IMG/VR virus record: IMGVR_UViG_3300042007_000202
Span: 1 to 64,000 of that record
Source of the DNA: a virus
Strand: one strand, 5' to 3'
Length of the DNA stretch: 64,000 nucleotides
Below, piece by piece: positions 1 through 64,000 of the stretch. Position numbers and translations under genes: made by a program. How positions within the stretch are numbered: position 1 is the stretch's first letter; every line of letters begins with the position of its first letter. Below the pieces are notes generated by a model that was given only the letters and a program-made list of their open reading frames with translations, did no database searches and was not told where the DNA came from.

Positions 1-20
1 GGGGGGGGTACCCCCGCGGG

Positions 21-49
21 GCCCGGCCGCCCGCCCGCCCGCCCGGCCG
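21..49. repeat. GC-only palindromic repeat, copy 1
   Basis: A run of CCGCCC/GGCCGG units belonging to the window-wide GC-palindrome family, just upstream of the first promoter-operator. No gene lies in positions 1-140. Confidence 0.7.
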
Positions 50-52
50 TGC

Positions 53-99
53 GACATGAGATTTGCATGCGGAGAGCGACGTATGCTAACTTCATGTCT
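53..99 (+). promoter_or_regulatory. Promoter-operator P1 for the left-arm genes
   Basis: The -35-like TTTGCA is at 62-67 and the -10-like TAACTT at 87-92, with a 19-bp spacer. Flanking inverted half-sites are GACATGAGAT on the left and ACTTCATGTC on the right, so a symmetric repressor would cover both elements. It is followed at 105-119 by a leader hairpin (GGGGG, 5-base loop, CCCCC) and then the ATG at 141. Promoter activity and repressor binding are inferred. Confidence 0.7.
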
Positions 100-104
100 C
101 GTCA

Positions 105-119
105 GGGGGAAACGCCCCC
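105..119 (+). promoter_or_regulatory. 5' leader hairpin after P1
   Basis: GGGGG and CCCCC arms around a 5-base loop, about 13 nt after the -10 box, followed by CACCAC and then the ribosome site. A similar hairpin-CACCAC-GGAG-GCCATG leader follows P7 and P9. It may stabilise the mRNA or affect translation. Confidence 0.5.
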
Positions 120-140
120 ACCACACTCAAGGAGCCCGCC

Positions 141-959
141 ATGGCCACCGCCTACATCGTCGCCGCCACCCCCTCCAGCCCCGAGCCCAAGCGCATCTCC
201 AACCTCAAGAGCGCCAAGGTGGAGGCCGACACCCGCGCCAAGCTGGACCGCGTGGACGTCGAGGTCCGCACCGTCGCCACCGGCAAGCTCACCTACACCG
301 CCCAGGGCGCGCCCACCCTGACCCCCGCCCCGGCGGCGCAGGCCGACGCCCCGGCCGCCGACGACGCCCCCCAGGAGGCGACGCCGGAGCCGACCGCCGC
401 CCCCGCCGAGGACAGCGACGCCGTCCCCGCCGACGAGCCCACCATCGACATGAGCGGCTTCGAGGCCGCGCTCGCCGAGGTCGTCTCCGAGAGCGACGAG
501 GACGGCGACGCCGCCCCGGCGGACGACGACGCCGAGGAGGGCTCCCAGGACGACGAGGGCGACACCCCGGCCGCCCCCGCCCAGGAAGACCACCGGGGCC
601 AGGCGGAGTGCGGCTGCTCCGTGGAGAAGATCATCGCCACCGGCGAGCACGGCAAGGGCTGCGCCGACGCCCCCAAGGCCCAGGCGGCGGCCAAGGCCGT
701 GGAGCGTGACAAGCCCACCCGCCCCGCCCGCACCGGCGGCGGCACCCGCCGGGAGGCGCTGGGCGCCAGCGCGGTGGACGGCTGGGAGCTGCTGTACGAC
801 AAGCCCAAGCAGAAGGCCCAGGTCGGCCGCAACAGCGACGGCAAGTACGCCCTCATCTGCACCACCCACAAGCACGCCCACCCGCTCACGCGGCTGGTGC
901 AGGAGCGCGGCCTGCGCGGCGGGAAGCGCTCCGTGTGGTGCCCCCAGTGCACCGACTGA
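141..959 (+). CDS. Acidic protein with C-terminal Cys/His module shared with the 37242-38594 protein
   Basis: 272 aa, ATG after AAGGAG. The N-terminal 55 residues are folded-looking and precede a long Ala/Pro/Asp/Glu-rich linker (about 60-190). The last 70 residues hold REALGASAVDGWELLYDKPK followed by a C-THK-H...WCPQC pattern that could bind zinc. The same module ends the protein at 37242-38594 on the other strand, with about half the residues identical, so this is an intragenomic domain duplication. It is the first gene behind P1, and its stop codon fuses with the first junction 12-mer (TGATCCACGCAGAT). Function unknown; the linker looks like a disordered tether. Confidence 0.85.
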   Translation: MATAYIVAATPSSPEPKRISNLKSAKVEADTRAKLDRVDVEVRTVATGKLTYTAQGAPTLTPAPAAQADAPAADDAPQEATPEPTAAPAEDSDAVPADEPTIDMSGFEAALAEVVSESDEDGDAAPADDDAEEGSQDDEGDTPAAPAQEDHRGQAECGCSVEKIIATGEHGKGCADAPKAQAAAKAVERDKPTRPARTGGGTRREALGASAVDGWELLYDKPKQKAQVGRNSDGKYALICTTHKHAHPLTRLVQERGLRGGKRSVWCPQCTD

Positions 960-970
960 TCCACGCAGAT
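959..970 (+). promoter_or_regulatory. Junction 12-mer ATCCACGCAGAT (stoperator-like)
   Basis: Exact copy of the recurrent 12-bp near-palindrome, overlapping the TGA stop of the preceding gene. Confidence 0.7.
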
Positions 971-977
971 GAACTCG

Positions 978-1001
978 CCCGCCCGGCGCCTGCCGGGCGG
1001 G
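978..1001. terminator. GC hairpin between genes
   Basis: Perfect 10-bp arms CCCGCCCGGC / GCCGGGCGGG with a 4-base loop, a member of the GC-palindrome family. It could act as a weak terminator or mRNA stabiliser. There is no U-tract. Confidence 0.5.
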
Positions 1002-1031
1002 CGGCCCGCTACCGACAGGAGAACGCACCGC

Positions 1032-1487
1032 ATGAACGCCACCGACAACAACATCGCGAAGCTGCCGCCGGGCTACACCCCGATCGCCCCCGGCGAGGAG
1101 CTGCCCGCCGGGCCCGCCGGGCCGTTCCGGGCGGGGAGCGCCGGAGCGATCCGGAACATCAACCCCCAGGAGGCCCGCGAGCTGATCGGCCAGGCGGCCG
1201 TGCGGTACGTGGCCGCCCGCCTGGACGGCAAGAGCGTCGCCCGGCACACCTCGCTCATGCTGCTCGGGACCTGGGAGCCCAGCCTGAACCCGATCCCGAT
1301 CACGAGCGACGGCTACCTGGTTGACGGCCTCAACCGGCTGATGGCCATCGTGATCTCCGGCACCACCCAACGCATGATCATCGAGCACGACCCGCGCCCC
1401 GTGGCCGAGCGCGGCATCGGCTTCCACTCCGGTCCCCGCGTGCGCGACATGGAGCACCTGCGCGGTCAGTCCGTCCCCGACTTCTGA
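1032..1487 (+). CDS. Possible ParB/sulfiredoxin-like phage protein (DGxNRL motif)
   Basis: 151 aa. I chose the ATG at 1032 because AGGAGAA lies just before it; the frame is open from 969 but without a ribosome site. The central NPIPITSDGYLVDGLNRLMA resembles the 'NPI...DG..vDGqHRL.A' signature of ParB-like/sulfiredoxin-fold proteins common in actinophages, where it marks a nucleotide-binding or nuclease-like fold. The usual Gln-His of GQHR is Leu-Asn here, so activity is doubtful. Its stop runs into a perfect 16-bp palindrome TGATCCGCGCGGATCA at 1485-1500. Confidence 0.8.
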   Translation: MNATDNNIAKLPPGYTPIAPGEELPAGPAGPFRAGSAGAIRNINPQEARELIGQAAVRYVAARLDGKSVARHTSLMLLGTWEPSLNPIPITSDGYLVDGLNRLMAIVISGTTQRMIIEHDPRPVAERGIGFHSGPRVRDMEHLRGQSVPDF

Positions 1488-1498
1488 TCCGCGCGGAT
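1487..1498. promoter_or_regulatory. Junction 12-mer ATCCGCGCGGAT (fully symmetric)
   Basis: The most symmetric member of the 12-mer family, lying within TGATCCGCGCGGATCA and overlapping the stop codon. Confidence 0.7.
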
Positions 1499-1508
1499 CA
1501 GAGAACCC

Positions 1509-1534
1509 GCCCGCCCGGCGCCCGCCGGGCGGGC
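1509..1534. repeat. GC-palindrome hairpin
   Basis: Arms GCCCGCCCGGCG and CGCCGGGCGGGC, perfect over 12 bp with a 2-base loop, between two genes. Confidence 0.6.
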
Positions 1535-1558
1535 TCACCCGTTAGCGAGGAGAACCGC

Positions 1559-1822
1559 ATGAAGCTCCACACCCACGCCGTAGGCAAGATCAGCGTCGTC
1601 GTCCTGGACAAGCACCGGGCCGTCCACCACGCCGCCGCCAGCACCACGGACGAGCTGTGGGCCTGGCTCCAGGAGCAGGACGCGGACGCCGCCCCCGGCA
1701 CGGCATTCTGCCTGGACGCCACCCAGTGGGCCCGGGTGGCGGCCGCCCTGGACCTGCATGGCACCGTTCACGTGGAGACCGAGTTCGACTGTGACCTCGT
1801 GGTCAGCAGGCACTTCCGCTGA
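1559..1822 (+). CDS. Hypothetical protein, 87 aa
   Basis: ATG after GAGGAG. A small soluble-looking protein with no family recognised; it is rich in Ala, His, Val and Thr. It lies between a GC hairpin and a junction 12-mer that overlaps its stop codon (1820-1833). Confidence 0.78.
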   Translation: MKLHTHAVGKISVVVLDKHRAVHHAAASTTDELWAWLQEQDADAAPGTAFCLDATQWARVAAALDLHGTVHVETEFDCDLVVSRHFR

Positions 1823-1833
1823 TCCACGCGGAT
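1822..1833 (+). promoter_or_regulatory. Junction 12-mer ATCCACGCGGAT
   Basis: Exact family member fused to the preceding stop (TGATCCACGCGGATAG), 17 bp before the next start. Confidence 0.65.
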
Positions 1834-1850
1834 AGAAGGGGGAGTTCGCG

Positions 1851-2147
1851 GTGAGCGGACACATCGGCACGGATGACCTGCTCAGGCTGGTCAGCGCGCG
1901 CGACAGCGAATTCAGCCAGCGGCTGGAGAGGCTGGAGAGCATGTGCCGCGTGGCCATCTCGGACCTGGAGCGGCTGCTGCGTATGGCGGCGCGGGCCCAA
2001 GGCGTCCCTGAGGGGGGCCTGGAGGAGCGTGTGAGGACGGCCGTGGCCGAGGTTGTCCCGATGGCCGCCCGGCGGGCCCTGGAGGGTCACAGGAGCGCCC
2101 TGGAGGCGGCAGGCCGCGCGGAACCCGGCGCCACCGCCGGTACGTGA
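1851..2147 (+). CDS. Hypothetical helical protein, 98 aa
   Basis: GTG start preceded by GAAGGGGGAG. The sequence is rich in Leu, Arg, Glu and Ala with heptad-like spacing over residues 20-75, suggesting a small coiled-coil or helical bundle. No family recognised. It is the last gene before promoter-operator P2. Confidence 0.75.
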   Translation: MSGHIGTDDLLRLVSARDSEFSQRLERLESMCRVAISDLERLLRMAARAQGVPEGGLEERVRTAVAEVVPMAARRALEGHRSALEAAGRAEPGATAGT

Positions 2148-2192
2148 CACAGGGTTTGCGCACGGGCCGGGGGGTTGATAGTTTGATGTCAC
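2144..2192 (+). promoter_or_regulatory. Promoter-operator P2
   Basis: TTTGCG at 2155-2160, 18-bp spacer, TAGTTT at 2179-2184. Flanks GTGACACAGGG and GATGTCAC are the inverted half-sites. A strong hairpin (CCCCCGGCC / GGCCGGGGG, 2195-2216) lies immediately downstream in the leader of the gene at 2236. Confidence 0.7.
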
Positions 2193-2194
2193 AC

Positions 2195-2216
2195 CCCCCG
2201 GCCGCCGGGCCGGGGG
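2195..2216 (+). promoter_or_regulatory. 5' leader hairpin after P2
   Basis: Perfect 9-bp arms with a 4-base loop, about 10 nt after the -10 box and 20 nt before the ATG at 2236. Confidence 0.5.
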
Positions 2217-2235
2217 CCAAGCCACCGGAGAACCC

Positions 2236-2505
2236 ATGAGCGACACCACCACCGAGACCCCGGCCGCCCAGGAGCCGCGCAAGGTCCGCGACATCGCGGC
2301 CGAGATCGACGAGAAGTGGAAGCAGCCGTACTACGGCGCGGTCCCCTACATCGAGGCGATGCGCACCCTCGACACCCCGCAGGACAGGTACCTCCACGAG
2401 GAGGGCGAGGGAATCATCCGCCGGTTCCTGGTGAACGCCTCCCGCTGGCGCGGCGACGACGCCCGCCGCATCAAGGCCGAGCTGAAGGCCATGGTCGGCA
2501 TGTAG
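2236..2505 (+). CDS. Hypothetical protein, 89 aa
   Basis: ATG after CCGGAG. A charged, probably helical protein; the middle carries WKQPYYGAVPYIEAM. It is the first gene behind P2, so it should be expressed with the early-type promoters. No family recognised. A perfect 20-bp GC palindrome (2520-2539) follows the stop. Confidence 0.8.
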   Translation: MSDTTTETPAAQEPRKVRDIAAEIDEKWKQPYYGAVPYIEAMRTLDTPQDRYLHEEGEGIIRRFLVNASRWRGDDARRIKAELKAMVGM

Positions 2506-2519
2506 CCAGCCCGCCGCCC

Positions 2520-2539
2520 GGCCGCCCGGCCGGGCGGCC
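2520..2539. repeat. GC palindrome GGCCGCCCGGCCGGGCGGCC
   Basis: Perfect 20-bp palindrome, a core copy of the GC-repeat family, between two plus-strand genes. Confidence 0.7.
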
Positions 2540-2559
2540 AACCCCGCAGCCCTGGAGCG

Positions 2560-2571
2560 ATCTACGTGGAT
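2560..2571 (+). promoter_or_regulatory. Junction 12-mer ATCTACGTGGAT overlapping a start codon
   Basis: A variant of the 12-mer that contains the GTG start (2566) of the next gene. A protein bound here would block initiation directly. Confidence 0.5.
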
Positions 2572-2976
2572 GAGCAGAGCCATACCGAGATCTGGGGCGA
2601 CGCAGAGGAAGAGGACGACGGCACGCAGGTGTGGACCCCTGACGGCCGCGTCCGGCTCATGGCGTTCCGCTGCACCACCTGCATCTTCCGTCCGGGCAAC
2701 TTGATGCACTTGGCGCCCGGCCGGGTGAAGGACATGGTGGAGGCGGTGATCCGCCGGGAGGGCCACATCCCCTGCCACGACACCCTGAGCTACAACCTCG
2801 GAGACCTGCCCGGAGCCATCTGCCGGGGCCAGGAACAGCACCCCAAGGCTGGGCCCCGGTCCATGTTCCTGCGCATCGCCCTGGCCCAGGGGGAGATCGT
2901 CCTGCTGCACCCGGACGGCCGGGAGGAGCGCGTGCCCTACACCGCCTTGCCGTCCGCCTACGAGGAAGAGGGCTGA
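2566..2976 (+). CDS. Conserved Cys-rich phage protein (CxxC...IPCH...ICRG)
   Basis: 136 aa with a GTG start at 2566 preceded by TGGAG. Four Cys in the pattern CTTCIF...IPCH...AICRG, plus nearby His, suggest a metal site; I recall this layout from actinophage proteins of unknown function but cannot confirm it. The start codon lies inside a junction 12-mer. A hairpin at 2978-2998 directly follows the stop. Confidence 0.8.
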   Translation: MDEQSHTEIWGDAEEEDDGTQVWTPDGRVRLMAFRCTTCIFRPGNLMHLAPGRVKDMVEAVIRREGHIPCHDTLSYNLGDLPGAICRGQEQHPKAGPRSMFLRIALAQGEIVLLHPDGREERVPYTALPSAYEEEG

Positions 2977-2977
2977 G

Positions 2978-2998
2978 GGGCCCCCGGCTCGGGGGCCC
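2978..2998 (+). terminator. Hairpin terminator GGGCCCCCG-gct-CGGGGGCCC
   Basis: Perfect 9-bp stem with a 3-base loop, right after a stop codon and just before promoter P3. It separates two transcription units. Confidence 0.6.
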
Positions 2999-3019
2999 GC
3001 TCCGCTTTCATGCACAGGG

Positions 3020-3070
3020 AGTGACACAAGGTTTGCGCACGCGCGTCGTGTCAGATAGCGTGATCACACA
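3020..3070 (+). promoter_or_regulatory. Promoter-operator P3
   Basis: GTGACACAAGG precedes TTTGCG (3032-3037), with an 18-bp spacer and TAGCGT (3056-3061). The right flank TGATCACAC is a degenerate half-site. Confidence 0.65.
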
Positions 3071-3095
3071 CGGTACCGACAGAGAGGACCAAGCC

Positions 3096-3452
3096 ATGGG
3101 CGAGGAGCCCAGCGACATGGAGCTGGCGCCCGGCCAGCGGCTGCGCGCCGTCTACCACCAGAACAACCACGGCCCGCAAGGAGCCATCGAGCCGACGATC
3201 GAGGAGTTCCAGTCGATCACCCGGGCCCTGGACGAGTTCGCCGGGCGCGCCCGGTTCCAGCGCGGCCTCGTCCGCGAAGCGGGCAGACTCGGACCGCCCG
3301 AGCCCACCCACTGGCCCGACGGCGACGACACCGCGTTCATGGACGTGTGGCTGGTCGACCCGGCCGACGACCAGGAGCCCGGCATTCCCGACGCGCCCTG
3401 GCAGCGCTGGACCTGGGGCGACGACGGCCAGATCCACCGCCAGGACATCTAG
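3096..3452 (+). CDS. Hypothetical protein, 118 aa
   Basis: ATG at 3096 after AGAGAGGA. The open frame extends upstream to 3021 but through the P3 promoter, so the shorter start is preferred. An acidic C-terminal half with several Trp residues. No family recognised. It heads the operon that includes the HU gene. Confidence 0.78.
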   Translation: MGEEPSDMELAPGQRLRAVYHQNNHGPQGAIEPTIEEFQSITRALDEFAGRARFQRGLVREAGRLGPPEPTHWPDGDDTAFMDVWLVDPADDQEPGIPDAPWQRWTWGDDGQIHRQDI

Positions 3453-3461
3453 GAGACGCCC

Positions 3462-3623
3462 GTGGGCTACAGGCTGCTGACCGAAGACGCGGCCTGCCTC
3501 GGCCTGGGCGCCGCCCTGGACTACGCCCGCGCCCTCAGCAAAGGAGCTGAGCAGCGCGCCAGCGAGGCCGCACAGGCGGCCGAGCACGAACGATCCACCG
3601 AGAGCATGAAGGGCATCACGTGA
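3462..3623 (+). CDS. Small hypothetical protein, 53 aa
   Basis: GTG start after AGGAGACGCCC. It ends at 3623, with its TGA overlapping the GTG of the HU gene (GTGA). A helical, Ala/Glu-rich protein; the tight coupling to its neighbours is the main support. Confidence 0.65.
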   Translation: MGYRLLTEDAACLGLGAALDYARALSKGAEQRASEAAQAAEHERSTESMKGIT

Positions 3624-3931
3624 ACAAGAACCAGCTCGCCATCGCCATCGCCGACCGAGTGAACAGCGGGGCCAGTGGCGCGACCAAGGTCAGCCAGGCC
3701 CAGGCCAAGGCGTTCCTGGACGCCTTCACCGGGATCGTGCAGGACTCCGTGGCCGCAGGGGAGAAGGTCGTGATCCCCGGCTTCGGCACGTGGGAGAGGA
3801 AGTTCTCCGCCGCACGCACCGCGACGAACCCGGCCAACGGCGAGAAGATCGACGTCCCCGGCCGCTACCGCGCGGCCTTCAAGGTCGGCTCCATCTTCAA
3901 GGACACCGTGAGCCCGGCGGGCGCCGCATGA
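3620..3931 (+). CDS. HU/IHF-family DNA-binding protein
   Basis: 103 aa, GTG start overlapping the preceding stop. It begins MNKNQLAIAIA and has the core VVIPGFGTWE (residues 50-59), the DNA-clamping arm RTATNPANGE (66-75) and FKVG (87-90), the full HU signature at the usual 90-100 aa length. HU proteins bend and compact DNA as dimers; phage copies are thought to help replication, recombination or packaging. The dimerisation helices (residues 4-45) are intact. Its stop overlaps the next start (ATGA). Confidence 0.93.
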   Translation: MNKNQLAIAIADRVNSGASGATKVSQAQAKAFLDAFTGIVQDSVAAGEKVVIPGFGTWERKFSAARTATNPANGEKIDVPGRYRAAFKVGSIFKDTVSPAGAA

Positions 3932-4059
3932 GCCTGGGAAGGCGGCGCCGCCCGGGGCGCCGCCGCCGTGGCCCCGGCGAGGCCGTGTGGGAGTGGCTGG
4001 GCGAAGGGCTGGACTGGTTGCTGGGCCGTTTCGGAAGGGCGGCACACGACCGATGGTGA
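3928..4059 (+). CDS. Very basic 43-aa protein
   Basis: ATG overlaps the HU stop and its TGA overlaps the next gene. The N-terminus is an Arg/Gly-rich stretch (RRRRPGRRRRG) followed by an amphipathic Trp/Leu segment. It could bind nucleic acid or a membrane. Support is mainly from the ATGA overlaps on both sides. Confidence 0.6.
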   Translation: MSLGRRRRPGRRRRGPGEAVWEWLGEGLDWLLGRFGRAAHDRW

Positions 4060-4565
4060 CCTTCCCCAGCCAGTACGTGGTGATGGGCTGGCACCAGAAC
4101 CGCTCGGCCGCGCAGGCCTGTGAACCGGGGCCCGGCGGTGACGGGTGGTACCGGCCCGAGGCCTGGCACCGTCCGGAGTTCCGGGAGGGGGATGGCGCCA
4201 GGGTCGCCCGCGACCTGCTGGACTCCTACCTGGCCGACAGCCCCGTAGCGCTCGCGCACATCGGCTACCTCGTCGACCTGTACGCCCGCCCGGCCGGGCG
4301 GGCGGCCGGGCGGGCGGCCGACCTGGCGAGCGAGGCAGGAGTCCGCGCGGTCACCGCCGTGGCCACGTGGCTGGACGAGGCTCTGTACGGCCAGGGCCGC
4401 GAGCAGTTCCCCAAGGGGGAGCGCTACCCGCTCCAGGTCACCGCCGACAGCATGGCGCGCGGGGACTTCTGCCGGATGAACTTCCGCGAGCTGGTGGCCG
4501 ATTGCCTGGCTCGGGGGGTTTCCCCCGCGCCGATCTCTCCCGGCCGCGTCGGGCGTCCTGTCTGA
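4053..4565 (+). CDS. Hypothetical protein with in-frame GC-repeat insert
   Basis: 170 aa, ATG at 4053 overlapping the previous stop. Around residues 77-90 it reads YARPAGRAAGRAAD. This is encoded by a full copy of the GC-palindrome family (4283-4320) and interrupts otherwise ordinary helical sequence. The second half has several Cys. No family recognised. It is followed by a terminator at 4600-4649. Confidence 0.75.
   Translation: MVTFPSQYVVMGWHQNRSAAQACEPGPGGDGWYRPEAWHRPEFREGDGARVARDLLDSYLADSPVALAHIGYLVDLYARPAGRAAGRAADLASEAGVRAVTAVATWLDEALYGQGREQFPKGERYPLQVTADSMARGDFCRMNFRELVADCLARGVSPAPISPGRVGRPV
4283..4320. repeat. GC-palindrome repeat inside a coding frame
   Basis: Perfect 22-bp palindrome at 4283-4304 extended by GGCCGGGCGGGCGGCCG, translated in frame as an Arg/Gly/Ala insert. 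Confidence 0.75.
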
Positions 4566-4599
4566 ATTCCCGCCCGCCGCATGGCATGATGCACGAGCG

Positions 4600-4649
4600 A
4601 GGCCCCGCTACCTCTTCATCGGATTCAGACACGGTGGGTGGCGGGGCCT
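4600..4649 (+). terminator. Terminator before P4
   Basis: Arms AGGCCCCGCTACC and GGTGGCGGGGCCT (12 of 13 paired), then TT. It lies between the end of the HU operon and promoter P4. Confidence 0.6.
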
Positions 4650-4663
4650 TACTCGTTCCTGGA

Positions 4664-4715
4664 GTGAGACACGAGATTTGCCCACACGGATGCGTGATGA
4701 TAATCTTGTGTCTCA
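4664..4715 (+). promoter_or_regulatory. Promoter-operator P4 (best dyad)
   Basis: GAGACACGAGATT (4666-4678) and AATCTTGTGTCTC (4702-4714) are inverted repeats matching at 12 of 13 bases. They overlap TTTGCC (4677-4682) and TAATCT (4701-4706) with an 18-bp spacer. A dimeric repressor bound here would occlude both promoter boxes. Confidence 0.78.
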
Positions 4716-4743
4716 CGGCATGCAGGAGAACGAGGAGGCCACG

Positions 4744-5055
4744 ATGTACCGGACCCGCACCCGCCGCCACCACCGCGCCACCATCCTGGGCGCCCGCCGC
4801 CAGCCCGCGCTGATCACGGCACGCACCCTCCTGGACCGGCTCGGCCTCGGTGACGACTTCGCCGCCCGGTACGCCTCCCAGATCACCCGCACCGCCCGCC
4901 GCCTGGGCATCACCCCCGCCGCCCGCACCTGGACCCGCCACAACGGCCGCCAGCGCCCCACCGCCGCCTACGACCTGGCCACACAGGCGCTCGACCTGAT
5001 CCGTACCGTCATCGCCTACAAGCGCACGGCCGAAGCCTTCGGCCTGACCGCCTGA
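4744..5055 (+). CDS. Basic hypothetical protein, 103 aa
   Basis: ATG at 4744 after GAGGAGG; the frame is open upstream to 4678 across the promoter. Very Arg-rich, with a helical middle and possibly nucleic-acid binding. First gene behind P4. Its stop is joined to a junction 12-mer. Confidence 0.78.
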   Translation: MYRTRTRRHHRATILGARRQPALITARTLLDRLGLGDDFAARYASQITRTARRLGITPAARTWTRHNGRQRPTAAYDLATQALDLIRTVIAYKRTAEAFGLTA

Positions 5056-5066
5056 TCCACGCAGAT
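5055..5066 (+). promoter_or_regulatory. Junction 12-mer ATCCACGCAGAT
   Basis: Exact copy fused to the stop (TGATCCACGCAGATAGGA). The AGGA that follows serves as the ribosome site region of the next gene. Confidence 0.7.
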
Positions 5067-5082
5067 AGGACACCGACCCGCC

Positions 5083-6015
5083 ATGAGCGAAAACCGCACC
5101 CCCACCCCAGGCAAGAACGCCTGGATCGCCCGGCCGCGCCCCTACGAGAACGAGACGGTCAGCGTGGAGCGCGCCGCCGCCAACGTGCCGGACGGCTTCA
5201 CCCGCGACGTCGTCCTGTCCCAGGTGATCGACGAGCCCGGCAAGGGAGGCACGAACCCGCCCCGCCGGGAGATCCGCACCCGCATGCACGCCGCCGACGC
5301 CATCACCCTCGGCATCCACCTGGTGGAGAACGGCATCAACGCCGAGCAGCGCAACGCCGAGGAAGGCGCAGGAGCCCAGCGCACCCCCTACTTCGAGCAC
5401 CCGGCGGGCGACGACGACCGGCGGATGCCCGAGGACTTCGCCCGCACCAACCTCCGGCTCCTGGACGCGGCACTGGCGCGCGTCCAGCACTGGCAGGACA
5501 CCCACCCCGACGTGGCCGACTACCGCATCACCGGCTTCCTCAACGAAGGCCGAAAGGTCCGCAGCTACCTGCGGTACCTGTCGGACGACACCACCCCCGA
5601 CCTGGACGCCGCCCGCGCCGAGCTGGTGCGCAGCGGCTTCTTCGACGACGAGGAGCCCGCCGAGCAGCGGCGCGCCACCGCCCGCGCCGTCGGCATCCCG
5701 GAGGAGGCCGTGGAACCCGGCGCCCGCACCGGCCACGCGGCCACCGACGCCCGCCTGGCATCGGGCGAGGCCGCCCAGGGCAAGGTGCCCCGGCTGGGGG
5801 TGTACGGCCGGTACTTCGTCACGGCCAACACCAGCATCATGGTGCAGATCGCCAGCCTGGAGCCGGAGCACGTGCAGCTCAAAGTCGTGGACAGCGCGGC
5901 CGACGAGTACCCCGACGGCATCAAGGCGCCGTACTCCGAACTGGGCACCTGGCTCATCCTGGACGACCCCTCCAACTGGGTCGACATCAAGATCGGCCAC
6001 CCCGTCGCCGACTGA
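5083..6015 (+). CDS. Hypothetical protein, 310 aa
   Basis: ATG after GATAGGA. A soluble acidic protein with a helical central region (about 110-200) and a beta-rich C-terminal third containing YGRYFVTANTSIMVQIASL. No family recognised. It lies between two junction 12-mers. Confidence 0.82.
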   Translation: MSENRTPTPGKNAWIARPRPYENETVSVERAAANVPDGFTRDVVLSQVIDEPGKGGTNPPRREIRTRMHAADAITLGIHLVENGINAEQRNAEEGAGAQRTPYFEHPAGDDDRRMPEDFARTNLRLLDAALARVQHWQDTHPDVADYRITGFLNEGRKVRSYLRYLSDDTTPDLDAARAELVRSGFFDDEEPAEQRRATARAVGIPEEAVEPGARTGHAATDARLASGEAAQGKVPRLGVYGRYFVTANTSIMVQIASLEPEHVQLKVVDSAADEYPDGIKAPYSELGTWLILDDPSNWVDIKIGHPVAD

Positions 6016-6026
6016 TCCACGCAGAC
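6015..6026 (+). promoter_or_regulatory. Junction 12-mer variant ATCCACGCAGAC
   Basis: One mismatch at the last base; fused to the preceding TGA. Confidence 0.6.
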
Positions 6027-6046
6027 AGAGAACCGAGGACCAAGCC

Positions 6047-6733
6047 ATGCCCGAATTCCCCGTCCGCCTGGTGCCCGTCACCGGCGGCTACTCCCTCCAC
6101 TACGACGCCTGCGACTGCCCCGACGCCGACCGGCCCGGCCGCTCCCGCATCATGGCCGTCGGCTCCGCCCACGAGGCCCTGGCCAAGTTCCACGCCGAGT
6201 ACCCCTGCGGCCTCGCACAGCCCGCGCGGATCGTCCGCCGGGAGTGCGCGGCCAACGTGCCCATGCAGCCGCTGGAGCCGATGAGCTGGCAGGAGCGCCA
6301 CGGCTACTACGTGCGGGAGGCCGCGCGCGTCATTTTCGACCACGCGAAGCACATGGCCAGCGTGAACGACCGTGACGGCGCGGACTTTCAGCAGTCCCGG
6401 TTCGCGGACGGCCGCCTGGTCCCGTTCTGGGCGCCGGACAAAGACCACGTCCGCAGGCAGGTCCGCACCGCCTACACCGCCATGACGCTCATGATCTGCG
6501 TGAAAGGCGTGAAGGACCCCCGCGAACAGGCCGAGCAGCTCATCGCGCAGACGGAGGAGGTGTACCGGCGAGAGACGGAGACACTGCTCACCGACACCAT
6601 CCAGCACGCCGACGCCCTGGACGCCGCCTACGCCCGGCTTGAGCGCATGGCCGCCGTCCAGCTCACCGGCTGGCTTCGCTTCACCCTCTCCAGCATCGTC
6701 GCGCACAGGGCGCTGCGCGGCGCCGTCGAATAG
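6047..6733 (+). CDS. Hypothetical protein, 228 aa
   Basis: ATG after GAGGACC. The N-terminus has CDCPDA and a later PCGL / RRECAAN, so up to five Cys could form a metal site; the C-terminal half is helical. No family recognised. It is followed after 11 bp by the next gene. Confidence 0.82.
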   Translation: MPEFPVRLVPVTGGYSLHYDACDCPDADRPGRSRIMAVGSAHEALAKFHAEYPCGLAQPARIVRRECAANVPMQPLEPMSWQERHGYYVREAARVIFDHAKHMASVNDRDGADFQQSRFADGRLVPFWAPDKDHVRRQVRTAYTAMTLMICVKGVKDPREQAEQLIAQTEEVYRRETETLLTDTIQHADALDAAYARLERMAAVQLTGWLRFTLSSIVAHRALRGAVE

Positions 6734-6744
6734 GAGCCGACCCC

Positions 6745-7242
6745 ATGGCCGACATGATCAACTGGCCGGTGCGCACCGGCCTCTACGACGACAGCGGCGA
6801 AGGCGGGATGTTCGCCTACCTCGTGGTGAGCGAACCCCAGGCCCCCGACGACGCGTGCCACGTGGACGTCCACGCGTTCCTGAGCGAGCCGGACGTGCGG
6901 CTGCCGTACCGGATGGCCGAGCCCCGGCTGTGGGGCTCGGAGGACTACCACGACCGCGCCCGCACCAAGCTGCACGCGGCCCGCGCCGCGCTGGAGCGCG
7001 CGGGCGAAGACGAGCTGGCGAAGAGCCTGGCCGGGCTGCGCGGCGACGACGAGCTGTCACTGCCGCTGCGGGCGGCGGTGTTCCTGGGCGCCACCGGCGC
7101 GTCCCTGGTCCACAGGGGCCTCGGGGGCTACTTCGAGGCCACCCCGGGCGACCTGACGGTCACCGGGCGAGCCGTGTACGAGGCCCTGGCCAAGGAGCAC
7201 GGCGAGCGGGCCGTGCACATCATCACCTTCCTGGACACCTGA
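6745..7242 (+). CDS. Hypothetical protein, 165 aa
   Basis: ATG after AGGAGCC. A mixed alpha/beta protein; its end VHIITFLDT reads straight into TGATCCACGCAGAT. No family recognised. Confidence 0.82.
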   Translation: MADMINWPVRTGLYDDSGEGGMFAYLVVSEPQAPDDACHVDVHAFLSEPDVRLPYRMAEPRLWGSEDYHDRARTKLHAARAALERAGEDELAKSLAGLRGDDELSLPLRAAVFLGATGASLVHRGLGGYFEATPGDLTVTGRAVYEALAKEHGERAVHIITFLDT

Positions 7243-7253
7243 TCCACGCAGAT
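7242..7253 (+). promoter_or_regulatory. Junction 12-mer ATCCACGCAGAT
   Basis: Exact copy fused to the stop and followed by AGGAGC, 11 bp before the next ATG. Confidence 0.7.
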
Positions 7254-7263
7254 AGGAGCACAG

Positions 7264-7692
7264 ATGAGCACCTGCTTCCTGATCGCCCGGCCGGACCCGG
7301 CCGACCCGGAACGGTGGGCCGGAGTCACGGGGCATGCCAACGGGATGCCGACCGACGTCGGACGGCACCTGTTCGCGCACGTCGTGACGCACTTCAGCAG
7401 CGACCCGGAAGCGGCGGCCGTCCACTTCATCGACCAGCACGTGGGCGGCTGGCGCTTCCTGACCGAGGTGTTCGGCCGGAACGAGTGCTACTGCCACGAC
7501 TTCGGTGAGCCCGACGCCGACGCCCGCGCCACCCACGAGCACGCGGGCGGCATCGACTGGACGTACGTGATGCGGCCGGGGGGCCTGGAGATCCGCCGGT
7601 GGGACTACGGCGTGGTCGCCACCGTGCCGTGGGGCCAGGAGCGCGTGGACTGGCAGGCCATCGAGGAGAAGGCGTACGCCCGCTGGAGCTAA
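7264..7692 (+). CDS. Hypothetical protein, 142 aa
   Basis: ATG after AGGAGCACAG. It contains NECYCHDFGEPDADA and several His residues in the middle, so a metal site is possible. No family recognised. It is followed by the degenerate promoter P5. Confidence 0.8.
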   Translation: MSTCFLIARPDPADPERWAGVTGHANGMPTDVGRHLFAHVVTHFSSDPEAAAVHFIDQHVGGWRFLTEVFGRNECYCHDFGEPDADARATHEHAGGIDWTYVMRPGGLEIRRWDYGVVATVPWGQERVDWQAIEEKAYARWS

Positions 7693-7693
7693 T

Positions 7694-7743
7694 GCGGACA
7701 ACCAGCATGCGCACCCCGGCCGGTATGGCTAATCTCGTGTCAC
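7694..7743 (+). promoter_or_regulatory. Promoter-operator P5 (degenerate left half)
   Basis: TAATCT (7730-7735) with a perfect right half-site AATCTCGTGTCAC (7731-7743). At the expected 18-bp distance the -35 is CATGCG, and the left half-site is poor. Confidence 0.45.
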
Positions 7744-7780
7744 CCGGCCGGGGGCGCCCGGCTATCAGTGAGGAGGTCTG

Positions 7781-8080
7781 ATGTCCGCACGAAGCAAGGG
7801 GCAGAAGCGGCAGGCGCAGGCGAACGGCGAAGCCGCCCGCAAGGAACTGGAGCTGCGGCTGACGCAGTTGCAGCAGGAGGACTACGTGATGCCCGGCTGG
7901 CAGACGGCCTTCGACGACGCCGCCAAGCGCGTCATGGTCCTGTTCCAGCCGTGCCACGTGGGGATGCCGGAGGCCCTGACGGAGGCCGAGTTCCGCATGT
8001 GGCTGCGCGGGTGGGACGCCCGGCGGGCCGCCGTGATGGCCCGCCGCCCGCGCCCGGAGCGGGTCCCGCAGGGAGACTGA
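7781..8080 (+). CDS. Hypothetical protein, 99 aa
   Basis: ATG after GAGGAGG. The N-terminus is basic and helical (residues 1-35); the rest contains MWLRGWDARR. No family recognised. It lies between P5 and P6. Confidence 0.78.
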   Translation: MSARSKGQKRQAQANGEAARKELELRLTQLQQEDYVMPGWQTAFDDAAKRVMVLFQPCHVGMPEALTEAEFRMWLRGWDARRAAVMARRPRPERVPQGD

Positions 8081-8116
8081 CGCGGACGCGGTGCGCGTGT
8101 GATAACTTCATGTCTC
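8079..8116 (+). promoter_or_regulatory. Promoter-operator P6 (right half only)
   Basis: GATAACTTCATGTCTC matches the -10 and right half-site of P1 and P9 exactly. No good -35 lies 18 bp upstream. It leads into the gene at 8135. Confidence 0.4.
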
Positions 8117-8134
8117 CCCCTACGTGGAGGTGTG

Positions 8135-8332
8135 ATGCGCACATACCTGGTCCCGGTCGGCTGCGGCCACCTGCACACCGTGCAACAGTGGCCCTCCCTC
8201 AACCACGCGGATGAGACCCCGCAACCCCCGGCGCCCGTCCGCTGGTTCTCGGACGACTACATCGGCTTCCAGCCCTACAGCCGCCCCTACTCTCAGCCCT
8301 ACACCACCCCCTACTCCAGGCCCTACCCCTAA
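8135..8332 (+). CDS. Small protein with PY repeats at the C-terminus
   Basis: 65 aa, ATG at 8135 after GTGGAGGTGTG. The N-terminus contains CGHLH; the C-terminus is a tandem run of YSRPYSQPYTTPYSRPYP, that is (Y/T)xxPY units. Low-complexity Tyr/Pro tails of this kind can bind partners or self-associate. No family recognised. The stop abuts a GC-palindrome copy. Confidence 0.7.
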   Translation: MRTYLVPVGCGHLHTVQQWPSLNHADETPQPPAPVRWFSDDYIGFQPYSRPYSQPYTTPYSRPYP

Positions 8333-8368
8333 CCGCCCGCCCGGCCGCCCGGCCGGGCGGGCGGCCGG
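8333..8368. repeat. GC-palindrome repeat
   Basis: CCGCCCG/GGCCGGGCGG units between two genes; it can fold into a long GC hairpin. Confidence 0.7.
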
Positions 8369-8384
8369 AAGGAGAACCGCCCCC

Positions 8385-8765
8385 ATGCCGCTCTGGACGG
8401 CCGCCCGCCGCGTACTGGCCCGCGCCCGCCGCCGCCCCACCCCCCAGGAACGCCTGCTCCACGGAGAAACCATCCCGCTCCACCTCGGCCCCAACCTGGT
8501 AATCGAAGTCAGCCTCCACCACGGCCTGACCAAACGCTTCACCGAGACGGACGCCATGGACGACGACGAGGGCTACCGGCTGCTCCTGGCCGCCCGCGAA
8601 GCCCTCCACCACCCCCAGCCCCCCCGCCGCCGAGGCGACCTTCCGGCGATGCCCGACCCCCACAACCCCGGTGTGCGTACGATCCCCATCGCGCTCACCC
8701 ACCGGCAGAACAGGTACGTGGGCGACATCCTGGCCGCCTACTTCCGGCTGATCAACGAGGAGTGA
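8385..8765 (+). CDS. Hypothetical protein, 126 aa
   Basis: ATG after AAGGAGAA. Basic N-terminus, then a mixed fold with LHLGPNLVIEVSLHHG. The C-terminus overlaps the next start (GTGA). No family recognised. Confidence 0.75.
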   Translation: MPLWTAARRVLARARRRPTPQERLLHGETIPLHLGPNLVIEVSLHHGLTKRFTETDAMDDDEGYRLLLAAREALHHPQPPRRRGDLPAMPDPHNPGVRTIPIALTHRQNRYVGDILAAYFRLINEE

Positions 8766-9022
8766 AAACCGTGTCTGAGCCCGCCGCCCGCCCCGAGCCG
8801 GAGAAGGAGCCCTACCGCTTCCCGCCCGAGCTGGAACCCTACCGCCCCCTCCTGGCGTTCCCCGGCCGCGAAGAGGAGCTGATGAACTCCCCGGCCACCC
8901 CCTTCAACAACTGGCCGGTCTACGCCATGCACTGCATCATGGACGGCCAGCTCTCACTGCTGGCCCGCCTGCACGCCGCCGGGCTGCTGCGCCCCGCCCC
9001 CGCCCAGGAGCCCCAGACATGA
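8762..9022 (+). CDS. Hypothetical protein, 86 aa
   Basis: GTG at 8762 overlaps the previous TGA; a second GTG at 8771 is also well placed after GAGGAG. The Pro/Glu-rich N-terminus carries two EPYR motifs and is followed by a helical C-terminus. It overlaps the next gene by ATGA. Confidence 0.72.
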   Translation: MKTVSEPAARPEPEKEPYRFPPELEPYRPLLAFPGREEELMNSPATPFNNWPVYAMHCIMDGQLSLLARLHAAGLLRPAPAQEPQT

Positions 9023-9612
9023 AGCACCTCAGCGAAGGCGAGCCGCAGCAGATCCTCAACGCACTCAAGCGCGCCCTCAACGCCCGGACCGGCTGGGACC
9101 AGCCCCCGGAGTGGGGGAACATCTACCGGACGGACAACGGCCGGATGCGGTGCACCCCGCTCCCGGTCCCCGAATTCATGTGGACCCAGGGCAACGGCGA
9201 CCCGAAGAACCTGCTGGCGGGGTTCCGCGACATCATCAGCGCGCCGCGCGGCGCCAACCAGCGCAACACCGCCGCCACAATCCGGGCCAGCATCCCCGAC
9301 GCCCTGACGGGCCTGTACATCGTGACCGAGGCCTGGGCGCCCCCGCCCATGCAGCAGCACGCCATCTTGAAGGCGCGCGAGCGAGGCGAGCCGACACCGC
9401 GCTTCAAGGACATGGAGGGCCGGGTGGAGACGCGCCAGGCGTGCGCCGTGGACCTGGACATGCGCCTCTACATGGCCACCCAGCCCCGCTCCACCATGGT
9501 CCTCGACGGCCTCATCGACGACCTGACGGCAGACGTGAGGGTGGAGGGGGCGATCCCCGAGCTGCTGTTCGGCATGCTCACCGCGATCGCGAGCGAGAGG
9601 ATCTCACGGTGA
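9019..9612 (+). CDS. Hypothetical protein, paralogue of the next gene
   Basis: 197 aa, ATG overlapping the previous stop. It carries GWDQPPEWG near residue 30 and EAWAPP near residue 105. The neighbour at 9609-10265 has the same two landmarks at the same relative places and a similar layout after the second one. This is a tandem duplication. No family recognised. Confidence 0.82.
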   Translation: MKHLSEGEPQQILNALKRALNARTGWDQPPEWGNIYRTDNGRMRCTPLPVPEFMWTQGNGDPKNLLAGFRDIISAPRGANQRNTAATIRASIPDALTGLYIVTEAWAPPPMQQHAILKARERGEPTPRFKDMEGRVETRQACAVDLDMRLYMATQPRSTMVLDGLIDDLTADVRVEGAIPELLFGMLTAIASERISR

Positions 9613-10265
9613 ACCCGATGGACCCGATGGACCCGATGGCGCCGGTCCCGGCCGAAGCGATCCTGGTCGTCCTGGACGGCATGCTCAAGGAGTGCGGCGA
9701 CGAGTGGGACCAGCCGCCGGAGTGGGGCTTCCTGTACGCGCCGCCCCTGAGCCTGACCGCCGAGGTGGCCGAGGAAGTGGACGCCGATGTGAGCGCGGTG
9801 CGCGGGGTGATGGCCGCGCCGGTGGCGCTGCCGCTTGAGGCCTGGCGGCAGTTCGGGAGCCCGCTGGAGCTGGTGGGGATGTTCGCCGCCCTCCTCAAGG
9901 AGCCGGACAGCGATCGCGGCGCCGCGATCGTGCGGAAGCTGCGCTCGACGGCACCGGTGATGGGGGCGTGGCTCAGGGTAGAGGCCTGGGCGCCGCCCGT
10001 ACGGCTGGAGGCGGAGTACGCCCGGCGACGCAGGGCCGGTAAGGACATGGACCTGTCGGTGCTGCCTGACAGGCTGGAGTCGCGTGTGGCGTGGGCGGCT
10101 GACGCCTGGGGCCGCAACTTCGTCGGCCGCCGCGTGCGGGACTCCGACGAATTCGAGTGGGACTGGACCGAGCCCGGCCGGGACCGCCTGAGCGCGCATC
10201 ACCCGGCGCTGGTGCACCTGCGGACGATGGTGGACGCGGTGGCCACTCCCCTCCCCACCGTCTGA
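9609..10265 (+). CDS. Hypothetical protein, paralogue of the previous gene
   Basis: 218 aa, GTG start overlapping the previous stop. The N-terminus has the triplet repeat MDPMDPMAP, then EWDQPPEWG and EAWAPP as in the upstream paralogue. Last gene of the left plus-strand arm; its stop joins a 12-mer variant (10265-10276) and a strong convergent terminator. Confidence 0.82.
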   Translation: MNPMDPMDPMAPVPAEAILVVLDGMLKECGDEWDQPPEWGFLYAPPLSLTAEVAEEVDADVSAVRGVMAAPVALPLEAWRQFGSPLELVGMFAALLKEPDSDRGAAIVRKLRSTAPVMGAWLRVEAWAPPVRLEAEYARRRRAGKDMDLSVLPDRLESRVAWAADAWGRNFVGRRVRDSDEFEWDWTEPGRDRLSAHHPALVHLRTMVDAVATPLPTV

Positions 10266-10276
10266 TCCACGCGGAC
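10265..10276 (+). promoter_or_regulatory. Junction 12-mer variant ATCCACGCGGAC
   Basis: One mismatch; fused to the last stop of the left arm. Confidence 0.55.
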
Positions 10277-10279
10277 AGC

Positions 10280-10321
10280 CCGCAGCCCCCGGGCCGGGGA
10301 CCGCCGGACCGGGGGCTGCGG
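10280..10321. terminator. Bidirectional terminator between convergent arms
   Basis: Perfect 13-bp arms CCGCAGCCCCCGG / CCGGGGGCTGCGG between the last plus-strand gene and the last minus-strand lysis gene. Confidence 0.75.
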
Positions 10322-10333
10322 TGCTGTGAGGGG

Positions 10334-10624
10334 TCAGGAGCCGGTCTCGAAGTACCGTCGCGCCCTCTCCGTGGGCTCTGGAGGATCCCCCACCGGGTTC
10401 CTGGCCCAAAGCCTCAGCTCGTCGTAGGAACGAGCCAGGGCCCGCACCAGAGCCTCACAGTCGCCAGCCTTGCCCGTGCGCACGGCCTCAGTCGCCTCGT
10501 GGGTGGTGCGCTGCGCCGACTGCGTCGCCCGCGCCGCCACCACACCCGCCAGCACCAGGCCCAGAGCCGAGAACGCGGCAGCGCCTATGCTCCCCACCGC
10601 GTCCCACAGCCCGGCCGCAGTCAT
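10334..10624 (-). CDS. One-span membrane protein of the lysis cassette (DUF2746-like)
   Basis: 96 aa, ATG at 10624 overlapping the upstream stop (TGATG). One hydrophobic helix (about residues 8-30, GSIGAAAFSALGLVLAGVVA) is followed by a charged helical tail. The layout recalls the DUF2746-type membrane proteins often placed next to actinophage endolysins. It could help the holin or act in envelope disruption; that role is inferred from position. Confidence 0.75.
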   Translation of the reverse strand: MTAAGLWDAVGSIGAAAFSALGLVLAGVVAARATQSAQRTTHEATEAVRTGKAGDCEALVRALARSYDELRLWARNPVGDPPEPTERARRYFETGS

Positions 10625-11433
10625 CACGCCCTCCCTTCCCCCACGTCGTAGCGGGGCAGCTCGTACTCCGGCACGCTGGCCGCCCACAGCGCCATGCCGA
10701 CCTGAGACGTCATGAACCACACGGCCACGAAGAAGCCCCGGCCGTAGCCGTCCGCCAGCCACTCCCACGCGTACGAGCCCGCCCACACCACCGGCAGGGC
10801 CGCCGCCGCGAAGAACCCCCAGCGGTCGGGGCCCTCGGGGAGCAGCAGGCACGTGAGCGTGACCAGGCCCGCGAAGAACCAGGCCGCCGCCCACCCGCGC
10901 ATCGGCATCAGGTGCAGCAGCGGCTCCAGGCCGCGCGTGCCGGTCGCGGGCGCGGCGACATACCCGATAGCCCACACGACGCCGCCCACCCCCAGCAGGT
11001 ACAGCGGAGGCGCCCGCCGCGAGCGGTACTTCACGCGGGGCAGCGCGTACTCCGCGACGCTGGCCGCCCACAGGATGAGCAGCGCATGGGAGAGCAGGTA
11101 CCACAGCCCGATGAACATGGCGCGCAGGTAGTGGAACTCCACCGCAGCGTAGAAGTGCCCCAGGGCCCAGGCACCCGGCGGGATGACCGCCGCCACGTAA
11201 CCCCACCGGTCGCGGCCCACCGGCTGGAAGGCCGCCACGATGGCGATGACCCCGGCTCCCACCCAGACGCCTGCCCAAGCCTCCAGCGGCATGACGGCCG
11301 TCACCCCGGCCAGCGCCCGCCGGTCGGAGGCGGGCGCCGTCACGAACCCCGCCCCCCAGCCGATCTTCCCTGCGCCCAGCAGCAGCAGGGGCACCCCCCG
11401 GCGCCCGAGGCGCCGCCGGAGGCCGACGGTCAC
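10624..11433 (-). CDS. Polytopic membrane protein with internal duplication
   Basis: 269 aa, GTG at 11433 overlapping the holin stop (GTGA). It has about eight hydrophobic segments in two similar halves. Each half holds GxxxW.(A/I)GxV, a segment starting DRWG(Y/F) and a segment ending ALLILWAASVAEYALP or GMALWAASVPEYELP. An internal tandem duplication is clear. It lies in the lysis cassette between holin and the last membrane protein. Function unknown; it is far larger than usual holins. Confidence 0.8.
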   Translation of the reverse strand: MTVGLRRRLGRRGVPLLLLGAGKIGWGAGFVTAPASDRRALAGVTAVMPLEAWAGVWVGAGVIAIVAAFQPVGRDRWGYVAAVIPPGAWALGHFYAAVEFHYLRAMFIGLWYLLSHALLILWAASVAEYALPRVKYRSRRAPPLYLLGVGGVVWAIGYVAAPATGTRGLEPLLHLMPMRGWAAAWFFAGLVTLTCLLLPEGPDRWGFFAAAALPVVWAGSYAWEWLADGYGRGFFVAVWFMTSQVGMALWAASVPEYELPRYDVGEGRA

Positions 11434-11708
11434 GGCACCGGCGGCAGGTTCACCACGCCGCCGGTCGCGGGCGCAGTGGCGGCGGGGTCCTTGGAGGCGG
11501 GCAGGGTGGAGGCGGTGCCGGGCTGGCCGATGCGCTTGGCGGCGGACGCCTTGACGGCCGCGAGGACGACGGCGATGGGCACCGCCCACCAGGCGTCCAG
11601 CGGCGTGACGGCGACGATGACGGCACCGGCGGTGAACTCGACGGCGGACCAGGACACCCGCTCCAGGGCATCCCACTTGAAGTGCCGGGCCAGGGCGTGT
11701 GCAGCCAT
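11430..11708 (-). CDS. Holin (r1t-like)
   Basis: 92 aa with two hydrophobic segments (about 24-36 and 40-52, around VEFTAGAVIVAVTPLDAWWAVPIAV split by a Pro/Asp turn), followed by VKASAAKRIG and a Pro-rich tail. This two-span layout directly after the endolysin gene fits actinophage r1t-type holins, which make the membrane lesion that releases or activates the endolysin. Confidence 0.78.
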   Translation of the reverse strand: MAAHALARHFKWDALERVSWSAVEFTAGAVIVAVTPLDAWWAVPIAVVLAAVKASAAKRIGQPGTASTLPASKDPAATAPATGGVVNLPPVP

Positions 11709-11717
11709 GAGGGCCTC

Positions 11718-12533
11718 CTACTTCAGCTTGAGCTTCCAACCGGCCTGGATGTTGTCGGGGTCCTTGATCAGGTTCTGGTTGAGCGCCACGAGCTTGTCGA
11801 CGGTGGTGTCGAAGCGGTCGGCGATCTCTCCCAGGGTGTCGCCGGACTTCACGGTGTAGGTGGCCTGGCTGGCGCCGCCGGGCGACCAGGACGCGGGGTG
11901 CTTGAGACGCTCGGCCACGCGGGCGCGGATGGCGCTGTGGCCGGGGTAGCCGGGCCCGCGCGGGTCGACCTTGCCCGGCTGCCACTCCGCGTGGGCGATG
12001 ACGCTGATGAAGCCCTCGCCGTCCTTGTTCCAGCCGTGGGCGCGCAGGACGGCGGCCGACGCCCGGACCATGGCTTCCACCTGGGCGGGCGGCCAGTCGT
12101 CCTTGCCGTCGCCCAGGTTGATGCACTCGAAGCCGTAGAAGCGGGCGTTGCCGTCGGTGTTGGCCTCGTTGTCGGAGGGGGCGGCCGTCTCGTTGACGAC
12201 CGCGCGGAGCACGTCGTCGTCACCGAGTCCGGCGTGGTTGGTCCGGCCGTAGCCGACCAGGTAGACGGTGCCGTCGGGGGCGATGACGCCGTGGCACAGC
12301 GGCCCCGGCAGCTCCGCGTGCCCGTTCCAGCACAGCTCCACGGACGCCTTCACCTTGGCGGCGGTGGCGCCGGAGGTGACGGTGTGGTGGAGCATGACGC
12401 CCTGTACGGGGCCCCAGCCGTCGCCGCGCTGGCCCCGGTTGTGGGTCTTCCAGGATGACTTGTATTCAACGACCTTCAGCCCTTCTGCCCTGAGTGCGCT
12501 GAGGAAGGCCGATGCAGAGAGTGGTTGAGCCAT
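11718..12533 (-). CDS. Endolysin: N-acetylmuramoyl-L-alanine amidase with LysM
   Basis: 271 aa. The N-terminal amidase (PGRP/Amidase_2 fold, about residues 25-215) has the zinc ligands in MLHHTV (His49/50) and a distal HAEWQPGKVDPRGPG segment. The C-terminal LysM (about 222-271) starts TYTVKSGDTLGEIADRF and ends GWKLKLK. It would cut the amide bond between MurNAc and the stem peptide, with LysM binding glycan. There is no signal peptide, so export needs the holin downstream. ATG at 12533. Confidence 0.93.
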   Translation of the reverse strand: MAQPLSASAFLSALRAEGLKVVEYKSSWKTHNRGQRGDGWGPVQGVMLHHTVTSGATAAKVKASVELCWNGHAELPGPLCHGVIAPDGTVYLVGYGRTNHAGLGDDDVLRAVVNETAAPSDNEANTDGNARFYGFECINLGDGKDDWPPAQVEAMVRASAAVLRAHGWNKDGEGFISVIAHAEWQPGKVDPRGPGYPGHSAIRARVAERLKHPASWSPGGASQATYTVKSGDTLGEIADRFDTTVDKLVALNQNLIKDPDNIQAGWKLKLK

Positions 12534-13022
12534 AACTGAAAGTTACCCGGCCGGGCGGGCGGCCGGGCGGCCGGGAGGCGGCGCGTTCGTCACAGTTGTC
12601 GAACACCTGGGCGCACACACAGAGACGCCCCCTACCAGCCACCGCATGAAAGCCGGAAGGGGGCGCACTGTGCGCGGACCTGTTTCGCTCCGTCAGCGTA
12701 GCGTCACGGACGGAAACCTGTATCGCACCTGGCCAAAAAAGTAGTGAACCGCTTTCCCCGGGTGCCGCCACCACGGCCGCCCGGCATGACACAGGCACCG
12801 GCACGGCCGACCGCACCCCAGGCAGCTCCACGTGCAGCGACGCCCCCCTATGTGGGGGTGGGTCGAACAGACCAGGCCCACATGAGACCCCGGACACCCA
12901 TTCCTCATACGTGTTAGCGCTCCGCTCACCCGTACGAGGCCCCACTACGCGCCCCCGCAAGGGCGCGGAAGACCGCCTGCCCCGTTTCGGCCAGGTCACA
13001 CCGGCGACTTCCCGAGGCGTCC
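12534..13022. other. Gene-free stretch upstream of the endolysin
   Basis: About 490 bp with no convincing ORF. It contains a GC-palindrome copy at 12546-12576 next to the endolysin start. The rest shows no clear promoter or long hairpin. It may hold the late promoter for the lysis cassette. Confidence 0.5.
12546..12576. repeat. GC-palindrome repeat
   Basis: CCGGCCGGGCGGGCGGCCGG core, immediately upstream of the endolysin gene. Confidence 0.65.
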
Positions 13023-13214
13023 ATGCCGGGCACCATAGGCTGCATGGAGCACCCCGCCCAGGAACCGCGCCCGAGCGTCACCTGCCCCGACTGCGGGCTC
13101 ACCAGCTGCCACCCCGAAGACGTCGCCAGCCGCTACTGCGGTAGCTGCCGCTGGTGGACCTCAGACCCCTTCCTGGCCCCGCACAACCCCAGCCCGCCGC
13201 GCCCCCCGGTATGA
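13023..13214 (+). CDS. Small zinc-ribbon protein
   Basis: 63 aa (or 56 from the ATG at 13044). The pattern CPDCGLTSCHP...YCGSCRWWT is a typical two-knuckle zinc ribbon, seen in many short Streptomyces and actinophage proteins ('CGxCxxWT'). Function unknown, perhaps nucleic-acid or protein binding. It is an isolated plus-strand gene among minus-strand genes and converges with the next one. Confidence 0.75.
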   Translation: MPGTIGCMEHPAQEPRPSVTCPDCGLTSCHPEDVASRYCGSCRWWTSDPFLAPHNPSPPRPPV

Positions 13215-13231
13215 GCGTGCAGCCTCGCTGT

Positions 13232-13243
13232 ATCCGCGTGGAT
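13232..13243 (-). promoter_or_regulatory. Junction 12-mer (minus orientation ATCCACGCGGAT)
   Basis: Read on the minus strand it is fused to the stop of the next gene (TGATCCACGCGGATA). Confidence 0.65.
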
Positions 13244-13704
13244 CAGAACAGGGTGCCGTCCGCCGGAGGCAGAGCCCGCTCGGTGGTCGGCGGGTGATGG
13301 AAGATCTCCGTCCACCCCTCCTCGCCCCCGGCGGCCACCCGGCGCCACGCGGCCATCTCGTCACAGCGGGGACAGAACCGCGCCCAGTGCGTGTACACCC
13401 AGTACGGCTTCCGCTGCACCCGGACCCACCGGGACCGGCCGTCCCTGGTCTGCGTGGACCGGGCAACACGTTCCCACGTGGGCTCCGGCGTGTAGAGGGT
13501 CTTCCCGCTGATGTTCCGCAGCCGTGGCCACGCGCACGTCTCGCAGTCCGTCTCCGCCTGGCTGCCGTTGCTCAGGCAGATGGTCAGGGTGAGCGCCCGG
13601 GTCCACCGGTCATCCCACCGGATCTCCCCCAGCAGCGGGTCCTCCACCGGCAGGGCCGGGATGATCCTGCGCGGGCCCAGCTCTTCAACGTCCCAGTCGT
13701 CCAT
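13243..13704 (-). CDS. Hypothetical Cys-pair protein, 153 aa
   Basis: ATG at 13704. CETC near residue 55 and CPRC near residue 112 suggest a zinc site; Trp-rich throughout. It is isolated by a hairpin upstream (13726-13755) and a 12-mer downstream. No family recognised. Confidence 0.78.
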   Translation of the reverse strand: MDDWDVEELGPRRIIPALPVEDPLLGEIRWDDRWTRALTLTICLSNGSQAETDCETCAWPRLRNISGKTLYTPEPTWERVARSTQTRDGRSRWVRVQRKPYWVYTHWARFCPRCDEMAAWRRVAAGGEEGWTEIFHHPPTTERALPPADGTLF

Positions 13705-13725
13705 GAGCCAGCCTCCAACAAGCGC

Positions 13726-13755
13726 GGCCCCCGGCGCGGTGGGGTGCCGGGGGCC
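13726..13755 (-). terminator. Hairpin upstream of 13243-13704
   Basis: GGCCCCCGGC / GCCGGGGGCC, perfect 10-bp stem with a 10-base loop. Confidence 0.55.
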
Positions 13756-13953
13756 ACAGTGTGCACGCGGGCGAGGTGCAACGGAGTGAAGCCGTACCAG
13801 GATGCCAGAGCCCCCGGCGGACGGGGAGATTCCGGCCCGGCGCGCGGAGTTCGTTCAGCCGTGCGGAGGATGTTCGTGCACCCCCCGTGACTCAAGCCGC
13901 ACACCCTGTCACAGTAGGCGGACGGCCAAGCCAGCCCCCCCTGTCGGGGCGCG

Positions 13954-13988
13954 GGCGGGGCACGGCTCCACGAGCCCCGTGCCCCGCC
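13954..13988. terminator. Perfect 12-bp hairpin
   Basis: GGCGGGGCACGG / CCGTGCCCCGCC with an 11-base loop in the gene-free stretch. Confidence 0.55.
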
Positions 13989-14098
13989 GCCCCCTGGCGC
14001 CTCCGGTCCCGCTCCATCAGCGCCAGCGCCCCGCCCGCTGTGGCGGCTGCCCCGGAGCGCCGTCCCGCAACGCAGCCCCAGGCTCCCCGCTCCCCTTT

Positions 14099-14124
14099 CC
14101 CGGCCGCCCGGCCGGGCGGCCGGG
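14099..14124. repeat. 26-bp GC palindrome
   Basis: A perfect palindrome centred on CCGCCCGG|CCGGGCGG, one of the longest copies of the GC-repeat family. Confidence 0.75.
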
Positions 14125-14247
14125 TAGACCGGCGCGCAAGGTCCGCCGGGCAGGGGAACGACCCGCAGGCCGCTCCCCGCCATAGGACACCGAAGAACCC
14201 CCGCAGGCAACGAACGCCACGACCGGTTAGGCCATATGGCAGCGCAA

Positions 14248-14277
14248 CGCCCCCCGGCCGGGGGAAGCCGGGGGGCG
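14248..14277 (-). terminator. Terminator of the tail operon
   Basis: CGCCCCCCGGC / GCCGGGGGGCG, perfect 11-bp stem, about 25 bp after the last tail-operon stop (14302). Confidence 0.65.
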
Positions 14278-14301
14278 CCAGGCGCAACGCATGGGGGGAC
14301 G

Positions 14302-14898
14302 CTACGCCTGCTGAGCGGCAGGCTGGGGGGAGGCCTGCCAGGAACCGGCCGGGGGGGCGGCCGGGTGGCCGCCCGGCCGGGCGGCCGGGTCGGCGGACTG
14401 AGGAGCGGGCGCCGCCCGCAGATGCGCACCCTGGCCCACCGGCACCCCCGCCAGCGTCTGCGCGCCACCCTGCGCGGGCTGCGCCCCCGACACCGACGCG
14501 AACGGCTGCGTGTGCTCCGGCGCCGCCTGGTCCGACGGGTGCAGCGGCGCGTCGTTCCACCACGGCTGGTCGTACAGCCGCTCCGTGGCCGGGTTGTCCA
14601 CCGCCACCAGACTGAGCAGCCTCTCATCCGAGCTGACCTCGGTCAGGATGCCGTGGAACACCGCCCGCTCCCCGTTCCTGGGCGACACCCGCGTGATGAT
14701 CAGCGTGTCCAGCAGCGGCACGGCCTCCTCCAGCGCGGCGTAACCGTCCTCCCCGCCGCCCGCCTTGGGGTCGCTGCGTTCCCAGTACAGCCGGGCGAAC
14801 CGCACCTTGCCTTCGTGGACCCCGAGGTGCTGACCCTGGTGCCGCACCGTCACCGGCTGTGTGGCGCCGTCGTACCTCCGCAGGTATGCCTTCAGCAT
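14302..14898 (-). CDS. Last gene of the tail operon, Pro-rich tail
   Basis: 198 aa, ATG at 14898 after GGAGCGGTGAG. The N-terminal ~110 residues look folded and beta-rich (FARLYWERSDP, LDTLIITRVSP). The C-terminal 90 are Ala/Pro/Gln-rich and include an in-frame GC-palindrome copy (14367-14386). Position after the receptor-binding candidate suggests a virion or tail-tip accessory protein; no family recognised. Confidence 0.78.
   Translation of the reverse strand: MLKAYLRRYDGATQPVTVRHQGQHLGVHEGKVRFARLYWERSDPKAGGGEDGYAALEEAVPLLDTLIITRVSPRNGERAVFHGILTEVSSDERLLSLVAVDNPATERLYDQPWWNDAPLHPSDQAAPEHTQPFASVSGAQPAQGGAQTLAGVPVGQGAHLRAAPAPQSADPAARPGGHPAAPPAGSWQASPQPAAQQA
14367..14386. repeat. GC palindrome inside a coding frame
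   Basis: Perfect 20-bp copy within the Pro/Ala tail of the 14302-14898 protein (reads DPAARPGGHPA). Confidence 0.7.
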
Positions 14899-15019
14899 CT
14901 CTCACCGCTCCTGGGCGTCGCTTGCAGGTCCGGGCAGCGTACTGCCGACCCCGGCGCCCGACAGCCTCGCCGGAAGTCTTCACACGATCGGCTGTAAGCC
15001 CTCACGCTACGTGACCACA

Positions 15020-16891
15020 TCACGACACGATGATGCTGCGGAACGCCCCGGAGAACGGGTTGTCGGTGTCCCCGTTCACCCCCTCCTCCTTCTCCACCCA
15101 GAAGTACCCGCCCCGGTACTGCGAGTCGGCGGCCGTCACGGTGTACACGGTCCCGTTGGGCGCCGTCCGCCGGAAGGTGATCTGCGTCGGCGTCACCGTC
15201 AGCGAGTACGAGTTCCACGCGTTCACGGTCATCGCCGGAGTGGCCGTCGTAGCCAGGTAGGTGATAGCCGAAGCCTGGCTCGCCCACTTCGCAATGCCGA
15301 TCTCCCCGTTCTGCCGCTGGAACACCCGGTACAGCGTCTTCTGCCCCTCGGGGAACGCGTTCGGGTTCTGCACCGCATCACCCTGCGGCCACTCATACGG
15401 TTCACGGTCCGTCGCCGCCCCGAACAGCAGGCCCATCTTGGCCCGCGACGTGGACACCGCAGCCAGCGACGTCCACTTCATGTCCCACGTGATCGTGTAG
15501 TTCGTCGGGCTCGCCAGCGGGCACAGCCACCCCACCAGCACCGACGGCCGCCCCAGCGTGGCACCGAAGCTCGCAGGCAGGAACAGCCCCGGCTCGGCCT
15601 GGTCCGTACGGCCGCGCACCGCCCCCGACCCCGAAGCCACCGCTTTGTTGTCGGTGCGGTAGGTGAGCTGACCGGTGCCCACCTTCCGGTGCGTCCAGGG
15701 GTCCGTCTCCGCCCGGTACCCGTACGGCCACACCGACGTGACCGGCCCCCGGTAGTACACCGGGTCATCCGCGAACGCACCACGGATTGCGAGCGCGGCC
15801 ACCCGCGTGCGCTGGGAGTGCCGCGAGTTGGTGTACATCAGGACCTGGAGCCCCGCGTTCTTGTACGTCGTGAAGACGCTGTCGGCGTACTTGTCCGAGA
15901 GCACGATCCACGTGATACCCGCCGCCTGGAGATCCGCCACCGCATACGGCAGTGCCGCCGTGCCCCAGGTGGCAGGCGTCTCAGGGATCATGAGCGGGGT
16001 GATGCCCGCGTTCTTCACCGTCACGGCGTTCGAGATCATCGAGACGCCGATCATGGCCCACGCCTGGGCGCAGTACTGGAGCACCCCCCGCATCGCCCCG
16101 ATGATCGCCGTCGACTCCGGATACGGCACCGTGGCCGCCACCGTGCAGTCGATCAGCGCCACGGCCTTCCCGCTGATCTTCGCCAGGAAGTCCGTCAGCA
16201 GCGGCTGGTAGTAGCGCTGCGCCAGGAAGCCGTACCAGCCGCCCTTCCGCTCGTCCTTGGGCAGCCGGTCCGGCGGCCCGAAAGCCACCGGGTCGTCCTC
16301 ATCGCCCGCGTAGTTCATCGTCTGGGCGCAGGTCTCAGCCGAGAGCTGGCGGATCTCCTGGCTGGTGTAGATGGAGGAGCGGGTCTCCTCCATGCGGTGG
16401 TTGTTGAGGTCCGGCACCACACCCACGTCATCGCTGCTGGTGGCGCACCGGAAGTGGATGATGTCGTTCCCCGTGGCCAGGCAGTAGTCGAGCTGGTACG
16501 GCGAGGAGTACGGCCCACGGAGCTGGGCCAGCGTCCACGCCCCCACCGTGTCCGGCGCGGCCGGGAGGTCCGCGATGGTCTGGAGACAGGTGGCCGGTGT
16601 GGGCGGGGTGCCCCCGGAAGGCACGAAGAGGCCGCCGTCCGGGCCGAAGCTGGCCGCGTTCTGGGCCTGGCTGGACAGCCGCACCTGGAGGTCGCCGGAG
16701 GCCTCGTTGTAGACGAGGCCCGGCCCCAGGTTCCCCGCCAGGCATGCGACGATGCCCGCGCACCCGGTCTTCCCGTCGACCTCCAGCGACACGACATACG
16801 GCTGCTGCACGCTGCCGTTCCCGCTCACAACGACGGGCGAAGCACCTTGGATCACGCACGAGCAGGAGCCCGTGCACCCGCACCTGGCCAT
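15020..16891 (-). CDS. Minor tail protein with GDPD-like barrel and lectin-like end
   Basis: 623 aa. A Cys-rich N-terminus (MARCGCTGSCSC) is followed by beta-rich sequence. Residues about 150-370 form an alternating pattern (KAVALIDC, AITWIVLSDKYADSV, GLQVLMYTNSRHS) like a glycerophosphodiester phosphodiesterase TIM barrel. The C-terminal 240 residues (TNYTITWDMKW...FRRTAPNGTVYTV) resemble a concanavalin-like carbohydrate-binding domain. The GDPD HRG...ENT motif is not clearly intact, so binding rather than hydrolysis is likely. Probable receptor-binding tail-tip protein. Confidence 0.82.
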   Translation of the reverse strand: MARCGCTGSCSCVIQGASPVVVSGNGSVQQPYVVSLEVDGKTGCAGIVACLAGNLGPGLVYNEASGDLQVRLSSQAQNAASFGPDGGLFVPSGGTPPTPATCLQTIADLPAAPDTVGAWTLAQLRGPYSSPYQLDYCLATGNDIIHFRCATSSDDVGVVPDLNNHRMEETRSSIYTSQEIRQLSAETCAQTMNYAGDEDDPVAFGPPDRLPKDERKGGWYGFLAQRYYQPLLTDFLAKISGKAVALIDCTVAATVPYPESTAIIGAMRGVLQYCAQAWAMIGVSMISNAVTVKNAGITPLMIPETPATWGTAALPYAVADLQAAGITWIVLSDKYADSVFTTYKNAGLQVLMYTNSRHSQRTRVAALAIRGAFADDPVYYRGPVTSVWPYGYRAETDPWTHRKVGTGQLTYRTDNKAVASGSGAVRGRTDQAEPGLFLPASFGATLGRPSVLVGWLCPLASPTNYTITWDMKWTSLAAVSTSRAKMGLLFGAATDREPYEWPQGDAVQNPNAFPEGQKTLYRVFQRQNGEIGIAKWASQASAITYLATTATPAMTVNAWNSYSLTVTPTQITFRRTAPNGTVYTVTAADSQYRGGYFWVEKEEGVNGDTDNPFSGAFRSIIVS

Positions 16892-17100
16892 TAGCCCTCC
16901 TGGTTGCCGAAGTCGTAGGGAATGAGGTGGTCGCGGCCGTCGTCCTCGCAGGCGACCCGCTGCCAGCCGTCGTCGGTGAGCAGGACGAGCGTGTCGGACA
17001 TGGCATGGACGGCAGTGAGCCGCTGGCCGATCGCCCTCTGCGAGGCGACCGCCGCGCGCAGGGGCCGCTGGCCCGCCCGCTGGCCGGGCAGCGTCGTCAT
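16891..17100 (-). CDS. Small tail-operon protein, 69 aa
   Basis: ATG at 17100 overlaps the upstream stop and its TAA overlaps the downstream start. The second half, LVLLTDDGWQRVACEDDG, looks like a small beta domain. Both one-base overlaps support translation. Function unknown, perhaps a tail-tip part. Confidence 0.75.
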   Translation of the reverse strand: MTTLPGQRAGQRPLRAAVASQRAIGQRLTAVHAMSDTLVLLTDDGWQRVACEDDGRDHLIPYDFGNQEG

Positions 17101-19508
17101 CAGCTCAGCTCCTCATCAAGGTCAGCGAGCGGCGTCAGCGTGACGCCGACCTTCTCCTGGCCGTTCTGCCACGACCCCTCCACGTCCGTGAGCGCGAAGC
17201 CCTGGAGCACCGGCTGACAGAAGCTCTCCGCCAGCACGTCGAAACGCTCCCCGGGGACGAGCTGCTGAAGCTTGACGGGGGCCGTCGCGGCGAGTGCGGC
17301 GCCGTCGGGGACGCTGATGGTCACGGGGATGGGGTAGCGCCCGGCGATGGCATCCTTGGCCGCCTCGCGCAGGTCCGCGTCCGTCACCTTCTCCTCATCG
17401 ATCGACACCAGCACATCCAGCCGCCCGTAAGCCGTCTTGGTCCGGCCGTAGCCGAGAGTCTTGCCGTTGCTGATCTCCTGCTGGTCCTGCGTGGTGGCGA
17501 AGCCGTAGGTGCCGCCTTGGGTGCCGTCCTTGATGACTTCGATGCCCCCGGTGAAGTCCTCCATGGTCAGGCGCGCCTGCGCCCGGGTGTTGGAGGTGGG
17601 CTTCGCCCGGAGCATGACGGCCCGGCCGACGGCAGTCCAGGTGAGCCCGCGCTTGGCCCACTCCCGCAGCATGTCCCCCAGGTACGCGGTCCAGATGGCG
17701 GTGTTGGAGGAGCCGTCCTTCTCGACCTTGATCGTCGGGAGCCCGGCGTTCCGGACGATCATGTAGTTCATGATGCCGGGGTAGTCCGCCACCGCCAACG
17801 CCGATGCGCTCAGGTTCAGGCGGATGTGGTTGTAGGCGATCTGCGTGATGGGCCCCGCCTTGCGCCCGGAGGAGTCCGCCGTGGCAGCGGTGTACGTCAC
17901 CCGCCACGTGTTCACCAGATGATCGAACCAGGCGGTCACGTCCTGCGCGCTGATCACGATGCTGTCCCGGCGGGAAGTCGTCCTGACGATGGGGCCCTGC
18001 CACACCAGCTCCCCGTCCCGGTACAGCGTCAGCTCATGCACCCACGGCTCCGCCTCCCCCAGCGCCGCACAGCACTCCCCGCTGATGTCGCCCTTCAGTA
18101 CCGTGATGGAGGCCTCGGAGACGTCGTTGAGGGTCCGGTTCCAGGTCACTTCGGTCAGCCGGTCCATCGCAGTGCTGGCGTACGGCTGCGCGCCGCCGCG
18201 CCAGTGGAGCTGTGCGCTGTAGGTGGTGGCGCAGCCGAGGGTGTTGTCCTCCCCGCCGACCGCCTCACCGCCCTGGTTGCAGCCGCCCTCCGGCACATAG
18301 GTGACCGGGTTGGAGGCGTCCTCGGTGGTGGAGCCGTCGGTGCGGTGGATCTCCAGGTGGTACGTGAGCGGCATGCACCCCACGGGCGCGGAGTCGAACC
18401 ACGTGGATACGGCCGGGAGGGAGCCCGCGCCCTGGCCGGAGAACAGGATCTGCCGGGTGCCCGCCACGTCGCGGGAGATCTCCCACGACTGGATCGACTC
18501 GGTGTCCTCCACGTTGACGGTGAGTTCGACGCCGTCTTCCGGCGAGGAGACCACCTCCGCCTGGATGGGCACGGTGGTGTCCACCAGCGACGTGATCCCG
18601 TAGAGGGCGACCAGCCGGGGGGATTCGCTGATGGCGAACCCGAAGGTGAGCTGCGGGCCGGTCGGCAGGTCGAAGACGGCCAGGCCCTCGGGCTCGCGGT
18701 AGTCCAGCGTGAGCGCGTACGCGTTGTGCACCCGGTCGATCACGGTGCCGGTGCGCATGTCGATCACCGTCCACCACGCGTTCCCGTTGCCGTCCGGCGG
18801 CGGCGGGTTGGTGTCGTCCTCGCTGTAGGCGGTGCCGTGCTGCTGGTAGATGTACTCCCCGAAAGCCGTCCACGACTGGAATTCGGGGTAGCTGGGCCGG
18901 GCGAACTGGTACAGGGGAGCGCTGTAGTCCTTCGCCTTGAAGTCCGCCAGCGCGTAGACCGCGTACTGAGTGCCGGAGCCCTGGCTGTAGGCGATGGTCA
19001 TGCGGCCGTGGGGCAGGTCCAGGCCGGGCGTGATGGCGGTTGTCCCTGTGAAGGGCTCGTACGCCTGGTCAGCCGGGACGTCCTCGGGGTCGATGACCGC
19101 CTGGTCGACGAACTCGATCCGGCAAATGCGGCGGCCGTGGGCGTTCGTGCCGATGGGCTGCTCCTCCGCGTCGAACGGCAGCCACAGCCAGGTCTTGCCG
19201 GTCACGCTGTCGTGCTCCACGCCGATGCCCGAGCCGTGGTCGAACCGGCGGCAGTACATGACGCCGGTCACCTGGCCGGACATGTTGACCCGGTTGACGG
19301 CGATGTCGCCCCGGCTGTCGCGGACTCCAGTGGGCGGGGGCTCCGTCTCACCCGGCAACGTCACCCCGTTGGCGACCACCTGCGTGATGTACATGAGCTG
19401 CGTGACGGGCTCGTAGAACACCTGCTGGTGGACCCGGGCAAAGGTCAGATCGAACGGGTCCAGGACGGCGCTGGCGCCGCCGCGCAGGTTGAACAGGATC
19501 TCAGCCAC
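17100..19508 (-). CDS. Large minor tail protein (tail hub; ReqiPepy6 gp37-like)
   Basis: 802 aa, GTG start. The N-terminal half is beta-rich (residues 1-300), then Fn3/Ig-like sequence, then a C-terminal part with LTEVTWNRTLNDVSEASITV and LYRDGELVWQGPIVR. Those are the landmarks of the siphovirus ReqiPepy6 gp37-like family that makes the tail hub or baseplate. Placed after the distal-tail-like protein in the usual order. Likely joins the tail tube to the receptor-binding proteins. Confidence 0.82.
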   Translation of the reverse strand: MAEILFNLRGGASAVLDPFDLTFARVHQQVFYEPVTQLMYITQVVANGVTLPGETEPPPTGVRDSRGDIAVNRVNMSGQVTGVMYCRRFDHGSGIGVEHDSVTGKTWLWLPFDAEEQPIGTNAHGRRICRIEFVDQAVIDPEDVPADQAYEPFTGTTAITPGLDLPHGRMTIAYSQGSGTQYAVYALADFKAKDYSAPLYQFARPSYPEFQSWTAFGEYIYQQHGTAYSEDDTNPPPPDGNGNAWWTVIDMRTGTVIDRVHNAYALTLDYREPEGLAVFDLPTGPQLTFGFAISESPRLVALYGITSLVDTTVPIQAEVVSSPEDGVELTVNVEDTESIQSWEISRDVAGTRQILFSGQGAGSLPAVSTWFDSAPVGCMPLTYHLEIHRTDGSTTEDASNPVTYVPEGGCNQGGEAVGGEDNTLGCATTYSAQLHWRGGAQPYASTAMDRLTEVTWNRTLNDVSEASITVLKGDISGECCAALGEAEPWVHELTLYRDGELVWQGPIVRTTSRRDSIVISAQDVTAWFDHLVNTWRVTYTAATADSSGRKAGPITQIAYNHIRLNLSASALAVADYPGIMNYMIVRNAGLPTIKVEKDGSSNTAIWTAYLGDMLREWAKRGLTWTAVGRAVMLRAKPTSNTRAQARLTMEDFTGGIEVIKDGTQGGTYGFATTQDQQEISNGKTLGYGRTKTAYGRLDVLVSIDEEKVTDADLREAAKDAIAGRYPIPVTISVPDGAALAATAPVKLQQLVPGERFDVLAESFCQPVLQGFALTDVEGSWQNGQEKVGVTLTPLADLDEELS

Positions 19509-19514
19509 GGGCCG

Positions 19515-20798
19515 TCACCCCACATCCGCGCGGGGCACCAGCAGCACCCGCGCTGTGGCGTCGGCCGCCGTGGTGTCGGAACGGGACCACACCTCGATGC
19601 ACAGTCCGCTGGGGCAGGGGAAGGTGGGCCACGAGAAGTTCGCTCCTTCGGCGCCGTAGATGGTCGGGGTGCTGGTGGCGGTGCCGATCGGGAACTGCGG
19701 GCATTCCACCACCGACCGCTGCACGCGGCCATCCACGCGCAGCGTGGAGCCGGGCGGGACATAGCCGACGTTGATGTCCGCGCACGCGTTGCACGGGTCC
19801 AGGAAGCTCCCGCAGGGGTTGTTCTGAGGGTTGGCCCAGAACCGCACCAGCAGGCGGCGCATGGCCGTGGAGCCGGTGCGCACCTCCAGCACCGGCACCG
19901 TCTCCAGCCACGCGGACTCGTCCAGGGGGGAGACCTGGATGCGGGAGCGGCGGAAGGTGCCCAGGCCTGTCGGATAGCAGGGGCTGACGGGCTGGGGCGG
20001 CTTGGGCGGCATGGCCGGGGGCGGGCAGAGCGGATCCGTGGCGCACGGCTGAGGCGTCAGGCACTCCTGGTACACCTGGTCCGGGTCCACGTTGCTGACC
20101 AGCTCACCCGTCCCCAGCGCGACCCAGTCCACGTTCGTGCTCAGCGGGTCGTGGTAGATCCACGGCTTGGCCGCCGCCAGGGTGAAGGTGACGGTGGTCC
20201 ACAGGAACTGGCCGCCGCCCACCCACTGGCGCTCCGTGACGGCCGGGCCCGACAGGATTCCCACGTCGTACAGGTGGCGGATCTCCTGGTCTCCCAGGAC
20301 GCGGCTGTCCCCGGCCGCGATGGGGGTGGAGCCGGGGCAGGCGGAGAACGTGCAGATCTCGTCTCCGTCGCAGGTGCGCCCCTCGCACTGCGACCCGAGC
20401 AGCGCCGTGGCCAGCCACTCCAGCGCGTAGCTCTCCTCCGCCTCCCCGGCGGTGATCAGCGCGGCCGTCCAGGCGATCTCGCGGTGGTTGCGGCGGGCCG
20501 GGCCCAGCGCGCTGCCGTCACCGATCAGCGCGGTTGGGGAGCGGGTGATGGGCGAGGAGTTGAAGCCGGAGACGTCCATCCCGTACACCCCGTAGAAGCC
20601 CTTGGACGCGGGGACGGCGTTGTCGTACCAGGGGGCGGTGCCGTCTTCCAGGGACAGGTACGGGTCATCACCCATGGCCTCCGCCACGGCGTCACACGGG
20701 TCGCACTCCAGGTTCAGCCCGGCCGCCCTCGCGTAGGCGGTGGCGCGGGCGGTGTTGACGATCTCGTTCCCCGCCAGTTGGAGGTATCCGTCCCACAT
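19515..20798 (-). CDS. Minor tail protein (distal-tail-like), Cys-rich
   Basis: 427 aa, ATG after GGAGGCAGCC. It starts MWDGYLQLAGNEIVNTARA, follows the tape measure gene and has at least 15 Cys in short pairs (CDPCDA, CEGRTCDGDEIC, CNACAD), unusual for a cytoplasmic protein. By position and start it is the first minor tail protein, equivalent to a distal tail protein. Disulfides in the mature virion are possible. Confidence 0.82.
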   Translation of the reverse strand: MWDGYLQLAGNEIVNTARATAYARAAGLNLECDPCDAVAEAMGDDPYLSLEDGTAPWYDNAVPASKGFYGVYGMDVSGFNSSPITRSPTALIGDGSALGPARRNHREIAWTAALITAGEAEESYALEWLATALLGSQCEGRTCDGDEICTFSACPGSTPIAAGDSRVLGDQEIRHLYDVGILSGPAVTERQWVGGGQFLWTTVTFTLAAAKPWIYHDPLSTNVDWVALGTGELVSNVDPDQVYQECLTPQPCATDPLCPPPAMPPKPPQPVSPCYPTGLGTFRRSRIQVSPLDESAWLETVPVLEVRTGSTAMRRLLVRFWANPQNNPCGSFLDPCNACADINVGYVPPGSTLRVDGRVQRSVVECPQFPIGTATSTPTIYGAEGANFSWPTFPCPSGLCIEVWSRSDTTAADATARVLLVPRADVG

Positions 20799-20809
20799 GG
20801 CTGCCTCCC

Positions 20810-23800
20810 TCAGATCCCCGACGCGCGGGCGACATGGCCGTACAGGTGCTGCGCGAGGACCATGGCATCCGTCGCGGGGGTGGTGATGTTCCAGGTGTGG
20901 CTGGGCGCGGGGGCGGGCGGCTGCTTGAGGGCGCCGGAACGCTTGAGCAGGTCGACCAGGCCGGACTGGTGGGCGAGTTGCACGGCGCGCGCCGGGCGCG
21001 TCAGCGGCACGACGACTTCCTTACCGGCCTCACCGATCAGCGCGCGGGTGGGCATCGTGACGATGCCGCCGTCGGCGAAGGGGAGGAGCTTGCGGACCGA
21101 GCTGGGGATCCCGGACTTGATCTTGCTCATGATCTGCGAGCCGATGTCCCCGATGGCTCCGACGATGCGGGAACCGAGGCCGGAGAAGAGGCCGACGATG
21201 CCGGAGATGAGATCGGACACCGCTGAGCGCGCGGAGCTGGCTGCCGACTGGAACACCCCTGCGATGCGGGAGCCGAGGCCGGAGAGGGTCGAGACGATGC
21301 GGCCGGGCAGCGCGGAGAAGAACGAGGTCACCGAGCTGAAGCCGGAACGGACCGCGCCGGAAGAGGACGACGCCGCCGACCGGAACACCGACGACACGCG
21401 GCCGGGGATGGAGCTGATGAAGCCGATGATCCGGCCGGGCAGCGCGGAGAAGAACGAGGTCACCGCCGCGAAGCCCGAGCGGACGGCCCGGGTCGCGGCG
21501 TCGGCCGCCGAGGTGAACAGGGCCACGAGCCGCACGCCCAGCGACTGGAGGGCGCTCAGGATGCGGCCGGGCAGCTCGGTGAAGATGAAGATGATGGCGG
21601 CGATGCCCGTCAGGATGGCGATGGCCACCCCGGCGACCGCGCTGGTGAAGAGGTCGATCAGGCGGCCGGGCAGCGACTGGAGGAAAGCCAAAATCCGGCC
21701 GGGCAGCGCGGCGAAGAAGCCGACCACGCCGTCGATCCCCGTGGATACGGCGGAGGTGACGGTGGCCCAGGCCGAGGTGAAGAAGCTGACCAGCATGGAG
21801 CCGAACGCCGACAGTGCCCCGACCACGGTGTCGGGCAGGCGGGTGATGAACTGGATGACCGAGGTGACGCCCCGGACCAGGCCCACCAGCGCCGACACGA
21901 CGCCTCTGATGATCGGGACGACGATCTTGATGATCGCCCATGAGGCGAAGGCGGTGGCGACCTGGAGGACGGGGCCGAGGACCTGGATGAGGCCGGAGAC
22001 CAGCGGGGCCAGCGAGACGACCAGTTCCCCGAGCGGGGGCACCAGGGGCACCAGCGCCTGAACCAGGGCGGAGAAGGCGTCGACCAGGCTGGGAAGCACC
22101 GGCAGCAGCGCGCCGATGAGCTGCCCGACAAGCGGAACCACGGCATCCGCCACCTGGACCAGGGCATCCGCCACCTCATTCAGCAGCGGCACGAGCGCCA
22201 CAGCGGCATCCCCCAGGGCAGAGCCCAGCGCCTCACCGACCTGCGTGACGACCCCGATCAGAGGAACGAAGATCGGCAGGAGGCGGCCGATGAGGTCCAC
22301 GATCGGCCCGAGCAGCGGCAGCACAACCTTGAGCGCAGCGCCCAGAACCGCGCTGAACGCCTGCCCCAACTGGGCGACGATCGGGGCGAGTTGAGCGAAG
22401 ACGGGGGCGAGCCCCGTGATCACCGAAGCCAGGCCCTGGCCGAGCTCCGCCGCCACCGGCCCCAGCGCCGCGCCGAACTGCTGCACCGCCCCCGTCAGCA
22501 CCGGCATGATCGGCGTCAGCGTCGTGGCGATGGCATTGACCACCGGCCCCAGCGCCGCCCCCAGCGTGGACAGCGCCGTACCGAGCACAGTGGAGAAGAG
22601 CTGGCTGAGCTGAGTGATAAGCGGCAGTACCGGCTGGATGGCCTGCCGCATAGCCACGAAGACCTGCGTCAGTGCCCCGATGGACCCGCCGCCCCCGGCC
22701 GCCAGCGCCGCGAACAGGTCACCGAACAGCCCGACCAGGCTTGAGATGAACGCGCCGAGCTGCCGGAAAGTGACCAGAGCATTGGACACCCACGCGACGG
22801 CGGAGCCGGACTCGGCCGCCCGGGTGAGGAACTGCCCGAAGCGGGCGCCCAGGTTGGCCAGCGCGCCGCCGAGCCGACCGGCGAACCGCTCGCTGATGAC
22901 CCCGGCCATCTTGGTGAAACCGGCCACCACCGGGCCGATGGCCGCCGCCAGGCCCTTGGTGACCTTCCCCGTCCCCTGGAGGATCGAGGTCACGTTGCGC
23001 ACTCCCGTGGACGTGCGCAGGAAGTTGGCGATGCGCTGGCCCGCCAGCCCGAAGTTCCCCGCGACTTCGGCCAGCCCCTTCTTCAGCGGCCCGCCGAGCG
23101 CCTTGGCGACGCCGGTGATCTGCCCTTCCAGCGGCGCGAAGAACGCGTCCTGGACGGTGGTCTTCAGCTTGTCGAACGCAGGCTTGAGGGCCCGCAGCTC
23201 CCGCGCGGCGGCCTGCGCCTGGGGGCTGAGCTTCTCCAGCGCCTCGTTGAACTTCTCGGCGTCATCGCCCAGGGCCGCGCCGAACGCCTCACCGACCCCG
23301 CTGAGGGCGATCTTGAGCGCCGAGACGGCGACGATCATTCCGGCGATGGTCGCTGGACCGGCCGCGATGATGCCGACGGCCGGAGCCACCGACGCCGCGA
23401 ACGACGCGAGCGCGGCAGCCGCCACCAGCAGCGCCGGGCTCAGCGCGACAGCCAGCCGCAGCATCGAGGCGAGGCGCGTACCGAACGTAGAAGCCATCCC
23501 GGCCGCGTTGCCCAGCGAACGGGAAAGCTGGTTGGTGTCAGCGCCCACGTTCAGGTTCAGGTCAGGCAGGTTGTGCGCCCGGATCGCCTCATCGAGCCGC
23601 GTCAGGTCCGGATCCACGCGGATACGGATCGGATCCAGCCCGCGCATCGCGCGTTCCAGGTCGCGGCGGAAGCGGGCAGCGTCCGCCTGCACCCGGACCG
23701 TGATACCGCCCAGGCCGCGCAGGTCGCGCTGGAGCTGAGTACGGAACCGGCTGGTGTCGCCCTGCACGCGGACGCTGACCGCCATGGCGCGGACGTCGCG

Positions 23801-24493
23801 CTGAAGCCGGGCCAGGAACCGGGCCGTGTTCGGCTCCACATCCACCGAAACCCGCAAGGCACGCAGCCCCCGCTGGAGCAGCCGGTCGAACCGGCTCATC
23901 TCCGGCTCCACGCGGACCTGCCCGGTGATGCCACGCAGCGCGGTCTCCACATCCGCCCGGAACCGGACCACGTCCGGGCGGACACGGACGTCGGCGCTGA
24001 TGGCGCGGGCCGCCGCCTGGATGGCCGCCTGGAAGCGGGCCGCGTCCGGGCTGACCTGAACGTCCACGCTGGTACCCCGGAGCTGGCGGCGCAGCATGTC
24101 AGCGAACCGGCTGGTGTCCGGCTGGACGGGGACGGTGACGCCGCCCAGGCCGGAGAGCTGGGCAGACAGCTCGGCGCGGAAGGCGTCAGAGTCGGGCGCC
24201 ACACGGACGCTGGCGGTCAGGCCGCGCAGGTCGCGCTGGAGCTGGGCACGGAACCGGCTGGTGTCCGGCCCGACCTCGACACTCGCCCTCAGGTCACGCA
24301 GATTACGGCGCAGGTCGCGGCTGACCGTGCGGGCCGCGTCGCGGCCGGAGTTACGGATCGCCCGCTGGAGAGCCCGGTCCAGGGCCTCACCGGCGTCGCT
24401 GCCGGAGTCGCGGAACTCACGGCGCAGCTCCGCATTGAAGGTGTTGCTGTCGGCGGTGATGACGACCGACGCGCGCCCGACCTCACCCGCCAC
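20810..24493 (-). CDS. Tape measure protein
   Basis: 1227 aa from a GTG at 24493 that has GGAGGCAGCA before it; the frame also opens from TTG 24541 and ATG 24538. Residues about 50-330 contain ten repeats of roughly 29 aa of the form V.V.PD..RF.A.L...LRGL. The middle and C-terminal parts have long hydrophobic and amphipathic runs and repeated FFSALPGRI / LPGRIL units. It sets tail length and is ejected into the host envelope. Three junction-type 12-mers lie near or in it (21735, 23612). Confidence 0.92.
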   Translation of the reverse strand: MAGEVGRASVVITADSNTFNAELRREFRDSGSDAGEALDRALQRAIRNSGRDAARTVSRDLRRNLRDLRASVEVGPDTSRFRAQLQRDLRGLTASVRVAPDSDAFRAELSAQLSGLGGVTVPVQPDTSRFADMLRRQLRGTSVDVQVSPDAARFQAAIQAAARAISADVRVRPDVVRFRADVETALRGITGQVRVEPEMSRFDRLLQRGLRALRVSVDVEPNTARFLARLQRDVRAMAVSVRVQGDTSRFRTQLQRDLRGLGGITVRVQADAARFRRDLERAMRGLDPIRIRVDPDLTRLDEAIRAHNLPDLNLNVGADTNQLSRSLGNAAGMASTFGTRLASMLRLAVALSPALLVAAAALASFAASVAPAVGIIAAGPATIAGMIVAVSALKIALSGVGEAFGAALGDDAEKFNEALEKLSPQAQAAARELRALKPAFDKLKTTVQDAFFAPLEGQITGVAKALGGPLKKGLAEVAGNFGLAGQRIANFLRTSTGVRNVTSILQGTGKVTKGLAAAIGPVVAGFTKMAGVISERFAGRLGGALANLGARFGQFLTRAAESGSAVAWVSNALVTFRQLGAFISSLVGLFGDLFAALAAGGGGSIGALTQVFVAMRQAIQPVLPLITQLSQLFSTVLGTALSTLGAALGPVVNAIATTLTPIMPVLTGAVQQFGAALGPVAAELGQGLASVITGLAPVFAQLAPIVAQLGQAFSAVLGAALKVVLPLLGPIVDLIGRLLPIFVPLIGVVTQVGEALGSALGDAAVALVPLLNEVADALVQVADAVVPLVGQLIGALLPVLPSLVDAFSALVQALVPLVPPLGELVVSLAPLVSGLIQVLGPVLQVATAFASWAIIKIVVPIIRGVVSALVGLVRGVTSVIQFITRLPDTVVGALSAFGSMLVSFFTSAWATVTSAVSTGIDGVVGFFAALPGRILAFLQSLPGRLIDLFTSAVAGVAIAILTGIAAIIFIFTELPGRILSALQSLGVRLVALFTSAADAATRAVRSGFAAVTSFFSALPGRIIGFISSIPGRVSSVFRSAASSSSGAVRSGFSSVTSFFSALPGRIVSTLSGLGSRIAGVFQSAASSARSAVSDLISGIVGLFSGLGSRIVGAIGDIGSQIMSKIKSGIPSSVRKLLPFADGGIVTMPTRALIGEAGKEVVVPLTRPARAVQLAHQSGLVDLLKRSGALKQPPAPAPSHTWNITTPATDAMVLAQHLYGHVARASGI
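23612..23623. promoter_or_regulatory. 12-mer ATCCACGCGGAT inside the tape measure gene
   Basis: Exact member of the family, but intragenic; it could be a road-block site or coincidence. Confidence 0.35.
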
Positions 24494-24589
24494 TGCTGCC
24501 TCCGGACATGACGAACCACTCAGGTTCGCCCGGCCCATCAACCAGCAGCGATCACGTAACGCGACACCAGGCTACCGTCCGTGCCCGCG

Positions 24590-24611
24590 TCCGGGCGGGC
24601 GGCCGGGCGGA
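24590..24611. repeat. GC repeat between divergent genes
   Basis: CCGGGCGGGCGGCCGGGCGG, between the tape measure start and the divergent HTH gene. Confidence 0.6.
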
Positions 24612-24659
24612 CAGCCTCATCCGACGGCTTGTCAGTGCCCGTCAGTACACTGCGCCCCC

Positions 24660-25412
24660 ATGGACCAAGCCGACGCCCTGACCCCCTGGCAGTTGGAGAC
24701 GGCGATCAAGATGCTCCGCGTGGGCAGCACCGCCACCGAAGCCGCCGAACTCATCGACGCCAAGCCCGCCACCCTGTACGCCACCGCCCGCACCAGCACA
24801 GACCTGCTCCTGGCCCTCGCCGGACACGACCCCTACGCCTACGACGCCGACCAGATCCTCCAACAGGCCGACTACATCCGGCTCATGGCCATGGGCTTCA
24901 CCCCCACCCAGGCCGCCCGCGTCCTGTTCCACGGGGATGAACGCATCAAGGGCTGGCGCCAGAAGAACGAGACCTTCGCCAGAGTCGCCGACTACGCCCG
25001 CCGCCTGCACCCGCCCCGACTCGTCCAGCGCCGCGAACGCCGCTTCACCCCGCACCGGGTCAGGGTGTTCCTGGAAGCCCTGCGCGACGGCATGACCACC
25101 GTCATGGCCGCCGAGGACGCCGGAATCACCCACGCGGTCATCTACCAGCGCCGCCGCCGCGACGCCTCCTTCCGCCAGGCCATGGACGCCGCCCGCGCCG
25201 AGGGCCTGGCGCACCGCGAACCGAAGGGGCCGGTCATCACCGAAGCCCAGTGGGAGAAGTTCTGGCGCGGCCTGGAAGCCGGGATGACGCTGCGCCGAGC
25301 CGCCTGGGGCGCGGACATCAACCCGCAGATGATCTACGACCGCCGCCGCGCCGACGAGCAGTTCCGGCAGGCGACCAACCGCTGGCGCGGGAAGCCCGGC
25401 GCGGTAGCGTGA
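24660..25412 (+). CDS. Tandem helix-turn-helix protein (regulator or small-terminase-like)
   Basis: 250 aa, ATG at 24660. It is made of about four repeats: W..F...L..GMT...AA...GI....IY.RRR.D..FRQA...A. Clear copies are at about residues 122-165 (FLEALRDGMTTVMAAEDAGI) and 195-240 (FWRGLEAGMTLRRAAWGADI), with weaker ones before. Such homeodomain-like arrays occur in small terminases and transposase-type HTH proteins. It is transcribed against the surrounding tail operon, so it may be a lysogeny or late regulator, or a moron. The function is inferred. Confidence 0.78.
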   Translation: MDQADALTPWQLETAIKMLRVGSTATEAAELIDAKPATLYATARTSTDLLLALAGHDPYAYDADQILQQADYIRLMAMGFTPTQAARVLFHGDERIKGWRQKNETFARVADYARRLHPPRLVQRRERRFTPHRVRVFLEALRDGMTTVMAAEDAGITHAVIYQRRRRDASFRQAMDAARAEGLAHREPKGPVITEAQWEKFWRGLEAGMTLRRAAWGADINPQMIYDRRRADEQFRQATNRWRGKPGAVA

Positions 25413-25416
25413 CGGC

Positions 25417-25659
25417 ATGGCCCGCCAGCGGACAGTCCCGGAGTTGTTCGTGCACGAGTGGGAGGCATGGATCGCTGACCCGCTCGCACGCCTGACCTGC
25501 CCCGTGAAGGGGTGCGGGCAGACGGCGCAGGCGTACTGGAACGGCGTAGACGAGACGCTGACCGTCACCGGCTGCGGGCACAACGTCTTCGTCCCCGAGG
25601 ACGCCATCACGTGGCCGCCGCCCGAGGGCACCCACGTACGTCGCCGGAACAGAGGCTGA
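25417..25659 (+). CDS. Small Cys-containing protein, 80 aa
   Basis: ATG at 25417, 4 bp after the HTH gene, same strand. CPVKGCG and a later CGHN could form a zinc knuckle. It ends one base before the convergent tail-chaperone gene. No family recognised. Confidence 0.65.
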   Translation: MARQRTVPELFVHEWEAWIADPLARLTCPVKGCGQTAQAYWNGVDETLTVTGCGHNVFVPEDAITWPPPEGTHVRRRNRG

Positions 25660-26226
25660 TCAGCCGCCGCCCAGCTCCGCGAACGCCTTCTTCCAGTCGG
25701 CGGCCTGCGCCTGCCGGTCGAACCCCGGCATGATCGCCCGGCGGCCCCGTCCCAGGGTCTGGCGCGGCGGCGCGTTGAGCTGGGTCTCCAGCTTCCGTAG
25801 GTCCTTCTCTTCCTGGCACCCGGCCCGCAGCCACGAGTAGACCGCCGAGCACACCCGGTGTGCTGGGGCTTCTTCGGGGTCGAACCCGACGCTGACGGCC
25901 CACGCGGAGAACAGGCCCCAGTGCTCGCGGGCGGTCACGGCCAGCCGGGCGGCCACATGCCACTCGAAGCCGTACACGGGCTTCGCCAGGCCGTATGCCA
26001 GGCGGGCGCAGGTTCGCAGGCCCACCGGCCCGTACGGGTCGCCCAGGAGGGCGTAGAAGCGGTCCGCGGAGTCCTCCGCGAGGCAGCCGGGCACCAGGGC
26101 GTACCAGTTGCCGACGGCCGCCCACCCGCACACCTCCAGTCCATCCACGGGGATGGACAGGGTGTAGGGCTCGCCGTCCAGGGTGAAGGTCAGGGGCCCC
26201 GGCCGGGCCGGGCCCAGGCGGGTCAT
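25660..26226 (-). CDS. Tail assembly chaperone, second product (gpT-like)
   Basis: 188 aa, ATG overlapping the preceding stop (TGATG). It lies between the first chaperone and the tape measure, the place of the lambda T-like protein. YGFEWHVAARLAV and WSLFSAW-type helices. In many siphoviruses it is made by frameshift as a fusion with the first chaperone; no clear slippery heptamer is visible here, so reinitiation at the TGATG is an equal option. Confidence 0.75.
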   Translation of the reverse strand: MTRLGPARPGPLTFTLDGEPYTLSIPVDGLEVCGWAAVGNWYALVPGCLAEDSADRFYALLGDPYGPVGLRTCARLAYGLAKPVYGFEWHVAARLAVTAREHWGLFSAWAVSVGFDPEEAPAHRVCSAVYSWLRAGCQEEKDLRKLETQLNAPPRQTLGRGRRAIMPGFDRQAQAADWKKAFAELGGG

Positions 26227-26720
26227 CAGGCGCGGGCGGCCGTGCGCTTGGCCGTGGTCTTCTTGGCTGCGGCCTTCTTCGCGCCCGGCTTCCGGCTGGT
26301 CTTGCGGTCGGTCGGCTGCTTGGGGCCGGTCTTCTTCACCGGGTTCTCCAGCCCCAGCTCCTCGTAGGCCTTGTCCAGGTGCGGGCCGTAGGCCTCGTAC
26401 ACCCGGCGCACGGTGTCGATGAGGAAGGCGACGGAGAGCTGGCGTTCGGCCGGGTCGACCACCCGCTCCAGGATGGCGTCCACGTCCTCCGGCTCGAACA
26501 CGGCCGCCGCGAGCTGGCGCACGACGTCCTCGTACGCGGCGGCCGTCTTCAACTCTTCCGCCCGCGCCTCGATCCGCCCCAGCAGCATGGGGAGGGAGTC
26601 CTTGGGGCAGCGGACGGAGTACTCCACACCGCCCATCTTCACCACGCCCTGGGGCATCTCGGCCGGGGTGTAGGCGTCGTCTGCGTCGATGTAGAAGTCA
26701 AGGGCGGCGGGCTGGGCCAC
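26226..26720 (-). CDS. Tail assembly chaperone, first product (gpG-like)
   Basis: 164 aa from the GTG at 26720, after GGGAGATGTACC. The body (FYIDADDAYTPAEMPQGVVK, PKDSLPMLLGRIEARAEEL) is the type found before tape measures in Streptomyces phages. The last 40 residues are a Lys/Ala/Arg tail (KKAAAKKTTAKRTAARA), histone H1-like. The frame is open upstream to 26768 without a good ribosome site. It should chaperone the tape measure during tail assembly. Confidence 0.8.
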   Translation of the reverse strand: MAQPAALDFYIDADDAYTPAEMPQGVVKMGGVEYSVRCPKDSLPMLLGRIEARAEELKTAAAYEDVVRQLAAAVFEPEDVDAILERVVDPAERQLSVAFLIDTVRRVYEAYGPHLDKAYEELGLENPVKKTGPKQPTDRKTSRKPGAKKAAAKKTTAKRTAARA

Positions 26721-26829
26721 GGTACATCTCCCACGGTGAGTAACGGCGTATGCGCACAGAGTAGCCACGCCCGGTTGGGCCTGCGTTCCGAAACCGCCCT
26801 CCCGGGCTGGCGTCTTCGGATCGAAGGCG

Positions 26830-27291
26830 TTACGTGTAGATCACCGTGGAGTCCACGGGCCACGGGCTGGCCTGCTGGAGCGCGCGGAGCAGGAACCGGT
26901 TGGGGCGCGCACCGCGCACCTGCCGGGCGAACACCAGGTTGCCCCGGCCGGGCGCGGTGGTGCGGGCGTTGCGGGCCTCGAACACCAGGTACCGCCCGCG
27001 CTTGGGGCGGATGGGCGTGCCCTTGGGGCCGTAGATGCCGGTCCCCTCATGCACATACAGGGCGTACTCCAGGTTGCTGTAGACCCACGCCTTCACCTGG
27101 CTGCCCGTGTACTCCATGCGCACGCGCAGAGAAGCCCGGAGGGGACCGTTGTCCACGGGCGCCATGCCCACGGCCAGCGAGCGCGTAGCCTCCGCCACGC
27201 GCCGGACGTACGTAGCCACTTCGCCGTCCGGGGACCGCAGCATCCGCTCGATCTCCGGCTCATTCCACATGAACTCGACCCGTACGCCCAT
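26830..27291 (-). CDS. HK97 gp10-like tail completion / neck protein
   Basis: 153 aa, ATG after AGGTGAAGG. It has the pattern of the family: an N-terminal helix, VDNGPLRASLRVR, YSNLEYALYVHEGTGIYGP and a final NRFLLRAL. Family members cap the neck or terminate the tail tube. It is the last recognisable neck gene before the chaperones, separated from the other connectors by the integrase block. Confidence 0.85.
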   Translation of the reverse strand: MGVRVEFMWNEPEIERMLRSPDGEVATYVRRVAEATRSLAVGMAPVDNGPLRASLRVRMEYTGSQVKAWVYSNLEYALYVHEGTGIYGPKGTPIRPKRGRYLVFEARNARTTAPGRGNLVFARQVRGARPNRFLLRALQQASPWPVDSTVIYT

Positions 27292-27301
27292 GCCTTCACC
27301 T

Positions 27302-27313
27302 ATCCCCGTGGAT
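27302..27313 (-). promoter_or_regulatory. Junction 12-mer (minus: ATCCACGGGGAT)
   Basis: A one-mismatch copy fused to the stop of the gene at 27313. Confidence 0.55.
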
Positions 27314-27561
27314 CAGGCCTGGCTCTCCTGCCAGGCGTAGATCCGCTGCGCCCGCACCGCCCCGATCCCGGTCACTTCCTCCGGCGCGGCCAGCGCGCGC
27401 AGACGTTCCAGCGTGGTGACCTGGCCGCCGGTACGGCGGTTGTGGCGGGCCAGGAACCCGGCGATCACATACGCCTCGTCGTCGCCCCCCAACGCCTCCG
27501 CCACCTCCCGCAGCGCCGCCTTGTGCGCCTCCCGCCGGGCGCGCCGCCACTCGTTCGCCAT
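27313..27561 (-). CDS. Small protein with helix-hairpin-helix-like end
   Basis: 82 aa from the ATG at 27561. An ATG at 27591 also opens the frame, but a strong hairpin (27592-27619) overlaps its leader. The C-terminus VTGIGAVRAQRIYAW resembles one HhH motif. By position it could be a neck protein or a small DNA-binding protein. No family recognised. Confidence 0.7.
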   Translation of the reverse strand: MANEWRRARREAHKAALREVAEALGGDDEAYVIAGFLARHNRRTGGQVTTLERLRALAAPEEVTGIGAVRAQRIYAWQESQA

Positions 27562-27591
27562 GCCGCGCAGGGTACGCGCCAGGTACGACAA

Positions 27592-27619
27592 CGCCCCCCG
27601 CGAGGAGCTGCGGGGGGCG
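27592..27619 (-). terminator. Terminator after the integrase
   Basis: CGCCCCCCGC / GCGGGGGGCG, perfect 10-bp stem with an 8-base loop. It would stop integrase transcripts before the tail genes. Confidence 0.7.
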
Positions 27620-27670
27620 AGGCCGGATCACCGGTTCGAACGATGGCAACGCTTCGTCGGCGCCGCCAGT

Positions 27671-28630
27671 CTACTGCTGCATCAGCCCGCCGACCTTCGC
27701 GATGAACTCCGCCACCTGTTCGGGTGAAGGCTCGCTGTAGTGCCGCAGCATCTCCTCCGTCAGGTGGCCGCTGATCGCATGCAGCATCGGGGAAGGCGTG
27801 CCGTCACGCGAGCCCAGCGCCTTGAGCCGGGTGTGGCGGATGCGGTGCGGCTTACGCAGGCCCGTCAGCTCGTTGTAGAGGACGCGGGCGCGGTGGGCGG
27901 TGAGCCGGTACAGGTGGCCGTAGCCGGGCTCTTCCGGCCCGGCGCCCGGGTCGTGCTTGGGCGGGCCCTTGTCGATGGCTGGCTTGTCGCGCCAGTTCCA
28001 CGGCGTGATGTCCCCCAGCCACACCGGCCCCCACCGCCGGGGGCCGATCAGCTCCCGGAGCAGCTCGCCCGTGTACGGCGTCCAGGCGATGTAGCGGGTG
28101 TCGCCGCCCTTGATGCGCACCGTCCCGAAGTTCGCGTCAAGGTGCACGTTCGGGATGTCCAGGCTCAGCACCGCCGACAGGCGCTCCGAGCTGTCGTACA
28201 GCGTGGACCACAGCGCCCGCTCCCGCAGCGGGTACCGCGTCGGGTCGATCAGCGTAGCCACGGTGGCCTGCGGCAGCGCCTTGTCGCGGGTCTTGGTCAC
28301 GGGCCGGGGGGTCCACAGCTTGGGCGGCTCCGCCTTGGTCAGGGGCGGCTCGCTGTCGCGGCAGAACTTCAGGAAGGACACGGCGGCCCGGCGGCCCGAG
28401 TTGTACGTCTCCGGGGAGGCGTTCGCCCAGTACATGCCGCAGGTCTTCATCCATTCCTGCCCGGTGATCTCGCGGACGGGCCGGGTGTGCCCGAAGTGCT
28501 TGGCGTACATGTTGAGCTTGATCCGGTAGGTGCGCGGCGAACCGGACCCCGGCTTGAAAGCATGAACGACGGCCCAGTTGAGATAGTCGTCAATCGCGTC
28601 GGCCAGTGGTTGTGCCACGACGTTGGGCAC
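27671..28630 (-). CDS. int: Tyrosine recombinase (phage integrase)
   Basis: 319 aa from the GTG at 28630; the upstream in-frame part to 28774 crosses a junction 12-mer and hairpins and is not expected to be translated. An N-terminal SAM-like core-binding domain (about 20-115) is followed by the catalytic domain with Arg in SSERLSAV (~148), Lys in IKGGDTRY (~173), HTR in HRIRHTRLK (~265), His in SGHLTEE (~287) and Tyr in RHYSEPS (~297). It should integrate the phage at a host attB. The usual attP is not identified. Confidence 0.93.
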   Translation of the reverse strand: MPNVVAQPLADAIDDYLNWAVVHAFKPGSGSPRTYRIKLNMYAKHFGHTRPVREITGQEWMKTCGMYWANASPETYNSGRRAAVSFLKFCRDSEPPLTKAEPPKLWTPRPVTKTRDKALPQATVATLIDPTRYPLRERALWSTLYDSSERLSAVLSLDIPNVHLDANFGTVRIKGGDTRYIAWTPYTGELLRELIGPRRWGPVWLGDITPWNWRDKPAIDKGPPKHDPGAGPEEPGYGHLYRLTAHRARVLYNELTGLRKPHRIRHTRLKALGSRDGTPSPMLHAISGHLTEEMLRHYSEPSPEQVAEFIAKVGGLMQQ

Positions 28631-28652
28631 TTCCCGCTCCCCCCTTTTCCTT

Positions 28653-28664
28653 ATCCCCGTGGAT
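28653..28664 (-). promoter_or_regulatory. 12-mer upstream of integrase (ATCCCCGTGGAT)
   Basis: Lies 23 bp before the integrase GTG, matching the place of the 12-mers at other gene starts. Confidence 0.55.
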
Positions 28665-28702
28665 CGGCACAGGCGTTCCCGTTTCTTCGCTCCGCTTAGC
28701 GG

Positions 28703-28726
28703 ACGGTGGTGGTCGGCCACCACCGT
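28703..28726. terminator. Hairpin in the integrase control region
   Basis: ACGGTGGTGG-TCGG-CCACCACCGT, perfect 10-bp arms and a 4-base loop; a terminator or a binding site. Confidence 0.55.
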
Positions 28727-28947
28727 AGAGGGAAATGCTGGCAGGCCCGCCGTTGCCGAGCCCGGCGATTGCATAAGGATTCACACTCCCCCATACGTCC
28801 CCGAATTCCCCGGCGCTCATCCGCCAGCCGAATCCGCCGGAGCGGACGGGCCCGGAGGGCGCGGACCCCGCAGCGCGCTCACGATCGCTCTGGGAGAAGT
28901 CGGAGGAAACCTGCCGTTCGCCCTGCCCCCGGGCCGCCCGTCCACGG

Positions 28948-29349
28948 CTACACGCTCTCCCGGTCGGGGCAGTACGGGTCGGCCGTGCACCCGTCGCCCA
29001 CGTATCCGCCGTGGCGGCAGCGCGGCCGGTTGTAACCGGGCTCCAGGTGGCGCTGTGGCGCCTGCCGCGCCGGGCCGGGCCGCTTGTGCCAGCCCATCGG
29101 CTCGTCCTGCGTGTCCGGGTCGTAGCCCTCCAGCGCCTTCCGCACGGCCGCAGCGTCGCGCGGGTAGCACCAGCCGTAGTCCCAGCCGGTGGTGTCGCCG
29201 TGCGGCACGGTCACGAGCCGCACGTTGTAGCCGAGTTCGAGCAGGATCCACCGGTGAGTGGCGTCTTGCGCGAGCACCAGGCCAGCCCAGTGCTCATCCC
29301 ACAACGCCACTGGCAGTAGGAACGAGGTGTCCTGCCCGCTGGCCATCAC
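28948..29349 (-). CDS. Hypothetical protein with Cys/His tail, 133 aa
   Basis: ATG at 29349 (or 29346), overlapping the upstream stop. Two halves: a beta-rich N-terminus (SFLLPVALWDEHWAGLVLAQ) and a C-terminal C-x-H...C...C zinc-like tail (RCRHGGYVGDGC). Last gene of the accessory block. No family recognised. Confidence 0.78.
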   Translation of the reverse strand: MMASGQDTSFLLPVALWDEHWAGLVLAQDATHRWILLELGYNVRLVTVPHGDTTGWDYGWCYPRDAAAVRKALEGYDPDTQDEPMGWHKRPGPARQAPQRHLEPGYNRPRCRHGGYVGDGCTADPYCPDRESV

Positions 29350-29864
29350 TCACCCTCCTTGGGGGCCGGGGAGACGAGCAGGCGCGGCGACCGGCCCTCC
29401 GTGCGGACCACCCCGTACCCGGCTGCCCGCAGCAGCCCTTCCGCCTGAGTCAACCCGTCTTCGTTCACTGTGCCGTTGAGCTGCCGGACGTCCACGTAGG
29501 CGTTGGCCGCGCCCTCGAACGCCTCGACCTCGAACCTGGGGCGCAGGGTGAAGCTGGGCAGCTCCTTCCAGTGCATTCCACCGCTCAGGAGCTTCTGGGC
29601 CACGAAGGAGCCGAAGGTGCCAGGCGGGACCAGCAGCGCGGCGCGCAGCCGCCAGCCCAGCGCCGTCAGGCTCTGCCACGTCTTGGGGGTCGCGCCCACC
29701 AGCCCCTTCCGGCGAAGCGCTGCCAGCACGTTCTCCCGGCCGTCCACCATCCCGCCGACCGCTCCCAGCAGTGCGGTGCGCTGCGGCGCCGACAGGCCAG
29801 CGGCCAGTGTCCCGAACGCCTCAGGCGTCAGCTGCTCCAGCGGCGATGCGTTATCGGTGCTCAC
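29346..29864 (-). CDS. Hypothetical protein, 172 aa
   Basis: GTG at 29864 after GGAGAGG; the open frame to 29939 lacks a ribosome site. Helical N-terminal half and beta-rich second half. No family recognised. Confidence 0.76.
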   Translation of the reverse strand: MSTDNASPLEQLTPEAFGTLAAGLSAPQRTALLGAVGGMVDGRENVLAALRRKGLVGATPKTWQSLTALGWRLRAALLVPPGTFGSFVAQKLLSGGMHWKELPSFTLRPRFEVEAFEGAANAYVDVRQLNGTVNEDGLTQAEGLLRAAGYGVVRTEGRSPRLLVSPAPKEGE

Positions 29865-29872
29865 GCCCCGGC

Positions 29873-30511
29873 CTACCTCTCCTTGCGGCTCTGCCGCGTA
29901 CGAGCCTTCAAGACGGCCCGCTCGTGGCCCGCGTACCAATCCGGCCGGTAGCCGGGGTGGATGTCCGGGCGCGCCTCCGCCTCGGCCTCGTCCAGGGTGA
30001 CGGTGGCGTACCCCGTCACGGCGCGCTGAGCGCGGTCGGCGTACCGGTTCGCGCGGAAAAGCGTGAGGGCCCAGCCGTCATGGGGGAGCCCTTGCTCGAT
30101 GAGCCAGCTCTCGGTGATCTGACCCTCGTAGCGCTGGCCGGACATCCACGTGATCACCTGGCGCAGCGCCCGCATCGGTTCGCACCCCTGATGCATGGAC
30201 ACGTACCGGCACGCCTCCCTGACCAGGGCGTCTTTCCTGTCGGCCAGGGCCTCCAGCGCGGCTTCGGAGAGCCCCCTCGCCTGACGCTCTGCCTCCTTCT
30301 CCGCCAGCAGGCGCTGGATCTCCTGGTCAGCGAGCCGGGCGGCTTCGGCGCGCACGTTGTTGCGCAGCCCGGCCAGCTCCTCGCGCAGCCCGTTGATCTC
30401 CGCCTCGTACCTGGCCTTCTGCTCGGCCTTCTCGCCCTTCACCTTCTCTACGGCTTCCAGCGCCTCGGCCTCACGGCGGCGGGCGGCGGCTGCCGCCTGC
30501 TTCCCCTTCAC
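29873..30511 (-). CDS. Coiled-coil protein, 212 aa
   Basis: GTG at 30511 overlapping the previous stop (GTGA). Residues about 1-105 are a long charged coiled coil (Lys/Glu/Arg/Ala), starting KGKQAAAAARRREAEALE. The C-terminal part is globular and basic. No family recognised. Confidence 0.78.
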   Translation of the reverse strand: MKGKQAAAAARRREAEALEAVEKVKGEKAEQKARYEAEINGLREELAGLRNNVRAEAARLADQEIQRLLAEKEAERQARGLSEAALEALADRKDALVREACRYVSMHQGCEPMRALRQVITWMSGQRYEGQITESWLIEQGLPHDGWALTLFRANRYADRAQRAVTGYATVTLDEAEAEARPDIHPGYRPDWYAGHERAVLKARTRQSRKER

Positions 30512-30771
30512 GCGTCCTCCCCCTCGGCTGTCGGTGCAGCGACTGCCCCCTGGTCCAGGCGCTCTGCGATAAGGGCCAGGGCTTTGGGGCCCACGCCACG
30601 CGCGTCCACGATCGCCCAACCGCGCTGCATGCCCGGCATGGGAATCGGCCGGTTGAACTCCTCTTGGAGGCGAGCAACGGTGGTGATGCCCTCGTCCCGA
30701 GCGAGCGCGCGCGCGATCTGCCTGGCGAAAGGGGTGTCGCCCAGAAAGGCGGCTACCTCGGTATGATCCAT
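30508..30771 (-). CDS. Small protein with HhH-like segment, 87 aa
   Basis: ATG at 30771 with AAAAGGACAA before it; an ATG at 30789 overlaps the upstream stop (ATGA) and is a second choice. WAIVDARGVGPKALALIAERL looks like a helix-hairpin-helix. The 30760-30800 stretch is A/T-richer than its surroundings. Confidence 0.72.
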   Translation of the reverse strand: MDHTEVAAFLGDTPFARQIARALARDEGITTVARLQEEFNRPIPMPGMQRGWAIVDARGVGPKALALIAERLDQGAVAAPTAEGEDA

Positions 30772-30785
30772 TTGTCCTTTTCGAT

Positions 30786-30986
30786 TCATGCGGTGTTGTT
30801 CGTCCCCCGGTGCACGGGACAGTACTGGCGGCCCCATCCGGCCTGGGGTGGGCGCCGGGTCCAACCGGCCTGGCCCATCAGGTCCGCTAGCCGTTCCTCT
30901 TCCATGCGGTAAGGCGCCTGAAATATGTTGCGGCACCCATAACGGACACATCGGTACACCGACGGCCTCTTCTTCAGATACGCCAA
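30786..30986 (-). CDS. Small zinc-finger-like protein, 66 aa
   Basis: ATG at 30986. CVRYGC near residue 15 and YCPVH near residue 57 give a possible C4/C3H site. First gene left of the 31023 palindrome. No family recognised. Confidence 0.72.
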   Translation of the reverse strand: MAYLKKRPSVYRCVRYGCRNIFQAPYRMEEERLADLMGQAGWTRRPPQAGWGRQYCPVHRGTNNTA

Positions 30987-31022
30987 GCAGACCCCCGCCC
31001 CTTTCCCGCGCCCCCAGGGAAT

Positions 31023-31059
31023 CTCGGAGGAAACTTAATACGTTTCCTCCGAGCCCAGG
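31023..31059. repeat. Perfect dyad CTCGGAGGAAAC-N5-GTTTCCTCCGAG plus shared 20-mer
   Basis: Perfect 12-bp arms around 5-8 A/T-rich bases (31023-31052). Its right part ACGTTTCCTCCGAGCCCAGG (31040-31059) recurs exactly, inverted, at 62962-62981. It lies directly after the stop of the 31060-31701 gene. It may be a terminator, operator or recombination site; see findings. Confidence 0.7.
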
Positions 31060-31701
31060 TCAGGGGCTGTGAGTCTGGCCTATTCCGTGTCCCTTTTGAC
31101 CTGGATTGGCGGCAGGCTTTCCAGGCTTCGCACCTCGCTGGTGCCCGCACCTCCGGCCCATCCGGGCCGCCTTCAAGGTCACGCTGCGCTCCCTCCGGCA
31201 CCACCGGTTCCGGCACCGGCACCGCCACGGCGCGCCCACCGTGCCGGGGTACGGCTCCTCCGGCTCGTACCCGTACTCCCGCATCTCCTCAGCGGCCTCC
31301 AGCGGATCCATCACCGGCGCGGCGGGCGGCCGGTGCCCGCACAGCTTCCCCTGCCGCACATCGCCCAGGTGGCGCCGCTTGATCTGCCCGCACTCCACGC
31401 ACCGCAGCGACAGCACGGTGAAGGCCCGGCCGTCCCAGCCGTCCACCAGCTCAAACCCTGCCTCCGCCAGCTCCTTGCGGACCTCGTCCTCCGAGGGGCT
31501 GGGGGCCCTCAGGTGGTGGCACCGGCGCCCCTGCCGGATGTTCGTCAGGCGCAGCGTCCGGGGCTGCCCGCATTCCACGCAGCGCATCTTCCAGAGCGCC
31601 GACGCCTTGCCGGGGTACGGCTCCCCCGGCTCGTACCCGGCGGCCCGCGCCTCCGCTACCGCCTGCTCCGCCGTCACCGGCGGGGTCCTCTTGCGCTTCA
31701 T
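31060..31701 (-). CDS. Triple zinc-binding repeat protein
   Basis: 213 aa, ATG at 31701 overlapping the previous stop (ATGA). Three copies of one ~60-aa module: Y.PGEPYPG...W..(R)C..CG..R.L.L..IRQGR.C.H, at about 22-65, 78-123 and 140-190. Each copy has C-x2-C...C-x-H ligands, like a treble-clef or zinc-ribbon. The third copy has extra Cys/Arg residues. Tandem zinc modules of this type suggest DNA or RNA binding, but no function is known. Confidence 0.82.
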   Translation of the reverse strand: MKRKRTPPVTAEQAVAEARAAGYEPGEPYPGKASALWKMRCVECGQPRTLRLTNIRQGRRCHHLRAPSPSEDEVRKELAEAGFELVDGWDGRAFTVLSLRCVECGQIKRRHLGDVRQGKLCGHRPPAAPVMDPLEAAEEMREYGYEPEEPYPGTVGAPWRCRCRNRWCRRERSVTLKAARMGRRCGHQRGAKPGKPAANPGQKGHGIGQTHSP

Positions 31702-32006
31702 CGGGAGACCTCTTCTCGCGACTCGTCCGCCAGCACCCGGGCCGCCTCTCCGGCCCTCTCCGGCGCCAGGTCGACCAGCCCCAGCACGTACTGGCAGAGC
31801 TGCGCTTCGGTGAAGCTGTAGCGGTAGCCGGGGTGCTGGTAGGTGGGGTCTTCCACGAGCGCGCACACCGTGAAGGTGGTGCGGTAGCAGCCGTCCCCGA
31901 CGTCGTACTTCACGGTCCAGTCGGGCAGCACCCGCCCGTGGCGTTCCCAGTCCTCCATGACCGCGACGATCTTGTCCCGCCCTGCCGGGCCCAATGCTTC
32001 AGTCAC
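31698..32006 (-). CDS. Hypothetical protein, 102 aa
   Basis: ATG at 32006, overlapping both neighbours. VKYDVGDGCYRTTFTVCALV suggests a small beta domain and the C-terminus is helical. No family recognised. Confidence 0.76.
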   Translation of the reverse strand: MTEALGPAGRDKIVAVMEDWERHGRVLPDWTVKYDVGDGCYRTTFTVCALVEDPTYQHPGYRYSFTEAQLCQYVLGLVDLAPERAGEAARVLADESREEVSR

Positions 32007-32292
32007 TGCCCCACTCCTCCGGGTAGTGCTCCTGCCACCAGCCGAGAACGAACTCGTCGGCCGCGCCTTCCTTGTCGCTCTCCTCCTGCTGGTCCCACCC
32101 CTTGAGCAGGCACAGGGCGATGCGCAGCCCGGCCATGCAGCCTTCGGCGTGCATCAGGGCCGCGCGCTGCTCGGGCATGTTGATCAGCTTGTCGCGGGCG
32201 CGGTAGAGCCTGGCCGCTTCCTCTGCGATCCTCCCCACCGCCTCTTCCACAGTCTCCGGCGGCACGTCTGTGACCGCCTCCCGGTCGGTCAC
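31999..32292 (-). CDS. Hypothetical helical protein, 97 aa
   Basis: ATG at 32292 overlapping the previous stop by four bases. Acidic and helical, ending VLGWWQEHYPEEWG. No family recognised. Confidence 0.76.
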   Translation of the reverse strand: MTDREAVTDVPPETVEEAVGRIAEEAARLYRARDKLINMPEQRAALMHAEGCMAGLRIALCLLKGWDQQEESDKEGAADEFVLGWWQEHYPEEWGSD

Positions 32293-33125
32293 TGTTCCCT
32301 CCCGGCTTGCCAGCGCTCAAGGGCTTCCTTGTCGATCCGGCCGTCCAGACCCATGAGCTGGTCCAGCCGTTCGCGGGCGGCCACGTCGTTGCGGGCGATG
32401 TCCAGCCCGTCGGGCCGGGGGTGCTCCCAGCCCTCCCACTCCACCAGCGTCGGGTAGGAGTCGGGCCCGGCCGCCAGGAACTCGCTGAACTGGTCGTCGC
32501 ACCACGGTGGCACCCACGCCCCCGACCGGCACACGTACACCGCGTCGTACCAGACGTCGGGGTTGGTGCCGTCGTCCACGCGCCGGTCCACGGGGACCAG
32601 CGGCTCCGGCTCCACCCGGCCCACCGCCTGACGCCAGGCCGGGTATGTCACCTCCAGGCGGGAGCCGTGCCCGTAGTGGACCAGCATCCAGTCCTCACAG
32701 GACACCCGGCCGGTCTTCTTCCACTCCTCATACGAGCGGGTCTTGTTGTAGCCGGAGTCGTGGTGGGCGTCCCACAGGGACACGGTGTGCCAGTGGTTGA
32801 CGCCGTACTCCTCATCCAGCCCCAGCGACGACGGCAGGATGTTCCCGGCGTGCAGGTTGCTGTCGCCGTATAGGACGCTGACGCCGTCCTCGTTGAACCG
32901 GAAGCGGTCCCAGAACCCCTCGTAGCCCTCGCAGCGGGGCAGCTCCATGCCGTGACGCAGGAACGCCGACGCCCGGCCGCCCCAGCACACGGCGCTCAGG
33001 TAGAACGGGGCCTCCCTGTGGTCCCAGAGGTACATGAGCGAATCCGGGCCCGGCTCGGCCCGCATCGCGGGGTTGGGGAAGAAGAAGTCCCAGTCCACCA
33101 CCAGCAGCTTCAGCTCAGCGCTCAT
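32289..33125 (-). CDS. Possible UPF0489/arginase-fold protein
   Basis: 278 aa, ATG at 33125. Begins LKLLVVDWDFFFPNP and has LYGDSNLHAG and LWDAHHDSGYN in the middle. D-x-D-FF at the start and D-x-HHD later resemble the metal sites of the UPF0489/arginase-deacetylase fold. The Trp-rich C-terminus is unusual. Call is tentative; an uncharacterised accessory protein is the safe reading. Confidence 0.8.
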   Translation of the reverse strand: MSAELKLLVVDWDFFFPNPAMRAEPGPDSLMYLWDHREAPFYLSAVCWGGRASAFLRHGMELPRCEGYEGFWDRFRFNEDGVSVLYGDSNLHAGNILPSSLGLDEEYGVNHWHTVSLWDAHHDSGYNKTRSYEEWKKTGRVSCEDWMLVHYGHGSRLEVTYPAWRQAVGRVEPEPLVPVDRRVDDGTNPDVWYDAVYVCRSGAWVPPWCDDQFSEFLAAGPDSYPTLVEWEGWEHPRPDGLDIARNDVAARERLDQLMGLDGRIDKEALERWQAGREQ

Positions 33126-33369
33126 CGCTGCCCCCTTCCCGGCGACTCTCCGCGCCCGTCAGCAAGTCGAGCACGAGCAGCGGCCACAGCGCCACGGCCA
33201 GCAGCAGCACAGGGGTCATGACAGCGGCGAAGACGACCGGGCGGAAGCGGGGGTCCGGCTTGATGGCGTATCGGTATGCCCCGGCCAGGCCGTCGGGGAA
33301 GGTGAAGCCGATGACGGCCATGCCCACGGCCAGCCAAGCCAGGCCCCCCAGTGCGATCGTGACGGTCAC
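33115..33369 (-). CDS. Two-span membrane protein, 84 aa
   Basis: GTG at 33369 after GGCGGAG. Hydrophobic segments about residues 2-22 (TVTIALGGLAWLAVGMAVIGF) and 47-70 (FAAVMTPVLLLAVALWPLLV). It overlaps the next gene. Function unknown. Confidence 0.75.
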   Translation of the reverse strand: MTVTIALGGLAWLAVGMAVIGFTFPDGLAGAYRYAIKPDPRFRPVVFAAVMTPVLLLAVALWPLLVLDLLTGAESRREGGSDER

Positions 33370-33406
33370 TTCTGCTCCGCCTTCCAGTTGGCCTGCATCG
33401 GCAGGT

Positions 33407-33574
33407 TCAGTTCCATGTGCCACGCTCCGTGTCCCACCGGCCCTCGCAGGCCGGGCAGTCCCTCACCGGCATTTCAGTGGTGTGCGCGCCGGGGTCGTTG
33501 GTGTGTCCGTCTGCGCCGACCATGTGCGTTCCGCCGCCCCGGAACAGCCCCTGGGCGAACTCGTCTGCGTTCAT
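33407..33574 (-). CDS. Small CxxC protein, 55 aa
   Basis: ATG at 33574 after GGGGGCGG. It ends DCPACEGRWDTERGTWN. It is followed by a 16-codon frame (33366-33416) that links it to the membrane protein gene. Support is the start site and codon use. Confidence 0.6.
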   Translation of the reverse strand: MNADEFAQGLFRGGGTHMVGADGHTNDPGAHTTEMPVRDCPACEGRWDTERGTWN

Positions 33575-33644
33575 CGCTGCCGCCCCCTGGCGCCCCGCCC
33601 GGCCGCAAGGGCGGTGCCGGGCCGGGGGGCCGTCTGCGTCTTGG

Positions 33645-34187
33645 TCACTGGCCCTTCCCCCGCTCCGCGTACCAGATCATCTGCATGACGCGGAGGATGG
33701 CGTCCTCGGCCTGGTCGTCCTGCACCAGGTCTCGAAGCGTCCGCTTCCACGTCGGGTCCAGGTCCTCAAGGAACGCCTCGCTCAGCGGGGGCACGTCGGC
33801 CAGGAACTTGAGCGCCTTCTCGCGCCGCTCCTCGGGCGTGAGCTGGGGCAGCGTGTACTCCCGGCCGCCGTCGTTGTACGGCTCCTTGATGACGGCGCCG
33901 CCGGGCGACAGGCGCCACACCTCCTCGGGCTCGTCTCCGGGCTCGGGGCGGGGCTCTCCGGCCTTGCGGCGCCACACCAGCAGGTAGCCGGTCATGTCGG
34001 CCTCCGGGAACGCCACCTCGGGGCGGGGCGTGGCGGAGGTGTCCTCGTGCACGAAGAAGGTGCCGGAGGACTGCTTGCGGGCGCGGAGCTGGAGCGCGAC
34101 GCTGGCCCGCTCCACGGAGGGGAACGCCTCCAGGGCGCCCACCGTCTCGGTGTTCCTGTTGTAGTGGTGGACGGCGTAGATGGTCAT
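33645..34187 (-). CDS. Hypothetical protein, 180 aa
   Basis: ATG at 34187. N-terminal MTIYAVHHYNRNTETVG suggests a small alpha/beta fold; the rest is acidic and helical. No family recognised. Confidence 0.78.
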   Translation of the reverse strand: MTIYAVHHYNRNTETVGALEAFPSVERASVALQLRARKQSSGTFFVHEDTSATPRPEVAFPEADMTGYLLVWRRKAGEPRPEPGDEPEEVWRLSPGGAVIKEPYNDGGREYTLPQLTPEERREKALKFLADVPPLSEAFLEDLDPTWKRTLRDLVQDDQAEDAILRVMQMIWYAERGKGQ

Positions 34188-34199
34188 GCGGGCGGCTCC

Positions 34200-34733
34200 T
34201 TACGGGTAGCTGCGCAGTTCGGCTTCGGCTTGCAGGTCTTCGTTGGTGTCACCCAGCCACGCGGATGCGTGGAAGGTGCGCGGGTCGCTCTCGTGGAACG
34301 GGATGTAGTCGTCGTCGCCGTGCAGGCGGTAGGCGTGCGCGCCGGGGGTGTCGTGGCCGGGGCCGGGCTCGCCGTCCGGGTACGGCTCGTCCAGTTGGCA
34401 CATCTTCACGTCGCCGGTGCGGCGGAGGCTGCCCCAGGGGCAGACGTGGCCGGAGACGGCGAACATGGGCTTGTCTGTGGGTGAGCCGTCGGGGTAGTGG
34501 TAGACGGGTGTCTCGGGCATGTCGGGCGCGGCCAGCCGCAGCGCCGCCAGCACCCGCCGGACCACCTCGTTGCACTTCTCCGTGTCGTGGTCGACGACGG
34601 CGGTGACGTTGATGGCGGCCTGCTTGATCAGGTGCTCGGGGACCCGCGCCAGCCTCTCCGGCTGCGTGAACTCCTCCGGCGGCTGGGGCGTCCCGTGCGG
34701 GCAGCGCTCCGCGATATGAAAGTGCGGTGTCAT
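34200..34733 (-). CDS. Hypothetical protein, 177 aa
   Basis: ATG at 34733 overlapping the previous stop (ATGA). Several His/Cys (HFHIAERCPHG, HVCPWG). No family recognised. Confidence 0.78.
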   Translation of the reverse strand: MTPHFHIAERCPHGTPQPPEEFTQPERLARVPEHLIKQAAINVTAVVDHDTEKCNEVVRRVLAALRLAAPDMPETPVYHYPDGSPTDKPMFAVSGHVCPWGSLRRTGDVKMCQLDEPYPDGEPGPGHDTPGAHAYRLHGDDDYIPFHESDPRTFHASAWLGDTNEDLQAEAELRSYP

Positions 34734-35278
34734 GAGGGCTCCTGTGCGTCTTGCTGGGGCCACGGCAGGCCCTTCTGGAGGGCGGCGTATGCCTCCGCCC
34801 TGAAACGCTCCCACTGCGCCGTGTGGAGCGTCCTGAGCATGTGGTCGGCGGCGGTCGCCGCCTGCATCCACAGGATGTCGTCCTGGTGCTTGTCGTTACA
34901 CTCCCTCAGCGCGAGGACCTTACGGGCGGACATGAAGTACGTGGTGCGGGCCTGGGCGCCGCCGATCGGCTGGCCCAGCTCCTTCCACTGGAAGGCCTCC
35001 ATGCCTTCGACCAGCCCGTCCATCTCCATCGCCGCCAGGAGCCGTTCCGTGGCCGCGTAATCGATCACGGAACGGGCCCAGGTGACGGCTTCGTTCCTGC
35101 GCTGGCCGGTGGGCTGCACTCCGTACAGGCGGGCCGCAGCGATCAGCAGGTGGGCGCGGGTCATGGGGGCGGGTGCGCTGTCCAGGATGGTCAGGATCTG
35201 CCCCTTGGTCGGCACGGGCTTGTCCGCGTGGATGGGGGCGGGGTCCCCGGCGAGGGGGTACCGGCGGGCCCGGCTCAC
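34730..35278 (-). CDS. Hypothetical protein, 182 aa
   Basis: GTG at 35278 overlapping the previous TGA. Near its start it reads APIHADKP, because a 12-mer copy (35222-35233) is translated. The body is helical with KGQILTILDSAPAPMTRAHL, resembling a winged-helix opening. No family assigned. Confidence 0.76.
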   Translation of the reverse strand: MSRARRYPLAGDPAPIHADKPVPTKGQILTILDSAPAPMTRAHLLIAAARLYGVQPTGQRRNEAVTWARSVIDYAATERLLAAMEMDGLVEGMEAFQWKELGQPIGGAQARTTYFMSARKVLALRECNDKHQDDILWMQAATAADHMLRTLHTAQWERFRAEAYAALQKGLPWPQQDAQEPS

Positions 35279-35625
35279 CGCTCCGCCTCCCGGAACGCGT
35301 TGTTCAGCGCGGTCACGAGCTTCTCCGAGCGTTCCACCAGCCACTCCGGGGCGCCGTCTTCCACGGTCAGCGGGCCGGACAGCAGGACGTTCCCGTGGCG
35401 GGTGCCGGGCTGGCGGTCGGACTTGCGCAACCACACGCCGTCCACGGCGGCGGCGCGCACGGACCAGTGGCCGTCGCACCCGCGCAGGGTGACCAGGGCG
35501 TAGTGCGCGGCCAGGTCGCGGGGGTTGCTCCTGCCGACTTCCCTGACCGGCTCGGCGCCTTCCGGCGGCACGATCCCCTGCATGAGTTCGCCGTCGCGCC
35601 ACACGGCGCTCTCGCTGCCGCTCAC
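35275..35625 (-). CDS. Hypothetical protein, 116 aa
   Basis: ATG at 35625, overlaps both neighbours. HYALVTLRGCDGHWSVRAAA looks like a beta sheet edge. No family recognised. Confidence 0.76.
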   Translation of the reverse strand: MSGSESAVWRDGELMQGIVPPEGAEPVREVGRSNPRDLAAHYALVTLRGCDGHWSVRAAAVDGVWLRKSDRQPGTRHGNVLLSGPLTVEDGAPEWLVERSEKLVTALNNAFREAER

Positions 35626-36152
35626 CGTCCCCGCCTCTCTTCCGCGCGGGCGCGGCCTTCACCCACGAGGACGCCGGTGAGGAAGGCGATGCTGTCGTGC
35701 CACACCTGCTCGCGCTCCTGGGGGGTGAGCCCGTCGACCACCTCGGCCAGGCGGGCCGGGTCGCACACGGCGGCCAGGGCGCCGTCCGGCGCGACGGCCG
35801 CGTCCATGCGGAGGGACTTCAAGGCGCGCAGGGTCGGTTCGCTGACCACCTCAGCGACGGCGGGGGTGGCGGCTTCGGCCACGGCCGCCGCCGTCTCGCC
35901 GGGCATGGCGCCCTGGGCGTGCTGCTCGATGGAGGCGTACATCAGCCAGACGGACAGGGCCTGCTGCGCCAGGGGCGAGTACTGCGAGGCGATGGCGCAG
36001 TGGCGTTCCCTGCACGGCGCGCACAGGTTCCACGACGCGGCGAGCACCTTGGCCAGGTCGGGCGCCTTCTCCAGGATGGGGAAGGTGTCCAGCAGGTAGG
36101 AGGGCGGGGTGTGCGGCGCGCGCGGGCACGGGTTCTTCTCGGGGAGGTTCAC
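35622..36152 (-). CDS. Hypothetical protein, 176 aa
   Basis: ATG at 36152. N-terminal half has CAPCRERHC, a possible metal site; C-terminal half is helical and Ala-rich. No family recognised. Confidence 0.77.
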   Translation of the reverse strand: MNLPEKNPCPRAPHTPPSYLLDTFPILEKAPDLAKVLAASWNLCAPCRERHCAIASQYSPLAQQALSVWLMYASIEQHAQGAMPGETAAAVAEAATPAVAEVVSEPTLRALKSLRMDAAVAPDGALAAVCDPARLAEVVDGLTPQEREQVWHDSIAFLTGVLVGEGRARAEERRGR

Positions 36153-36754
36153 CGGTCGCCTCCCTGGACGGTACGGATGATCTCGGGCAGGGAAGCGTTG
36201 ATGGCGGCGGCCGTCAGTTCCACGGAGTGCAGGGCGTCATCCACCAGCGCGCGGCCGGTGGGCTTGCCGGGCGTGACGAGCGTGATCTGCGGGATGTGGC
36301 GGATGGTCGCCACGGTGGTGACGACCGGGCGGTCCGGCCGGACGCGGGGCTGCTGGAGGTAGGCGTAGTCGTCGCTCGACCAGTGGTGGTACGTGCCCCA
36401 GTCGTCGTACGTGTACGGGATCTTGGCGGCCAAGTCCCGATGCCGGAGCGGGAGTTCAACGGTGACCACCAGCCGGTCGCCGTCTTCGTCGTACCCGAGG
36501 GTGATCTTGTTGATGTCCGGCCGGAACTCCACCAGGCTGGGCGAGCTGACCTCCACCGTGGCCACCTGCCACGCCTGGATGGCGAACGCGATGGGCTCCA
36601 GCGGCTTCTTCTCCGGCTGCTCCCACGGGTCTTGGAACGACGGCTCACGCGCGCCGACGTAACTCCCGTACCGGGAGTAGCCGTTACTGGCGTTCTCGGC
36701 GTCGTGCTTTCGGTCCACGTGGACGATGTAGTCCGGGCCCCACGGCGTACTCAC
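36149..36754 (-). CDS. Hypothetical protein, 201 aa
   Basis: GTG at 36754 overlapping the previous stop. Beta-rich centre (DRLVVTVELPLRHRDLA) and a helical end. No family recognised. Confidence 0.77.
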   Translation of the reverse strand: MSTPWGPDYIVHVDRKHDAENASNGYSRYGSYVGAREPSFQDPWEQPEKKPLEPIAFAIQAWQVATVEVSSPSLVEFRPDINKITLGYDEDGDRLVVTVELPLRHRDLAAKIPYTYDDWGTYHHWSSDDYAYLQQPRVRPDRPVVTTVATIRHIPQITLVTPGKPTGRALVDDALHSVELTAAAINASLPEIIRTVQGGDR

Positions 36755-37173
36755 TGGCCTTCCTCCTGTGCGATGTAGCGGAGCCTCTTGTAGGCCCGGC
36801 GGGTGATGCGGTCGGCGTTGTCGGCCTGGGGGCCCAGGGCGGCGAGCAGCGCCCTGGCGTCCTCCGGGTTGATGGGTCCGGGGTTGGTGCGGTACTTGCG
36901 CGGCTGCCGGGCGGGGAGCGTGACCTTGGGGTGGTAGCACTTCTCCCGCCGCCCGCTCTCGCCGTACGGCACCTTCCAGGCCCGGTCCTTGTCGGCGCTG
37001 TACAGGCTGTTGAGGGTGACCGTGACCTCACGCCCGCACAGGCGGCACGTCGCCTCGAACCGCTCGTCATAGTGCTCCGGCACGCCGCTCTTGGGCTGGT
37101 ACTCGGAGCGGTCGACCAGCGCCTCCTTCTCCTCCTGCGTGAGCTTGGCGACTCCGCGCGGGCGCTCGTACAT
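36751..37173 (-). CDS. Hypothetical zinc-finger-like protein, 140 aa
   Basis: ATG at 37173. CRLCG near residue 43 and CYHP near 79 could bind zinc; ends basic and helical. Behind it on the operon is a 12-mer and a hairpin. Confidence 0.77.
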   Translation of the reverse strand: MYERPRGVAKLTQEEKEALVDRSEYQPKSGVPEHYDERFEATCRLCGREVTVTLNSLYSADKDRAWKVPYGESGRREKCYHPKVTLPARQPRKYRTNPGPINPEDARALLAALGPQADNADRITRRAYKRLRYIAQEEGQ

Positions 37174-37184
37174 GGGGGCCTCTC

Positions 37185-37196
37185 GATCTGCGTGGA
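37185..37196 (-). promoter_or_regulatory. Junction 12-mer (minus: ATCCACGCAGAT)
   Basis: Exact consensus on the minus strand, 12 bp before the start of the 36751-37173 gene. Confidence 0.7.
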
Positions 37197-37199
37197 TGG

Positions 37200-37227
37200 G
37201 GCCGGGTGGGCCCCCGGCCACCCGGCC
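37200..37227 (-). terminator. Hairpin between operon genes
   Basis: GGCCGGGTGG / CCACCCGGCC, perfect 10-bp stem with an 8-base loop. Confidence 0.55.
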
Positions 37228-37241
37228 GGGGGCGGGGGTGG

Positions 37242-38594
37242 TCAGGGGCACTCGGTGCACCACCCGCCCGCCTTGCGGATCTTGCCCTCGTCGCTGAGGC
37301 GGTCCAGGTGGTGGAGGGTCTTGTGGGTCTTGCAGGCCAGGGCGTAGCGGCTGTCCTGGCGGACTACCTCCGCGCCCGCCTTGGGCTTGTCGTAGAGCAG
37401 CTCCCAGCCGTCCACCGACGACGCGCCCAGGGCCTCGCGGCGGCCGGTCCGGCGGGCGGGCTTGGCGTCGCCCTGCGGGGCCTTGGGCTCGCTGGCGGGG
37501 ACGGTCGGGGCCGGGGTCTGGGCGGGCGCCTGCTGGGGCGTCTCGGGGGCCGTGGCGACCGGCGCGGCGGGGATCTCGTCCACGGGGGTGAAGACGGCGA
37601 CGCCCACGCGGTCGGAGCGGATGCCCTTGTAGACCTCGTTGCGCTTGATGGTCGCCTTGACCGTGACGAGCTGGTTCTCCTCCAGGTCCCAGGCGGACTT
37701 GGAGCTGGTGTTGGTGACCCAGGTGATGCCGGTGTCGGCGCCCTGGCCCTCCACCTTGACGAACAGGTACTCGCCGTCGCAGCGGTTCTCGATCTTGACG
37801 ACCTTGCCGGAGATGGTCATCCGGGGGCCCTTGGCGCCCGGGGGGACCTCGGCGGCGTGGCGGGTGGCGGCGGCGCGCTCGGCCTGGGCTGCGGTGTCGT
37901 CGTTGCGGACCACGGCCCGCAGGTACGCGGTGGACTGGGCTTCGAGGCAGCTGCCGTAGCGGATGGAGCGGATCATTTCCTGGATGCGGGCGGAGTAGAG
38001 GTCGAACACTTCGGACTCGATGACGAACTGGGCCCAGTGGCGGCCGTCGTCCAGGACGGCGGTCTCGGCGAGGCGGTCGGAGCGGTGCCGGGGGGTCTGC
38101 GCGGCCTCCTCGGTGTCCTCGATCTGGACGTAGTAGTCCATTTCCTCCTTGCCGGAGGGGGTGAGCGCCTCGGCCCAGGCGACCAGCTCGGGGTTGGCGG
38201 TGCGCCACGCGGCGATCTCCGCCTCCCTCTTCTCGAAGGCCTTGCGCTGCTTGGTGGACTCGGCCTTCACGGAGCGGGCGATGTTCCGGAGCTTGGTCTC
38301 GAACTCCTCGCCGTCGCTCCAGTAGTCGGTGACGCCGTGGCCCGCGCACTCGTAGCAGATGCCGTTGTCGGGGCCGTAGCCGATGTTGCCGGAGCCGCCG
38401 CACTTCCAGCAGAGGCTGTACCACATGTCGTCCATGCGGGCGAACTGGCGGGTCTTGGTGTGGTGGGGGGCGGTCCACTTGTACTCGCGGATCTCGTCCA
38501 CGTGGACCCGGCCGGTCGACCAGCCCACCATCGTGAAGTTCTCGCCGGTCAGGACGGTGAAGGTGGTCTCGATGTCGGCGGCCTGGGCGGTCAT
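37242..38594 (-). CDS. DnaJ-type zinc finger + OB-like protein with shared C-terminal module
   Basis: 450 aa, ATG after GGGGAGCCCGCC. Residues about 60-90 have CWKCGGSGNIG and CYECAGHG, two CxxCxGxG motifs of a DnaJ-type zinc finger. Residues about 255-340 (TISGKVVKIENR..YLFVKV..LVTVKATIKRN) look like an OB fold. A Pro/Ala linker leads to the C-terminal module REALGASSVDGWELLYDKPK...WCTEC shared with the first gene of the window. The OB fold plus zinc sites suggest nucleic-acid binding. First gene behind P7. Confidence 0.82.
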   Translation of the reverse strand: MTAQAADIETTFTVLTGENFTMVGWSTGRVHVDEIREYKWTAPHHTKTRQFARMDDMWYSLCWKCGGSGNIGYGPDNGICYECAGHGVTDYWSDGEEFETKLRNIARSVKAESTKQRKAFEKREAEIAAWRTANPELVAWAEALTPSGKEEMDYYVQIEDTEEAAQTPRHRSDRLAETAVLDDGRHWAQFVIESEVFDLYSARIQEMIRSIRYGSCLEAQSTAYLRAVVRNDDTAAQAERAAATRHAAEVPPGAKGPRMTISGKVVKIENRCDGEYLFVKVEGQGADTGITWVTNTSSKSAWDLEENQLVTVKATIKRNEVYKGIRSDRVGVAVFTPVDEIPAAPVATAPETPQQAPAQTPAPTVPASEPKAPQGDAKPARRTGRREALGASSVDGWELLYDKPKAGAEVVRQDSRYALACKTHKTLHHLDRLSDEGKIRKAGGWCTECP

Positions 38595-38620
38595 GGCGGG
38601 CTCCCCTGGTGGTTGGTGGT

Positions 38621-38635
38621 GGGGGCGGCGCCCCC
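38621..38635 (-). promoter_or_regulatory. 5' leader hairpin after P7
   Basis: GGGGGC-ggc-GCCCCC, followed on the minus strand by CACCACCAACC and GGGGAGCCCGCCATG, matching the leaders after P1 and P9. Confidence 0.55.
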
Positions 38636-38642
38636 TCTGCTG

Positions 38643-38692
38643 TGTGACACGAGATTATCACGGTCGGTCCGTGCGCACAAATCTCATGTCAC
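38643..38692 (-). promoter_or_regulatory. Promoter-operator P7
   Basis: On the minus strand GTGACATGAGATTTGTG ... TAATCTCGTGTCAC; -35 TTTGTG at 38676-38681, 18-bp spacer, -10 TAATCT at 38652-38657. Good dyad. It should drive the 38594-to-28948 block. Confidence 0.75.
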
Positions 38693-38747
38693 ATCTGAGT
38701 GCGTGAAGAGGGGCCGCCCGCTAGCTGCGGACGGCCCCGGGCCCCGG

Positions 38748-39167
38748 TCAGTACGCGGTACTGCCCGCCGCCAGGCTCTGAATCGCGGCGGCCCGGTGCT
38801 CCGGGCAGTACGCCGTGATGGCCTTGATCACGATCTCCCTGGCGTCTTCGACCTTGGTGCCCCATTCCCAGCCGTTGGGGTAGAGGTCCCACCTGCCGCC
38901 GCCCTGGAGCATCCACGGAACTCCGTGCCCTTCGGCGGCGGAGGCGCACCACCGGGGCGGGAACTCAAGGATCTCCTCATCGGGGGGAGCCTTCTCCAGC
39001 CAGCTCGGCGTGCCCCTGACGGACGCCAGGAACTGTTCACCCGGGCTGACGCTCGGCGGCGGCGCGCTCTTCGGCGTGCTCTCCTGGCTGCCCGCGCCGG
39101 TTTCCCCGGAGCAGCCAGCCAGCAGCGCGACAGCGGCCAGCGCCGCCGCTATGGCCCGCGCCCCCAT
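38748..39167 (-). CDS. Putative lipoprotein, 139 aa
   Basis: ATG at 39167 overlapping the previous stop (TGATG). Signal peptide with lipobox LLAGC around residue 20, then a Ser/Pro linker and a mature part with two more Cys and Trp residues (FPPRWCASAAEG). Expected to be anchored on the outer face of the membrane. Phage lipoproteins often block superinfecting DNA injection; that role is inference here. Confidence 0.82.
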   Translation of the reverse strand: MGARAIAAALAAVALLAGCSGETGAGSQESTPKSAPPPSVSPGEQFLASVRGTPSWLEKAPPDEEILEFPPRWCASAAEGHGVPWMLQGGGRWDLYPNGWEWGTKVEDAREIVIKAITAYCPEHRAAAIQSLAAGSTAY

Positions 39168-39619
39168 CAGTACTTCCCGTTGCCGAGGATCTGGCCGGTC
39201 GCGTTGTAGACCGTGACCAGGCCGTTCTTGCTGGCGTTGCCCCGGCTCTTCTGGAACTCCGCGAACGACGAGGCCAGCAGGGTGGCGGACCCGGTGGCGT
39301 CGGTGTCCATCAGGTCGCCCTTGAAGTCCGTGTGGATGCTGGCCGTGTCCAGGATGTCGTTGTTGTCCTCGCCGCCCTGGATCTTCGTGACGTGCTTGAC
39401 GGCCGCCTGCTCCTGGGGGGTCCCGTTCTTGGCGACGTACGCCTTGAACTCCTCCACCACCGACACGGACGGCGCCTTGGAGGCGGCCTGCTTGGGTGAG
39501 CTGCTGGACGCCTGGTCCTTCTTGGTGGCCGTGCCGTTCTCGCAGGCGGCCAGGCCCAGGACCAGGGCGGCGGACGCGGTGAAGGCGACGGCCGCCGCGC
39601 GGATGGTCTTGCGGTTCAT
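39167..39619 (-). CDS. Putative lipoprotein, 150 aa
   Basis: ATG at 39619. N-terminal KTIRAAAVAFTASAALVLGLAAC gives a lipobox LAAC near residue 26. A Lys/Ser linker follows, then FKAYVAKNGTPQEQAAVKHV and a beta-rich end (SATLLASSFAEF, GLVTVYNATGQ). Secreted and lipid-anchored. It heads a two-gene unit behind P8. Superinfection exclusion or host-surface change is possible but unproven. Confidence 0.83.
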   Translation of the reverse strand: MNRKTIRAAAVAFTASAALVLGLAACENGTATKKDQASSSSPKQAASKAPSVSVVEEFKAYVAKNGTPQEQAAVKHVTKIQGGEDNNDILDTASIHTDFKGDLMDTDATGSATLLASSFAEFQKSRGNASKNGLVTVYNATGQILGNGKY

Positions 39620-39654
39620 GTGGAGGTCCCCCCATGTGCTGTGCGCTGATCGTG

Positions 39655-39707
39655 ACGAGGCGTCACTTTAAGTGCGGGGGATCCCGTGCGCAAACTTTGT
39701 GTCACCC
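39655..39707 (-). promoter_or_regulatory. Promoter-operator P8 for the lipoproteins
   Basis: On the minus strand GTGACACAAAGTTTGCGC, an 18-bp spacer and TAAAGT (39665-39670). The downstream half-site is weak, so only one strong operator half is present, which may give different control from P7. Confidence 0.65.
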
Positions 39708-39767
39708 CCCTCCGGGGGCGGCGCTCCGTCGCTATCGTGAGCCCGAGCGCTGCCCGCCCGGCGGCGC

Positions 39768-40292
39768 TCAGAGGTCGAGCGTGAACTGCAAGCTCACACC
39801 GGAGCAGCCCCCGGCGACGTCGGCCGGGTCCTGGCTGATGAACTCGATACGGTCGCGCTTGAGCGCTTCACAGCAGGCCGCCGCCGCCCGCAGCGCGCGG
39901 GCGTCACGCAGGAACCCCCAGGCGGACTCGGTGCGCTCCTCGCACGAAACCGGCTGACCGTCCTGGCTGACCGGCACACACCGGTACACCCCGGCTTCGA
40001 TCCAGGCGCGCACCCGCATGGGCTGGCACTTCATCACCGAGGTCCGGTTGCCGATGGCCTGGGGGTCCAGCCGGACCACCCGCACGTACGCCTGCCCGCT
40101 GGCGCCGCCCTCGCACTCGCAGTCGCAGAAGTCGGCCGGGGGCTTGCTCGCGCCCCACACCAGACAGCAGGCGCACACCGGCCGCCCGGCCGCCGCCAGC
40201 TCGGCGCACACGCACGCCAGGAACGACTGGAGCTTGGGGCCCAGCGCGGGGTCCGCCTGCTCCGGGGTGAGGACGGGAGGGGGGGTGGTCAC
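39768..40292 (-). CDS. Putative neck / head-completion protein, Cys-rich
   Basis: 174 aa, GTG at 40292 overlapping the previous stop. It has more than ten Cys (ACVCAEL, CACCLVWG, CDCECEGG). It directly follows the connector gene, the place of a head-closure or tail-terminator protein. Call rests on position. Confidence 0.75.
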   Translation of the reverse strand: MTTPPPVLTPEQADPALGPKLQSFLACVCAELAAAGRPVCACCLVWGASKPPADFCDCECEGGASGQAYVRVVRLDPQAIGNRTSVMKCQPMRVRAWIEAGVYRCVPVSQDGQPVSCEERTESAWGFLRDARALRAAAACCEALKRDRIEFISQDPADVAGGCSGVSLQFTLDL

Positions 40293-41167
40293 GTCTGATC
40301 TCCTCGCTGAGCCCACGGGGCCGGGTCAAGGTCCAGGCTGATCACGGCCGACGGCTGGCGCAGCGAGTTCGGGTTCACCGTGGCGATCCACGAGTCCACG
40401 TCCCGCAGGCCGGTGTAGCCCTTGTCCAGCCACTCCCCGGGGTCGAACATCTCGTAGGTGATGTTTTCGCGGGTCACGGTCTGCACCCGCTCCGGCAGGC
40501 GGCACCCCTTGGCGCCGGTGCACTGCTTGTAGATCTCGTTCGCCAGCGAGCCCAGCGCCCGCATCCCCGCCGCCGGGACGGCCCGTCCACGCAGATAGAG
40601 GACGGAGAAGGTGCCGGGCTCGGTGATGTCCTTCTCCAGGTCCTGGCACGTCGGCCAGCACTCCCCCTCCAGGCCGCCGACCCGGTTGAGGTCGCCGTAG
40701 CCGGAGCGCCGGTGCAGGGTGTACTGGTCGGGCGGGAGCACCTCCCCGTCCACGCGGACTTCCACCACGGCGTTGACCGGGCCGGGCAGCCGGATGGTGC
40801 AGGGGGGCTTGCAGCCGCAGTCCATGCGGGCGCACCCGCACCCGAAGTTGAACCACTTCCCCCGCTCGTCCAGGTACGGATTGTTCACGGAGTTCTGCCG
40901 GGGGTCCCACAGCCATCCCGTGCCGTGCTGGTCGGGGGTGCACGGGCGGCGGCACGGCCGGATCAGCTCCGGGCACAGCCCGTACCGCCCGGCGGTGCGC
41001 GCCCACAGCATCTCCGTGGCGATCTCCACCGCGAGCACGTGTTCCGGTGTCCAGTCGGACACCACGGCGGGGAAGTCCGGCGCGCAGGCGGTGTCCAGCG
41101 GCCACGCGCACGGCCCGGTCCCGTCGGGCGTGAGAGGGCCAGGGGTGGTCGGGTTGATCACCGGCAT
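40289..41167 (-). CDS. Head-to-tail connector / adaptor protein
   Basis: 292 aa, ATG after GAGGAGGG. N-terminal helix (VLAVEIATEMLWARTAGRYG), then a Cys-rich beta region and LPGPVNAVVEVRVDGEVLPPDQY, the pattern of actinophage head-tail adaptors, and a C-terminal helix. It should join the portal to the tail. Confidence 0.8.
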   Translation of the reverse strand: MPVINPTTPGPLTPDGTGPCAWPLDTACAPDFPAVVSDWTPEHVLAVEIATEMLWARTAGRYGLCPELIRPCRRPCTPDQHGTGWLWDPRQNSVNNPYLDERGKWFNFGCGCARMDCGCKPPCTIRLPGPVNAVVEVRVDGEVLPPDQYTLHRRSGYGDLNRVGGLEGECWPTCQDLEKDITEPGTFSVLYLRGRAVPAAGMRALGSLANEIYKQCTGAKGCRLPERVQTVTRENITYEMFDPGEWLDKGYTGLRDVDSWIATVNPNSLRQPSAVISLDLDPAPWAQRGDQT

Positions 41168-41208
41168 AGATCGGTCCCTCCTCGCAGATCGTGTAGCCCG
41201 GACAGCGT

Positions 41209-41220
41209 ATCCACGCAGAC
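41209..41220. promoter_or_regulatory. Junction 12-mer variant ATCCACGCAGAC
   Basis: Lies between two minus-strand genes but reads in plus orientation, an exception to the orientation rule. Confidence 0.5.
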
Positions 41221-41222
41221 CG

Positions 41223-44200
41223 TCACGCCACGCGCTCCAGGACGAGGTACGAGTTCGCGTACACGGTCGTGCCGGTGGCGTCGGCCGCGCCCTGAGCCCA
41301 CTGGAAGGCGTAAGTGCCGCCGCTGGCCCCGGTGACCACGAGGCCCTTGAGCATGGCGCCGTTGGGGGAGCCCATGTCGAACCAGCCGTAGGAGCGCGCC
41401 TGGTCCAGGGTGTTGGCCATGGTGCGGACGGTGGTGGCGTCGGAGGCGACAGAGGCGCCCGGCTGGAGGGTGGTCCACCAGCCGGTAGCGCCGGAGGGGA
41501 TGGCGAAGTCCATGGTGATGTCGCCGCCCGCCGACCCTCCCCACACGATCAGCCCGCGCATCTCGTAGACGGCGTTCGCGGCCAGGGTGACCAGCAGTTG
41601 GGTGTCGTTGGTCTGGACGGCGGTGTTGGTCCGGGTCAGGTTCGACGTCCGGCGCGCGAACAGCCGCTGCCCGATTCCGCTGGCCTGGAGGTTGTTGGCG
41701 AACAGAGTGCCGTTGACCGTGAGGTTCGTGTCGGTGACCAGGCTGCCCGGCTGGTCCCGGTAGAGCGTGGTGTCCAGGGCGCTGGACCCGCCCGCGCCCC
41801 AGTACATCTGGCCGTTGACGAGCTGGTAGAAGCGGGGTTGGGTGTCGCCGCTGATGCGGTGGTCGCGGGCGGCGTCGGTGGCGTTGGTGCGCAGGGTCTG
41901 GAGCAGAGCGCCGGTGGTGAGCTGGCCGGAGGCTGATCGCCACAGTCCGGCGTCTGTGGTGCTCGCGCCGCCCGGCCCCCACCACATGGCGCCGTCGGCG
42001 TTCACGAACCAGCGGCTGGCCGTGTCGCCGGTGACCCGGGCACTGAAGACGTTCCCGGCGGTGGTGGGCCGGTAGACGCGCAGGAGCGTGTTCTGCGCGG
42101 TGAGGATCCCGGCGGCCTCCCGCTCCAGGAAGGTGTCGCGGGCGACTGCCCCTGAGCCCCACTCCATCACGCCGCTGGCGCTCATCCGCCACCGGTCGAA
42201 GGTGTCCCCGGTGACCTGTACGCCCAGGGCGACGGCCGTTCCGCTGGCGCGCATGAGCTGGAGCAGCCCGGACAGCGTGGATGTGCCCAGGACGGCCAGG
42301 TTCTCGTCGAGCTGGAGCAGGTTCGCCGCCGCGCGGCGGACGTGGACGTCGGTGGCTGCGGCGCCGGACCCCCAGCCCACGGTGCCGTCCCCGTTGAGGG
42401 TGAGGCGCGGTTCGGTGTCCCCGGTGACCTGCACGCCCAGGGCGCGGGTGGCCGCCGTGGCGACGGTGGACTGGAGGGTGCCGGTGAGGGTTCCCCCGGT
42501 GAGGGCGAGGTACTTGGTGGCGGCGTCCGCGATAGCGGCGTCGCGGGCGGCGTCGGCCTTGGCCTGGGCCCCGGCCTGAGTCTCCAGGAGCGACGTGTCC
42601 GCGATGCCGTGCACCGCCGTGGTGTCGGCGGCGTGCGCGGCCAGCTCCGCGTCCGTCGCGTAGGCGTCCAGGGCTGCGCCGTCGAGAGTGCCGGTGACAG
42701 TGAGGTCCCCGTTGAAGGTGGCCTGGGCGGCGCCCGTGTCGAAGTCGAAGACCGCGTCGAACGGGTTGGTGCCCAGCATGGTCCGGCCCACCAGGTGAGT
42801 GCCGCCGGGCTCCCACCGCTGGAGCGTGGTCTGGGCGCCGGTGAAGTCGGGGTTCTCCCAGGCGGAGATGTACACCTCGGGGGCGACTTCGAAGTCCAGC
42901 GCGGAGCCGGTGGTGCGCAGCCGGTAGGCGCCCTCGTCGTCTGCGCGCTGCACGGTGAGGTTCGCCCCGTCCACCACGATGCCTCCGGTCACGGTGCCGC
43001 CCGTGACGCGGTTGAGGTACTTGGTGGCGGCGTCCGCGATGGCGGCGTCGCGGGCGGTGTCGGCCTTGGTCTGGGCCCCGGCCTGAGTCTCCAGGAGCGA
43101 CGTGTCCGCGATGCCGTGGACGGCGGTGGTGTCGGCGGCGTGCGCGGCCAGCTCCGCGTCCGTCGCGTAGGCGTCCAGGTCGGCCTGCGTCAGCAGCGCG
43201 GCCGTGTCGGTGATGCCGTGGACATCGGTGGTGGCGTTCGCGTGGGCGTCCAGGGCGGCCTGCGTAGCCAGCCCGGCCAGGTCCGCGTCCGTCACCAGGA
43301 CGCTCGTGTCAGCGATGCCGTGCACCGCCGTGGTGTCGGCGGCGTGGGTGTCCAGGTTGCCCTGCACAGCGGCTACGTCGGCGTCGGTGGCGAGCCCCGC
43401 CAGGTCGGCTTGGGTGGCGAGCTGGGCGGTGTCCGCGATGCCGTGGACGGCGGTGGTGTCGGCGGCGTGCGCGGCCAGCTCCGCGTCGGTCGCGTACTGC
43501 TCAAGGTCCGCGGAAGTCAGGAGCTGCGAGGTGTCCGCGATGCCGTGGACGCCGGTGGTGTCGGCCACGTGGTCAGCGAGCGTGCCAGCGACAGCGGCCA
43601 CGTCCGCATCCGTGGCGAGGACGGAGGTGTCGGGGATGCCGTGGACGGCGGTGGTGTCGGCCACGTGGGCGGCCAGGTCCGCCTGCACCTGCTGGAACTG
43701 CGCGTCGGTGGGGATGGTGGAGGTGTCGGGGATGCCGTGGACGTTGGTGGTGTCGGCGGCGTGCGCGGCCAGCGCGGCGGCCTGGGCCTGGTCCCCGGCG
43801 GTGATCTGCTCCCCGAGGTCGCTGCGCGCTTCGTTCACCTTGGCGGTGGCGTCCGCGCTGGCGGTGGCTTCGGCGGCGGCTTCGGCGGCGTCGGCCTTGG
43901 CCTGGGCCCCGGCCTGAGTCTCCAGGAGTGACGTGTCCGCGATGCCGTGGACGGCGGTGGTGTCGGCGGCGTGGACGGCCAGCGCGGCGGACACGGCGTC
44001 GGCCTTGGCCTGGGCTCCGGCCTGAGTCTCCAGGCTGGCGGTGTCGGGGATGCCGTGAACGGCGGTGGTGTCGGCGTTGTGGGCGGCGATCTTGGCGTCC
44101 ACCTGCTGTGGGGTGACGCCCTCTTCTCCGGTGCCGATGGGGACGCGGATGGACTCCTGGTCGATGCTGATCCAGTAGAACCCGGCCTCCACCCAGAAGT

Positions 44201-44375
44201 GGAGGCGCCCGTTGTTGTCGGTGTTGAGCGGGTTGGGCAGCTCGGTGGTGCCGGAGGCGTCGGCGTAGAGGGTGGCGAACTCGTTGCTGTGCTCCGGGAA
44301 GACGCGGGCCGGAATGTTCCGGGCCAGCTCCCCTGTGGGAAACCAGTACACGTCGTCGTACTCGGCCAGGGCCAC
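41223..44375 (-). CDS. Repeat-rich tail fibre-like virion protein
   Basis: 1050 aa, GTG after AGGAGGTGCC. Residues 1-90 are a conserved head (YWFPTGELARNIPARVF, LHFWVEAGFYWISID). Then about ten repeats built on HAADTTAVHGIADTSLL, about 22-30 aa each. Further on come units of the form (V)TGD(T)..RW....G...WG.G......L.R. and a final jelly-roll-like end (DITMDFAIPSGATGWWTTLQ). It is a likely trimeric fibre, though its place before the connector genes is unusual. Confidence 0.85.
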   Translation of the reverse strand: MALAEYDDVYWFPTGELARNIPARVFPEHSNEFATLYADASGTTELPNPLNTDNNGRLHFWVEAGFYWISIDQESIRVPIGTGEEGVTPQQVDAKIAAHNADTTAVHGIPDTASLETQAGAQAKADAVSAALAVHAADTTAVHGIADTSLLETQAGAQAKADAAEAAAEATASADATAKVNEARSDLGEQITAGDQAQAAALAAHAADTTNVHGIPDTSTIPTDAQFQQVQADLAAHVADTTAVHGIPDTSVLATDADVAAVAGTLADHVADTTGVHGIADTSQLLTSADLEQYATDAELAAHAADTTAVHGIADTAQLATQADLAGLATDADVAAVQGNLDTHAADTTAVHGIADTSVLVTDADLAGLATQAALDAHANATTDVHGITDTAALLTQADLDAYATDAELAAHAADTTAVHGIADTSLLETQAGAQTKADTARDAAIADAATKYLNRVTGGTVTGGIVVDGANLTVQRADDEGAYRLRTTGSALDFEVAPEVYISAWENPDFTGAQTTLQRWEPGGTHLVGRTMLGTNPFDAVFDFDTGAAQATFNGDLTVTGTLDGAALDAYATDAELAAHAADTTAVHGIADTSLLETQAGAQAKADAARDAAIADAATKYLALTGGTLTGTLQSTVATAATRALGVQVTGDTEPRLTLNGDGTVGWGSGAAATDVHVRRAAANLLQLDENLAVLGTSTLSGLLQLMRASGTAVALGVQVTGDTFDRWRMSASGVMEWGSGAVARDTFLEREAAGILTAQNTLLRVYRPTTAGNVFSARVTGDTASRWFVNADGAMWWGPGGASTTDAGLWRSASGQLTTGALLQTLRTNATDAARDHRISGDTQPRFYQLVNGQMYWGAGGSSALDTTLYRDQPGSLVTDTNLTVNGTLFANNLQASGIGQRLFARRTSNLTRTNTAVQTNDTQLLVTLAANAVYEMRGLIVWGGSAGGDITMDFAIPSGATGWWTTLQPGASVASDATTVRTMANTLDQARSYGWFDMGSPNGAMLKGLVVTGASGGTYAFQWAQGAADATGTTVYANSYLVLERVA

Positions 44376-44391
44376 GGCACCTCCTGAACGT

Positions 44392-44428
44392 GCGGCCGGG
44401 CGGGCGGCCCGTGGGCCACCCGCCCGGA
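44392..44428. repeat. GC repeat hairpin
   Basis: CGGGCGGGCGGCCCGTGGGCCACCCGCCCG, upstream of the fibre gene start. Confidence 0.6.
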
Positions 44429-44434
44429 GGGGTG

Positions 44435-44446
44435 ATCTGCGCGGAT
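44435..44446 (-). promoter_or_regulatory. Junction 12-mer (minus: ATCCGCGCAGAT)
   Basis: Intergenic, between the Fn3 protein and the fibre gene, minus orientation. Confidence 0.65.
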
Positions 44447-44452
44447 AAGGGG

Positions 44453-45022
44453 TCAGGCGGCTGCGGTGGAGATGGTGACGTCCGGCGAGGTGAACGCGGA
44501 GCTGTAGGTGCCGTGGAGCGCCTGGACCTTGAAGTCGTAGTCGGTGTCGGCCGTCAGGCCGGTGGCGGTGGCGGTGGTGGTACCGGCGGGGACCGCGATG
44601 TAGGTCCAGGCGCCGGTGGAGCCGTCCGCCCGGTACGCCACGCGGTACCCGGTGGGGGCGGTGCCGTCGGGAGCGGTCCAGTCCACGGTGATGGCGGTGG
44701 TGGTGGGGACGCCGTCCACGGCCAGGCCGCTCGGCGCCTCGATCAGCTCGCAGTTGTTCGGGTTCACGCCGCTCACCTCGGCGTCGGTGGGCTGCACGAA
44801 GGTCGTGGCCCCCTCGTCGGGGCAGGTGATGACGGTCCCGCCGGGGGTGAGCGTGAGGGCCGGGGCCCCGTCACACACTCCGGCGGGGATCTCGAAGTAC
44901 GGCAGGTTGCCGTCGGTGCGGTAGAGGATCTGCTGCGCGGACTCCGCGCCGCCCCAGCAGACGAGCTGCTGGGCGATCTGCTGCATGGTCTCCTGAGTGG
45001 CGATGACCTTGACGCCAGCCAT
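44453..45022 (-). CDS. Fn3-domain virion protein
   Basis: 189 aa, ATG after AGGAGGCAGCC. N-terminal ~90 residues with IPAGVCDGAPALTLTPGG, then a fibronectin type III domain (about 98-186: APSGLAVDGVPTTTAITVDW ... AYRADG ... YDFKVQA). Such domains decorate phage capsids and tails and may bind carbohydrate on the cell surface. A GC-palindrome copy follows its upstream side. Confidence 0.82.
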   Translation of the reverse strand: MAGVKVIATQETMQQIAQQLVCWGGAESAQQILYRTDGNLPYFEIPAGVCDGAPALTLTPGGTVITCPDEGATTFVQPTDAEVSGVNPNNCELIEAPSGLAVDGVPTTTAITVDWTAPDGTAPTGYRVAYRADGSTGAWTYIAVPAGTTTATATGLTADTDYDFKVQALHGTYSSAFTSPDVTISTAAA

Positions 45023-45091
45023 GGCTGCCTCCTGTTGGTGGGGCCCGGCGCCGCCAACGTGGGATCTGGCGGCGCCGGGGGTCTGCGGGTC

Positions 45092-45120
45092 GGCCGCCCG
45101 CCCGGCCGGGCGGCCGGGCG
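45092..45120. repeat. GC-palindrome repeat
   Basis: GGCCGCCCGCCCGGCCGGGCGGCCGGGCG between the major tail protein and the Fn3 protein. Confidence 0.7.
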
Positions 45121-45133
45121 GAGGCTGGTGGGC

Positions 45134-46597
45134 TTACGGGAAGGGGACGGTGAAGTTGACCGACGTGGACGCCGCCGGGTTCGCCTTGCTGGTCACGGTC
45201 ACGGTCTTCGCGCCGTTCGCGGCGTACAGGTGACTCACGCTGCCCGCCTCGGTCTGGTCCACCACAGTCCCGTCGCCCCAGTTGATGCTGACGGGGCCGT
45301 TGGGCGCGTTGTCCCAGGTGAGGTCGGCGGTCATGCCGGTGGCGTCGGTGGCGTCCTCCACCACGCTGGCGGTCGGGTCGTCCTGGACGGGAACGCTGAC
45401 GGCCTCGCGGGCGCGGTAGGTCTCCACGTCCGCCCGGCGCACGGTCACCGTGTAGACACCGGCCGCCTTGTAGGTGTGGTTGACGTCGACGGTGCCGTCC
45501 CCGCCGACGGTGACTTCCTCGGGCTCGGTGCCGTCGCCCCAGTCCACCGTCGCCACGCCGCTGGCCTGTTCCGGCAGCGTCACCGTGGCGGTGACGGTGA
45601 AGCGGTCGTCGGGGTCGTCGGCGGTGAGCGTGAGCTGCGGGTCGTCGGCGGGGAGCGGGACGGTGATGTCCTTCTCCACCGTGACCGCCGGGGTCTGCTG
45701 GTCGCGGACGGTGATGGTGTACTCGCCGTCGGCGGCGTACGTGTGGGTCACGTAGGCGCCGTCGCTGGCGGTGGTCTCGGCGGTGGCGTCGCCCCAGTTG
45801 ATGACCACGGAGCCGAAGCCGTGGTTGTCCGCGCGCAGGCGGACCGTGCGGCGCGGCGACTCCCCGGCCACGCCCGTGATGGTCAGCTCGGCCACCTCCG
45901 GCGTCGGGCGGTCCACCGGCTGGGCGCCGCACTCCGGCTCCGGCGGCCGGATCGTGGTCTCGAACAGCCGGTAGTGGGTGTCCTCGCCGATGGGCTGGAG
46001 CAGCGGGCCGGGCGCGCCGTTGGCCTGGGTCTGCACCGGGTAGGGGCCGCGCCGCCAGCGGGAGCCGGTCTTGGTGCGGCCGTTGAAGGTGAAGCTGATG
46101 GCGTCGTTGCCGATCTCGATGTCGCCGGGCGCGCCGCCCTTGACCCACGGCAGCAGGATGTAGCCCCAGGAGCCCTGGGCGGCCTCTCCGGAGCACGCGT
46201 CGGAGGTGCCGTAGGTGTCCATCCAGATCTCCAGCGCGAAGCCGTCGCCGGAGAGGGAGCCGTTGGCGTTGTAGCCGATCACGTTGCCTTCGGCGTCCAG
46301 CACCTTGTCCCACGACTGGTTCATGATCTGGACCATGTCGGGGTCGACCTGGCAGAACTCGATCTCCGTGGAGTACCACTGGAGGCTGTCTTCGCCGGGT
46401 TCGTTGATGCAGGTCTGGCCGTTGGCCTTGGTGACGGTGATGGCGTCACCCTCCTGCACTTCGGCCGACAGGGTCGCCGTGACGAACCCGTCGCTGACGA
46501 CCTGGTTCCCGTCCCCGTAGACGGGTCGGCCGCAGGCGTCCAGCCGCGTCACGCGCATGGCGGTGCCGCGCAGGAAGCTCGGGCAGCTCGTAGCCAT
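45134..46597 (-). CDS. Major tail protein with PKD/Ig-like C-terminal domains
   Basis: 487 aa. N-terminal ~240 residues (SFLRGTAMRVTRLDACGRPV, VEIGNDAISFTFNGRTKTGS) resemble actinophage tail-tube proteins. After a linker there are three ~80-aa Ig/PKD-like repeats, each with (I/V)NWGD(A/G)T and HTY or HLYAANGAKTV landmarks. The tube fold forms the tail and the repeats would stick out along it, perhaps to contact the cell surface. Confidence 0.84.
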   Translation of the reverse strand: MATSCPSFLRGTAMRVTRLDACGRPVYGDGNQVVSDGFVTATLSAEVQEGDAITVTKANGQTCINEPGEDSLQWYSTEIEFCQVDPDMVQIMNQSWDKVLDAEGNVIGYNANGSLSGDGFALEIWMDTYGTSDACSGEAAQGSWGYILLPWVKGGAPGDIEIGNDAISFTFNGRTKTGSRWRRGPYPVQTQANGAPGPLLQPIGEDTHYRLFETTIRPPEPECGAQPVDRPTPEVAELTITGVAGESPRRTVRLRADNHGFGSVVINWGDATAETTASDGAYVTHTYAADGEYTITVRDQQTPAVTVEKDITVPLPADDPQLTLTADDPDDRFTVTATVTLPEQASGVATVDWGDGTEPEEVTVGGDGTVDVNHTYKAAGVYTVTVRRADVETYRAREAVSVPVQDDPTASVVEDATDATGMTADLTWDNAPNGPVSINWGDGTVVDQTEAGSVSHLYAANGAKTVTVTSKANPAASTSVNFTVPFP

Positions 46598-47010
46598 TAC
46601 TGGTCATCCCCTTCCTTCGTCTGCGCAGATCGCGCGCTGGTGGCCTTCTTCGCGGCCGTCTTCTTGGCCGCTGCCTTGCGGGCGGCCGTCTTCTTGGCGG
46701 CCGGGCGGTGGGCCTTGGGCGCGTCGGGGCCGGGGCCCTCCTCTTCCGGCCCCGACGCGGGCTCGGCAGGCGCCGCCGCGCGCGGCGCGCTGGGCGCGGG
46801 CGCGGGGGGGCTGGGGTCTTCGGGCGGCGGGGCCAGTCCCGCCTGCTCGTAGACGCGGCCGACGGACTCCTCGGGGACGCGCAGCGCCTGGCTGCCCGCG
46901 CCGGACACCGTGGTCACGTACTCGGCCCCGACCACGGCCAGAGCGGCGCGGGCCAGCCGCTCCATGGACACGTCCGCTGTGGGGTAGACCAGCGCGTAGT
47001 TCGTGGTCAT
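46597..47010 (-). CDS. Virion-region protein with Pro/Ala linker and Lys/Ala tail
   Basis: 137 aa, ATG overlapping the previous stop. Residues 1-60 fold-like (NYALVYPTADVSMERLARA), then Pro/Ala/Glu-rich linker, then a histone H1-like tail KKTAARKAAAKKTAAKKA. The tail is like that of the chaperone at 26226-26720. Possibly a capsid-associated or DNA-contacting protein. Confidence 0.76.
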   Translation of the reverse strand: MTTNYALVYPTADVSMERLARAALAVVGAEYVTTVSGAGSQALRVPEESVGRVYEQAGLAPPPEDPSPPAPAPSAPRAAAPAEPASGPEEEGPGPDAPKAHRPAAKKTAARKAAAKKTAAKKATSARSAQTKEGDDQ

Positions 47011-47849
47011 CAGCCCTCGCCTCCCACGGTCACCAGCACCGCCGCCCGGTAGCAGTCCGCGTCCAGCGCGTACGTCCGCTCGGCCAGCGCCATCCGTGTG
47101 TTGTCGGAAGTCGTGAAGGTCTCGTTCGCGAAGGCGGCGCCGCGCCAGCCGCGAACCGACCCCGTGGCCACCAGCCAGAAGGTGTCTGCGGCGGGCGGGG
47201 TGACGGGGTCGAAGGGGTTGTCGGGGTAGCCGCCGCCGAACGCGACCCGCGAGCCCAGGCGGGTGCGGAGGACTTCGCCGGTGTCGGCGGCGGGCTGAAG
47301 GAGGTTGAGGCTGTCCCAGTAGGTCTGGGTCCAGCGGGGGGCGTGGAAGGTGGGCGCGCCGCCGTAGTTGAGGGCGGCGTCCTTCTCCAGCACCCCCACG
47401 GCCCGCTTGATGCCGACGGCCGCTGCGGCTTCTCCGAGGGGGTAGCGGGGGTCTTCCAGGCCGAGCACGAGGGCGGCGAACGCCTTCTCCGCCTCACGCT
47501 CCTCGATCAGCCCCAGCCGCTCCAAGGCCATGCCGCGCGGGTCTTCGAACCCGACGGCGTTGCATTCGGCGCGGTTGTAGACGGTGAAGGGGCCGGAGCC
47601 TTCGGCCAGTTCGGGCCCGCTGAACACGGTCTTGTCGTGGGTGGTGCCGGGCCCGGGGTCAAGGGGCGCGGGGCACATGCCCAGGACGTAGCCGCCCTGG
47701 GCGCAGTGGTTGGTGAAGTACTCAACTCCGGCGCGCTGCCACGGGCCCTCGCCGTCGGTGATGCTCGCGACGGAGAACAGGCCGTAGCGGTACGGCTCCA
47801 GGAGGGGAGCGGAGTCCACCCAGGTCTTGCCGGGGGTGGGTGTGGACAC
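47010..47849 (-). CDS. Capsid-associated protein after the major capsid gene
   Basis: 279 aa, GTG at 47849 after GGAG. TWVDSAPLLEPYRYGLFSVA at the start, VYNRAECNAVGFEDPRGMAL in the middle and a helical part. Position right after the major capsid gene is typical of a capsid or neck accessory protein. No family assigned. Confidence 0.78.
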   Translation of the reverse strand: MSTPTPGKTWVDSAPLLEPYRYGLFSVASITDGEGPWQRAGVEYFTNHCAQGGYVLGMCPAPLDPGPGTTHDKTVFSGPELAEGSGPFTVYNRAECNAVGFEDPRGMALERLGLIEEREAEKAFAALVLGLEDPRYPLGEAAAAVGIKRAVGVLEKDAALNYGGAPTFHAPRWTQTYWDSLNLLQPAADTGEVLRTRLGSRVAFGGGYPDNPFDPVTPPAADTFWLVATGSVRGWRGAAFANETFTTSDNTRMALAERTYALDADCYRAAVLVTVGGEG

Positions 47850-47884
47850 GGGGTCTCCGTTGCGTCAGAGGGCCTGGGAGCGTG

Positions 47885-47933
47885 GCGGCCGGGGCTCCGG
47901 GCATGACTCCGATTCCCCCGGAGCCCCGGCCGC
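47885..47933 (-). terminator. Very strong terminator after the capsid gene
   Basis: Perfect 17-bp arms GCGGCCGGGGCTCCGGG / CCCGGAGCCCCGGCCGC with a 15-base loop. It would limit read-through so that capsid mRNA exceeds that of downstream genes. Confidence 0.75.
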
Positions 47934-47940
47934 GTTCAGA

Positions 47941-47972
47941 CGGGCGCCCGGCCGGGCGGGCGGGCGGCCGGG
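47941..47972. repeat. GC-palindrome repeat
   Basis: CGGGCGCCCGGCCGGGCGGGCGGGCGGCCGGG just after the capsid stop. Confidence 0.7.
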
Positions 47973-47976
47973 CTCA

Positions 47977-49824
47977 TCAGGAGCAGGTGGTGAGCTGGTG
48001 GCTTCCGGAGAGGCCGTTGGCGCAGAGCGGCACCGTGACGACGTAGGACTGGAGGCAGCGGGAGCAGACCTGCCAGCCTTCCTCGGTGAACAGGGCGGTG
48101 TAAACGTTCTGGATCAGCGAGGCGTGGTCGTAGACGCCGTCCAGGTTGATGACGTCGGCCTGGAGCTGGAAGAAGGTGCCCGCCGGGTAGAGCAGGAACT
48201 TGACCTGCTCGGGCCAGGCGGTGGGGATGTCGCCGCCGAAGTCGGTTGCGACGCCCGAGGAGAGGGCGTCCTGCCAGTCGTAGACGTACTGCGGGGAGAC
48301 GCCGACCGCGCGGAGGTAGCCGTCGATCATGGCGTCGGAGACGTTCCAGCGGTTGTCGATGCCGAGCTTCTTGCGCAGGTCGGACTTGAGGATGCCGCGC
48401 ATCCAGTACGGCGCCACCATCTCCAGCGTGGCGTTCTGCGACAGGCGCCAGTGGTAGCGCTGGTACTGGACCTGGAGCTCCAGGATGGACAGCAGGCTCT
48501 CGACCGCGCCGGGGCCGTGGCCGTCAGCGATGGGCGCTGCCGGGTTGGGGTCAGCGACGGCCGGGAAGGTGACGGCCGTGCTCATGGCCTCCATCTTGGC
48601 CAGCTTGCGGGCGTTCATCTTGTGGGCGTGGATGAGCAGCGAGCCCTGGATGAACTGCTCCACGCGCTCGGGCCAGCCGCGCTCCATCAGGATCGGCGTC
48701 CTGATGCACATGCCGCTCACGTCCATGCGGCACTCTTCGAACTCCGGCGGGCAGGGGACCTCGACGCAGGTCTTCTCGACTCCGGCGATGGCCTGGGTCT
48801 CGGTGAGGTAGAAGCCGGTGGAGCCCCAGATGGCGGACCAGTCGAAGTCGGCCGGGTAGCGGATGCCTCCCCGGCGGGCGGTGACGGAGGGCAGGTCGAT
48901 CATGCCCTCTTCGGTCATGCGGATGGGGCAGAGGTCGTAGAGCTGCTCGCTGGGGGCGCACCATCCGGCCGCCGCGACCAGGCTTCCGCCGGGCAGGCGG
49001 GACTCGTCGGTGGCGCGGGCGATGACCTCTTCGGCCTGGCTGTCGTCCTGGATGACGAACTCGCTGGAGACCTCGCGCTTGATGCGGGCGAGCCCGACGC
49101 GGGTGCGTTCGCCGTCGCGGCCGGAGTTGACGTTCCCCGTGATCATGGGGCCCATCCGGTTCTCCCACGCGCGGGCCACGTCGCCCAGGCCGTTCTCCAT
49201 GGTCTGGCCGGTGGAGAACTCGGGGACGTCGGCGGCGGCGATGAGGTTGTACCGGGCGAAGGGCTGGGGGCCGTCGCTCTCCTGCTGGGCGGGGACGGCG
49301 CCACGGCGGGTGCCGAGCGGGACGCGGGCGGTGTTCTTCACGTTGGCTGCCACCAGTTCTCGTGCCTGGGCTCCGGCTCCCTCCTCGGTGTCGTCGTCCG
49401 GGGTCTGCCCCGGCGGCTGGTCCTCGGGGGTGTCCTCGGCGTTGTCGTCTTCGGGGGTCGGCTCCGGGTCGGGGGCCGGTTCGCCGTCGCCTTCGCCGCC
49501 GTCGGTGGCCTCGGCTTCCGGCTGCTGGAGTCCGCGCAGGCGTTCTCCGATCTCGGCTGCGCGGGCGGAGCGCTCGTCCTGCTGGGCGGTGACCACTCCG
49601 ATGCCGTCGGCGATGCGGGCCAGCGTCTCCAGCTTCTGGAGGGTGTCTTCGCTGGCGGGTCCGGCGTCCTCGGGGGACAGCTCGTCGTAGAGCGCCAGGA
49701 CGGCCTGGCTCAGCTCCTGCGGGGTGACCTCGGGGTGCTCGGTGAGGTGCTGCTGGATGACTGCGGGCTGGTCCTCTGCGGGGACGTCTGCGAGCCGGTT
49801 GAGAAGATCGTTGATGAAGCTCAC
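47977..49824 (-). CDS. Major capsid protein with N-terminal scaffold-like region
   Basis: 615 aa, GTG at 49824 after GAAAGGGTGTG; the open frame to 49938 lacks a ribosome site. Residues about 1-170 are helical and then very acidic (Glu/Asp/Pro), like a delta domain removed in maturation. The rest follows actinophage major capsid proteins: FARYNLIAAADVPEFSTGQ, DSRLPGGSLVAAAGWCAPS, IRYPADFDWSAIWGSTG, RGWPERVEQFIQGSLLIHAH, MVAPYWMRGILKSDL. A late Cys-pair motif (CSRCLQSY) ends the protein. Confidence 0.9.
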   Translation of the reverse strand: MSFINDLLNRLADVPAEDQPAVIQQHLTEHPEVTPQELSQAVLALYDELSPEDAGPASEDTLQKLETLARIADGIGVVTAQQDERSARAAEIGERLRGLQQPEAEATDGGEGDGEPAPDPEPTPEDDNAEDTPEDQPPGQTPDDDTEEGAGAQARELVAANVKNTARVPLGTRRGAVPAQQESDGPQPFARYNLIAAADVPEFSTGQTMENGLGDVARAWENRMGPMITGNVNSGRDGERTRVGLARIKREVSSEFVIQDDSQAEEVIARATDESRLPGGSLVAAAGWCAPSEQLYDLCPIRMTEEGMIDLPSVTARRGGIRYPADFDWSAIWGSTGFYLTETQAIAGVEKTCVEVPCPPEFEECRMDVSGMCIRTPILMERGWPERVEQFIQGSLLIHAHKMNARKLAKMEAMSTAVTFPAVADPNPAAPIADGHGPGAVESLLSILELQVQYQRYHWRLSQNATLEMVAPYWMRGILKSDLRKKLGIDNRWNVSDAMIDGYLRAVGVSPQYVYDWQDALSSGVATDFGGDIPTAWPEQVKFLLYPAGTFFQLQADVINLDGVYDHASLIQNVYTALFTEEGWQVCSRCLQSYVVTVPLCANGLSGSHQLTTCS

Positions 49825-49936
49825 GGCGTGGGCACACCCTTTCGGGTATCTCGTTCCGTGCCCTCGGCCCATCAACCAGCAGAGCGTCCTACGTAGCGTA
49901 GCCGACTGCTCACGCTTCGTGCCCGAGCGGGCGTCC

Positions 49937-49948
49937 ATCCGCGCAGAT
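49937..49948. promoter_or_regulatory. 12-mer ATCCGCGCAGAT between divergent operons
   Basis: Lies just upstream of P9 and upstream of the capsid gene. Confidence 0.6.
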
Positions 49949-49961
49949 CAGGTGTCAGATG

Positions 49962-50010
49962 TGACACGAGATTTGCATGCGCGGTCGCACGGTGATAACT
50001 TGATGTCTCG
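49962..50010 (+). promoter_or_regulatory. Promoter-operator P9
   Basis: GTGACACGAGATTTGCA with TTTGCA (49972-49977), 18-bp spacer, TAACTT (49996-50001) and TTGATGTCTC right half. The best plus-strand example. Followed by a leader hairpin at 50014-50029. Confidence 0.78.
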
Positions 50011-50013
50011 CAA

Positions 50014-50029
50014 GGGGGCTGCGGCCCCC
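50014..50029 (+). promoter_or_regulatory. 5' leader hairpin after P9
   Basis: GGGGGC-tgcg-GCCCCC, then CACCACCACC and GGAGGAGCCAGCCATG; the same layout as after P1 and P7. Confidence 0.6.
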
Positions 50030-50056
50030 ACCACCACCGACCCGGAGGAGCCAGCC

Positions 50057-50479
50057 ATGGCCAGCCCGATCGCCTCATGGAACGTCACCTACACCGACGC
50101 CGAAGGCAAGCGCCACCGCATCACCGGCCTGCCCGACTGGGACACCGCCCGGGAGGAGGCCGCCCGGCTGCGCGCCACCGGCGCCCGATGGGTCAAGACC
50201 CACCCCCACTTCGCCACCCTCCAGGACACCATCGCCTACGCCAGCCGGAACCTGATCCCCAAGGCCGAGGCGGAGCCGCTGTTCATCACCGAACTGGACG
50301 GCCCCACCTTCGCGTCGGCGGAGGAGCTGGACGACTACCGCTGGCGCAACGCCTCCGACGACCGCTCCGACTACGACGCGGAGATGGCGTACGAGCGCCA
50401 CCTGGAGACCAACGACCAGTACCGGTGGGAGCACGAGCAGGACGAACTCCGCGCCGCCGCCTTCGGCTACGGCTTCTGA
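50057..50479 (+). CDS. Hypothetical protein, 140 aa
   Basis: ATG after GGAGGAG. N-terminal beta segments (SPIASWNVTYTDAEGKRHR) and an acidic helical C-terminus rich in Tyr/Glu/Arg. First gene behind P9. No family recognised. Confidence 0.8.
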   Translation: MASPIASWNVTYTDAEGKRHRITGLPDWDTAREEAARLRATGARWVKTHPHFATLQDTIAYASRNLIPKAEAEPLFITELDGPTFASAEELDDYRWRNASDDRSDYDAEMAYERHLETNDQYRWEHEQDELRAAAFGYGF

Positions 50480-50489
50480 CCCACCCCCG

Positions 50490-50511
50490 GGGGCGGCCAC
50501 CCGGCCGCCCC
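50490..50511. repeat. GC hairpin
   Basis: GGGGCGGCC-ACCC-GGCCGCCCC-like stem between two plus genes, a divergent member of the GC family. Confidence 0.5.
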
Positions 50512-50518
50512 TCCCCGT

Positions 50519-50530
50519 CCGCGCAGATAG
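50519..50530 (+). promoter_or_regulatory. 12-mer variant GTCCGCGCAGAT
   Basis: One mismatch at the first base; 10 bp before the ATG at 50541. Confidence 0.55.
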
Positions 50531-50540
50531 AGAGGCCGCC

Positions 50541-50951
50541 ATGCCCCAGCGGCGCACCCCCGCGCCCCCGTCCACCCGCCCGCTCCGCACCGACGACGAA
50601 CTCCACATCCTGGCCCTGGGTGCTCTGGCCGAACGCCACGGCGCCGGGCCCGACGAGGCCCTGGCCCAGCAGTACGCCACCGAGTACGACGAGATCATGC
50701 GCGCCTTCCGGGGCGCCCGCCGCCAGCGCATGGCGCACCTGTACCCGAACGTCGCCGCGCAGCACCTGGACGGCCAGGTGCTCACCGTGCTCAAAGACGA
50801 CCTGGACGGCGAGAGCACGGCGGACCTGGTCATCACGCTGGTCCATCACCTGGAGATGCTGACCAAGAGCACCACCTACGACGACGGACACGCCTTCAAG
50901 GTGGCCGCTCTCTGGCGCGAGCTGGCCTTCCGGGGCATCACCCTCACCTGA
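50541..50951 (+). CDS. Hypothetical protein, 136 aa
   Basis: ATG after AGAGAGGCC. Helical, with DDELHILALGALAERHGAG and a C-terminal helix. Its stop is fused to a consensus 12-mer. No family recognised. Confidence 0.79.
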   Translation: MPQRRTPAPPSTRPLRTDDELHILALGALAERHGAGPDEALAQQYATEYDEIMRAFRGARRQRMAHLYPNVAAQHLDGQVLTVLKDDLDGESTADLVITLVHHLEMLTKSTTYDDGHAFKVAALWRELAFRGITLT

Positions 50952-50962
50952 TCCACGCAGAT
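50951..50962 (+). promoter_or_regulatory. Junction 12-mer ATCCACGCAGAT
   Basis: Exact copy, fused to the preceding stop and followed by AGGACA. Confidence 0.7.
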
Positions 50963-50976
50963 AGGACACACACCGC

Positions 50977-51477
50977 ATGAGTAACGCAACCTTCCGGCTC
51001 GTCTCCGAGCTGCCCGAGGTGGACAACCCCCTCATCAGCAAGCCGGACCACATCGTCAACCCGTTCGCCGGGCAGGCGCGCAACCCCGGCCACCGCTTCA
51101 CGCTCCTGCGGGGCGAGGCGCGCTGGGCGTGGGCGCACGTGCTGCGCGCCGTGGGCGGCTGGACCGTGATCTCCGCTGGCGTCCTGTCCACGTCGGTTTT
51201 CCCGACCGCCGACGAGGCCGGGGAGTACCTGGTCCGCCAGTTCCTGGGCGCCAACGGCGACGGCTACGACCACCTCTCCCACGAGGCGTACGCCCAGCGG
51301 GGGCGCATCGCCCACATCCGGGACGAGGCCGAGCCCCACACCACGTACTGCGGGGAGGCCGCTACCACCCCGGCGGTGTTCGACCTGGGCGAGCCCAACC
51401 ACGTGGAGCAGCACTGCATCAAGTGCGACCGGTCCTACCGCGCCACGCACTACGGCCGGATGGCGGTGACCCACTGA
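50977..51477 (+). CDS. Hypothetical protein with zinc-like end, 166 aa
   Basis: ATG at 50977. The C-terminal part has YCGEA and HCIKCDRSYRATHYG, a possible zinc site. It overlaps the next start by one base (TGATG). No family recognised. Confidence 0.79.
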   Translation: MSNATFRLVSELPEVDNPLISKPDHIVNPFAGQARNPGHRFTLLRGEARWAWAHVLRAVGGWTVISAGVLSTSVFPTADEAGEYLVRQFLGANGDGYDHLSHEAYAQRGRIAHIRDEAEPHTTYCGEAATTPAVFDLGEPNHVEQHCIKCDRSYRATHYGRMAVTH

Positions 51478-51683
51478 TGGCGCTCGGCAAGCCCGAGGGG
51501 TGGGCGTGCGCGCACAACCCCTGGCACGCGTACGCCCCGGCCAGCCCGACCCGGTGCCGCCACTGCGGCGAGGAGCGCTCAGCGGCCGACGCCTTGGTGT
51601 CGCTGGTGGCCGGGTGGGAGGGCTGGTCGGAGCAGATGGCGCGGGACCTGGTGGAGCTGCACGCCGAGCAGGTGAAGGCGTGA
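51477..51683 (+). CDS. Small zinc-like protein, 68 aa
   Basis: ATG overlaps the previous stop. CAHNPWH near residue 10 and CRHCGEE near 28 suggest a zinc knuckle; the rest is a helix. No family recognised. Confidence 0.74.
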   Translation: MALGKPEGWACAHNPWHAYAPASPTRCRHCGEERSAADALVSLVAGWEGWSEQMARDLVELHAEQVKA

Positions 51684-51700
51684 GGGGGCCGCGCGCCACC

Positions 51701-52015
51701 ATGAGCAACGACGGCGAGATGCGCGTCGATCTGAAGGTGGCGGTGCGCGCCAGCCGGGATGAGCTGGCGATCGTGCTGATCCGGGGGAAGGCGCCGTACC
51801 ACGTGGCCGGAGAAGACCGCGAGGAGCTGTCGGCCGCCGCCGCAGAAAGGGCGATCAAGCAATTCCTGTGCCAGTGGGGCACGGAGGTGGAGGGCTGGTC
51901 GGACCACATGGAGGAAGGCCAGCGGGATGAGTGGCTGGAGTGGGCGCGGCGCCAGGTGGACCGCGCCTACCCGGCCCTGGCCCCCGGCGGGAGCGACGGC
52001 CCGCCCGGCAGCTGA
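51701..52015 (+). CDS. Hypothetical protein, 104 aa
   Basis: ATG at 51701 preceded by GAGGGGG. A GTG at 51680 would overlap the previous stop and is a second choice. A beta-alpha layout with Trp-rich helices. Last gene of this plus-strand operon. Confidence 0.76.
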   Translation: MSNDGEMRVDLKVAVRASRDELAIVLIRGKAPYHVAGEDREELSAAAAERAIKQFLCQWGTEVEGWSDHMEEGQRDEWLEWARRQVDRAYPALAPGGSDGPPGS

Positions 52016-52027
52016 GCCGCCCGCGAC

Positions 52028-52075
52028 GCGCGAAGGCGCCCCCGGGTGCCAACGGGGCCGGGGGCGCCTTCGCGC
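52028..52075. terminator. Strong bidirectional terminator
   Basis: Perfect 18-bp arms GCGCGAAGGCGCCCCCGG / CCGGGGGCGCCTTCGCGC with a 12-base loop, between convergent plus and minus genes. Confidence 0.78.
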
Positions 52076-52121
52076 GCATGGAACACACAAACGGCCACTT
52101 CGAGGAGAAGCGGCCCTCACT

Positions 52122-52325
52122 CTAGCGGCCGTACATGGCGTCGCGGGCGAACCACACCAGGGCGCCCGGCCACACGGCCACCATGACTCCCCACAGGGCC
52201 CAGCGCTTGCGCTGGGTAAGGTCCCGGCCGCCGGTCTCCTGGAAACCAGCGGCGAGCCAGCGGGGGGAGGGCCCGAGCGCCGCCATGAGGACGGCGCCGG
52301 TGAGCCAGATCCAGAAGGCGGTCAT
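52122..52325 (-). CDS. Two-span membrane protein, 67 aa
   Basis: ATG at 52325 overlapping the previous stop. Hydrophobic segments at about 3-20 and 43-60, separated by a basic loop. Function unknown. Confidence 0.74.
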   Translation of the reverse strand: MTAFWIWLTGAVLMAALGPSPRWLAAGFQETGGRDLTQRKRWALWGVMVAVWPGALVWFARDAMYGR

Positions 52326-52525
52326 GCGATCGGCAGTCCGGTGCGGTGGTCGATCTTCTGGTAGGTGGAGCCCGGGTTGGCCTGCTGTGCCTTCTTGGCG
52401 GCGGGCTCTTCCCAGTAGTCGACGGTGGCCCCGTTGGTGTGGGTGAGGCGCCACACGGCGGCGGTGCCGCCTGCCATCACCGTGGACGCGACCGCGCCCC
52501 GGCGGCCTCCGCAGTTGCAACCCAT
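52322..52525 (-). CDS. Small MGCNCGG-type protein, 67 aa
   Basis: ATG at 52525 after GAGGAACAG. Begins MGCNCGGRRG and has TYQKIDHRTGLPIA at the end; short proteins with this N-terminus are common in actinophages near capsid genes. Function unknown. Confidence 0.78.
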   Translation of the reverse strand: MGCNCGGRRGAVASTVMAGGTAAVWRLTHTNGATVDYWEEPAAKKAQQANPGSTYQKIDHRTGLPIA

Positions 52526-52679
52526 CTGTTCCTCCTCCACCGGCCCGCGCCGGACGCTAACGTTGTGTGTGCAACCGGGCACGGAACGAGACGGCGAGAA
52601 GGCGTCCTGTGCGCGGCCTGTCGGGGGGTCCCCCGGGCGTCGCACTGGGCGTCGTGCGAGCAAGCCGGGGGACCACCTG

Positions 52680-52691
52680 ATCCGCGTGGAT
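52680..52691 (-). promoter_or_regulatory. Junction 12-mer within CCTGATCCGCGTGGATCAGG
   Basis: A 20-bp near-palindrome; on the minus strand ATCCACGCGGAT is fused to the stop at 52691. Confidence 0.65.
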
Positions 52692-53194
52692 CAGGCAGGG
52701 TCGAGCCACTTCACCCGCGTTCGCCCCTCGTGGCCGTTGATGGCCATGGCCTCTTCGATGGACGGCCACTCCACGATGGAGCGGACTTCGCCCAGCCACA
52801 TGAGCACCACCCCGCCGTGGGGGAAGACGGCGCCCTCCACGGCGATGCCCGGCCCGCTGGTGCCGGTCTCGTCCTCGCGGCGGTCGTAGATGAACCGGCG
52901 GGGGGCGACCTCGTAGTCCAGCGGCTCACCGATGCTGGTCGCGCACCACCGCAGCTTCCCCCGGCCCCACCAGTCCTCCATCAGGGCGGCCATGTTGGCG
53001 TACCGCTGGCAGGTCTGGCCGGACTGCGACATGACGACGATGCGCCCGTCGGAGAACACCGCGCCGGAGGCGATGGGGACCTGGTTGCGGTCCAGCATCA
53101 CGAAGGTGCGCAGGTTGCCCTCGTAGGTGGCGGGGATGAGGTGCCCCTTGTTGATCTCGGCCGGGATGACCTCATCCTCAGTGTCGACTGGCAT
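52691..53194 (-). CDS. Hypothetical protein, 167 aa
   Basis: ATG at 53194 after GGGAGAAATGC. Beta-rich (FVMLDRNQVPIASGAVFSDG, GRIVVMSQSGQTC). Might be a capsid accessory or an enzyme; no family recognised. Confidence 0.78.
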   Translation of the reverse strand: MPVDTEDEVIPAEINKGHLIPATYEGNLRTFVMLDRNQVPIASGAVFSDGRIVVMSQSGQTCQRYANMAALMEDWWGRGKLRWCATSIGEPLDYEVAPRRFIYDRREDETGTSGPGIAVEGAVFPHGGVVLMWLGEVRSIVEWPSIEEAMAINGHEGRTRVKWLDPA

Positions 53195-53220
53195 GCATTT
53201 CTCCCACGGTTGTGTGCTGG

Positions 53221-53427
53221 TCACTCGTCCGGGAAGCCGCAGGCTTCGAGGAACTTGGAGCGGTTGAAGCCGTAGCCGCCCCGGTACTGGCGGGCGCAGG
53301 CGGAGGCCAACTGGCGGGCCGCCACGCCGAGGACGGCCAGGGCCGCCCCGTTGTCCTCGGCGACCCACCGCTTCGTGTCGGCCACCGCGTTGGCGATGGC
53401 CCAGAAGTCCTTCTTGCTCATGGCCAT
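53221..53427 (-). CDS. Small helical protein, 68 aa
   Basis: ATG at 53427 or 53421. KKDFWAIANAVADTKRWV and FNRSKFLEACGF; similar short proteins occur in many Streptomyces phages. Function unknown. It lies 4 bp after the head protease gene. Confidence 0.76.
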   Translation of the reverse strand: MAMSKKDFWAIANAVADTKRWVAEDNGAALAVLGVAARQLASACARQYRGGYGFNRSKFLEACGFPDE

Positions 53428-53431
53428 GGCG

Positions 53432-56400
53432 TCAGCTCGCGCGCGCGGCGGCCTTCATCGCCTCCCACTTCTGGATGGCCGCACAGGCTTCGGCCTTGCT
53501 GCCGGGGTTGACCTGCTGGATGCCGGGCCAGTTCAGGTCGCCGGAGGCGCACATCTTCTTCGCGGCGTTGACCCCGGTGGCGATGGCCCGGCTGGTGTCC
53601 ATGCCCTTGCTCTTGAGGTGGTCAGCGATCCGCTTGATGTACGGCGGCAGCCCGCCTTGCTGGTCGACCCAGTTCTTCGCCAGGGCGATGTCCTGGTTGC
53701 TCGGGGTGGGCAGGCCGCCGAACCCGGCCAGGGGCATGGGCACTTCGGTCTTGCGCTGGGGCTGGAGGCCGCTGATGCGCTTCCTGGCGAGGGCTGTGCG
53801 GCGGGCCAGGTCGGTGGCGCGGCGCTGGCTGGCGGTCTCCCTGAAGGCGGCCATGCGCTCTTCCAGGGAAGCGGCGCGCTGGCGGCGGGCGGCGCGGCCT
53901 TCCAGCTCATCCGCGACGGCCGCCGCCAGGTGCACCGGCTCCGCCTGGCGCAGCTCGAACGCCTGGAGGCCGCTGGCCTGGGCGGCGGGCTGGCTGTCGG
54001 GGGCGGAGGGCGGGGTGGCCTCTTCCTCCTTGGGCCAGAACCCGGCCGCGACGAGGGAGAAGAACGAGCCGTCGGGGCCGGTCTTCTTCGCGGCGAGGGG
54101 GAAGCCGGGGCTGTTGACCGCCAGCGCGGCGATCAGCTCGGCGCCGCCCCGGACCTCGCGCCAGTCCCCGGAGAACGAGGCGAGGGAGAGGCGGAGGCGG
54201 TCTTCCTGGCTGACGAAGGGGAGCACTGCCCCGGCGACCCAGATGCCGTGGGCGTCTTCACCGACGCGGACCACGGCGGCCTGGGTGCCGGTGTGGTCGT
54301 AGTGGGACATGGCGCCGGTCGCGCTGGCTGTCAGCTTGGCGTGGCCGGTGTTCATGGTGATCAGGCCGCAGCGGACCGTGCCTGTGCTGGTGCGGACGGG
54401 GCGCAGGTTGTAGTAGGCGTAGCCGGAGGCGGAGTGCGGCGGGGGGACGCAGCGGTCCTTGAAGCCGACGTGGCAGGAGCCCCAGGCGGCGAGGTAGCCG
54501 GATACCTGCCCGGTCTCTACATCCACGCGGATGGAGTGGGCGCCGGAGCTGCCGTCGGGCTGCTCGAACCACTCGCCGGGCGGGGTCCAGCCGGGGGCGA
54601 AGGTCTCTGTGGTGGCGGAGGCGGTGATGGCGACGGCCTGGCACGGCTCGCATCCGGCCGGAGGCTCGGACGCCTCGGCCTCCTGCACGATGGACTCGGC
54701 CTCGTCCACCACGGCGGCGGCGGCCTCGGTCTCCGGCGCCCCGGCTGCTGTGATCTTGTCCCACGGGGTGGCCTTGACCTCCTCGCGCAGGGCGCCCATG
54801 TCCGCCAGTCCGGCCGGGTCCCACCACGCGACGACCTCAATACTGTCGCCGTCGGGGTCGTCCGGGTTCAGGACGGTGCGGTCGTCGGGGTCGGGGTTGA
54901 TGCCGACGCCGCTCTCCTCCGGCACCAGCAGCAGGAAGCCCTGGTACACGCCGTTGTCGCTGGTCCAGGTGTCCACGATCTCGCCCTGGCCGCGCATGTC
55001 GCAGCCGGTCTCCTCGCAGAACTCCCGGAAGGCGGCGTCCTCGGCGGTCTCGCCCTCCTCGATGCCGCCGCCCGGCCACTCCCACATGCCGGAGGCGGGG
55101 TCTTCGTCGTCCAGGGCGCGCTGGATCAGCAGCACGCGGCCGGTGTCCTGTGCCTTGACCGCCAGCCCGGCGTGCGTGGGGGTGGATGCCGGGCTGGCGG
55201 GGTCTTCGTCCTCCGCGAGACGCGTGACGCCCATCTGCGCGGATGGGGTGACGTCGTCGGGGGTGGAGGGGCGGGCGCCGGGGGCGTCGCAGGGGGCGGG
55301 CTCCCATCCGGTGCCGTCCTCGGTCGGCGCGACGCACTCCCCCGTCACGACAGGGGTTTCAGGGTCAAGCTCTTCAGCGGCCTGCTCGTCGTCTGCGGCG
55401 ATGTCCTGGGGGACATCCCCCGCCTCGGCCTCCTCGTCATCCTCAGTGGCCGTCTGGGAGTCCTCAGCCGGTACCGCCTCTTCCTCCGGCTCCACGGGTG
55501 CTTCGCCCTGGGCCTGTTCCGGCTCGAACGGGCCGTCGCCGGTGGGGTTCGCCGGGACCGCTTCGGGGTCTTCGCAGTCAGCCGCCATCCACGCGCCGAT
55601 CTCGTCCTGCTTCACGCAGCCCCAGGCCGGGTCGTAGCCCACGATCTCCGAGAACGCCGCAGCGGTGAGGGCCTGGCCGTCCGCGTCCGCGAGAGCGATG
55701 GCCGCGTTGGGGAAGGCCGGGTGGGCCAGGAGGGTGGCGCCCATAATGCGCCAGCCGTCGTAGACGTCGCCGACCATGAGGGAGCGGTCGTTGGGGTCGC
55801 CGTCCGGCACGATGGTGCCGTCTTCCCTGAGGAGCACCTGGTGGGCGCTGGCGTCGTCCACGTCCAGACTGACGAAGCGGACGAAGCCCAGGCCGACCTT
55901 GCGGGCCAGGTCGCGCCCGACCGGGTCCTCCATGTCGAAGCGGCCCTCGCCCCACACCTGGCTCCCTTCGGTCCAGATGCGGTCGATGACGCCGACGCCG
56001 AGTTCGGAGCCGTCGTGGCCCTTGGCCAGGGTGCCCTGGACGAGGAGCGGCAGCGGAAGGGGGCGGGAGCGGACGCCGCCCTCGGGGGTGGCGAGCATTC
56101 GCTGATCCGCGGACCACTCGTCCATGAAGCCCAGGACGCCGCGCCACCGGCCGCTGGGCTCCACGGTCACGGGTCCTGTCTCGGTGACGGTGGGCGTGGT
56201 CATGGACTCCTCCTGTGGTGCTGAGGCGGCGGTGAGGGCGGGGTCCCCGGCGGGGCCGTAGCGGGCGGAGCAGCGGCAGTTGATGACTTCGCCTGCGGGG
56301 CCGAGGGGGTCGCCGGGGAACTGGAGGCGGTGGCCGCCGATCTCGAACGGCTCGGTCAGGGGGCGGACTTGGCCGTCGGCGTTGAGGTGGGTCTCGCGTA

Positions 56401-57004
56401 CGCGCTGGTCGTGGGTGCATTGCCAGCGCTTCTCCCACGGCTGGCCGGTGCGCTCCTGTTCCGCGAGCGCGCCGTGCGCGGCGCCCGCGTTGAGGGCCGT
56501 CATGGTCTCGGTGCGGGTCATGGTCATGATCTGGCCGTCCCACTCCTCCAGCGTCATCAGCGCGGACAGGCGTTCCTTGAGCTGGGCGGGGGATTCGCCG
56601 CTCGGCCGGTGCAGGATGGCGCGCAGCAGCCGGTCAGCGAAGGCGCGCCGGAACCCGGCGAGGCGGTCGCCCAGGCCTTCGCCGTGGCCTTGGTCGTCGT
56701 CGGGGGCGTCGTCGGGGCGGCCGGTGATCCGTCCGAAGCTGCCGCGCCACAGGGCGCGGGTGGGGCCGAGGACGAAGCGGTTCAGGATGCGCCGCCAGGT
56801 CGCCTCTGACGGCACGCCCGGCGGGTGGCCGGGCTCGGGCTCGGCGGCGGCTGTCAGGGCCTCCAGAGAGCCGCCCAGCGGTCCCTTGCGGGCTTCCGCG
56901 AGGAAGGCTTCCACGGCGTCCCGGATGGCGGGGTAGAGCTGGGCTTCGGCCCGGCGGATGTAGGTGTAGTCCTTCATCCGCTCGGACAGCCACGGGTCAG
57001 GCAT
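53432..57004 (-). CDS. MuF - capsid protease - Nudix fusion head protein
   Basis: 1190 aa from the ATG at 57004 (TTG 57010 also possible). MuF-like part (1-260): TMTRTETMTALNAGA, QCTHDQRVRETH and GEVINCRC. Protease first part (~285-440): WRGVLGFMDEWS, LPLPLLVQGT, GHDGS, GEGRFDMED, VRFVSLDVDD. Then a long acidic linker and a Nudix domain (~605-745) with a perfect box GGIEEGETAEDAAFREFCEE at ~643-666. Protease second part (~810-985): GYLAAWGSCHVGFKDRC, TGHAKL, HYDHTG, AVNSPGFPL. The tail (~1100-1190) has LPPYIKRIADHLKSKGM and CASGDLNWPG. The Nudix domain splits the protease. Confidence 0.88.
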   Translation of the reverse strand: MPDPWLSERMKDYTYIRRAEAQLYPAIRDAVEAFLAEARKGPLGGSLEALTAAAEPEPGHPPGVPSEATWRRILNRFVLGPTRALWRGSFGRITGRPDDAPDDDQGHGEGLGDRLAGFRRAFADRLLRAILHRPSGESPAQLKERLSALMTLEEWDGQIMTMTRTETMTALNAGAAHGALAEQERTGQPWEKRWQCTHDQRVRETHLNADGQVRPLTEPFEIGGHRLQFPGDPLGPAGEVINCRCSARYGPAGDPALTAASAPQEESMTTPTVTETGPVTVEPSGRWRGVLGFMDEWSADQRMLATPEGGVRSRPLPLPLLVQGTLAKGHDGSELGVGVIDRIWTEGSQVWGEGRFDMEDPVGRDLARKVGLGFVRFVSLDVDDASAHQVLLREDGTIVPDGDPNDRSLMVGDVYDGWRIMGATLLAHPAFPNAAIALADADGQALTAAAFSEIVGYDPAWGCVKQDEIGAWMAADCEDPEAVPANPTGDGPFEPEQAQGEAPVEPEEEAVPAEDSQTATEDDEEAEAGDVPQDIAADDEQAAEELDPETPVVTGECVAPTEDGTGWEPAPCDAPGARPSTPDDVTPSAQMGVTRLAEDEDPASPASTPTHAGLAVKAQDTGRVLLIQRALDDEDPASGMWEWPGGGIEEGETAEDAAFREFCEETGCDMRGQGEIVDTWTSDNGVYQGFLLLVPEESGVGINPDPDDRTVLNPDDPDGDSIEVVAWWDPAGLADMGALREEVKATPWDKITAAGAPETEAAAAVVDEAESIVQEAEASEPPAGCEPCQAVAITASATTETFAPGWTPPGEWFEQPDGSSGAHSIRVDVETGQVSGYLAAWGSCHVGFKDRCVPPPHSASGYAYYNLRPVRTSTGTVRCGLITMNTGHAKLTASATGAMSHYDHTGTQAAVVRVGEDAHGIWVAGAVLPFVSQEDRLRLSLASFSGDWREVRGGAELIAALAVNSPGFPLAAKKTGPDGSFFSLVAAGFWPKEEEATPPSAPDSQPAAQASGLQAFELRQAEPVHLAAAVADELEGRAARRQRAASLEERMAAFRETASQRRATDLARRTALARKRISGLQPQRKTEVPMPLAGFGGLPTPSNQDIALAKNWVDQQGGLPPYIKRIADHLKSKGMDTSRAIATGVNAAKKMCASGDLNWPGIQQVNPGSKAEACAAIQKWEAMKAAARAS
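54521..54532. promoter_or_regulatory. 12-mer ATCCACGCGGAT inside the head-protein gene
   Basis: Exact family member in a coding frame; its role, if any, is unclear. Another exact copy is at 55233-55244. Confidence 0.3.
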
Positions 57005-59102
57005 GGGCAAGGGAGGACCCCTCTCCGTCGCACTGGAACTGGGCGACGGCCCGCTCCAGGTAGTCGGGGTGGTGTTCCTCGCGGGCGAGTAGGAGCGCGC
57101 GCACGTAGTGGTCCACCGCCTGGTGCAGGCACGGTTCGCCGGGGGTGGACTCGTGGAACTCCGCGTACGCGCCGCGCAGCATCTGGTCGAGCTGGCCGGG
57201 GTCTGCGTGGAGGGTGAGGTGGACGGACTCGGGGGGGAGCTGCTGGAGCTGCGTGCGCTGGTTGCGGGGGGTGGAGCGGATGAGGAACTGTCCGGCCCGG
57301 CTGAGGGCGCGGCGGACGGCCATGTCGAGGCAGCGGGTGCGCCAGTCGCCGCCGTGGCTGAGGGCGGGGCGGGCGCTGGCGGTCATGGCGCGCTCCAGCC
57401 CTTCGCGGGTGACGGGGCGGCTGGCTCCGGCCTGGGGTGCGTTGTTGCGGCCTCCGGCGGCCGGGAGCCCGGCCGGGCGGGCGGCCGGGCGGCCGGGCTG
57501 CTGGGCGGGGGTGGGGCCGGGGGTGCCGGGGTAGCCGCCGATGCGGCTGATGTTGGTGGGGTTGCCCAGGGGGGCCTGTACGCCTTGGGGTGTGGCGGCG
57601 GCGATGGCCTCCGGGGGGAGGGGGATGCCCAGGCGCGGGAGCAGGTAGGGGGCGAGGTTGGCGTTCGTCAGGGCGACGCGTTCCATCAGGCGGCGGGCGC
57701 GCTCCTGCTCGTCGGGGGCGTCCTCTTCGGAGAAGCCCAGTTCGCGCAGGTAGGCGGCGTCGGAGATGACCTGGTTGGCGAAGGCGGTGTCGGCCTCGGG
57801 GGCGCGGTTGGGGCGGAGGGTGAGGTCGCTGGTGTCGTACCAGATGGCGTACTTCTGCCAGCCCTGGATGCGCAGGGCTTTGAGCGCCGGGCGCAGGAGG
57901 TTGGTGGTCAGGGAGTCGCAGATCAAGCCGAGCAGTGGCTCGATGTGCAGCTTGATGGCCGATTCCTCCACTTGCCAGGCCGACCAATGGTTCGCGTCGC
58001 CCAGGCCGGTCAAAACCTCTGGCGGCATGTCCATGCCAGTGGCCACGCGGCGGATCGCGCTCTCGCGCAGTTCCTGGACGTTCTCGTCGAGCTTCGTGCT
58101 GAAGCTGATGTGCTTCAGTTCCTTGCCCTTTTCGGCCGGGCCCCGCACCACCAGCGGCACCACGGCGGACGCGCTGTCGCGGTTCTTCAGGGGGGCGGCC
58201 ATGGCCTCGATGAGGGCGGCCGTGAAGGGGTCCGGGTGGAGGGGGTTGACGCCCTCGGACTGCTCGGGGCTGGGAGTGGTCAGCTCGTCGGGGACGAACA
58301 GGACACCGGCGCCTGCCAGGCGGGACTCCGCGCTGGCGGTGATGTGGGCGGAGAGGTCGACGAGTTCGCGCAGCGGCTGGCGCAGGGCGAGCAGGGGGGA
58401 GTCGGGGTTGTAGCCGACGCGGGGGTGGGGGCGCCAGATGCGCAGGATGGTCGCCTGCTCGGGGTCGATGTCGATGTACTCGTTCGGCATGTCCGGGCTG
58501 ACGATCTTGAGCCCGGCGCCGGTGGACTGGAGCTCGTCCGCCGAGCACACCAGCCAGCGGCGCCCTTCGTCGCCGTCTTCACCGACGACGACGCTGGTGA
58601 CGTCCTGGCCGTATCCGGCGCTCTGGCCGCCGGGGTCGTCGAAGCCGATGAGGTAGCTCTCGCCGGGGATGTTGAGGTGGATGGCGAGGCGGCGCAGCAT
58701 CTCCGCCTGCCCGAGCTGCCCGCCGCCCAGCTCGTCCAGGACGGCGACGGCCTGCTGGGCTTCGAGGTCTACGGCACCGGTGGTCTCGTCGGTGCTGAGG
58801 TCGACGGGGGTGGGCTCGCTGGAGCCGTCGGGATCCACCACGCCGACGTAGAGGCGGGCGCGGGAGCAGGCGTTGGCGATCCAGGTGACGCCGAAGCGGA
58901 GTTCGGTGACGGTGTCGTAGAGGTCCCAGGCGTCGCGCTGCCAGTCCTGCTTGCGGCCGACGACGGTGCGGACCTGGGCCTTGCTGACGAGGGCCGCCGA
59001 CGCCATCACCGTGGTGCCCGCGTTCTGGTAGGTGACGACCCTGCCCGCGCGGTCGCGGCGGATCAGGTGCTTGGGGCGGCGGTGGATATTCCAGAGCGGC
59101 AC
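56997..59102 (-). CDS. Portal protein
   Basis: 701 aa, GTG after GAGGAGGA. N-terminal helix, then the portal core (LRFGVTWIANACSRARLYVG, IHLNIPGESYLIG, RPHPRVGYNPDSPLLALRQP, ISFSTKLDENVQELRESAIR, GMDMPPEVLTGLGDANHWSA). These are the marks of actinophage portals, the dodecameric ring through which DNA enters. A GC-palindrome copy (57459-57499) is read in frame near residues 535-548 as a Gly/Arg/Pro/Ala insert between the core and a C-terminal extension. Confidence 0.9.
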   Translation of the reverse strand: MPLWNIHRRPKHLIRRDRAGRVVTYQNAGTTVMASAALVSKAQVRTVVGRKQDWQRDAWDLYDTVTELRFGVTWIANACSRARLYVGVVDPDGSSEPTPVDLSTDETTGAVDLEAQQAVAVLDELGGGQLGQAEMLRRLAIHLNIPGESYLIGFDDPGGQSAGYGQDVTSVVVGEDGDEGRRWLVCSADELQSTGAGLKIVSPDMPNEYIDIDPEQATILRIWRPHPRVGYNPDSPLLALRQPLRELVDLSAHITASAESRLAGAGVLFVPDELTTPSPEQSEGVNPLHPDPFTAALIEAMAAPLKNRDSASAVVPLVVRGPAEKGKELKHISFSTKLDENVQELRESAIRRVATGMDMPPEVLTGLGDANHWSAWQVEESAIKLHIEPLLGLICDSLTTNLLRPALKALRIQGWQKYAIWYDTSDLTLRPNRAPEADTAFANQVISDAAYLRELGFSEEDAPDEQERARRLMERVALTNANLAPYLLPRLGIPLPPEAIAAATPQGVQAPLGNPTNISRIGGYPGTPGPTPAQQPGRPAARPAGLPAAGGRNNAPQAGASRPVTREGLERAMTASARPALSHGGDWRTRCLDMAVRRALSRAGQFLIRSTPRNQRTQLQQLPPESVHLTLHADPGQLDQMLRGAYAEFHESTPGEPCLHQAVDHYVRALLLAREEHHPDYLERAVAQFQCDGEGSSLAHA
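57459..57499. repeat. GC repeat inside the portal gene
   Basis: A copy of the GC family translated as GRPAARPAGLPAAGG within a flexible linker. Confidence 0.75.
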
Positions 59103-59124
59103 GGCGGCAGTCCTCCTCGCTCGG

Positions 59125-59622
59125 TCAGGGGGTCGTGGGCGGCTGTGTGAGCTGGATAGCTACGTGGCCGGAGTGGACCTGCTGAGTGGGCGGGGGCGGG
59201 GAGTCGAGCCAGTCGGCTGCGATGGCGGTGACCCAGGACATGGCGAAGACGGCCACGGTGTAGGTGAAGCCGGTGGCGAGGGAGTGGGTGGGCCACAGGC
59301 CGAGCCAGCAGCGGTAGTAGGCGAGGGTGAGGGCGGCGGAGACCCAGAAGCCGGAGCACCAGGGGCAGGTGACGAGCTTGGCCGCGTAGCGCCAGAAGCG
59401 GGGGGCAGGGCGGAGGGGGCCGGGGCCGTCGGGGGTTTCGCCGTAGATCTGGCGGGGCGCCCGGCCGCCCGCCCGGCCGGGCGGCCGGGCGTGTCGGGGC
59501 TGGGCTTTCATGTCGATCCAGTCACGCAGGGGCTGAGTGATGGTGTCCTCGGTGATGAGCCTGGTGATGCGGGCGGTCGCGAGGAGGGTGAGGAGGGAGA
59601 TGAGTACGGAGAGCCATGCCAC
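59125..59622 (-). CDS. Membrane protein, DUF1360-like, with in-frame GC-repeat insert
   Basis: 165 aa, GTG at 59622. LLATARITRLITEDTITQPL and AKLVTCPWCSGFWVSAALT are landmarks of DUF1360-like membrane proteins. Two or three hydrophobic segments follow. Between the first part and the CPWC motif a GC-palindrome copy (59458-59490) adds PPGRAGGRAP. Function unknown; found near portal genes in other Streptomyces phages as far as I recall. Confidence 0.8.
   Translation of the reverse strand: MAWLSVLISLLTLLATARITRLITEDTITQPLRDWIDMKAQPRHARPPGRAGGRAPRQIYGETPDGPGPLRPAPRFWRYAAKLVTCPWCSGFWVSAALTLAYYRCWLGLWPTHSLATGFTYTVAVFAMSWVTAIAADWLDSPPPPTQQVHSGHVAIQLTQPPTTP
59458..59490. repeat. GC repeat inside a coding frame
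   Basis: CCGCCCGCCCGGCCGGGCGGCCGGGC copy read as Pro/Gly/Arg/Ala. Confidence 0.75.
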
Positions 59623-59708
59623 GCTCCACAGAGTAACGATGTGCTCACGGACTGTCGCGTAAGTGGGTGACTGGCTTCCTGGGGAAGGGCGCTGGCCTGC
59701 ACGGATGC

Positions 59709-59733
59709 GGCCCGGCCGGGCGGGCGGCCGGGC
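59709..59733. repeat. GC repeat
   Basis: GGCCCGGCCGGGCGGGCGGCCGGGC, between divergent genes at 59622 and 59765. Confidence 0.65.
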
Positions 59734-59764
59734 ACTGTCAGTGGCGAGCCGTAACTTTCCGTGA

Positions 59765-60235
59765 ATGGACGCCGAGGAGTGGGCCGGGGAGCTGCTGCGG
59801 GTGATCCGCGCGTACGGCCAGGGCCGGGCGCGGACCTTCGCGGAGGCGGGCTACCCGCTGCCGTGGGGGGTGGAGCTGACGCTGCCCACGGGGGCCCGCA
59901 TCTATCTCCAGACGGTGACCGACCCCTCCGACTCCGACCACCCGCCCACGGGGCCCGTGGCGCCCGCGATGGACCCGGTGGAGCTTCCCGCCGAGGGGCC
60001 GACGGAGCTGGCCGCCGTGGAACGCTGGCTGGGCTGGTGCCTCACCGGCCATCAATCCGCGTGGATCAGGGAGGTGGAGCTGTTCCAGGCGCGGCGCGGC
60101 CGTCGCTCCGTCCCCCACGGCCTTGCCGTCAAGGCGCACTCAGGGGCGCGGATGTGGATCTACTTCCGGCATGCCACCCCCGCCGGGCGCGACCCGCGCG
60201 GCATGGCCGTGTGGCGGCTCCAGCCGACCGTGTAG
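59765..60235 (+). CDS. Hypothetical protein, 156 aa, lone plus-strand gene
   Basis: ATG at 59765. N-terminal helix, then beta-rich parts (PWGVELTLPTGARIYLQTVT, SGARMWIYFRHATPAG). It contains a 12-mer copy (60055-60066) in frame. It stands alone between minus-strand genes. No family recognised. Confidence 0.72.
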   Translation: MDAEEWAGELLRVIRAYGQGRARTFAEAGYPLPWGVELTLPTGARIYLQTVTDPSDSDHPPTGPVAPAMDPVELPAEGPTELAAVERWLGWCLTGHQSAWIREVELFQARRGRRSVPHGLAVKAHSGARMWIYFRHATPAGRDPRGMAVWRLQPTV

Positions 60236-60239
60236 GGCC

Positions 60240-60590
60240 TCAGCCGCCCGGGGGCGGCACGATCATCCGCGCGGGGCGGCCGGTGGTGCTGATGCTGAAA
60301 TCGTCGAGCCAGGCGAGCGCGGCATGAACGGGGTCTTCACCGTCGGGATACTCGTACAGGGCGAAGCACATGATTCCATCGCCTGTCGACATATGGACCA
60401 GGTCATCTTCCGCCCCCCGGCGCCACGTGCGGGATGCCGCGCCCATGAGGTCGGGGTAGGTTTCGGCGAGACGATCAATGATCGCCTGCATCTCGGCGTG
60501 CGCCTGCTCGTGGCTGTAGCCGCCCGTGCCGTAGACGGGCGAGCCGAAGCCGTCGCTGATGCTGAGCCTGACGGTGAGGGTGTTCCACAT
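60240..60590 (-). CDS. Hypothetical protein, 116 aa
   Basis: ATG at 60590. Beta-alpha layout with a helix at 30-45 (QAHAEMQAIIDRLAETYPDL) and DDLVHMSTGDGIMCFALYEY. No family recognised. Confidence 0.75.
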   Translation of the reverse strand: MWNTLTVRLSISDGFGSPVYGTGGYSHEQAHAEMQAIIDRLAETYPDLMGAASRTWRRGAEDDLVHMSTGDGIMCFALYEYPDGEDPVHAALAWLDDFSISTTGRPARMIVPPPGG

Positions 60591-60680
60591 GGGCCGACCC
60601 TATTGGGCGGCGGGCGGCGCGGGGCCGGTTCGGCGGCGCTGCGCCGCGATGTCAGCGGGAGCGCCTACCGTGGTTGACGT

Positions 60681-60736
60681 AGGCCCGCCCCGGACATCCC
60701 ATGTCCATGCTGCTGGCGCTCGCGCGGGGCGGGCCT
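60681..60736. terminator. Hairpin with nested dyad
   Basis: AGGCCCGCCCC / GGGGCGGGCCT (11-bp arms). In its loop lies GGACAT-CCC-ATGTCC, a perfect 6-bp dyad. Confidence 0.55.
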
Positions 60737-60741
60737 CGCTC

Positions 60742-61020
60742 TTATCCGTTGACCTTGTCGAACGTGGGCGTCTCCTCATGCTCCACGTCCAGGCGCCACT
60801 TCGCCATGCAGCCGTCCTGGTAGACGGCCATGGTCGGCAGGTGGCCGCCCTGGGGGTCGGAGACGAACAGCTCCTTGTAGAAGGTCAGTACGGGGTCGCC
60901 GTGCCAGGGGCAGCCCTTCTTGAGTTCTTTCCGGCGGTCGACCACGCGCTGGAGCGTGGCGGCGTCCCAGTCGGGCCGGGGGAAGCCGGGCGGGAAGCTG
61001 GCGAACGGGTCTTCGTTCAT
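60742..61020 (-). CDS. Hypothetical protein, 92 aa
   Basis: ATG at 61020 overlapping the previous stop (ATGA). GCPWHGDPV and YQDGCMAKWRLD. No family recognised. Confidence 0.75.
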   Translation of the reverse strand: MNEDPFASFPPGFPRPDWDAATLQRVVDRRKELKKGCPWHGDPVLTFYKELFVSDPQGGHLPTMAVYQDGCMAKWRLDVEHEETPTFDKVNG

Positions 61021-61343
61021 GTCGTGATACTCCGGGGCGGGGTCAGCGGCAGCCCGTCAGCCGCGACCCAAGGCGGGTTCTTGAAGTCCCAGGGCTCAGC
61101 TGTGAGCTGCATGGCGTGGGTGGGGTTGTCCGCGCGGTGGACTTCGGCCCAGGCGTCCCTGTCGGACGCCGAGAAGAAGGGCTCCCGCACGGTGCAGCAG
61201 CAGCAGGAAGCGTAGTACGCCCAGAGTTCGGTGAGGCCGTTGGCGTAGGTGACGATGGTGGCGCCGGTGGCCTGGCCGTCTGCGTTGACGGGCATCTCGC
61301 GGCGGATAATGTCGCGGTTCTTGTCCGCGTGGATGGCGCTCAC
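61017..61343 (-). CDS. Hypothetical protein with CCCC motif, 108 aa
   Basis: GTG at 61343. An ATG at 61295 is a second choice and would put the 12-mer (61323-61334) in the leader, as at other genes. It contains four Cys in a row (YYASCCCCTVRE), a rare feature that could hold metal. No family recognised. Confidence 0.7.
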   Translation of the reverse strand: MSAIHADKNRDIIRREMPVNADGQATGATIVTYANGLTELWAYYASCCCCTVREPFFSASDRDAWAEVHRADNPTHAMQLTAEPWDFKNPPWVAADGLPLTPPRSITT

Positions 61344-61373
61344 CGGGTACGCCTACCCGGCCGGAAGGGAATG

Positions 61374-61385
61374 ATCTGCGCGGAT
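61374..61385 (-). promoter_or_regulatory. 12-mer (minus: ATCCGCGCAGAT)
   Basis: In the 230-bp gene-free gap before 61572; intergenic. Confidence 0.65.
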
Positions 61386-61571
61386 CGTTCGATGGGGGTA
61401 GTCATGGGTGGCTTGGTCTCCATCACAGCACCGTATTGGTGTAGCGCCGTCCGGAGTGGCTGGCGGCCGGTGGGGGTCGGGGGCAGCTCACGCGGACGGG
61501 CGGAGAAGGGCGGGCCGGTCAGGCTGGCGAGAAGGCGAGGAGACGCGGCGGCCCGGACAGGTGAAGCTGGT

Positions 61572-62243
61572 TCAGCCGGTGAACCACTCCAGGAGCTGGC
61601 CGCGCAGCCGCTCCTGCGCCTCGGCCTCGGTGGCGCCTTCGGCGCGGAGCTGAGTCACGGGGCACACGGCCACGTACCCCCCGGCGCCCAGCCGCTCTCG
61701 CGTCTGCACCATCAGCTCCCGGCCCGGCTCGTGCCCGGCGTCGGGGAAGTATGTGGCGTGCACCCGGCGCATGGCTTCGCTGAAGCGCTCGGCCAGCTCG
61801 TCAGCGGAGCTGGAGGAGTTGATGTAGCGGGCGGTGGCGTGGTCGCCCTGGATGGCGATGTACTCCACCCAACGCAGGATGAACATGCGGAAGCGGCGGA
61901 TCTGCCCGTCCCGGCCGGTCTCGGTCAGGCGGGTCATCTGCTGTAGCTCGGCGTCGAAGTGGCTCACGGTCTCCGGGCTGATCTCCGCTACGGCGTCCCG
62001 GAGGCAGCCGACGGAGCGGGTGAGCGGGACGTAGGTCTGCTCTCGGCCCTCGCTGTGGTCCACGGAGACGGGGACCACAGCGAAGGACTCGGCCACGGCA
62101 GCGCCGGGGTTGTCGCGGAGGCGGCCGATGGCGTCGGCCAGCTCGTCGAACACCTGGGGCGGCAGGCCCTTGATCTGCTCCATGGCCTCGTCGCTGATGA
62201 CGACTTCGTAGGGGGCCTCGGAGGCGGTGGGTGGCTCGGTCAT
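61572..62243 (-). CDS. RelE/ParE-like plus HicB-like composite protein
   Basis: 223 aa, ATG at 62243. Residues about 10-50 (YEVVISDEAMEQIKGLPPQV...IGRLRDNP) match the opening helices of RelE/ParE-type toxins. A middle helical domain follows (about 95-170), with FDAELQQMTRLTETGRDGQ and IRRFRMFILRWVEYIAI. The C-terminus (GGYVAVCPVTQLRAEGATEA...RLRGQLLEW) resembles a HicB-type antitoxin fold. The usual toxin core strands after the first two helices are not obvious, so activity is uncertain. It could be a fused toxin-antitoxin or a degenerate relic. Confidence 0.75.
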   Translation of the reverse strand: MTEPPTASEAPYEVVISDEAMEQIKGLPPQVFDELADAIGRLRDNPGAAVAESFAVVPVSVDHSEGREQTYVPLTRSVGCLRDAVAEISPETVSHFDAELQQMTRLTETGRDGQIRRFRMFILRWVEYIAIQGDHATARYINSSSSADELAERFSEAMRRVHATYFPDAGHEPGRELMVQTRERLGAGGYVAVCPVTQLRAEGATEAEAQERLRGQLLEWFTG

Positions 62244-62283
62244 ACCCGGAGAGTACCTGTGGGAGATGGCGGAGGGGCTGACC

Positions 62284-62562
62284 TCAACCGAACAGCGTGG
62301 GCTGCTGGTAAGGGCTTGCTGCGGGGGTGGTGGGGCCGGGGGTGCCGGGCAGGCGCGGGAGGCCCTTGATGGGGTGCAGGGAGCCGGGGCACAGGGTGTA
62401 GGCGTCGCCGGTGGGGGCCCGGTGCCGGGCCAGTAGGCCGGTCCTCATGTGCTCGGCTGGCCACCTCTTGCACGACTTCTCGGGGCAGAGGTAGCGGTCG
62501 GGGGCCGCCGCCGCCCGTTTTCCTGAGCTGGCGGGGCCCCCCGGGGTGGGGGGTTGGGTCAT
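62284..62562 (-). CDS. Small Cys/His protein, 92 aa
   Basis: ATG at 62562 with no good ribosome site. CPEKSC...H...H...CPGSLH forms a possible zinc site; Pro-rich C-terminus. No family recognised. Confidence 0.68.
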   Translation of the reverse strand: MTQPPTPGGPASSGKRAAAAPDRYLCPEKSCKRWPAEHMRTGLLARHRAPTGDAYTLCPGSLHPIKGLPRLPGTPGPTTPAASPYQQPTLFG

Positions 62563-62572
62563 GCAGGTGAGG

Positions 62573-62815
62573 CTAGTTGGCGATCCGTAGTGCCGGGCGG
62601 GCGGGCGGCCGGGCGGGCGGGCGGCCGGGCATCTCGGCTCCGAGGGCGCGCCCGGCTGCCAGGAGCTTGTCCGCTGCATCCCGGACCAGGCAGCGGACCT
62701 CGAAGTGCCCGCCGGAGTGGAGATCCTTGAGGAGTTCGCGCAGATCAGCCTCTTGGGCCATCACTGCTTCGCGGATCTGGACAGGGTCCGGAGGTGGCAA
62801 GAAGTCGTTGTCCAT
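62573..62815 (-). CDS. Small helical protein with GC-repeat tail, 80 aa
   Basis: ATG at 62815. Residues 1-60 are helical (IREAVMAQEADLRELLKDLH). The C-terminus EMPGRPPARPPARPAL is encoded by a GC-repeat copy (62592-62631). No family recognised. Confidence 0.74.
   Translation of the reverse strand: MDNDFLPPPDPVQIREAVMAQEADLRELLKDLHSGGHFEVRCLVRDAADKLLAAGRALGAEMPGRPPARPPARPALRIAN
62592..62631. repeat. GC repeat as C-terminal coding extension
   Basis: GCCGGGCGGGCGGGCGGCCGGG tandem units, translated as an Arg/Pro/Ala tail. Confidence 0.75.
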
Positions 62816-62961
62816 TCAGTCACATTAGCGACGAAGTGACTACGGAGTGGAAGCGTTTGTACAAGTCGCCTGTGAGGGTTTCCTGCGCGAGGTGTGCACT
62901 TGCCCCCGGCATCGGATGATCGCGTTCCGGTTTAGGGCGTGCCGCAGGTGACACGTGCCTG

Positions 62962-62981
62962 CCTGGGCTCGGAGGAAACGT
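62962..62981. repeat. Shared 20-mer CCTGGGCTCGGAGGAAACGT
   Basis: Exact inverted copy of 31040-31059; it begins the hairpin array. Confidence 0.75.
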
Positions 62982-62982
62982 G

Positions 62983-63023
62983 CCTGGCCCCTCCCCCGGG
63001 CTGAGCGCGAGGGAGGGGCCAGG
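62983..63023. terminator. Hairpin A, 13-bp perfect stem
   Basis: CCTGGCCCCTCCC / GGGAGGGGCCAGG with a 15-base loop. Confidence 0.65.
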
Positions 63024-63030
63024 TGTTCGG

Positions 63031-63069
63031 GGGGCCACCCCTGTGGTGCGGAAGAGGCGGGGTGGCCCC
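63031..63069. terminator. Hairpin B, 11-bp perfect stem
   Basis: GGGGCCACCCC / GGGGTGGCCCC with a 17-base loop. Confidence 0.65.
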
Positions 63070-63162
63070 CGGCGCCCGCAGCGGCACGGGTGCCCGTCCC
63101 GGCGTGCGCGTCTGAGGTCGGCAAAGGAGGGTGCCGCAGCGCAGGCCGGGGAGGTTCCTGGG

Positions 63163-63198
63163 CCGCGCCCCCGCTTGTGCTGGAGGGCGGGGGCGCGG
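63163..63198. terminator. Hairpin C, 12-bp perfect stem
   Basis: CCGCGCCCCCGC / GCGGGGGCGCGG with a 12-base loop. Confidence 0.65.
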
Positions 63199-63258
63199 TG
63201 GGTGCACACGACCGACAGAGGCTGTCCTGGGGAGGTAGCGCGCCCATCCCGTGCACCG

Positions 63259-63296
63259 CGTACATGAAGTTAGCACACGCGCACGCTGTGTGCATG
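63259..63296 (-). promoter_or_regulatory. Promoter-operator P10 (partial, minus)
   Basis: On the minus strand GCTAACTTCATGTA matches the -10 and right half-site of P1; at an 18-bp distance the -35 is CATGCA, as in P5. Confidence 0.4.
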
Positions 63297-63370
63297 GGGT
63301 AGGGCGGCCCCTTCTCTTGCGGGTGGTGTGGGGGCGCCGCCGCCCCGGGCCCGTAAGCGGCCCGGGGGGC

Positions 63371-63386
63371 GGACATGGGGTTTGCG
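63371..63386 (+). promoter_or_regulatory. Isolated left half-site P11 (GGACATGGGGTTTGCG)
   Basis: Matches the left half and -35 of the operator family, but no -10 box follows. Could be a repressor site alone. Confidence 0.35.
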
Positions 63387-63397
63387 TACGCGCGCCG

Positions 63398-64000
63398 TTA
63401 CCGCCCGCCGCCTGGCAGTCCCGGCCCGCTGCGCCCGAGCGGGATCGAGCCGAACCCGCCGCGCTGCCCTGCCTGCTGGGCGGCCTGGGCGATGCTGACC
63501 TGGGAGGCGTTGCCGATGTGCTGGCTGGCGCCGGGGATCTTGAGCAGTCCGTAGGCGAGGTACGTGCTGGCGTCGATGCGGCCCGGCGAGTCGGTGTGGT
63601 CCGGCTGCCACGTGGCCCACTCCTCCTCCATCTCCGGCAGGTACGCCGTGGTGCGGATCCGGTCCTCCAGCCACTGCTGGGCGATGGGCTCCGCCCGCAG
63701 GTGCTTCCCCGTCTTCGCGGTGACGGGCTGGATGTACGGCTTGAGGGCGCCCTTGGGGATGGCGCCTTCCTTCTGGAGGGCTTCCCACGCGGTGGCGATG
63801 GCCAGGTTGACCATGTCGCCTCCGTAGTTGCGTTCTACGAGGATGACCGTCGCGCCGATCTCGAACGCCAGCAGGCATGCCCGCCGCGACCACTGCGCGG
63901 ACGAGCACGGGCGGGAGCGGTCGTGGGTGATGTAGAGCCGCTGGTCTGTGCCCCGGAACCCGCCGATGATCCCGGCGACGTCCCGGCCGCCGCCGGACGG
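63398..64000 (-). CDS. terL: Large terminase subunit, C-terminal part (cut by the window edge)
   Basis: 200 aa visible; the start lies beyond 64000. GRDVAGIIGGFRGTDQRLYI, then ITHDRS, VILVERNYGGDMVNLAI, KTGKHLRAEPIAQQW and SPGRIDASTYLAYG are the landmarks of the RNase H-like nuclease domain that cuts packaged DNA. The acidic residues Glu (VERN) and Asp (SPGRIDA) are kept. The C-terminus is Gly/Gln-rich. Head genes follow it in the minus-strand direction. Confidence 0.9.
   Translation of the reverse strand, partial: PSGGGRDVAGIIGGFRGTDQRLYITHDRSRPCSSAQWSRRACLLAFEIGATVILVERNYGGDMVNLAIATAWEALQKEGAIPKGALKPYIQPVTAKTGKHLRAEPIAQQWLEDRIRTTAYLPEMEEEWATWQPDHTDSPGRIDASTYLAYGLLKIPGASQHIGNASQVSIAQAAQQAGQRGGFGSIPLGRSGPGLPGGGR

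Follow-up and report, generated by a model that had tools for sequence, protein, structure and literature searches.

We have analysed a window of 64,000 bp, positions 1–64000 of the 108,671-bp virus record IMGVR_UViG_3300042007_000202, and within it a gap of 582 bp (62816–63397) that has the gene for the terminase large subunit (TerL) on one side and a conserved gene for an 80-residue protein on the other, both on the minus strand (Table 1). The GC content of the 108.7-kb genome is 71.5%. TerL matches the PHROG terminase large subunit family (1e-80) and Pfam Terminase_6N (7e-9), and the 80-residue protein has no match in PHROG or Pfam. The minus strand downstream of the gap carries the portal, MuF-NUDIX, major head, major tail and tape measure genes, and the gap most likely sits within the late minus-strand block of an actinobacteriophage, between the terminase and the portal/capsid/tail modules. 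A search with TerL yielded a single close relative, one 111,261-bp contig whose TerL is 91% identical. The original prediction placed the gap in a gene-free region beside the terminase, and this description holds in both respects: the gap directly follows terL, and no open reading frame within it is conserved in the relative. A tRNA scan of the gap found nothing, Rfam covariance models gave no match at gathering cutoffs and only two chance-level matches (E about 3), and blastn searches of phages and plasmids with the region returned terminase coding pieces only, or nothing. An iteron-type origin was rejected, as the sole direct repeat in the gap is one pair of 12-mers.

Table 1. Features of the terL-proximal gap, its flanking genes and the related element at 31 kb. 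Positions are those of the window unless stated otherwise.
Feature	Position	Strand	Details
80-aa gene	62573..62815	minus	Open reading frame call; homologue at the matching place in the relative, with visible protein similarity
Conserved block b with putative leaderless-type promoter and the region upstream of it	62817..62932	minus	TAATGT at 62827-62822, 6 nt before the ATG
20-mer CCTGGGCTCGGAGGAAACGT	62962..62981	plus	Single half-site resembling the 31-kb palindrome
Stem 1	62983..63023	none	13 perfect bp, 15-nt loop; 20 bp with 2 mismatches
Stem 2	63030..63070	none	12 bp, perfect, 17-nt loop; T-run absent on both sides
Stem 3	63163..63198	none	12 bp, perfect, 12-nt loop; T-run absent on both sides
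Conserved block a with putative promoter P_a	63220..63292	minus	Extended -10 TGCTAACTT at about 63275-63267, plus ~40 nt of presumed initial transcript
Fourth hairpin, directly after terL	63319..63391	minus	-36.5 kcal/mol (local folding)
Terminase large subunit gene, 3' part in the window	63398..64000 (whole gene 64987-63398 of the record)	minus	529 aa
Separate conserved element with palindrome 31023-31053	31017..31101	minus	84% over 85 bp in the relative (66315-66399)

Two other features of the genome were noted in passing. The MuF-NUDIX protein, 1181 residues long and encoded at 53432–56977, combines a phage Mu F-like domain and a NUDIX domain in one polypeptide. Just outside the window, at record positions 66772–67713 and 67706–68509, a Tet/JBP-type oxygenase domain adjoins a gene of the phage HMC glucosyltransferase family, and this pair (66772–68509) suggests that the DNA may contain hypermodified bases.

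The three perfect stems of the gap span 216 bp (62983–63198), as originally described, and of the lengths then given (13, 11 and 12 bp) the 13 and the last 12 are correct, the stem put at 11 bp being 12 bp long. They are well beyond chance expectation, in that three stems of at least 11 bp are observed against a mean of 0.013 and a maximum of one in 300 dinucleotide-preserving shuffles, and the minus-strand folding of the gap is more stable than that of shuffles (z of -4.75 to about -5.3), which is among the strongest values of all gaps in this genome. Of the 53 perfect stems of at least 11 bp in the 108.7-kb genome 42 are intergenic (34 of 42 in the relative), so stems of this kind are a general feature of its gaps; they are sparse in divergent gaps and present in five of the nine convergent ones, mostly without T-runs, and intergenic ends elsewhere in both genomes also carry U-poor hairpins. 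The T-run expected directly after the stem of a canonical terminator is absent from the tails of the three gap stems on both strands, with weak T content (CACGTTTCC) following stem 1 on the minus strand, and a terminator scan listed none of the three. As stable, GC-rich intergenic hairpins in excess of chance, they do have the attributes by which U-poor terminators are recognized in actinobacteria. A strong hairpin after terL is not consistent among more distant TerL relatives, about four of 14 having one, and the idea that the TerL family has it in general was therefore rejected; it belongs to the present lineage, in which there are extra genes and a gap between terL and the portal gene. We also note a dispersed GC-only palindromic repeat (CCGCCCGCCCGGCCG...) at window positions 8333–8368, 59458–59491 and 62592–62630, at record positions 65334, 97237 and 103653, and at others, which lies mostly at gene ends or in gaps and encodes the RPPARPPARP tail of the 80-residue protein.

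The relative's genome is collinear with this one, in inverted orientation and with a circular permutation, and the sequence of each continues across the points at which the other ends. The relative has a gap of 573 bp after terL, and two blocks are conserved between the gaps, block a (88% over 74 bp), at roughly terL's own level, and block b (78% over 116 bp); the conservation of block a is ordinary in comparison with other gaps of the genome pair, and a search for its pattern in IMG/VR returned the known relative only. The approximately 290 bp between the two blocks cannot be aligned, while most other gaps of the pair align at 71–94%. Three strong hairpins nevertheless occupy this interval in the relative, at gap positions 104–162, about 245–310 and 354–427, with unrelated sequence. 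The fourth hairpin is present in this genome only, the relative having about 26 nt between the terL stop codon and block a. Conservation, which had been proposed as a check on the region, is thus seen in the two flanking blocks and does not extend to the hairpin sequences or the 20-mer, and two genomes are too few for base-pair covariation to be counted within each hairpin. Retention of the hairpin layout with replacement of its sequence fits terminators better than a site recognized by a protein, pac and cos included, or an RNA whose action depends on its sequence.

Both conserved blocks appear to contain promoters, as judged from position and sequence. The end of block b would be a leaderless-type promoter of the 80-residue gene, and TAATGTGACTGR-ATG is retained in both genomes. 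The putative promoter in block a, P_a, matches a motif found throughout the genome, weakly here (15.4 bits) and clearly in the relative (22.6 bits). Its downstream half (extended -10 TGNTAAYNT plus TCRTGTCWC) is present, with the GTGTC part degenerate in this genome. The inverted upstream half with the -35 sequence TTGCNN, sought 31–32 bp away, is missing, as neither 63259 nor position 32336 of the relative is accompanied by a match scoring more than 14 bits. P_a is thus half of a module and is without a good -35. A scan with the sigma-70 consensus found nothing; the putative promoters here have a -35 of TTGCNN and a -10 of TAAYNT. P_a is also peculiar in its position, as the next gene start is 443 nt away compared with 6–94 nt for the other -10-type members, and in both genomes it is the only such member with no gene start within about 100 nt, the exception being one site inside a called coding sequence in each genome. 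Conservation runs about 40 nt into the presumed P_a transcript, where there is no coding pattern and a 1-nt indel. Because this indel breaks the frame after P_a in the relative, and no open reading frame is conserved, a coding reading of the gap was rejected.

The motif was seeded from the -10 region of P_a, GTGCTAACTTCATGT. It has 57 matches above 10 bits in the genome compared with about four in shuffled genomes, and among matches above 14 bits 49 of 52 are intergenic here and 52 of 54 in the relative, the sites normally lying a short way ahead of gene starts. They form inverted pairs, 16 in this genome and 20 in the relative, at a separation of exactly 31 or 32 bp and usually 24–52 nt before a gene start. 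The consensus of a pair is approximately GWGACAYGAGRTTTGC...TGMTAAYNTCRTGTCWC, in which an inverted repeat encloses a TTGCNN resembling a -35 and a TGNTAAYNT resembling an extended -10, their spacing being about 17 bp as judged by eye. Such inverted-repeat modules of about 50 bp are seen at window positions 83, 2175, 4697, 38644 and 49992, at record position 65302 and at others, with many more at 78–108 kb. On the downstream side of the modules (window 96–50 and, for example, 49992–50050), many transcripts would open with a short hairpin of the form GGGGG...CCCCC, after which come ACCACC and a ribosome-binding site. Neither blastn against GenBank phages nor a strict pattern applied to other IMG/VR contigs recovered the module, which, being common to two actinophage genomes of about 110 kb, provides a concrete map of likely regulated promoters. 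Another repeat, TGATCCRCGCAGATAGGAC, occurs at window positions 5054, 7241 and 50950, at record position 73845 and at four more places in the relative; it overlaps the upstream stop codon, usually 22–29 nt before the next start codon, and has a ribosome-binding-like AGGA inside it.

The 20-mer of the gap does recur in inverted orientation at 31040–31059, inside a perfect palindrome with 12-bp arms, as the original prediction had reported, and the link to this palindrome amounts to one half-site at most, which is not conserved, the 20-mer being missing from the gap of the relative. Of 20 fourth-order Markov genomes, seven contain one or more repeated 20-mers and three contain one with a GC count of at most 14, as here, so a lone repeat of this kind is weakly improbable and not far above chance. 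The exact 20-mer has no match in IMG/VR, in a search that possibly left out its own record. It may be no more than a stray half-site, or one arisen by chance, of the separate putative operator at 31 kb. The element that contains the palindrome is conserved in the relative, and its neighbouring genes are not; the palindrome arms have undergone a compensatory double change from T-A to A-T, with the loop GTATTAA unchanged. Conservation of CTGACC-17-TATTAA on the minus strand of this element suggests that it is probably an operator over a promoter. Another half-site is located at 28899 and has a counterpart in the relative at 66929. Outside the window, at record positions 93248–93307, a divergent gap of 915 bp contains a perfect inverted repeat (25 bp, 10-nt loop) that is a candidate control region or origin.

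We consider it probable that the gap is a transcription boundary, comprising a promoter, hairpin terminators and a second promoter. On the minus strand the end of terL would be followed by P_a and its conserved initial transcript, the three GC-rich, U-poor hairpins would stop polymerases arriving both from terL and from P_a, and the second conserved promoter would restart transcription at the leaderless 80-residue gene, toward the portal gene. Both termination by the hairpins and activity of the two promoters are inferred from the arrangement described above, and efficient termination by hairpins that lack U residues is a debated matter. The gap otherwise looks ordinary, save for the one promoter with no gene directly behind it, and this promoter is a testable candidate for late-gene control. 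The case also illustrates that prominent hairpins adjoining the terminase gene of a phage are more plausibly transcription punctuation than part of a packaging site.

Packaging recognition was one of the two roles originally proposed, and the gap adjoins terL and contains a block about as conserved as terL itself, but we think it very improbable that this is a pac or cos site. Block a is accounted for by the promoter motif, and its conservation is unexceptional for the pair; it is the promoter-like block a that the close relative keeps, and not the hairpin sequences or the 20-mer. The usual neighbourhood of pac is terS, which ends at 65667, 2.3 kb from the gap. The mutual permutation of the two contigs, neither of which breaks at the gap, and the circular permutation of the nearest characterised TerL relatives together make a cos site unlikely; among characterised phages the best TerL matches include Wizard and other Gordonia DC phages, which are given as circularly permuted (PMC5559632). 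There is also little likelihood that the stems are functionless, as GC-rich and fast-evolving filler that folds by accident. The base composition of the genome, its many GC palindromes and the rapid evolution of the middle of the gap would all suit such an explanation, but shuffles matched in composition give 0.013 such stems, the three stems are distinct from the dispersed CCCGGCCG repeat, and the relative independently retains three hairpins.

The other role originally proposed, a structured control RNA or antiterminator, fares better in part, as a transcriptional control region is the most likely identity of the gap, and an antitermination leader or small RNA from P_a is a possibility at most. 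We regard it as unlikely that the transcript from P_a is a structured RNA with a function, whether as an independent small RNA or as a leader that takes a modified polymerase past the terminators into the late genes. The isolation of P_a from any gene start and the conserved non-coding stretch behind it are consistent with such a product, and late antitermination regions are likewise laid out with a promoter, a short non-coding stretch, terminators and late genes in succession along one strand. In the lambda pR'-6S RNA-tR' system with Q, and with HK022 put, polymerase passes terminators into late genes, and lambda pR' shares with P_a a short non-coding transcript and a terminator ahead of late genes on the same strand. 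However, the lambda arrangement is upstream of the lysis genes and the present one is between terL and the portal gene, we identified no Q-like protein or site, and the gene next to the hairpins has its own conserved promoter; the hairpin sequences themselves are not conserved, and Rfam has no match for a structured RNA in the gap. It is with considerable doubt that we raise the proposal that P_a and its conserved first 40 nt are a late-gene antitermination start, or a phage small RNA promoter, in an actinobacteriophage. If true, polymerase loaded at P_a would be modified and run through the three hairpins, switching on a structural gene block of about 50 kb.

The transcription boundary that we favor has its closest parallel in Streptomyces, where terminators mapped by Term-seq are reported to be long and very stable with few U residues (PMC12207403). 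Both sets of hairpins are long, stable, GC-rich and intergenic, and the sequence after the stem contains few U residues or none; those described here are putative terminators, in a phage whose host is not certain, and there are three in tandem within 216 bp. Cluster K mycobacteriophages carry SAS/ESAS elements with which the promoter modules bear comparison (PMC3203893). These are inverted repeats of some 17 bp, dispersed over the genome immediately ahead of gene starts and outside most structural genes, and the repeats of the modules share these properties of size, dispersal and position. In TM4, whose right half was scanned with the module motif, no site scores above 12 bits, and SAS-like matches (GGGATAGGAGCCC) in the present genome are few and mostly not at starts, so membership of the Cluster K ESAS family was rejected. 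No SAS consensus accompanies the starts here, the sequences are unrelated, the spacing is longer (31–32 bp from repeat to repeat), and in contrast to the ESAS the repeats themselves contain the -35-like and -10-like hexamers.
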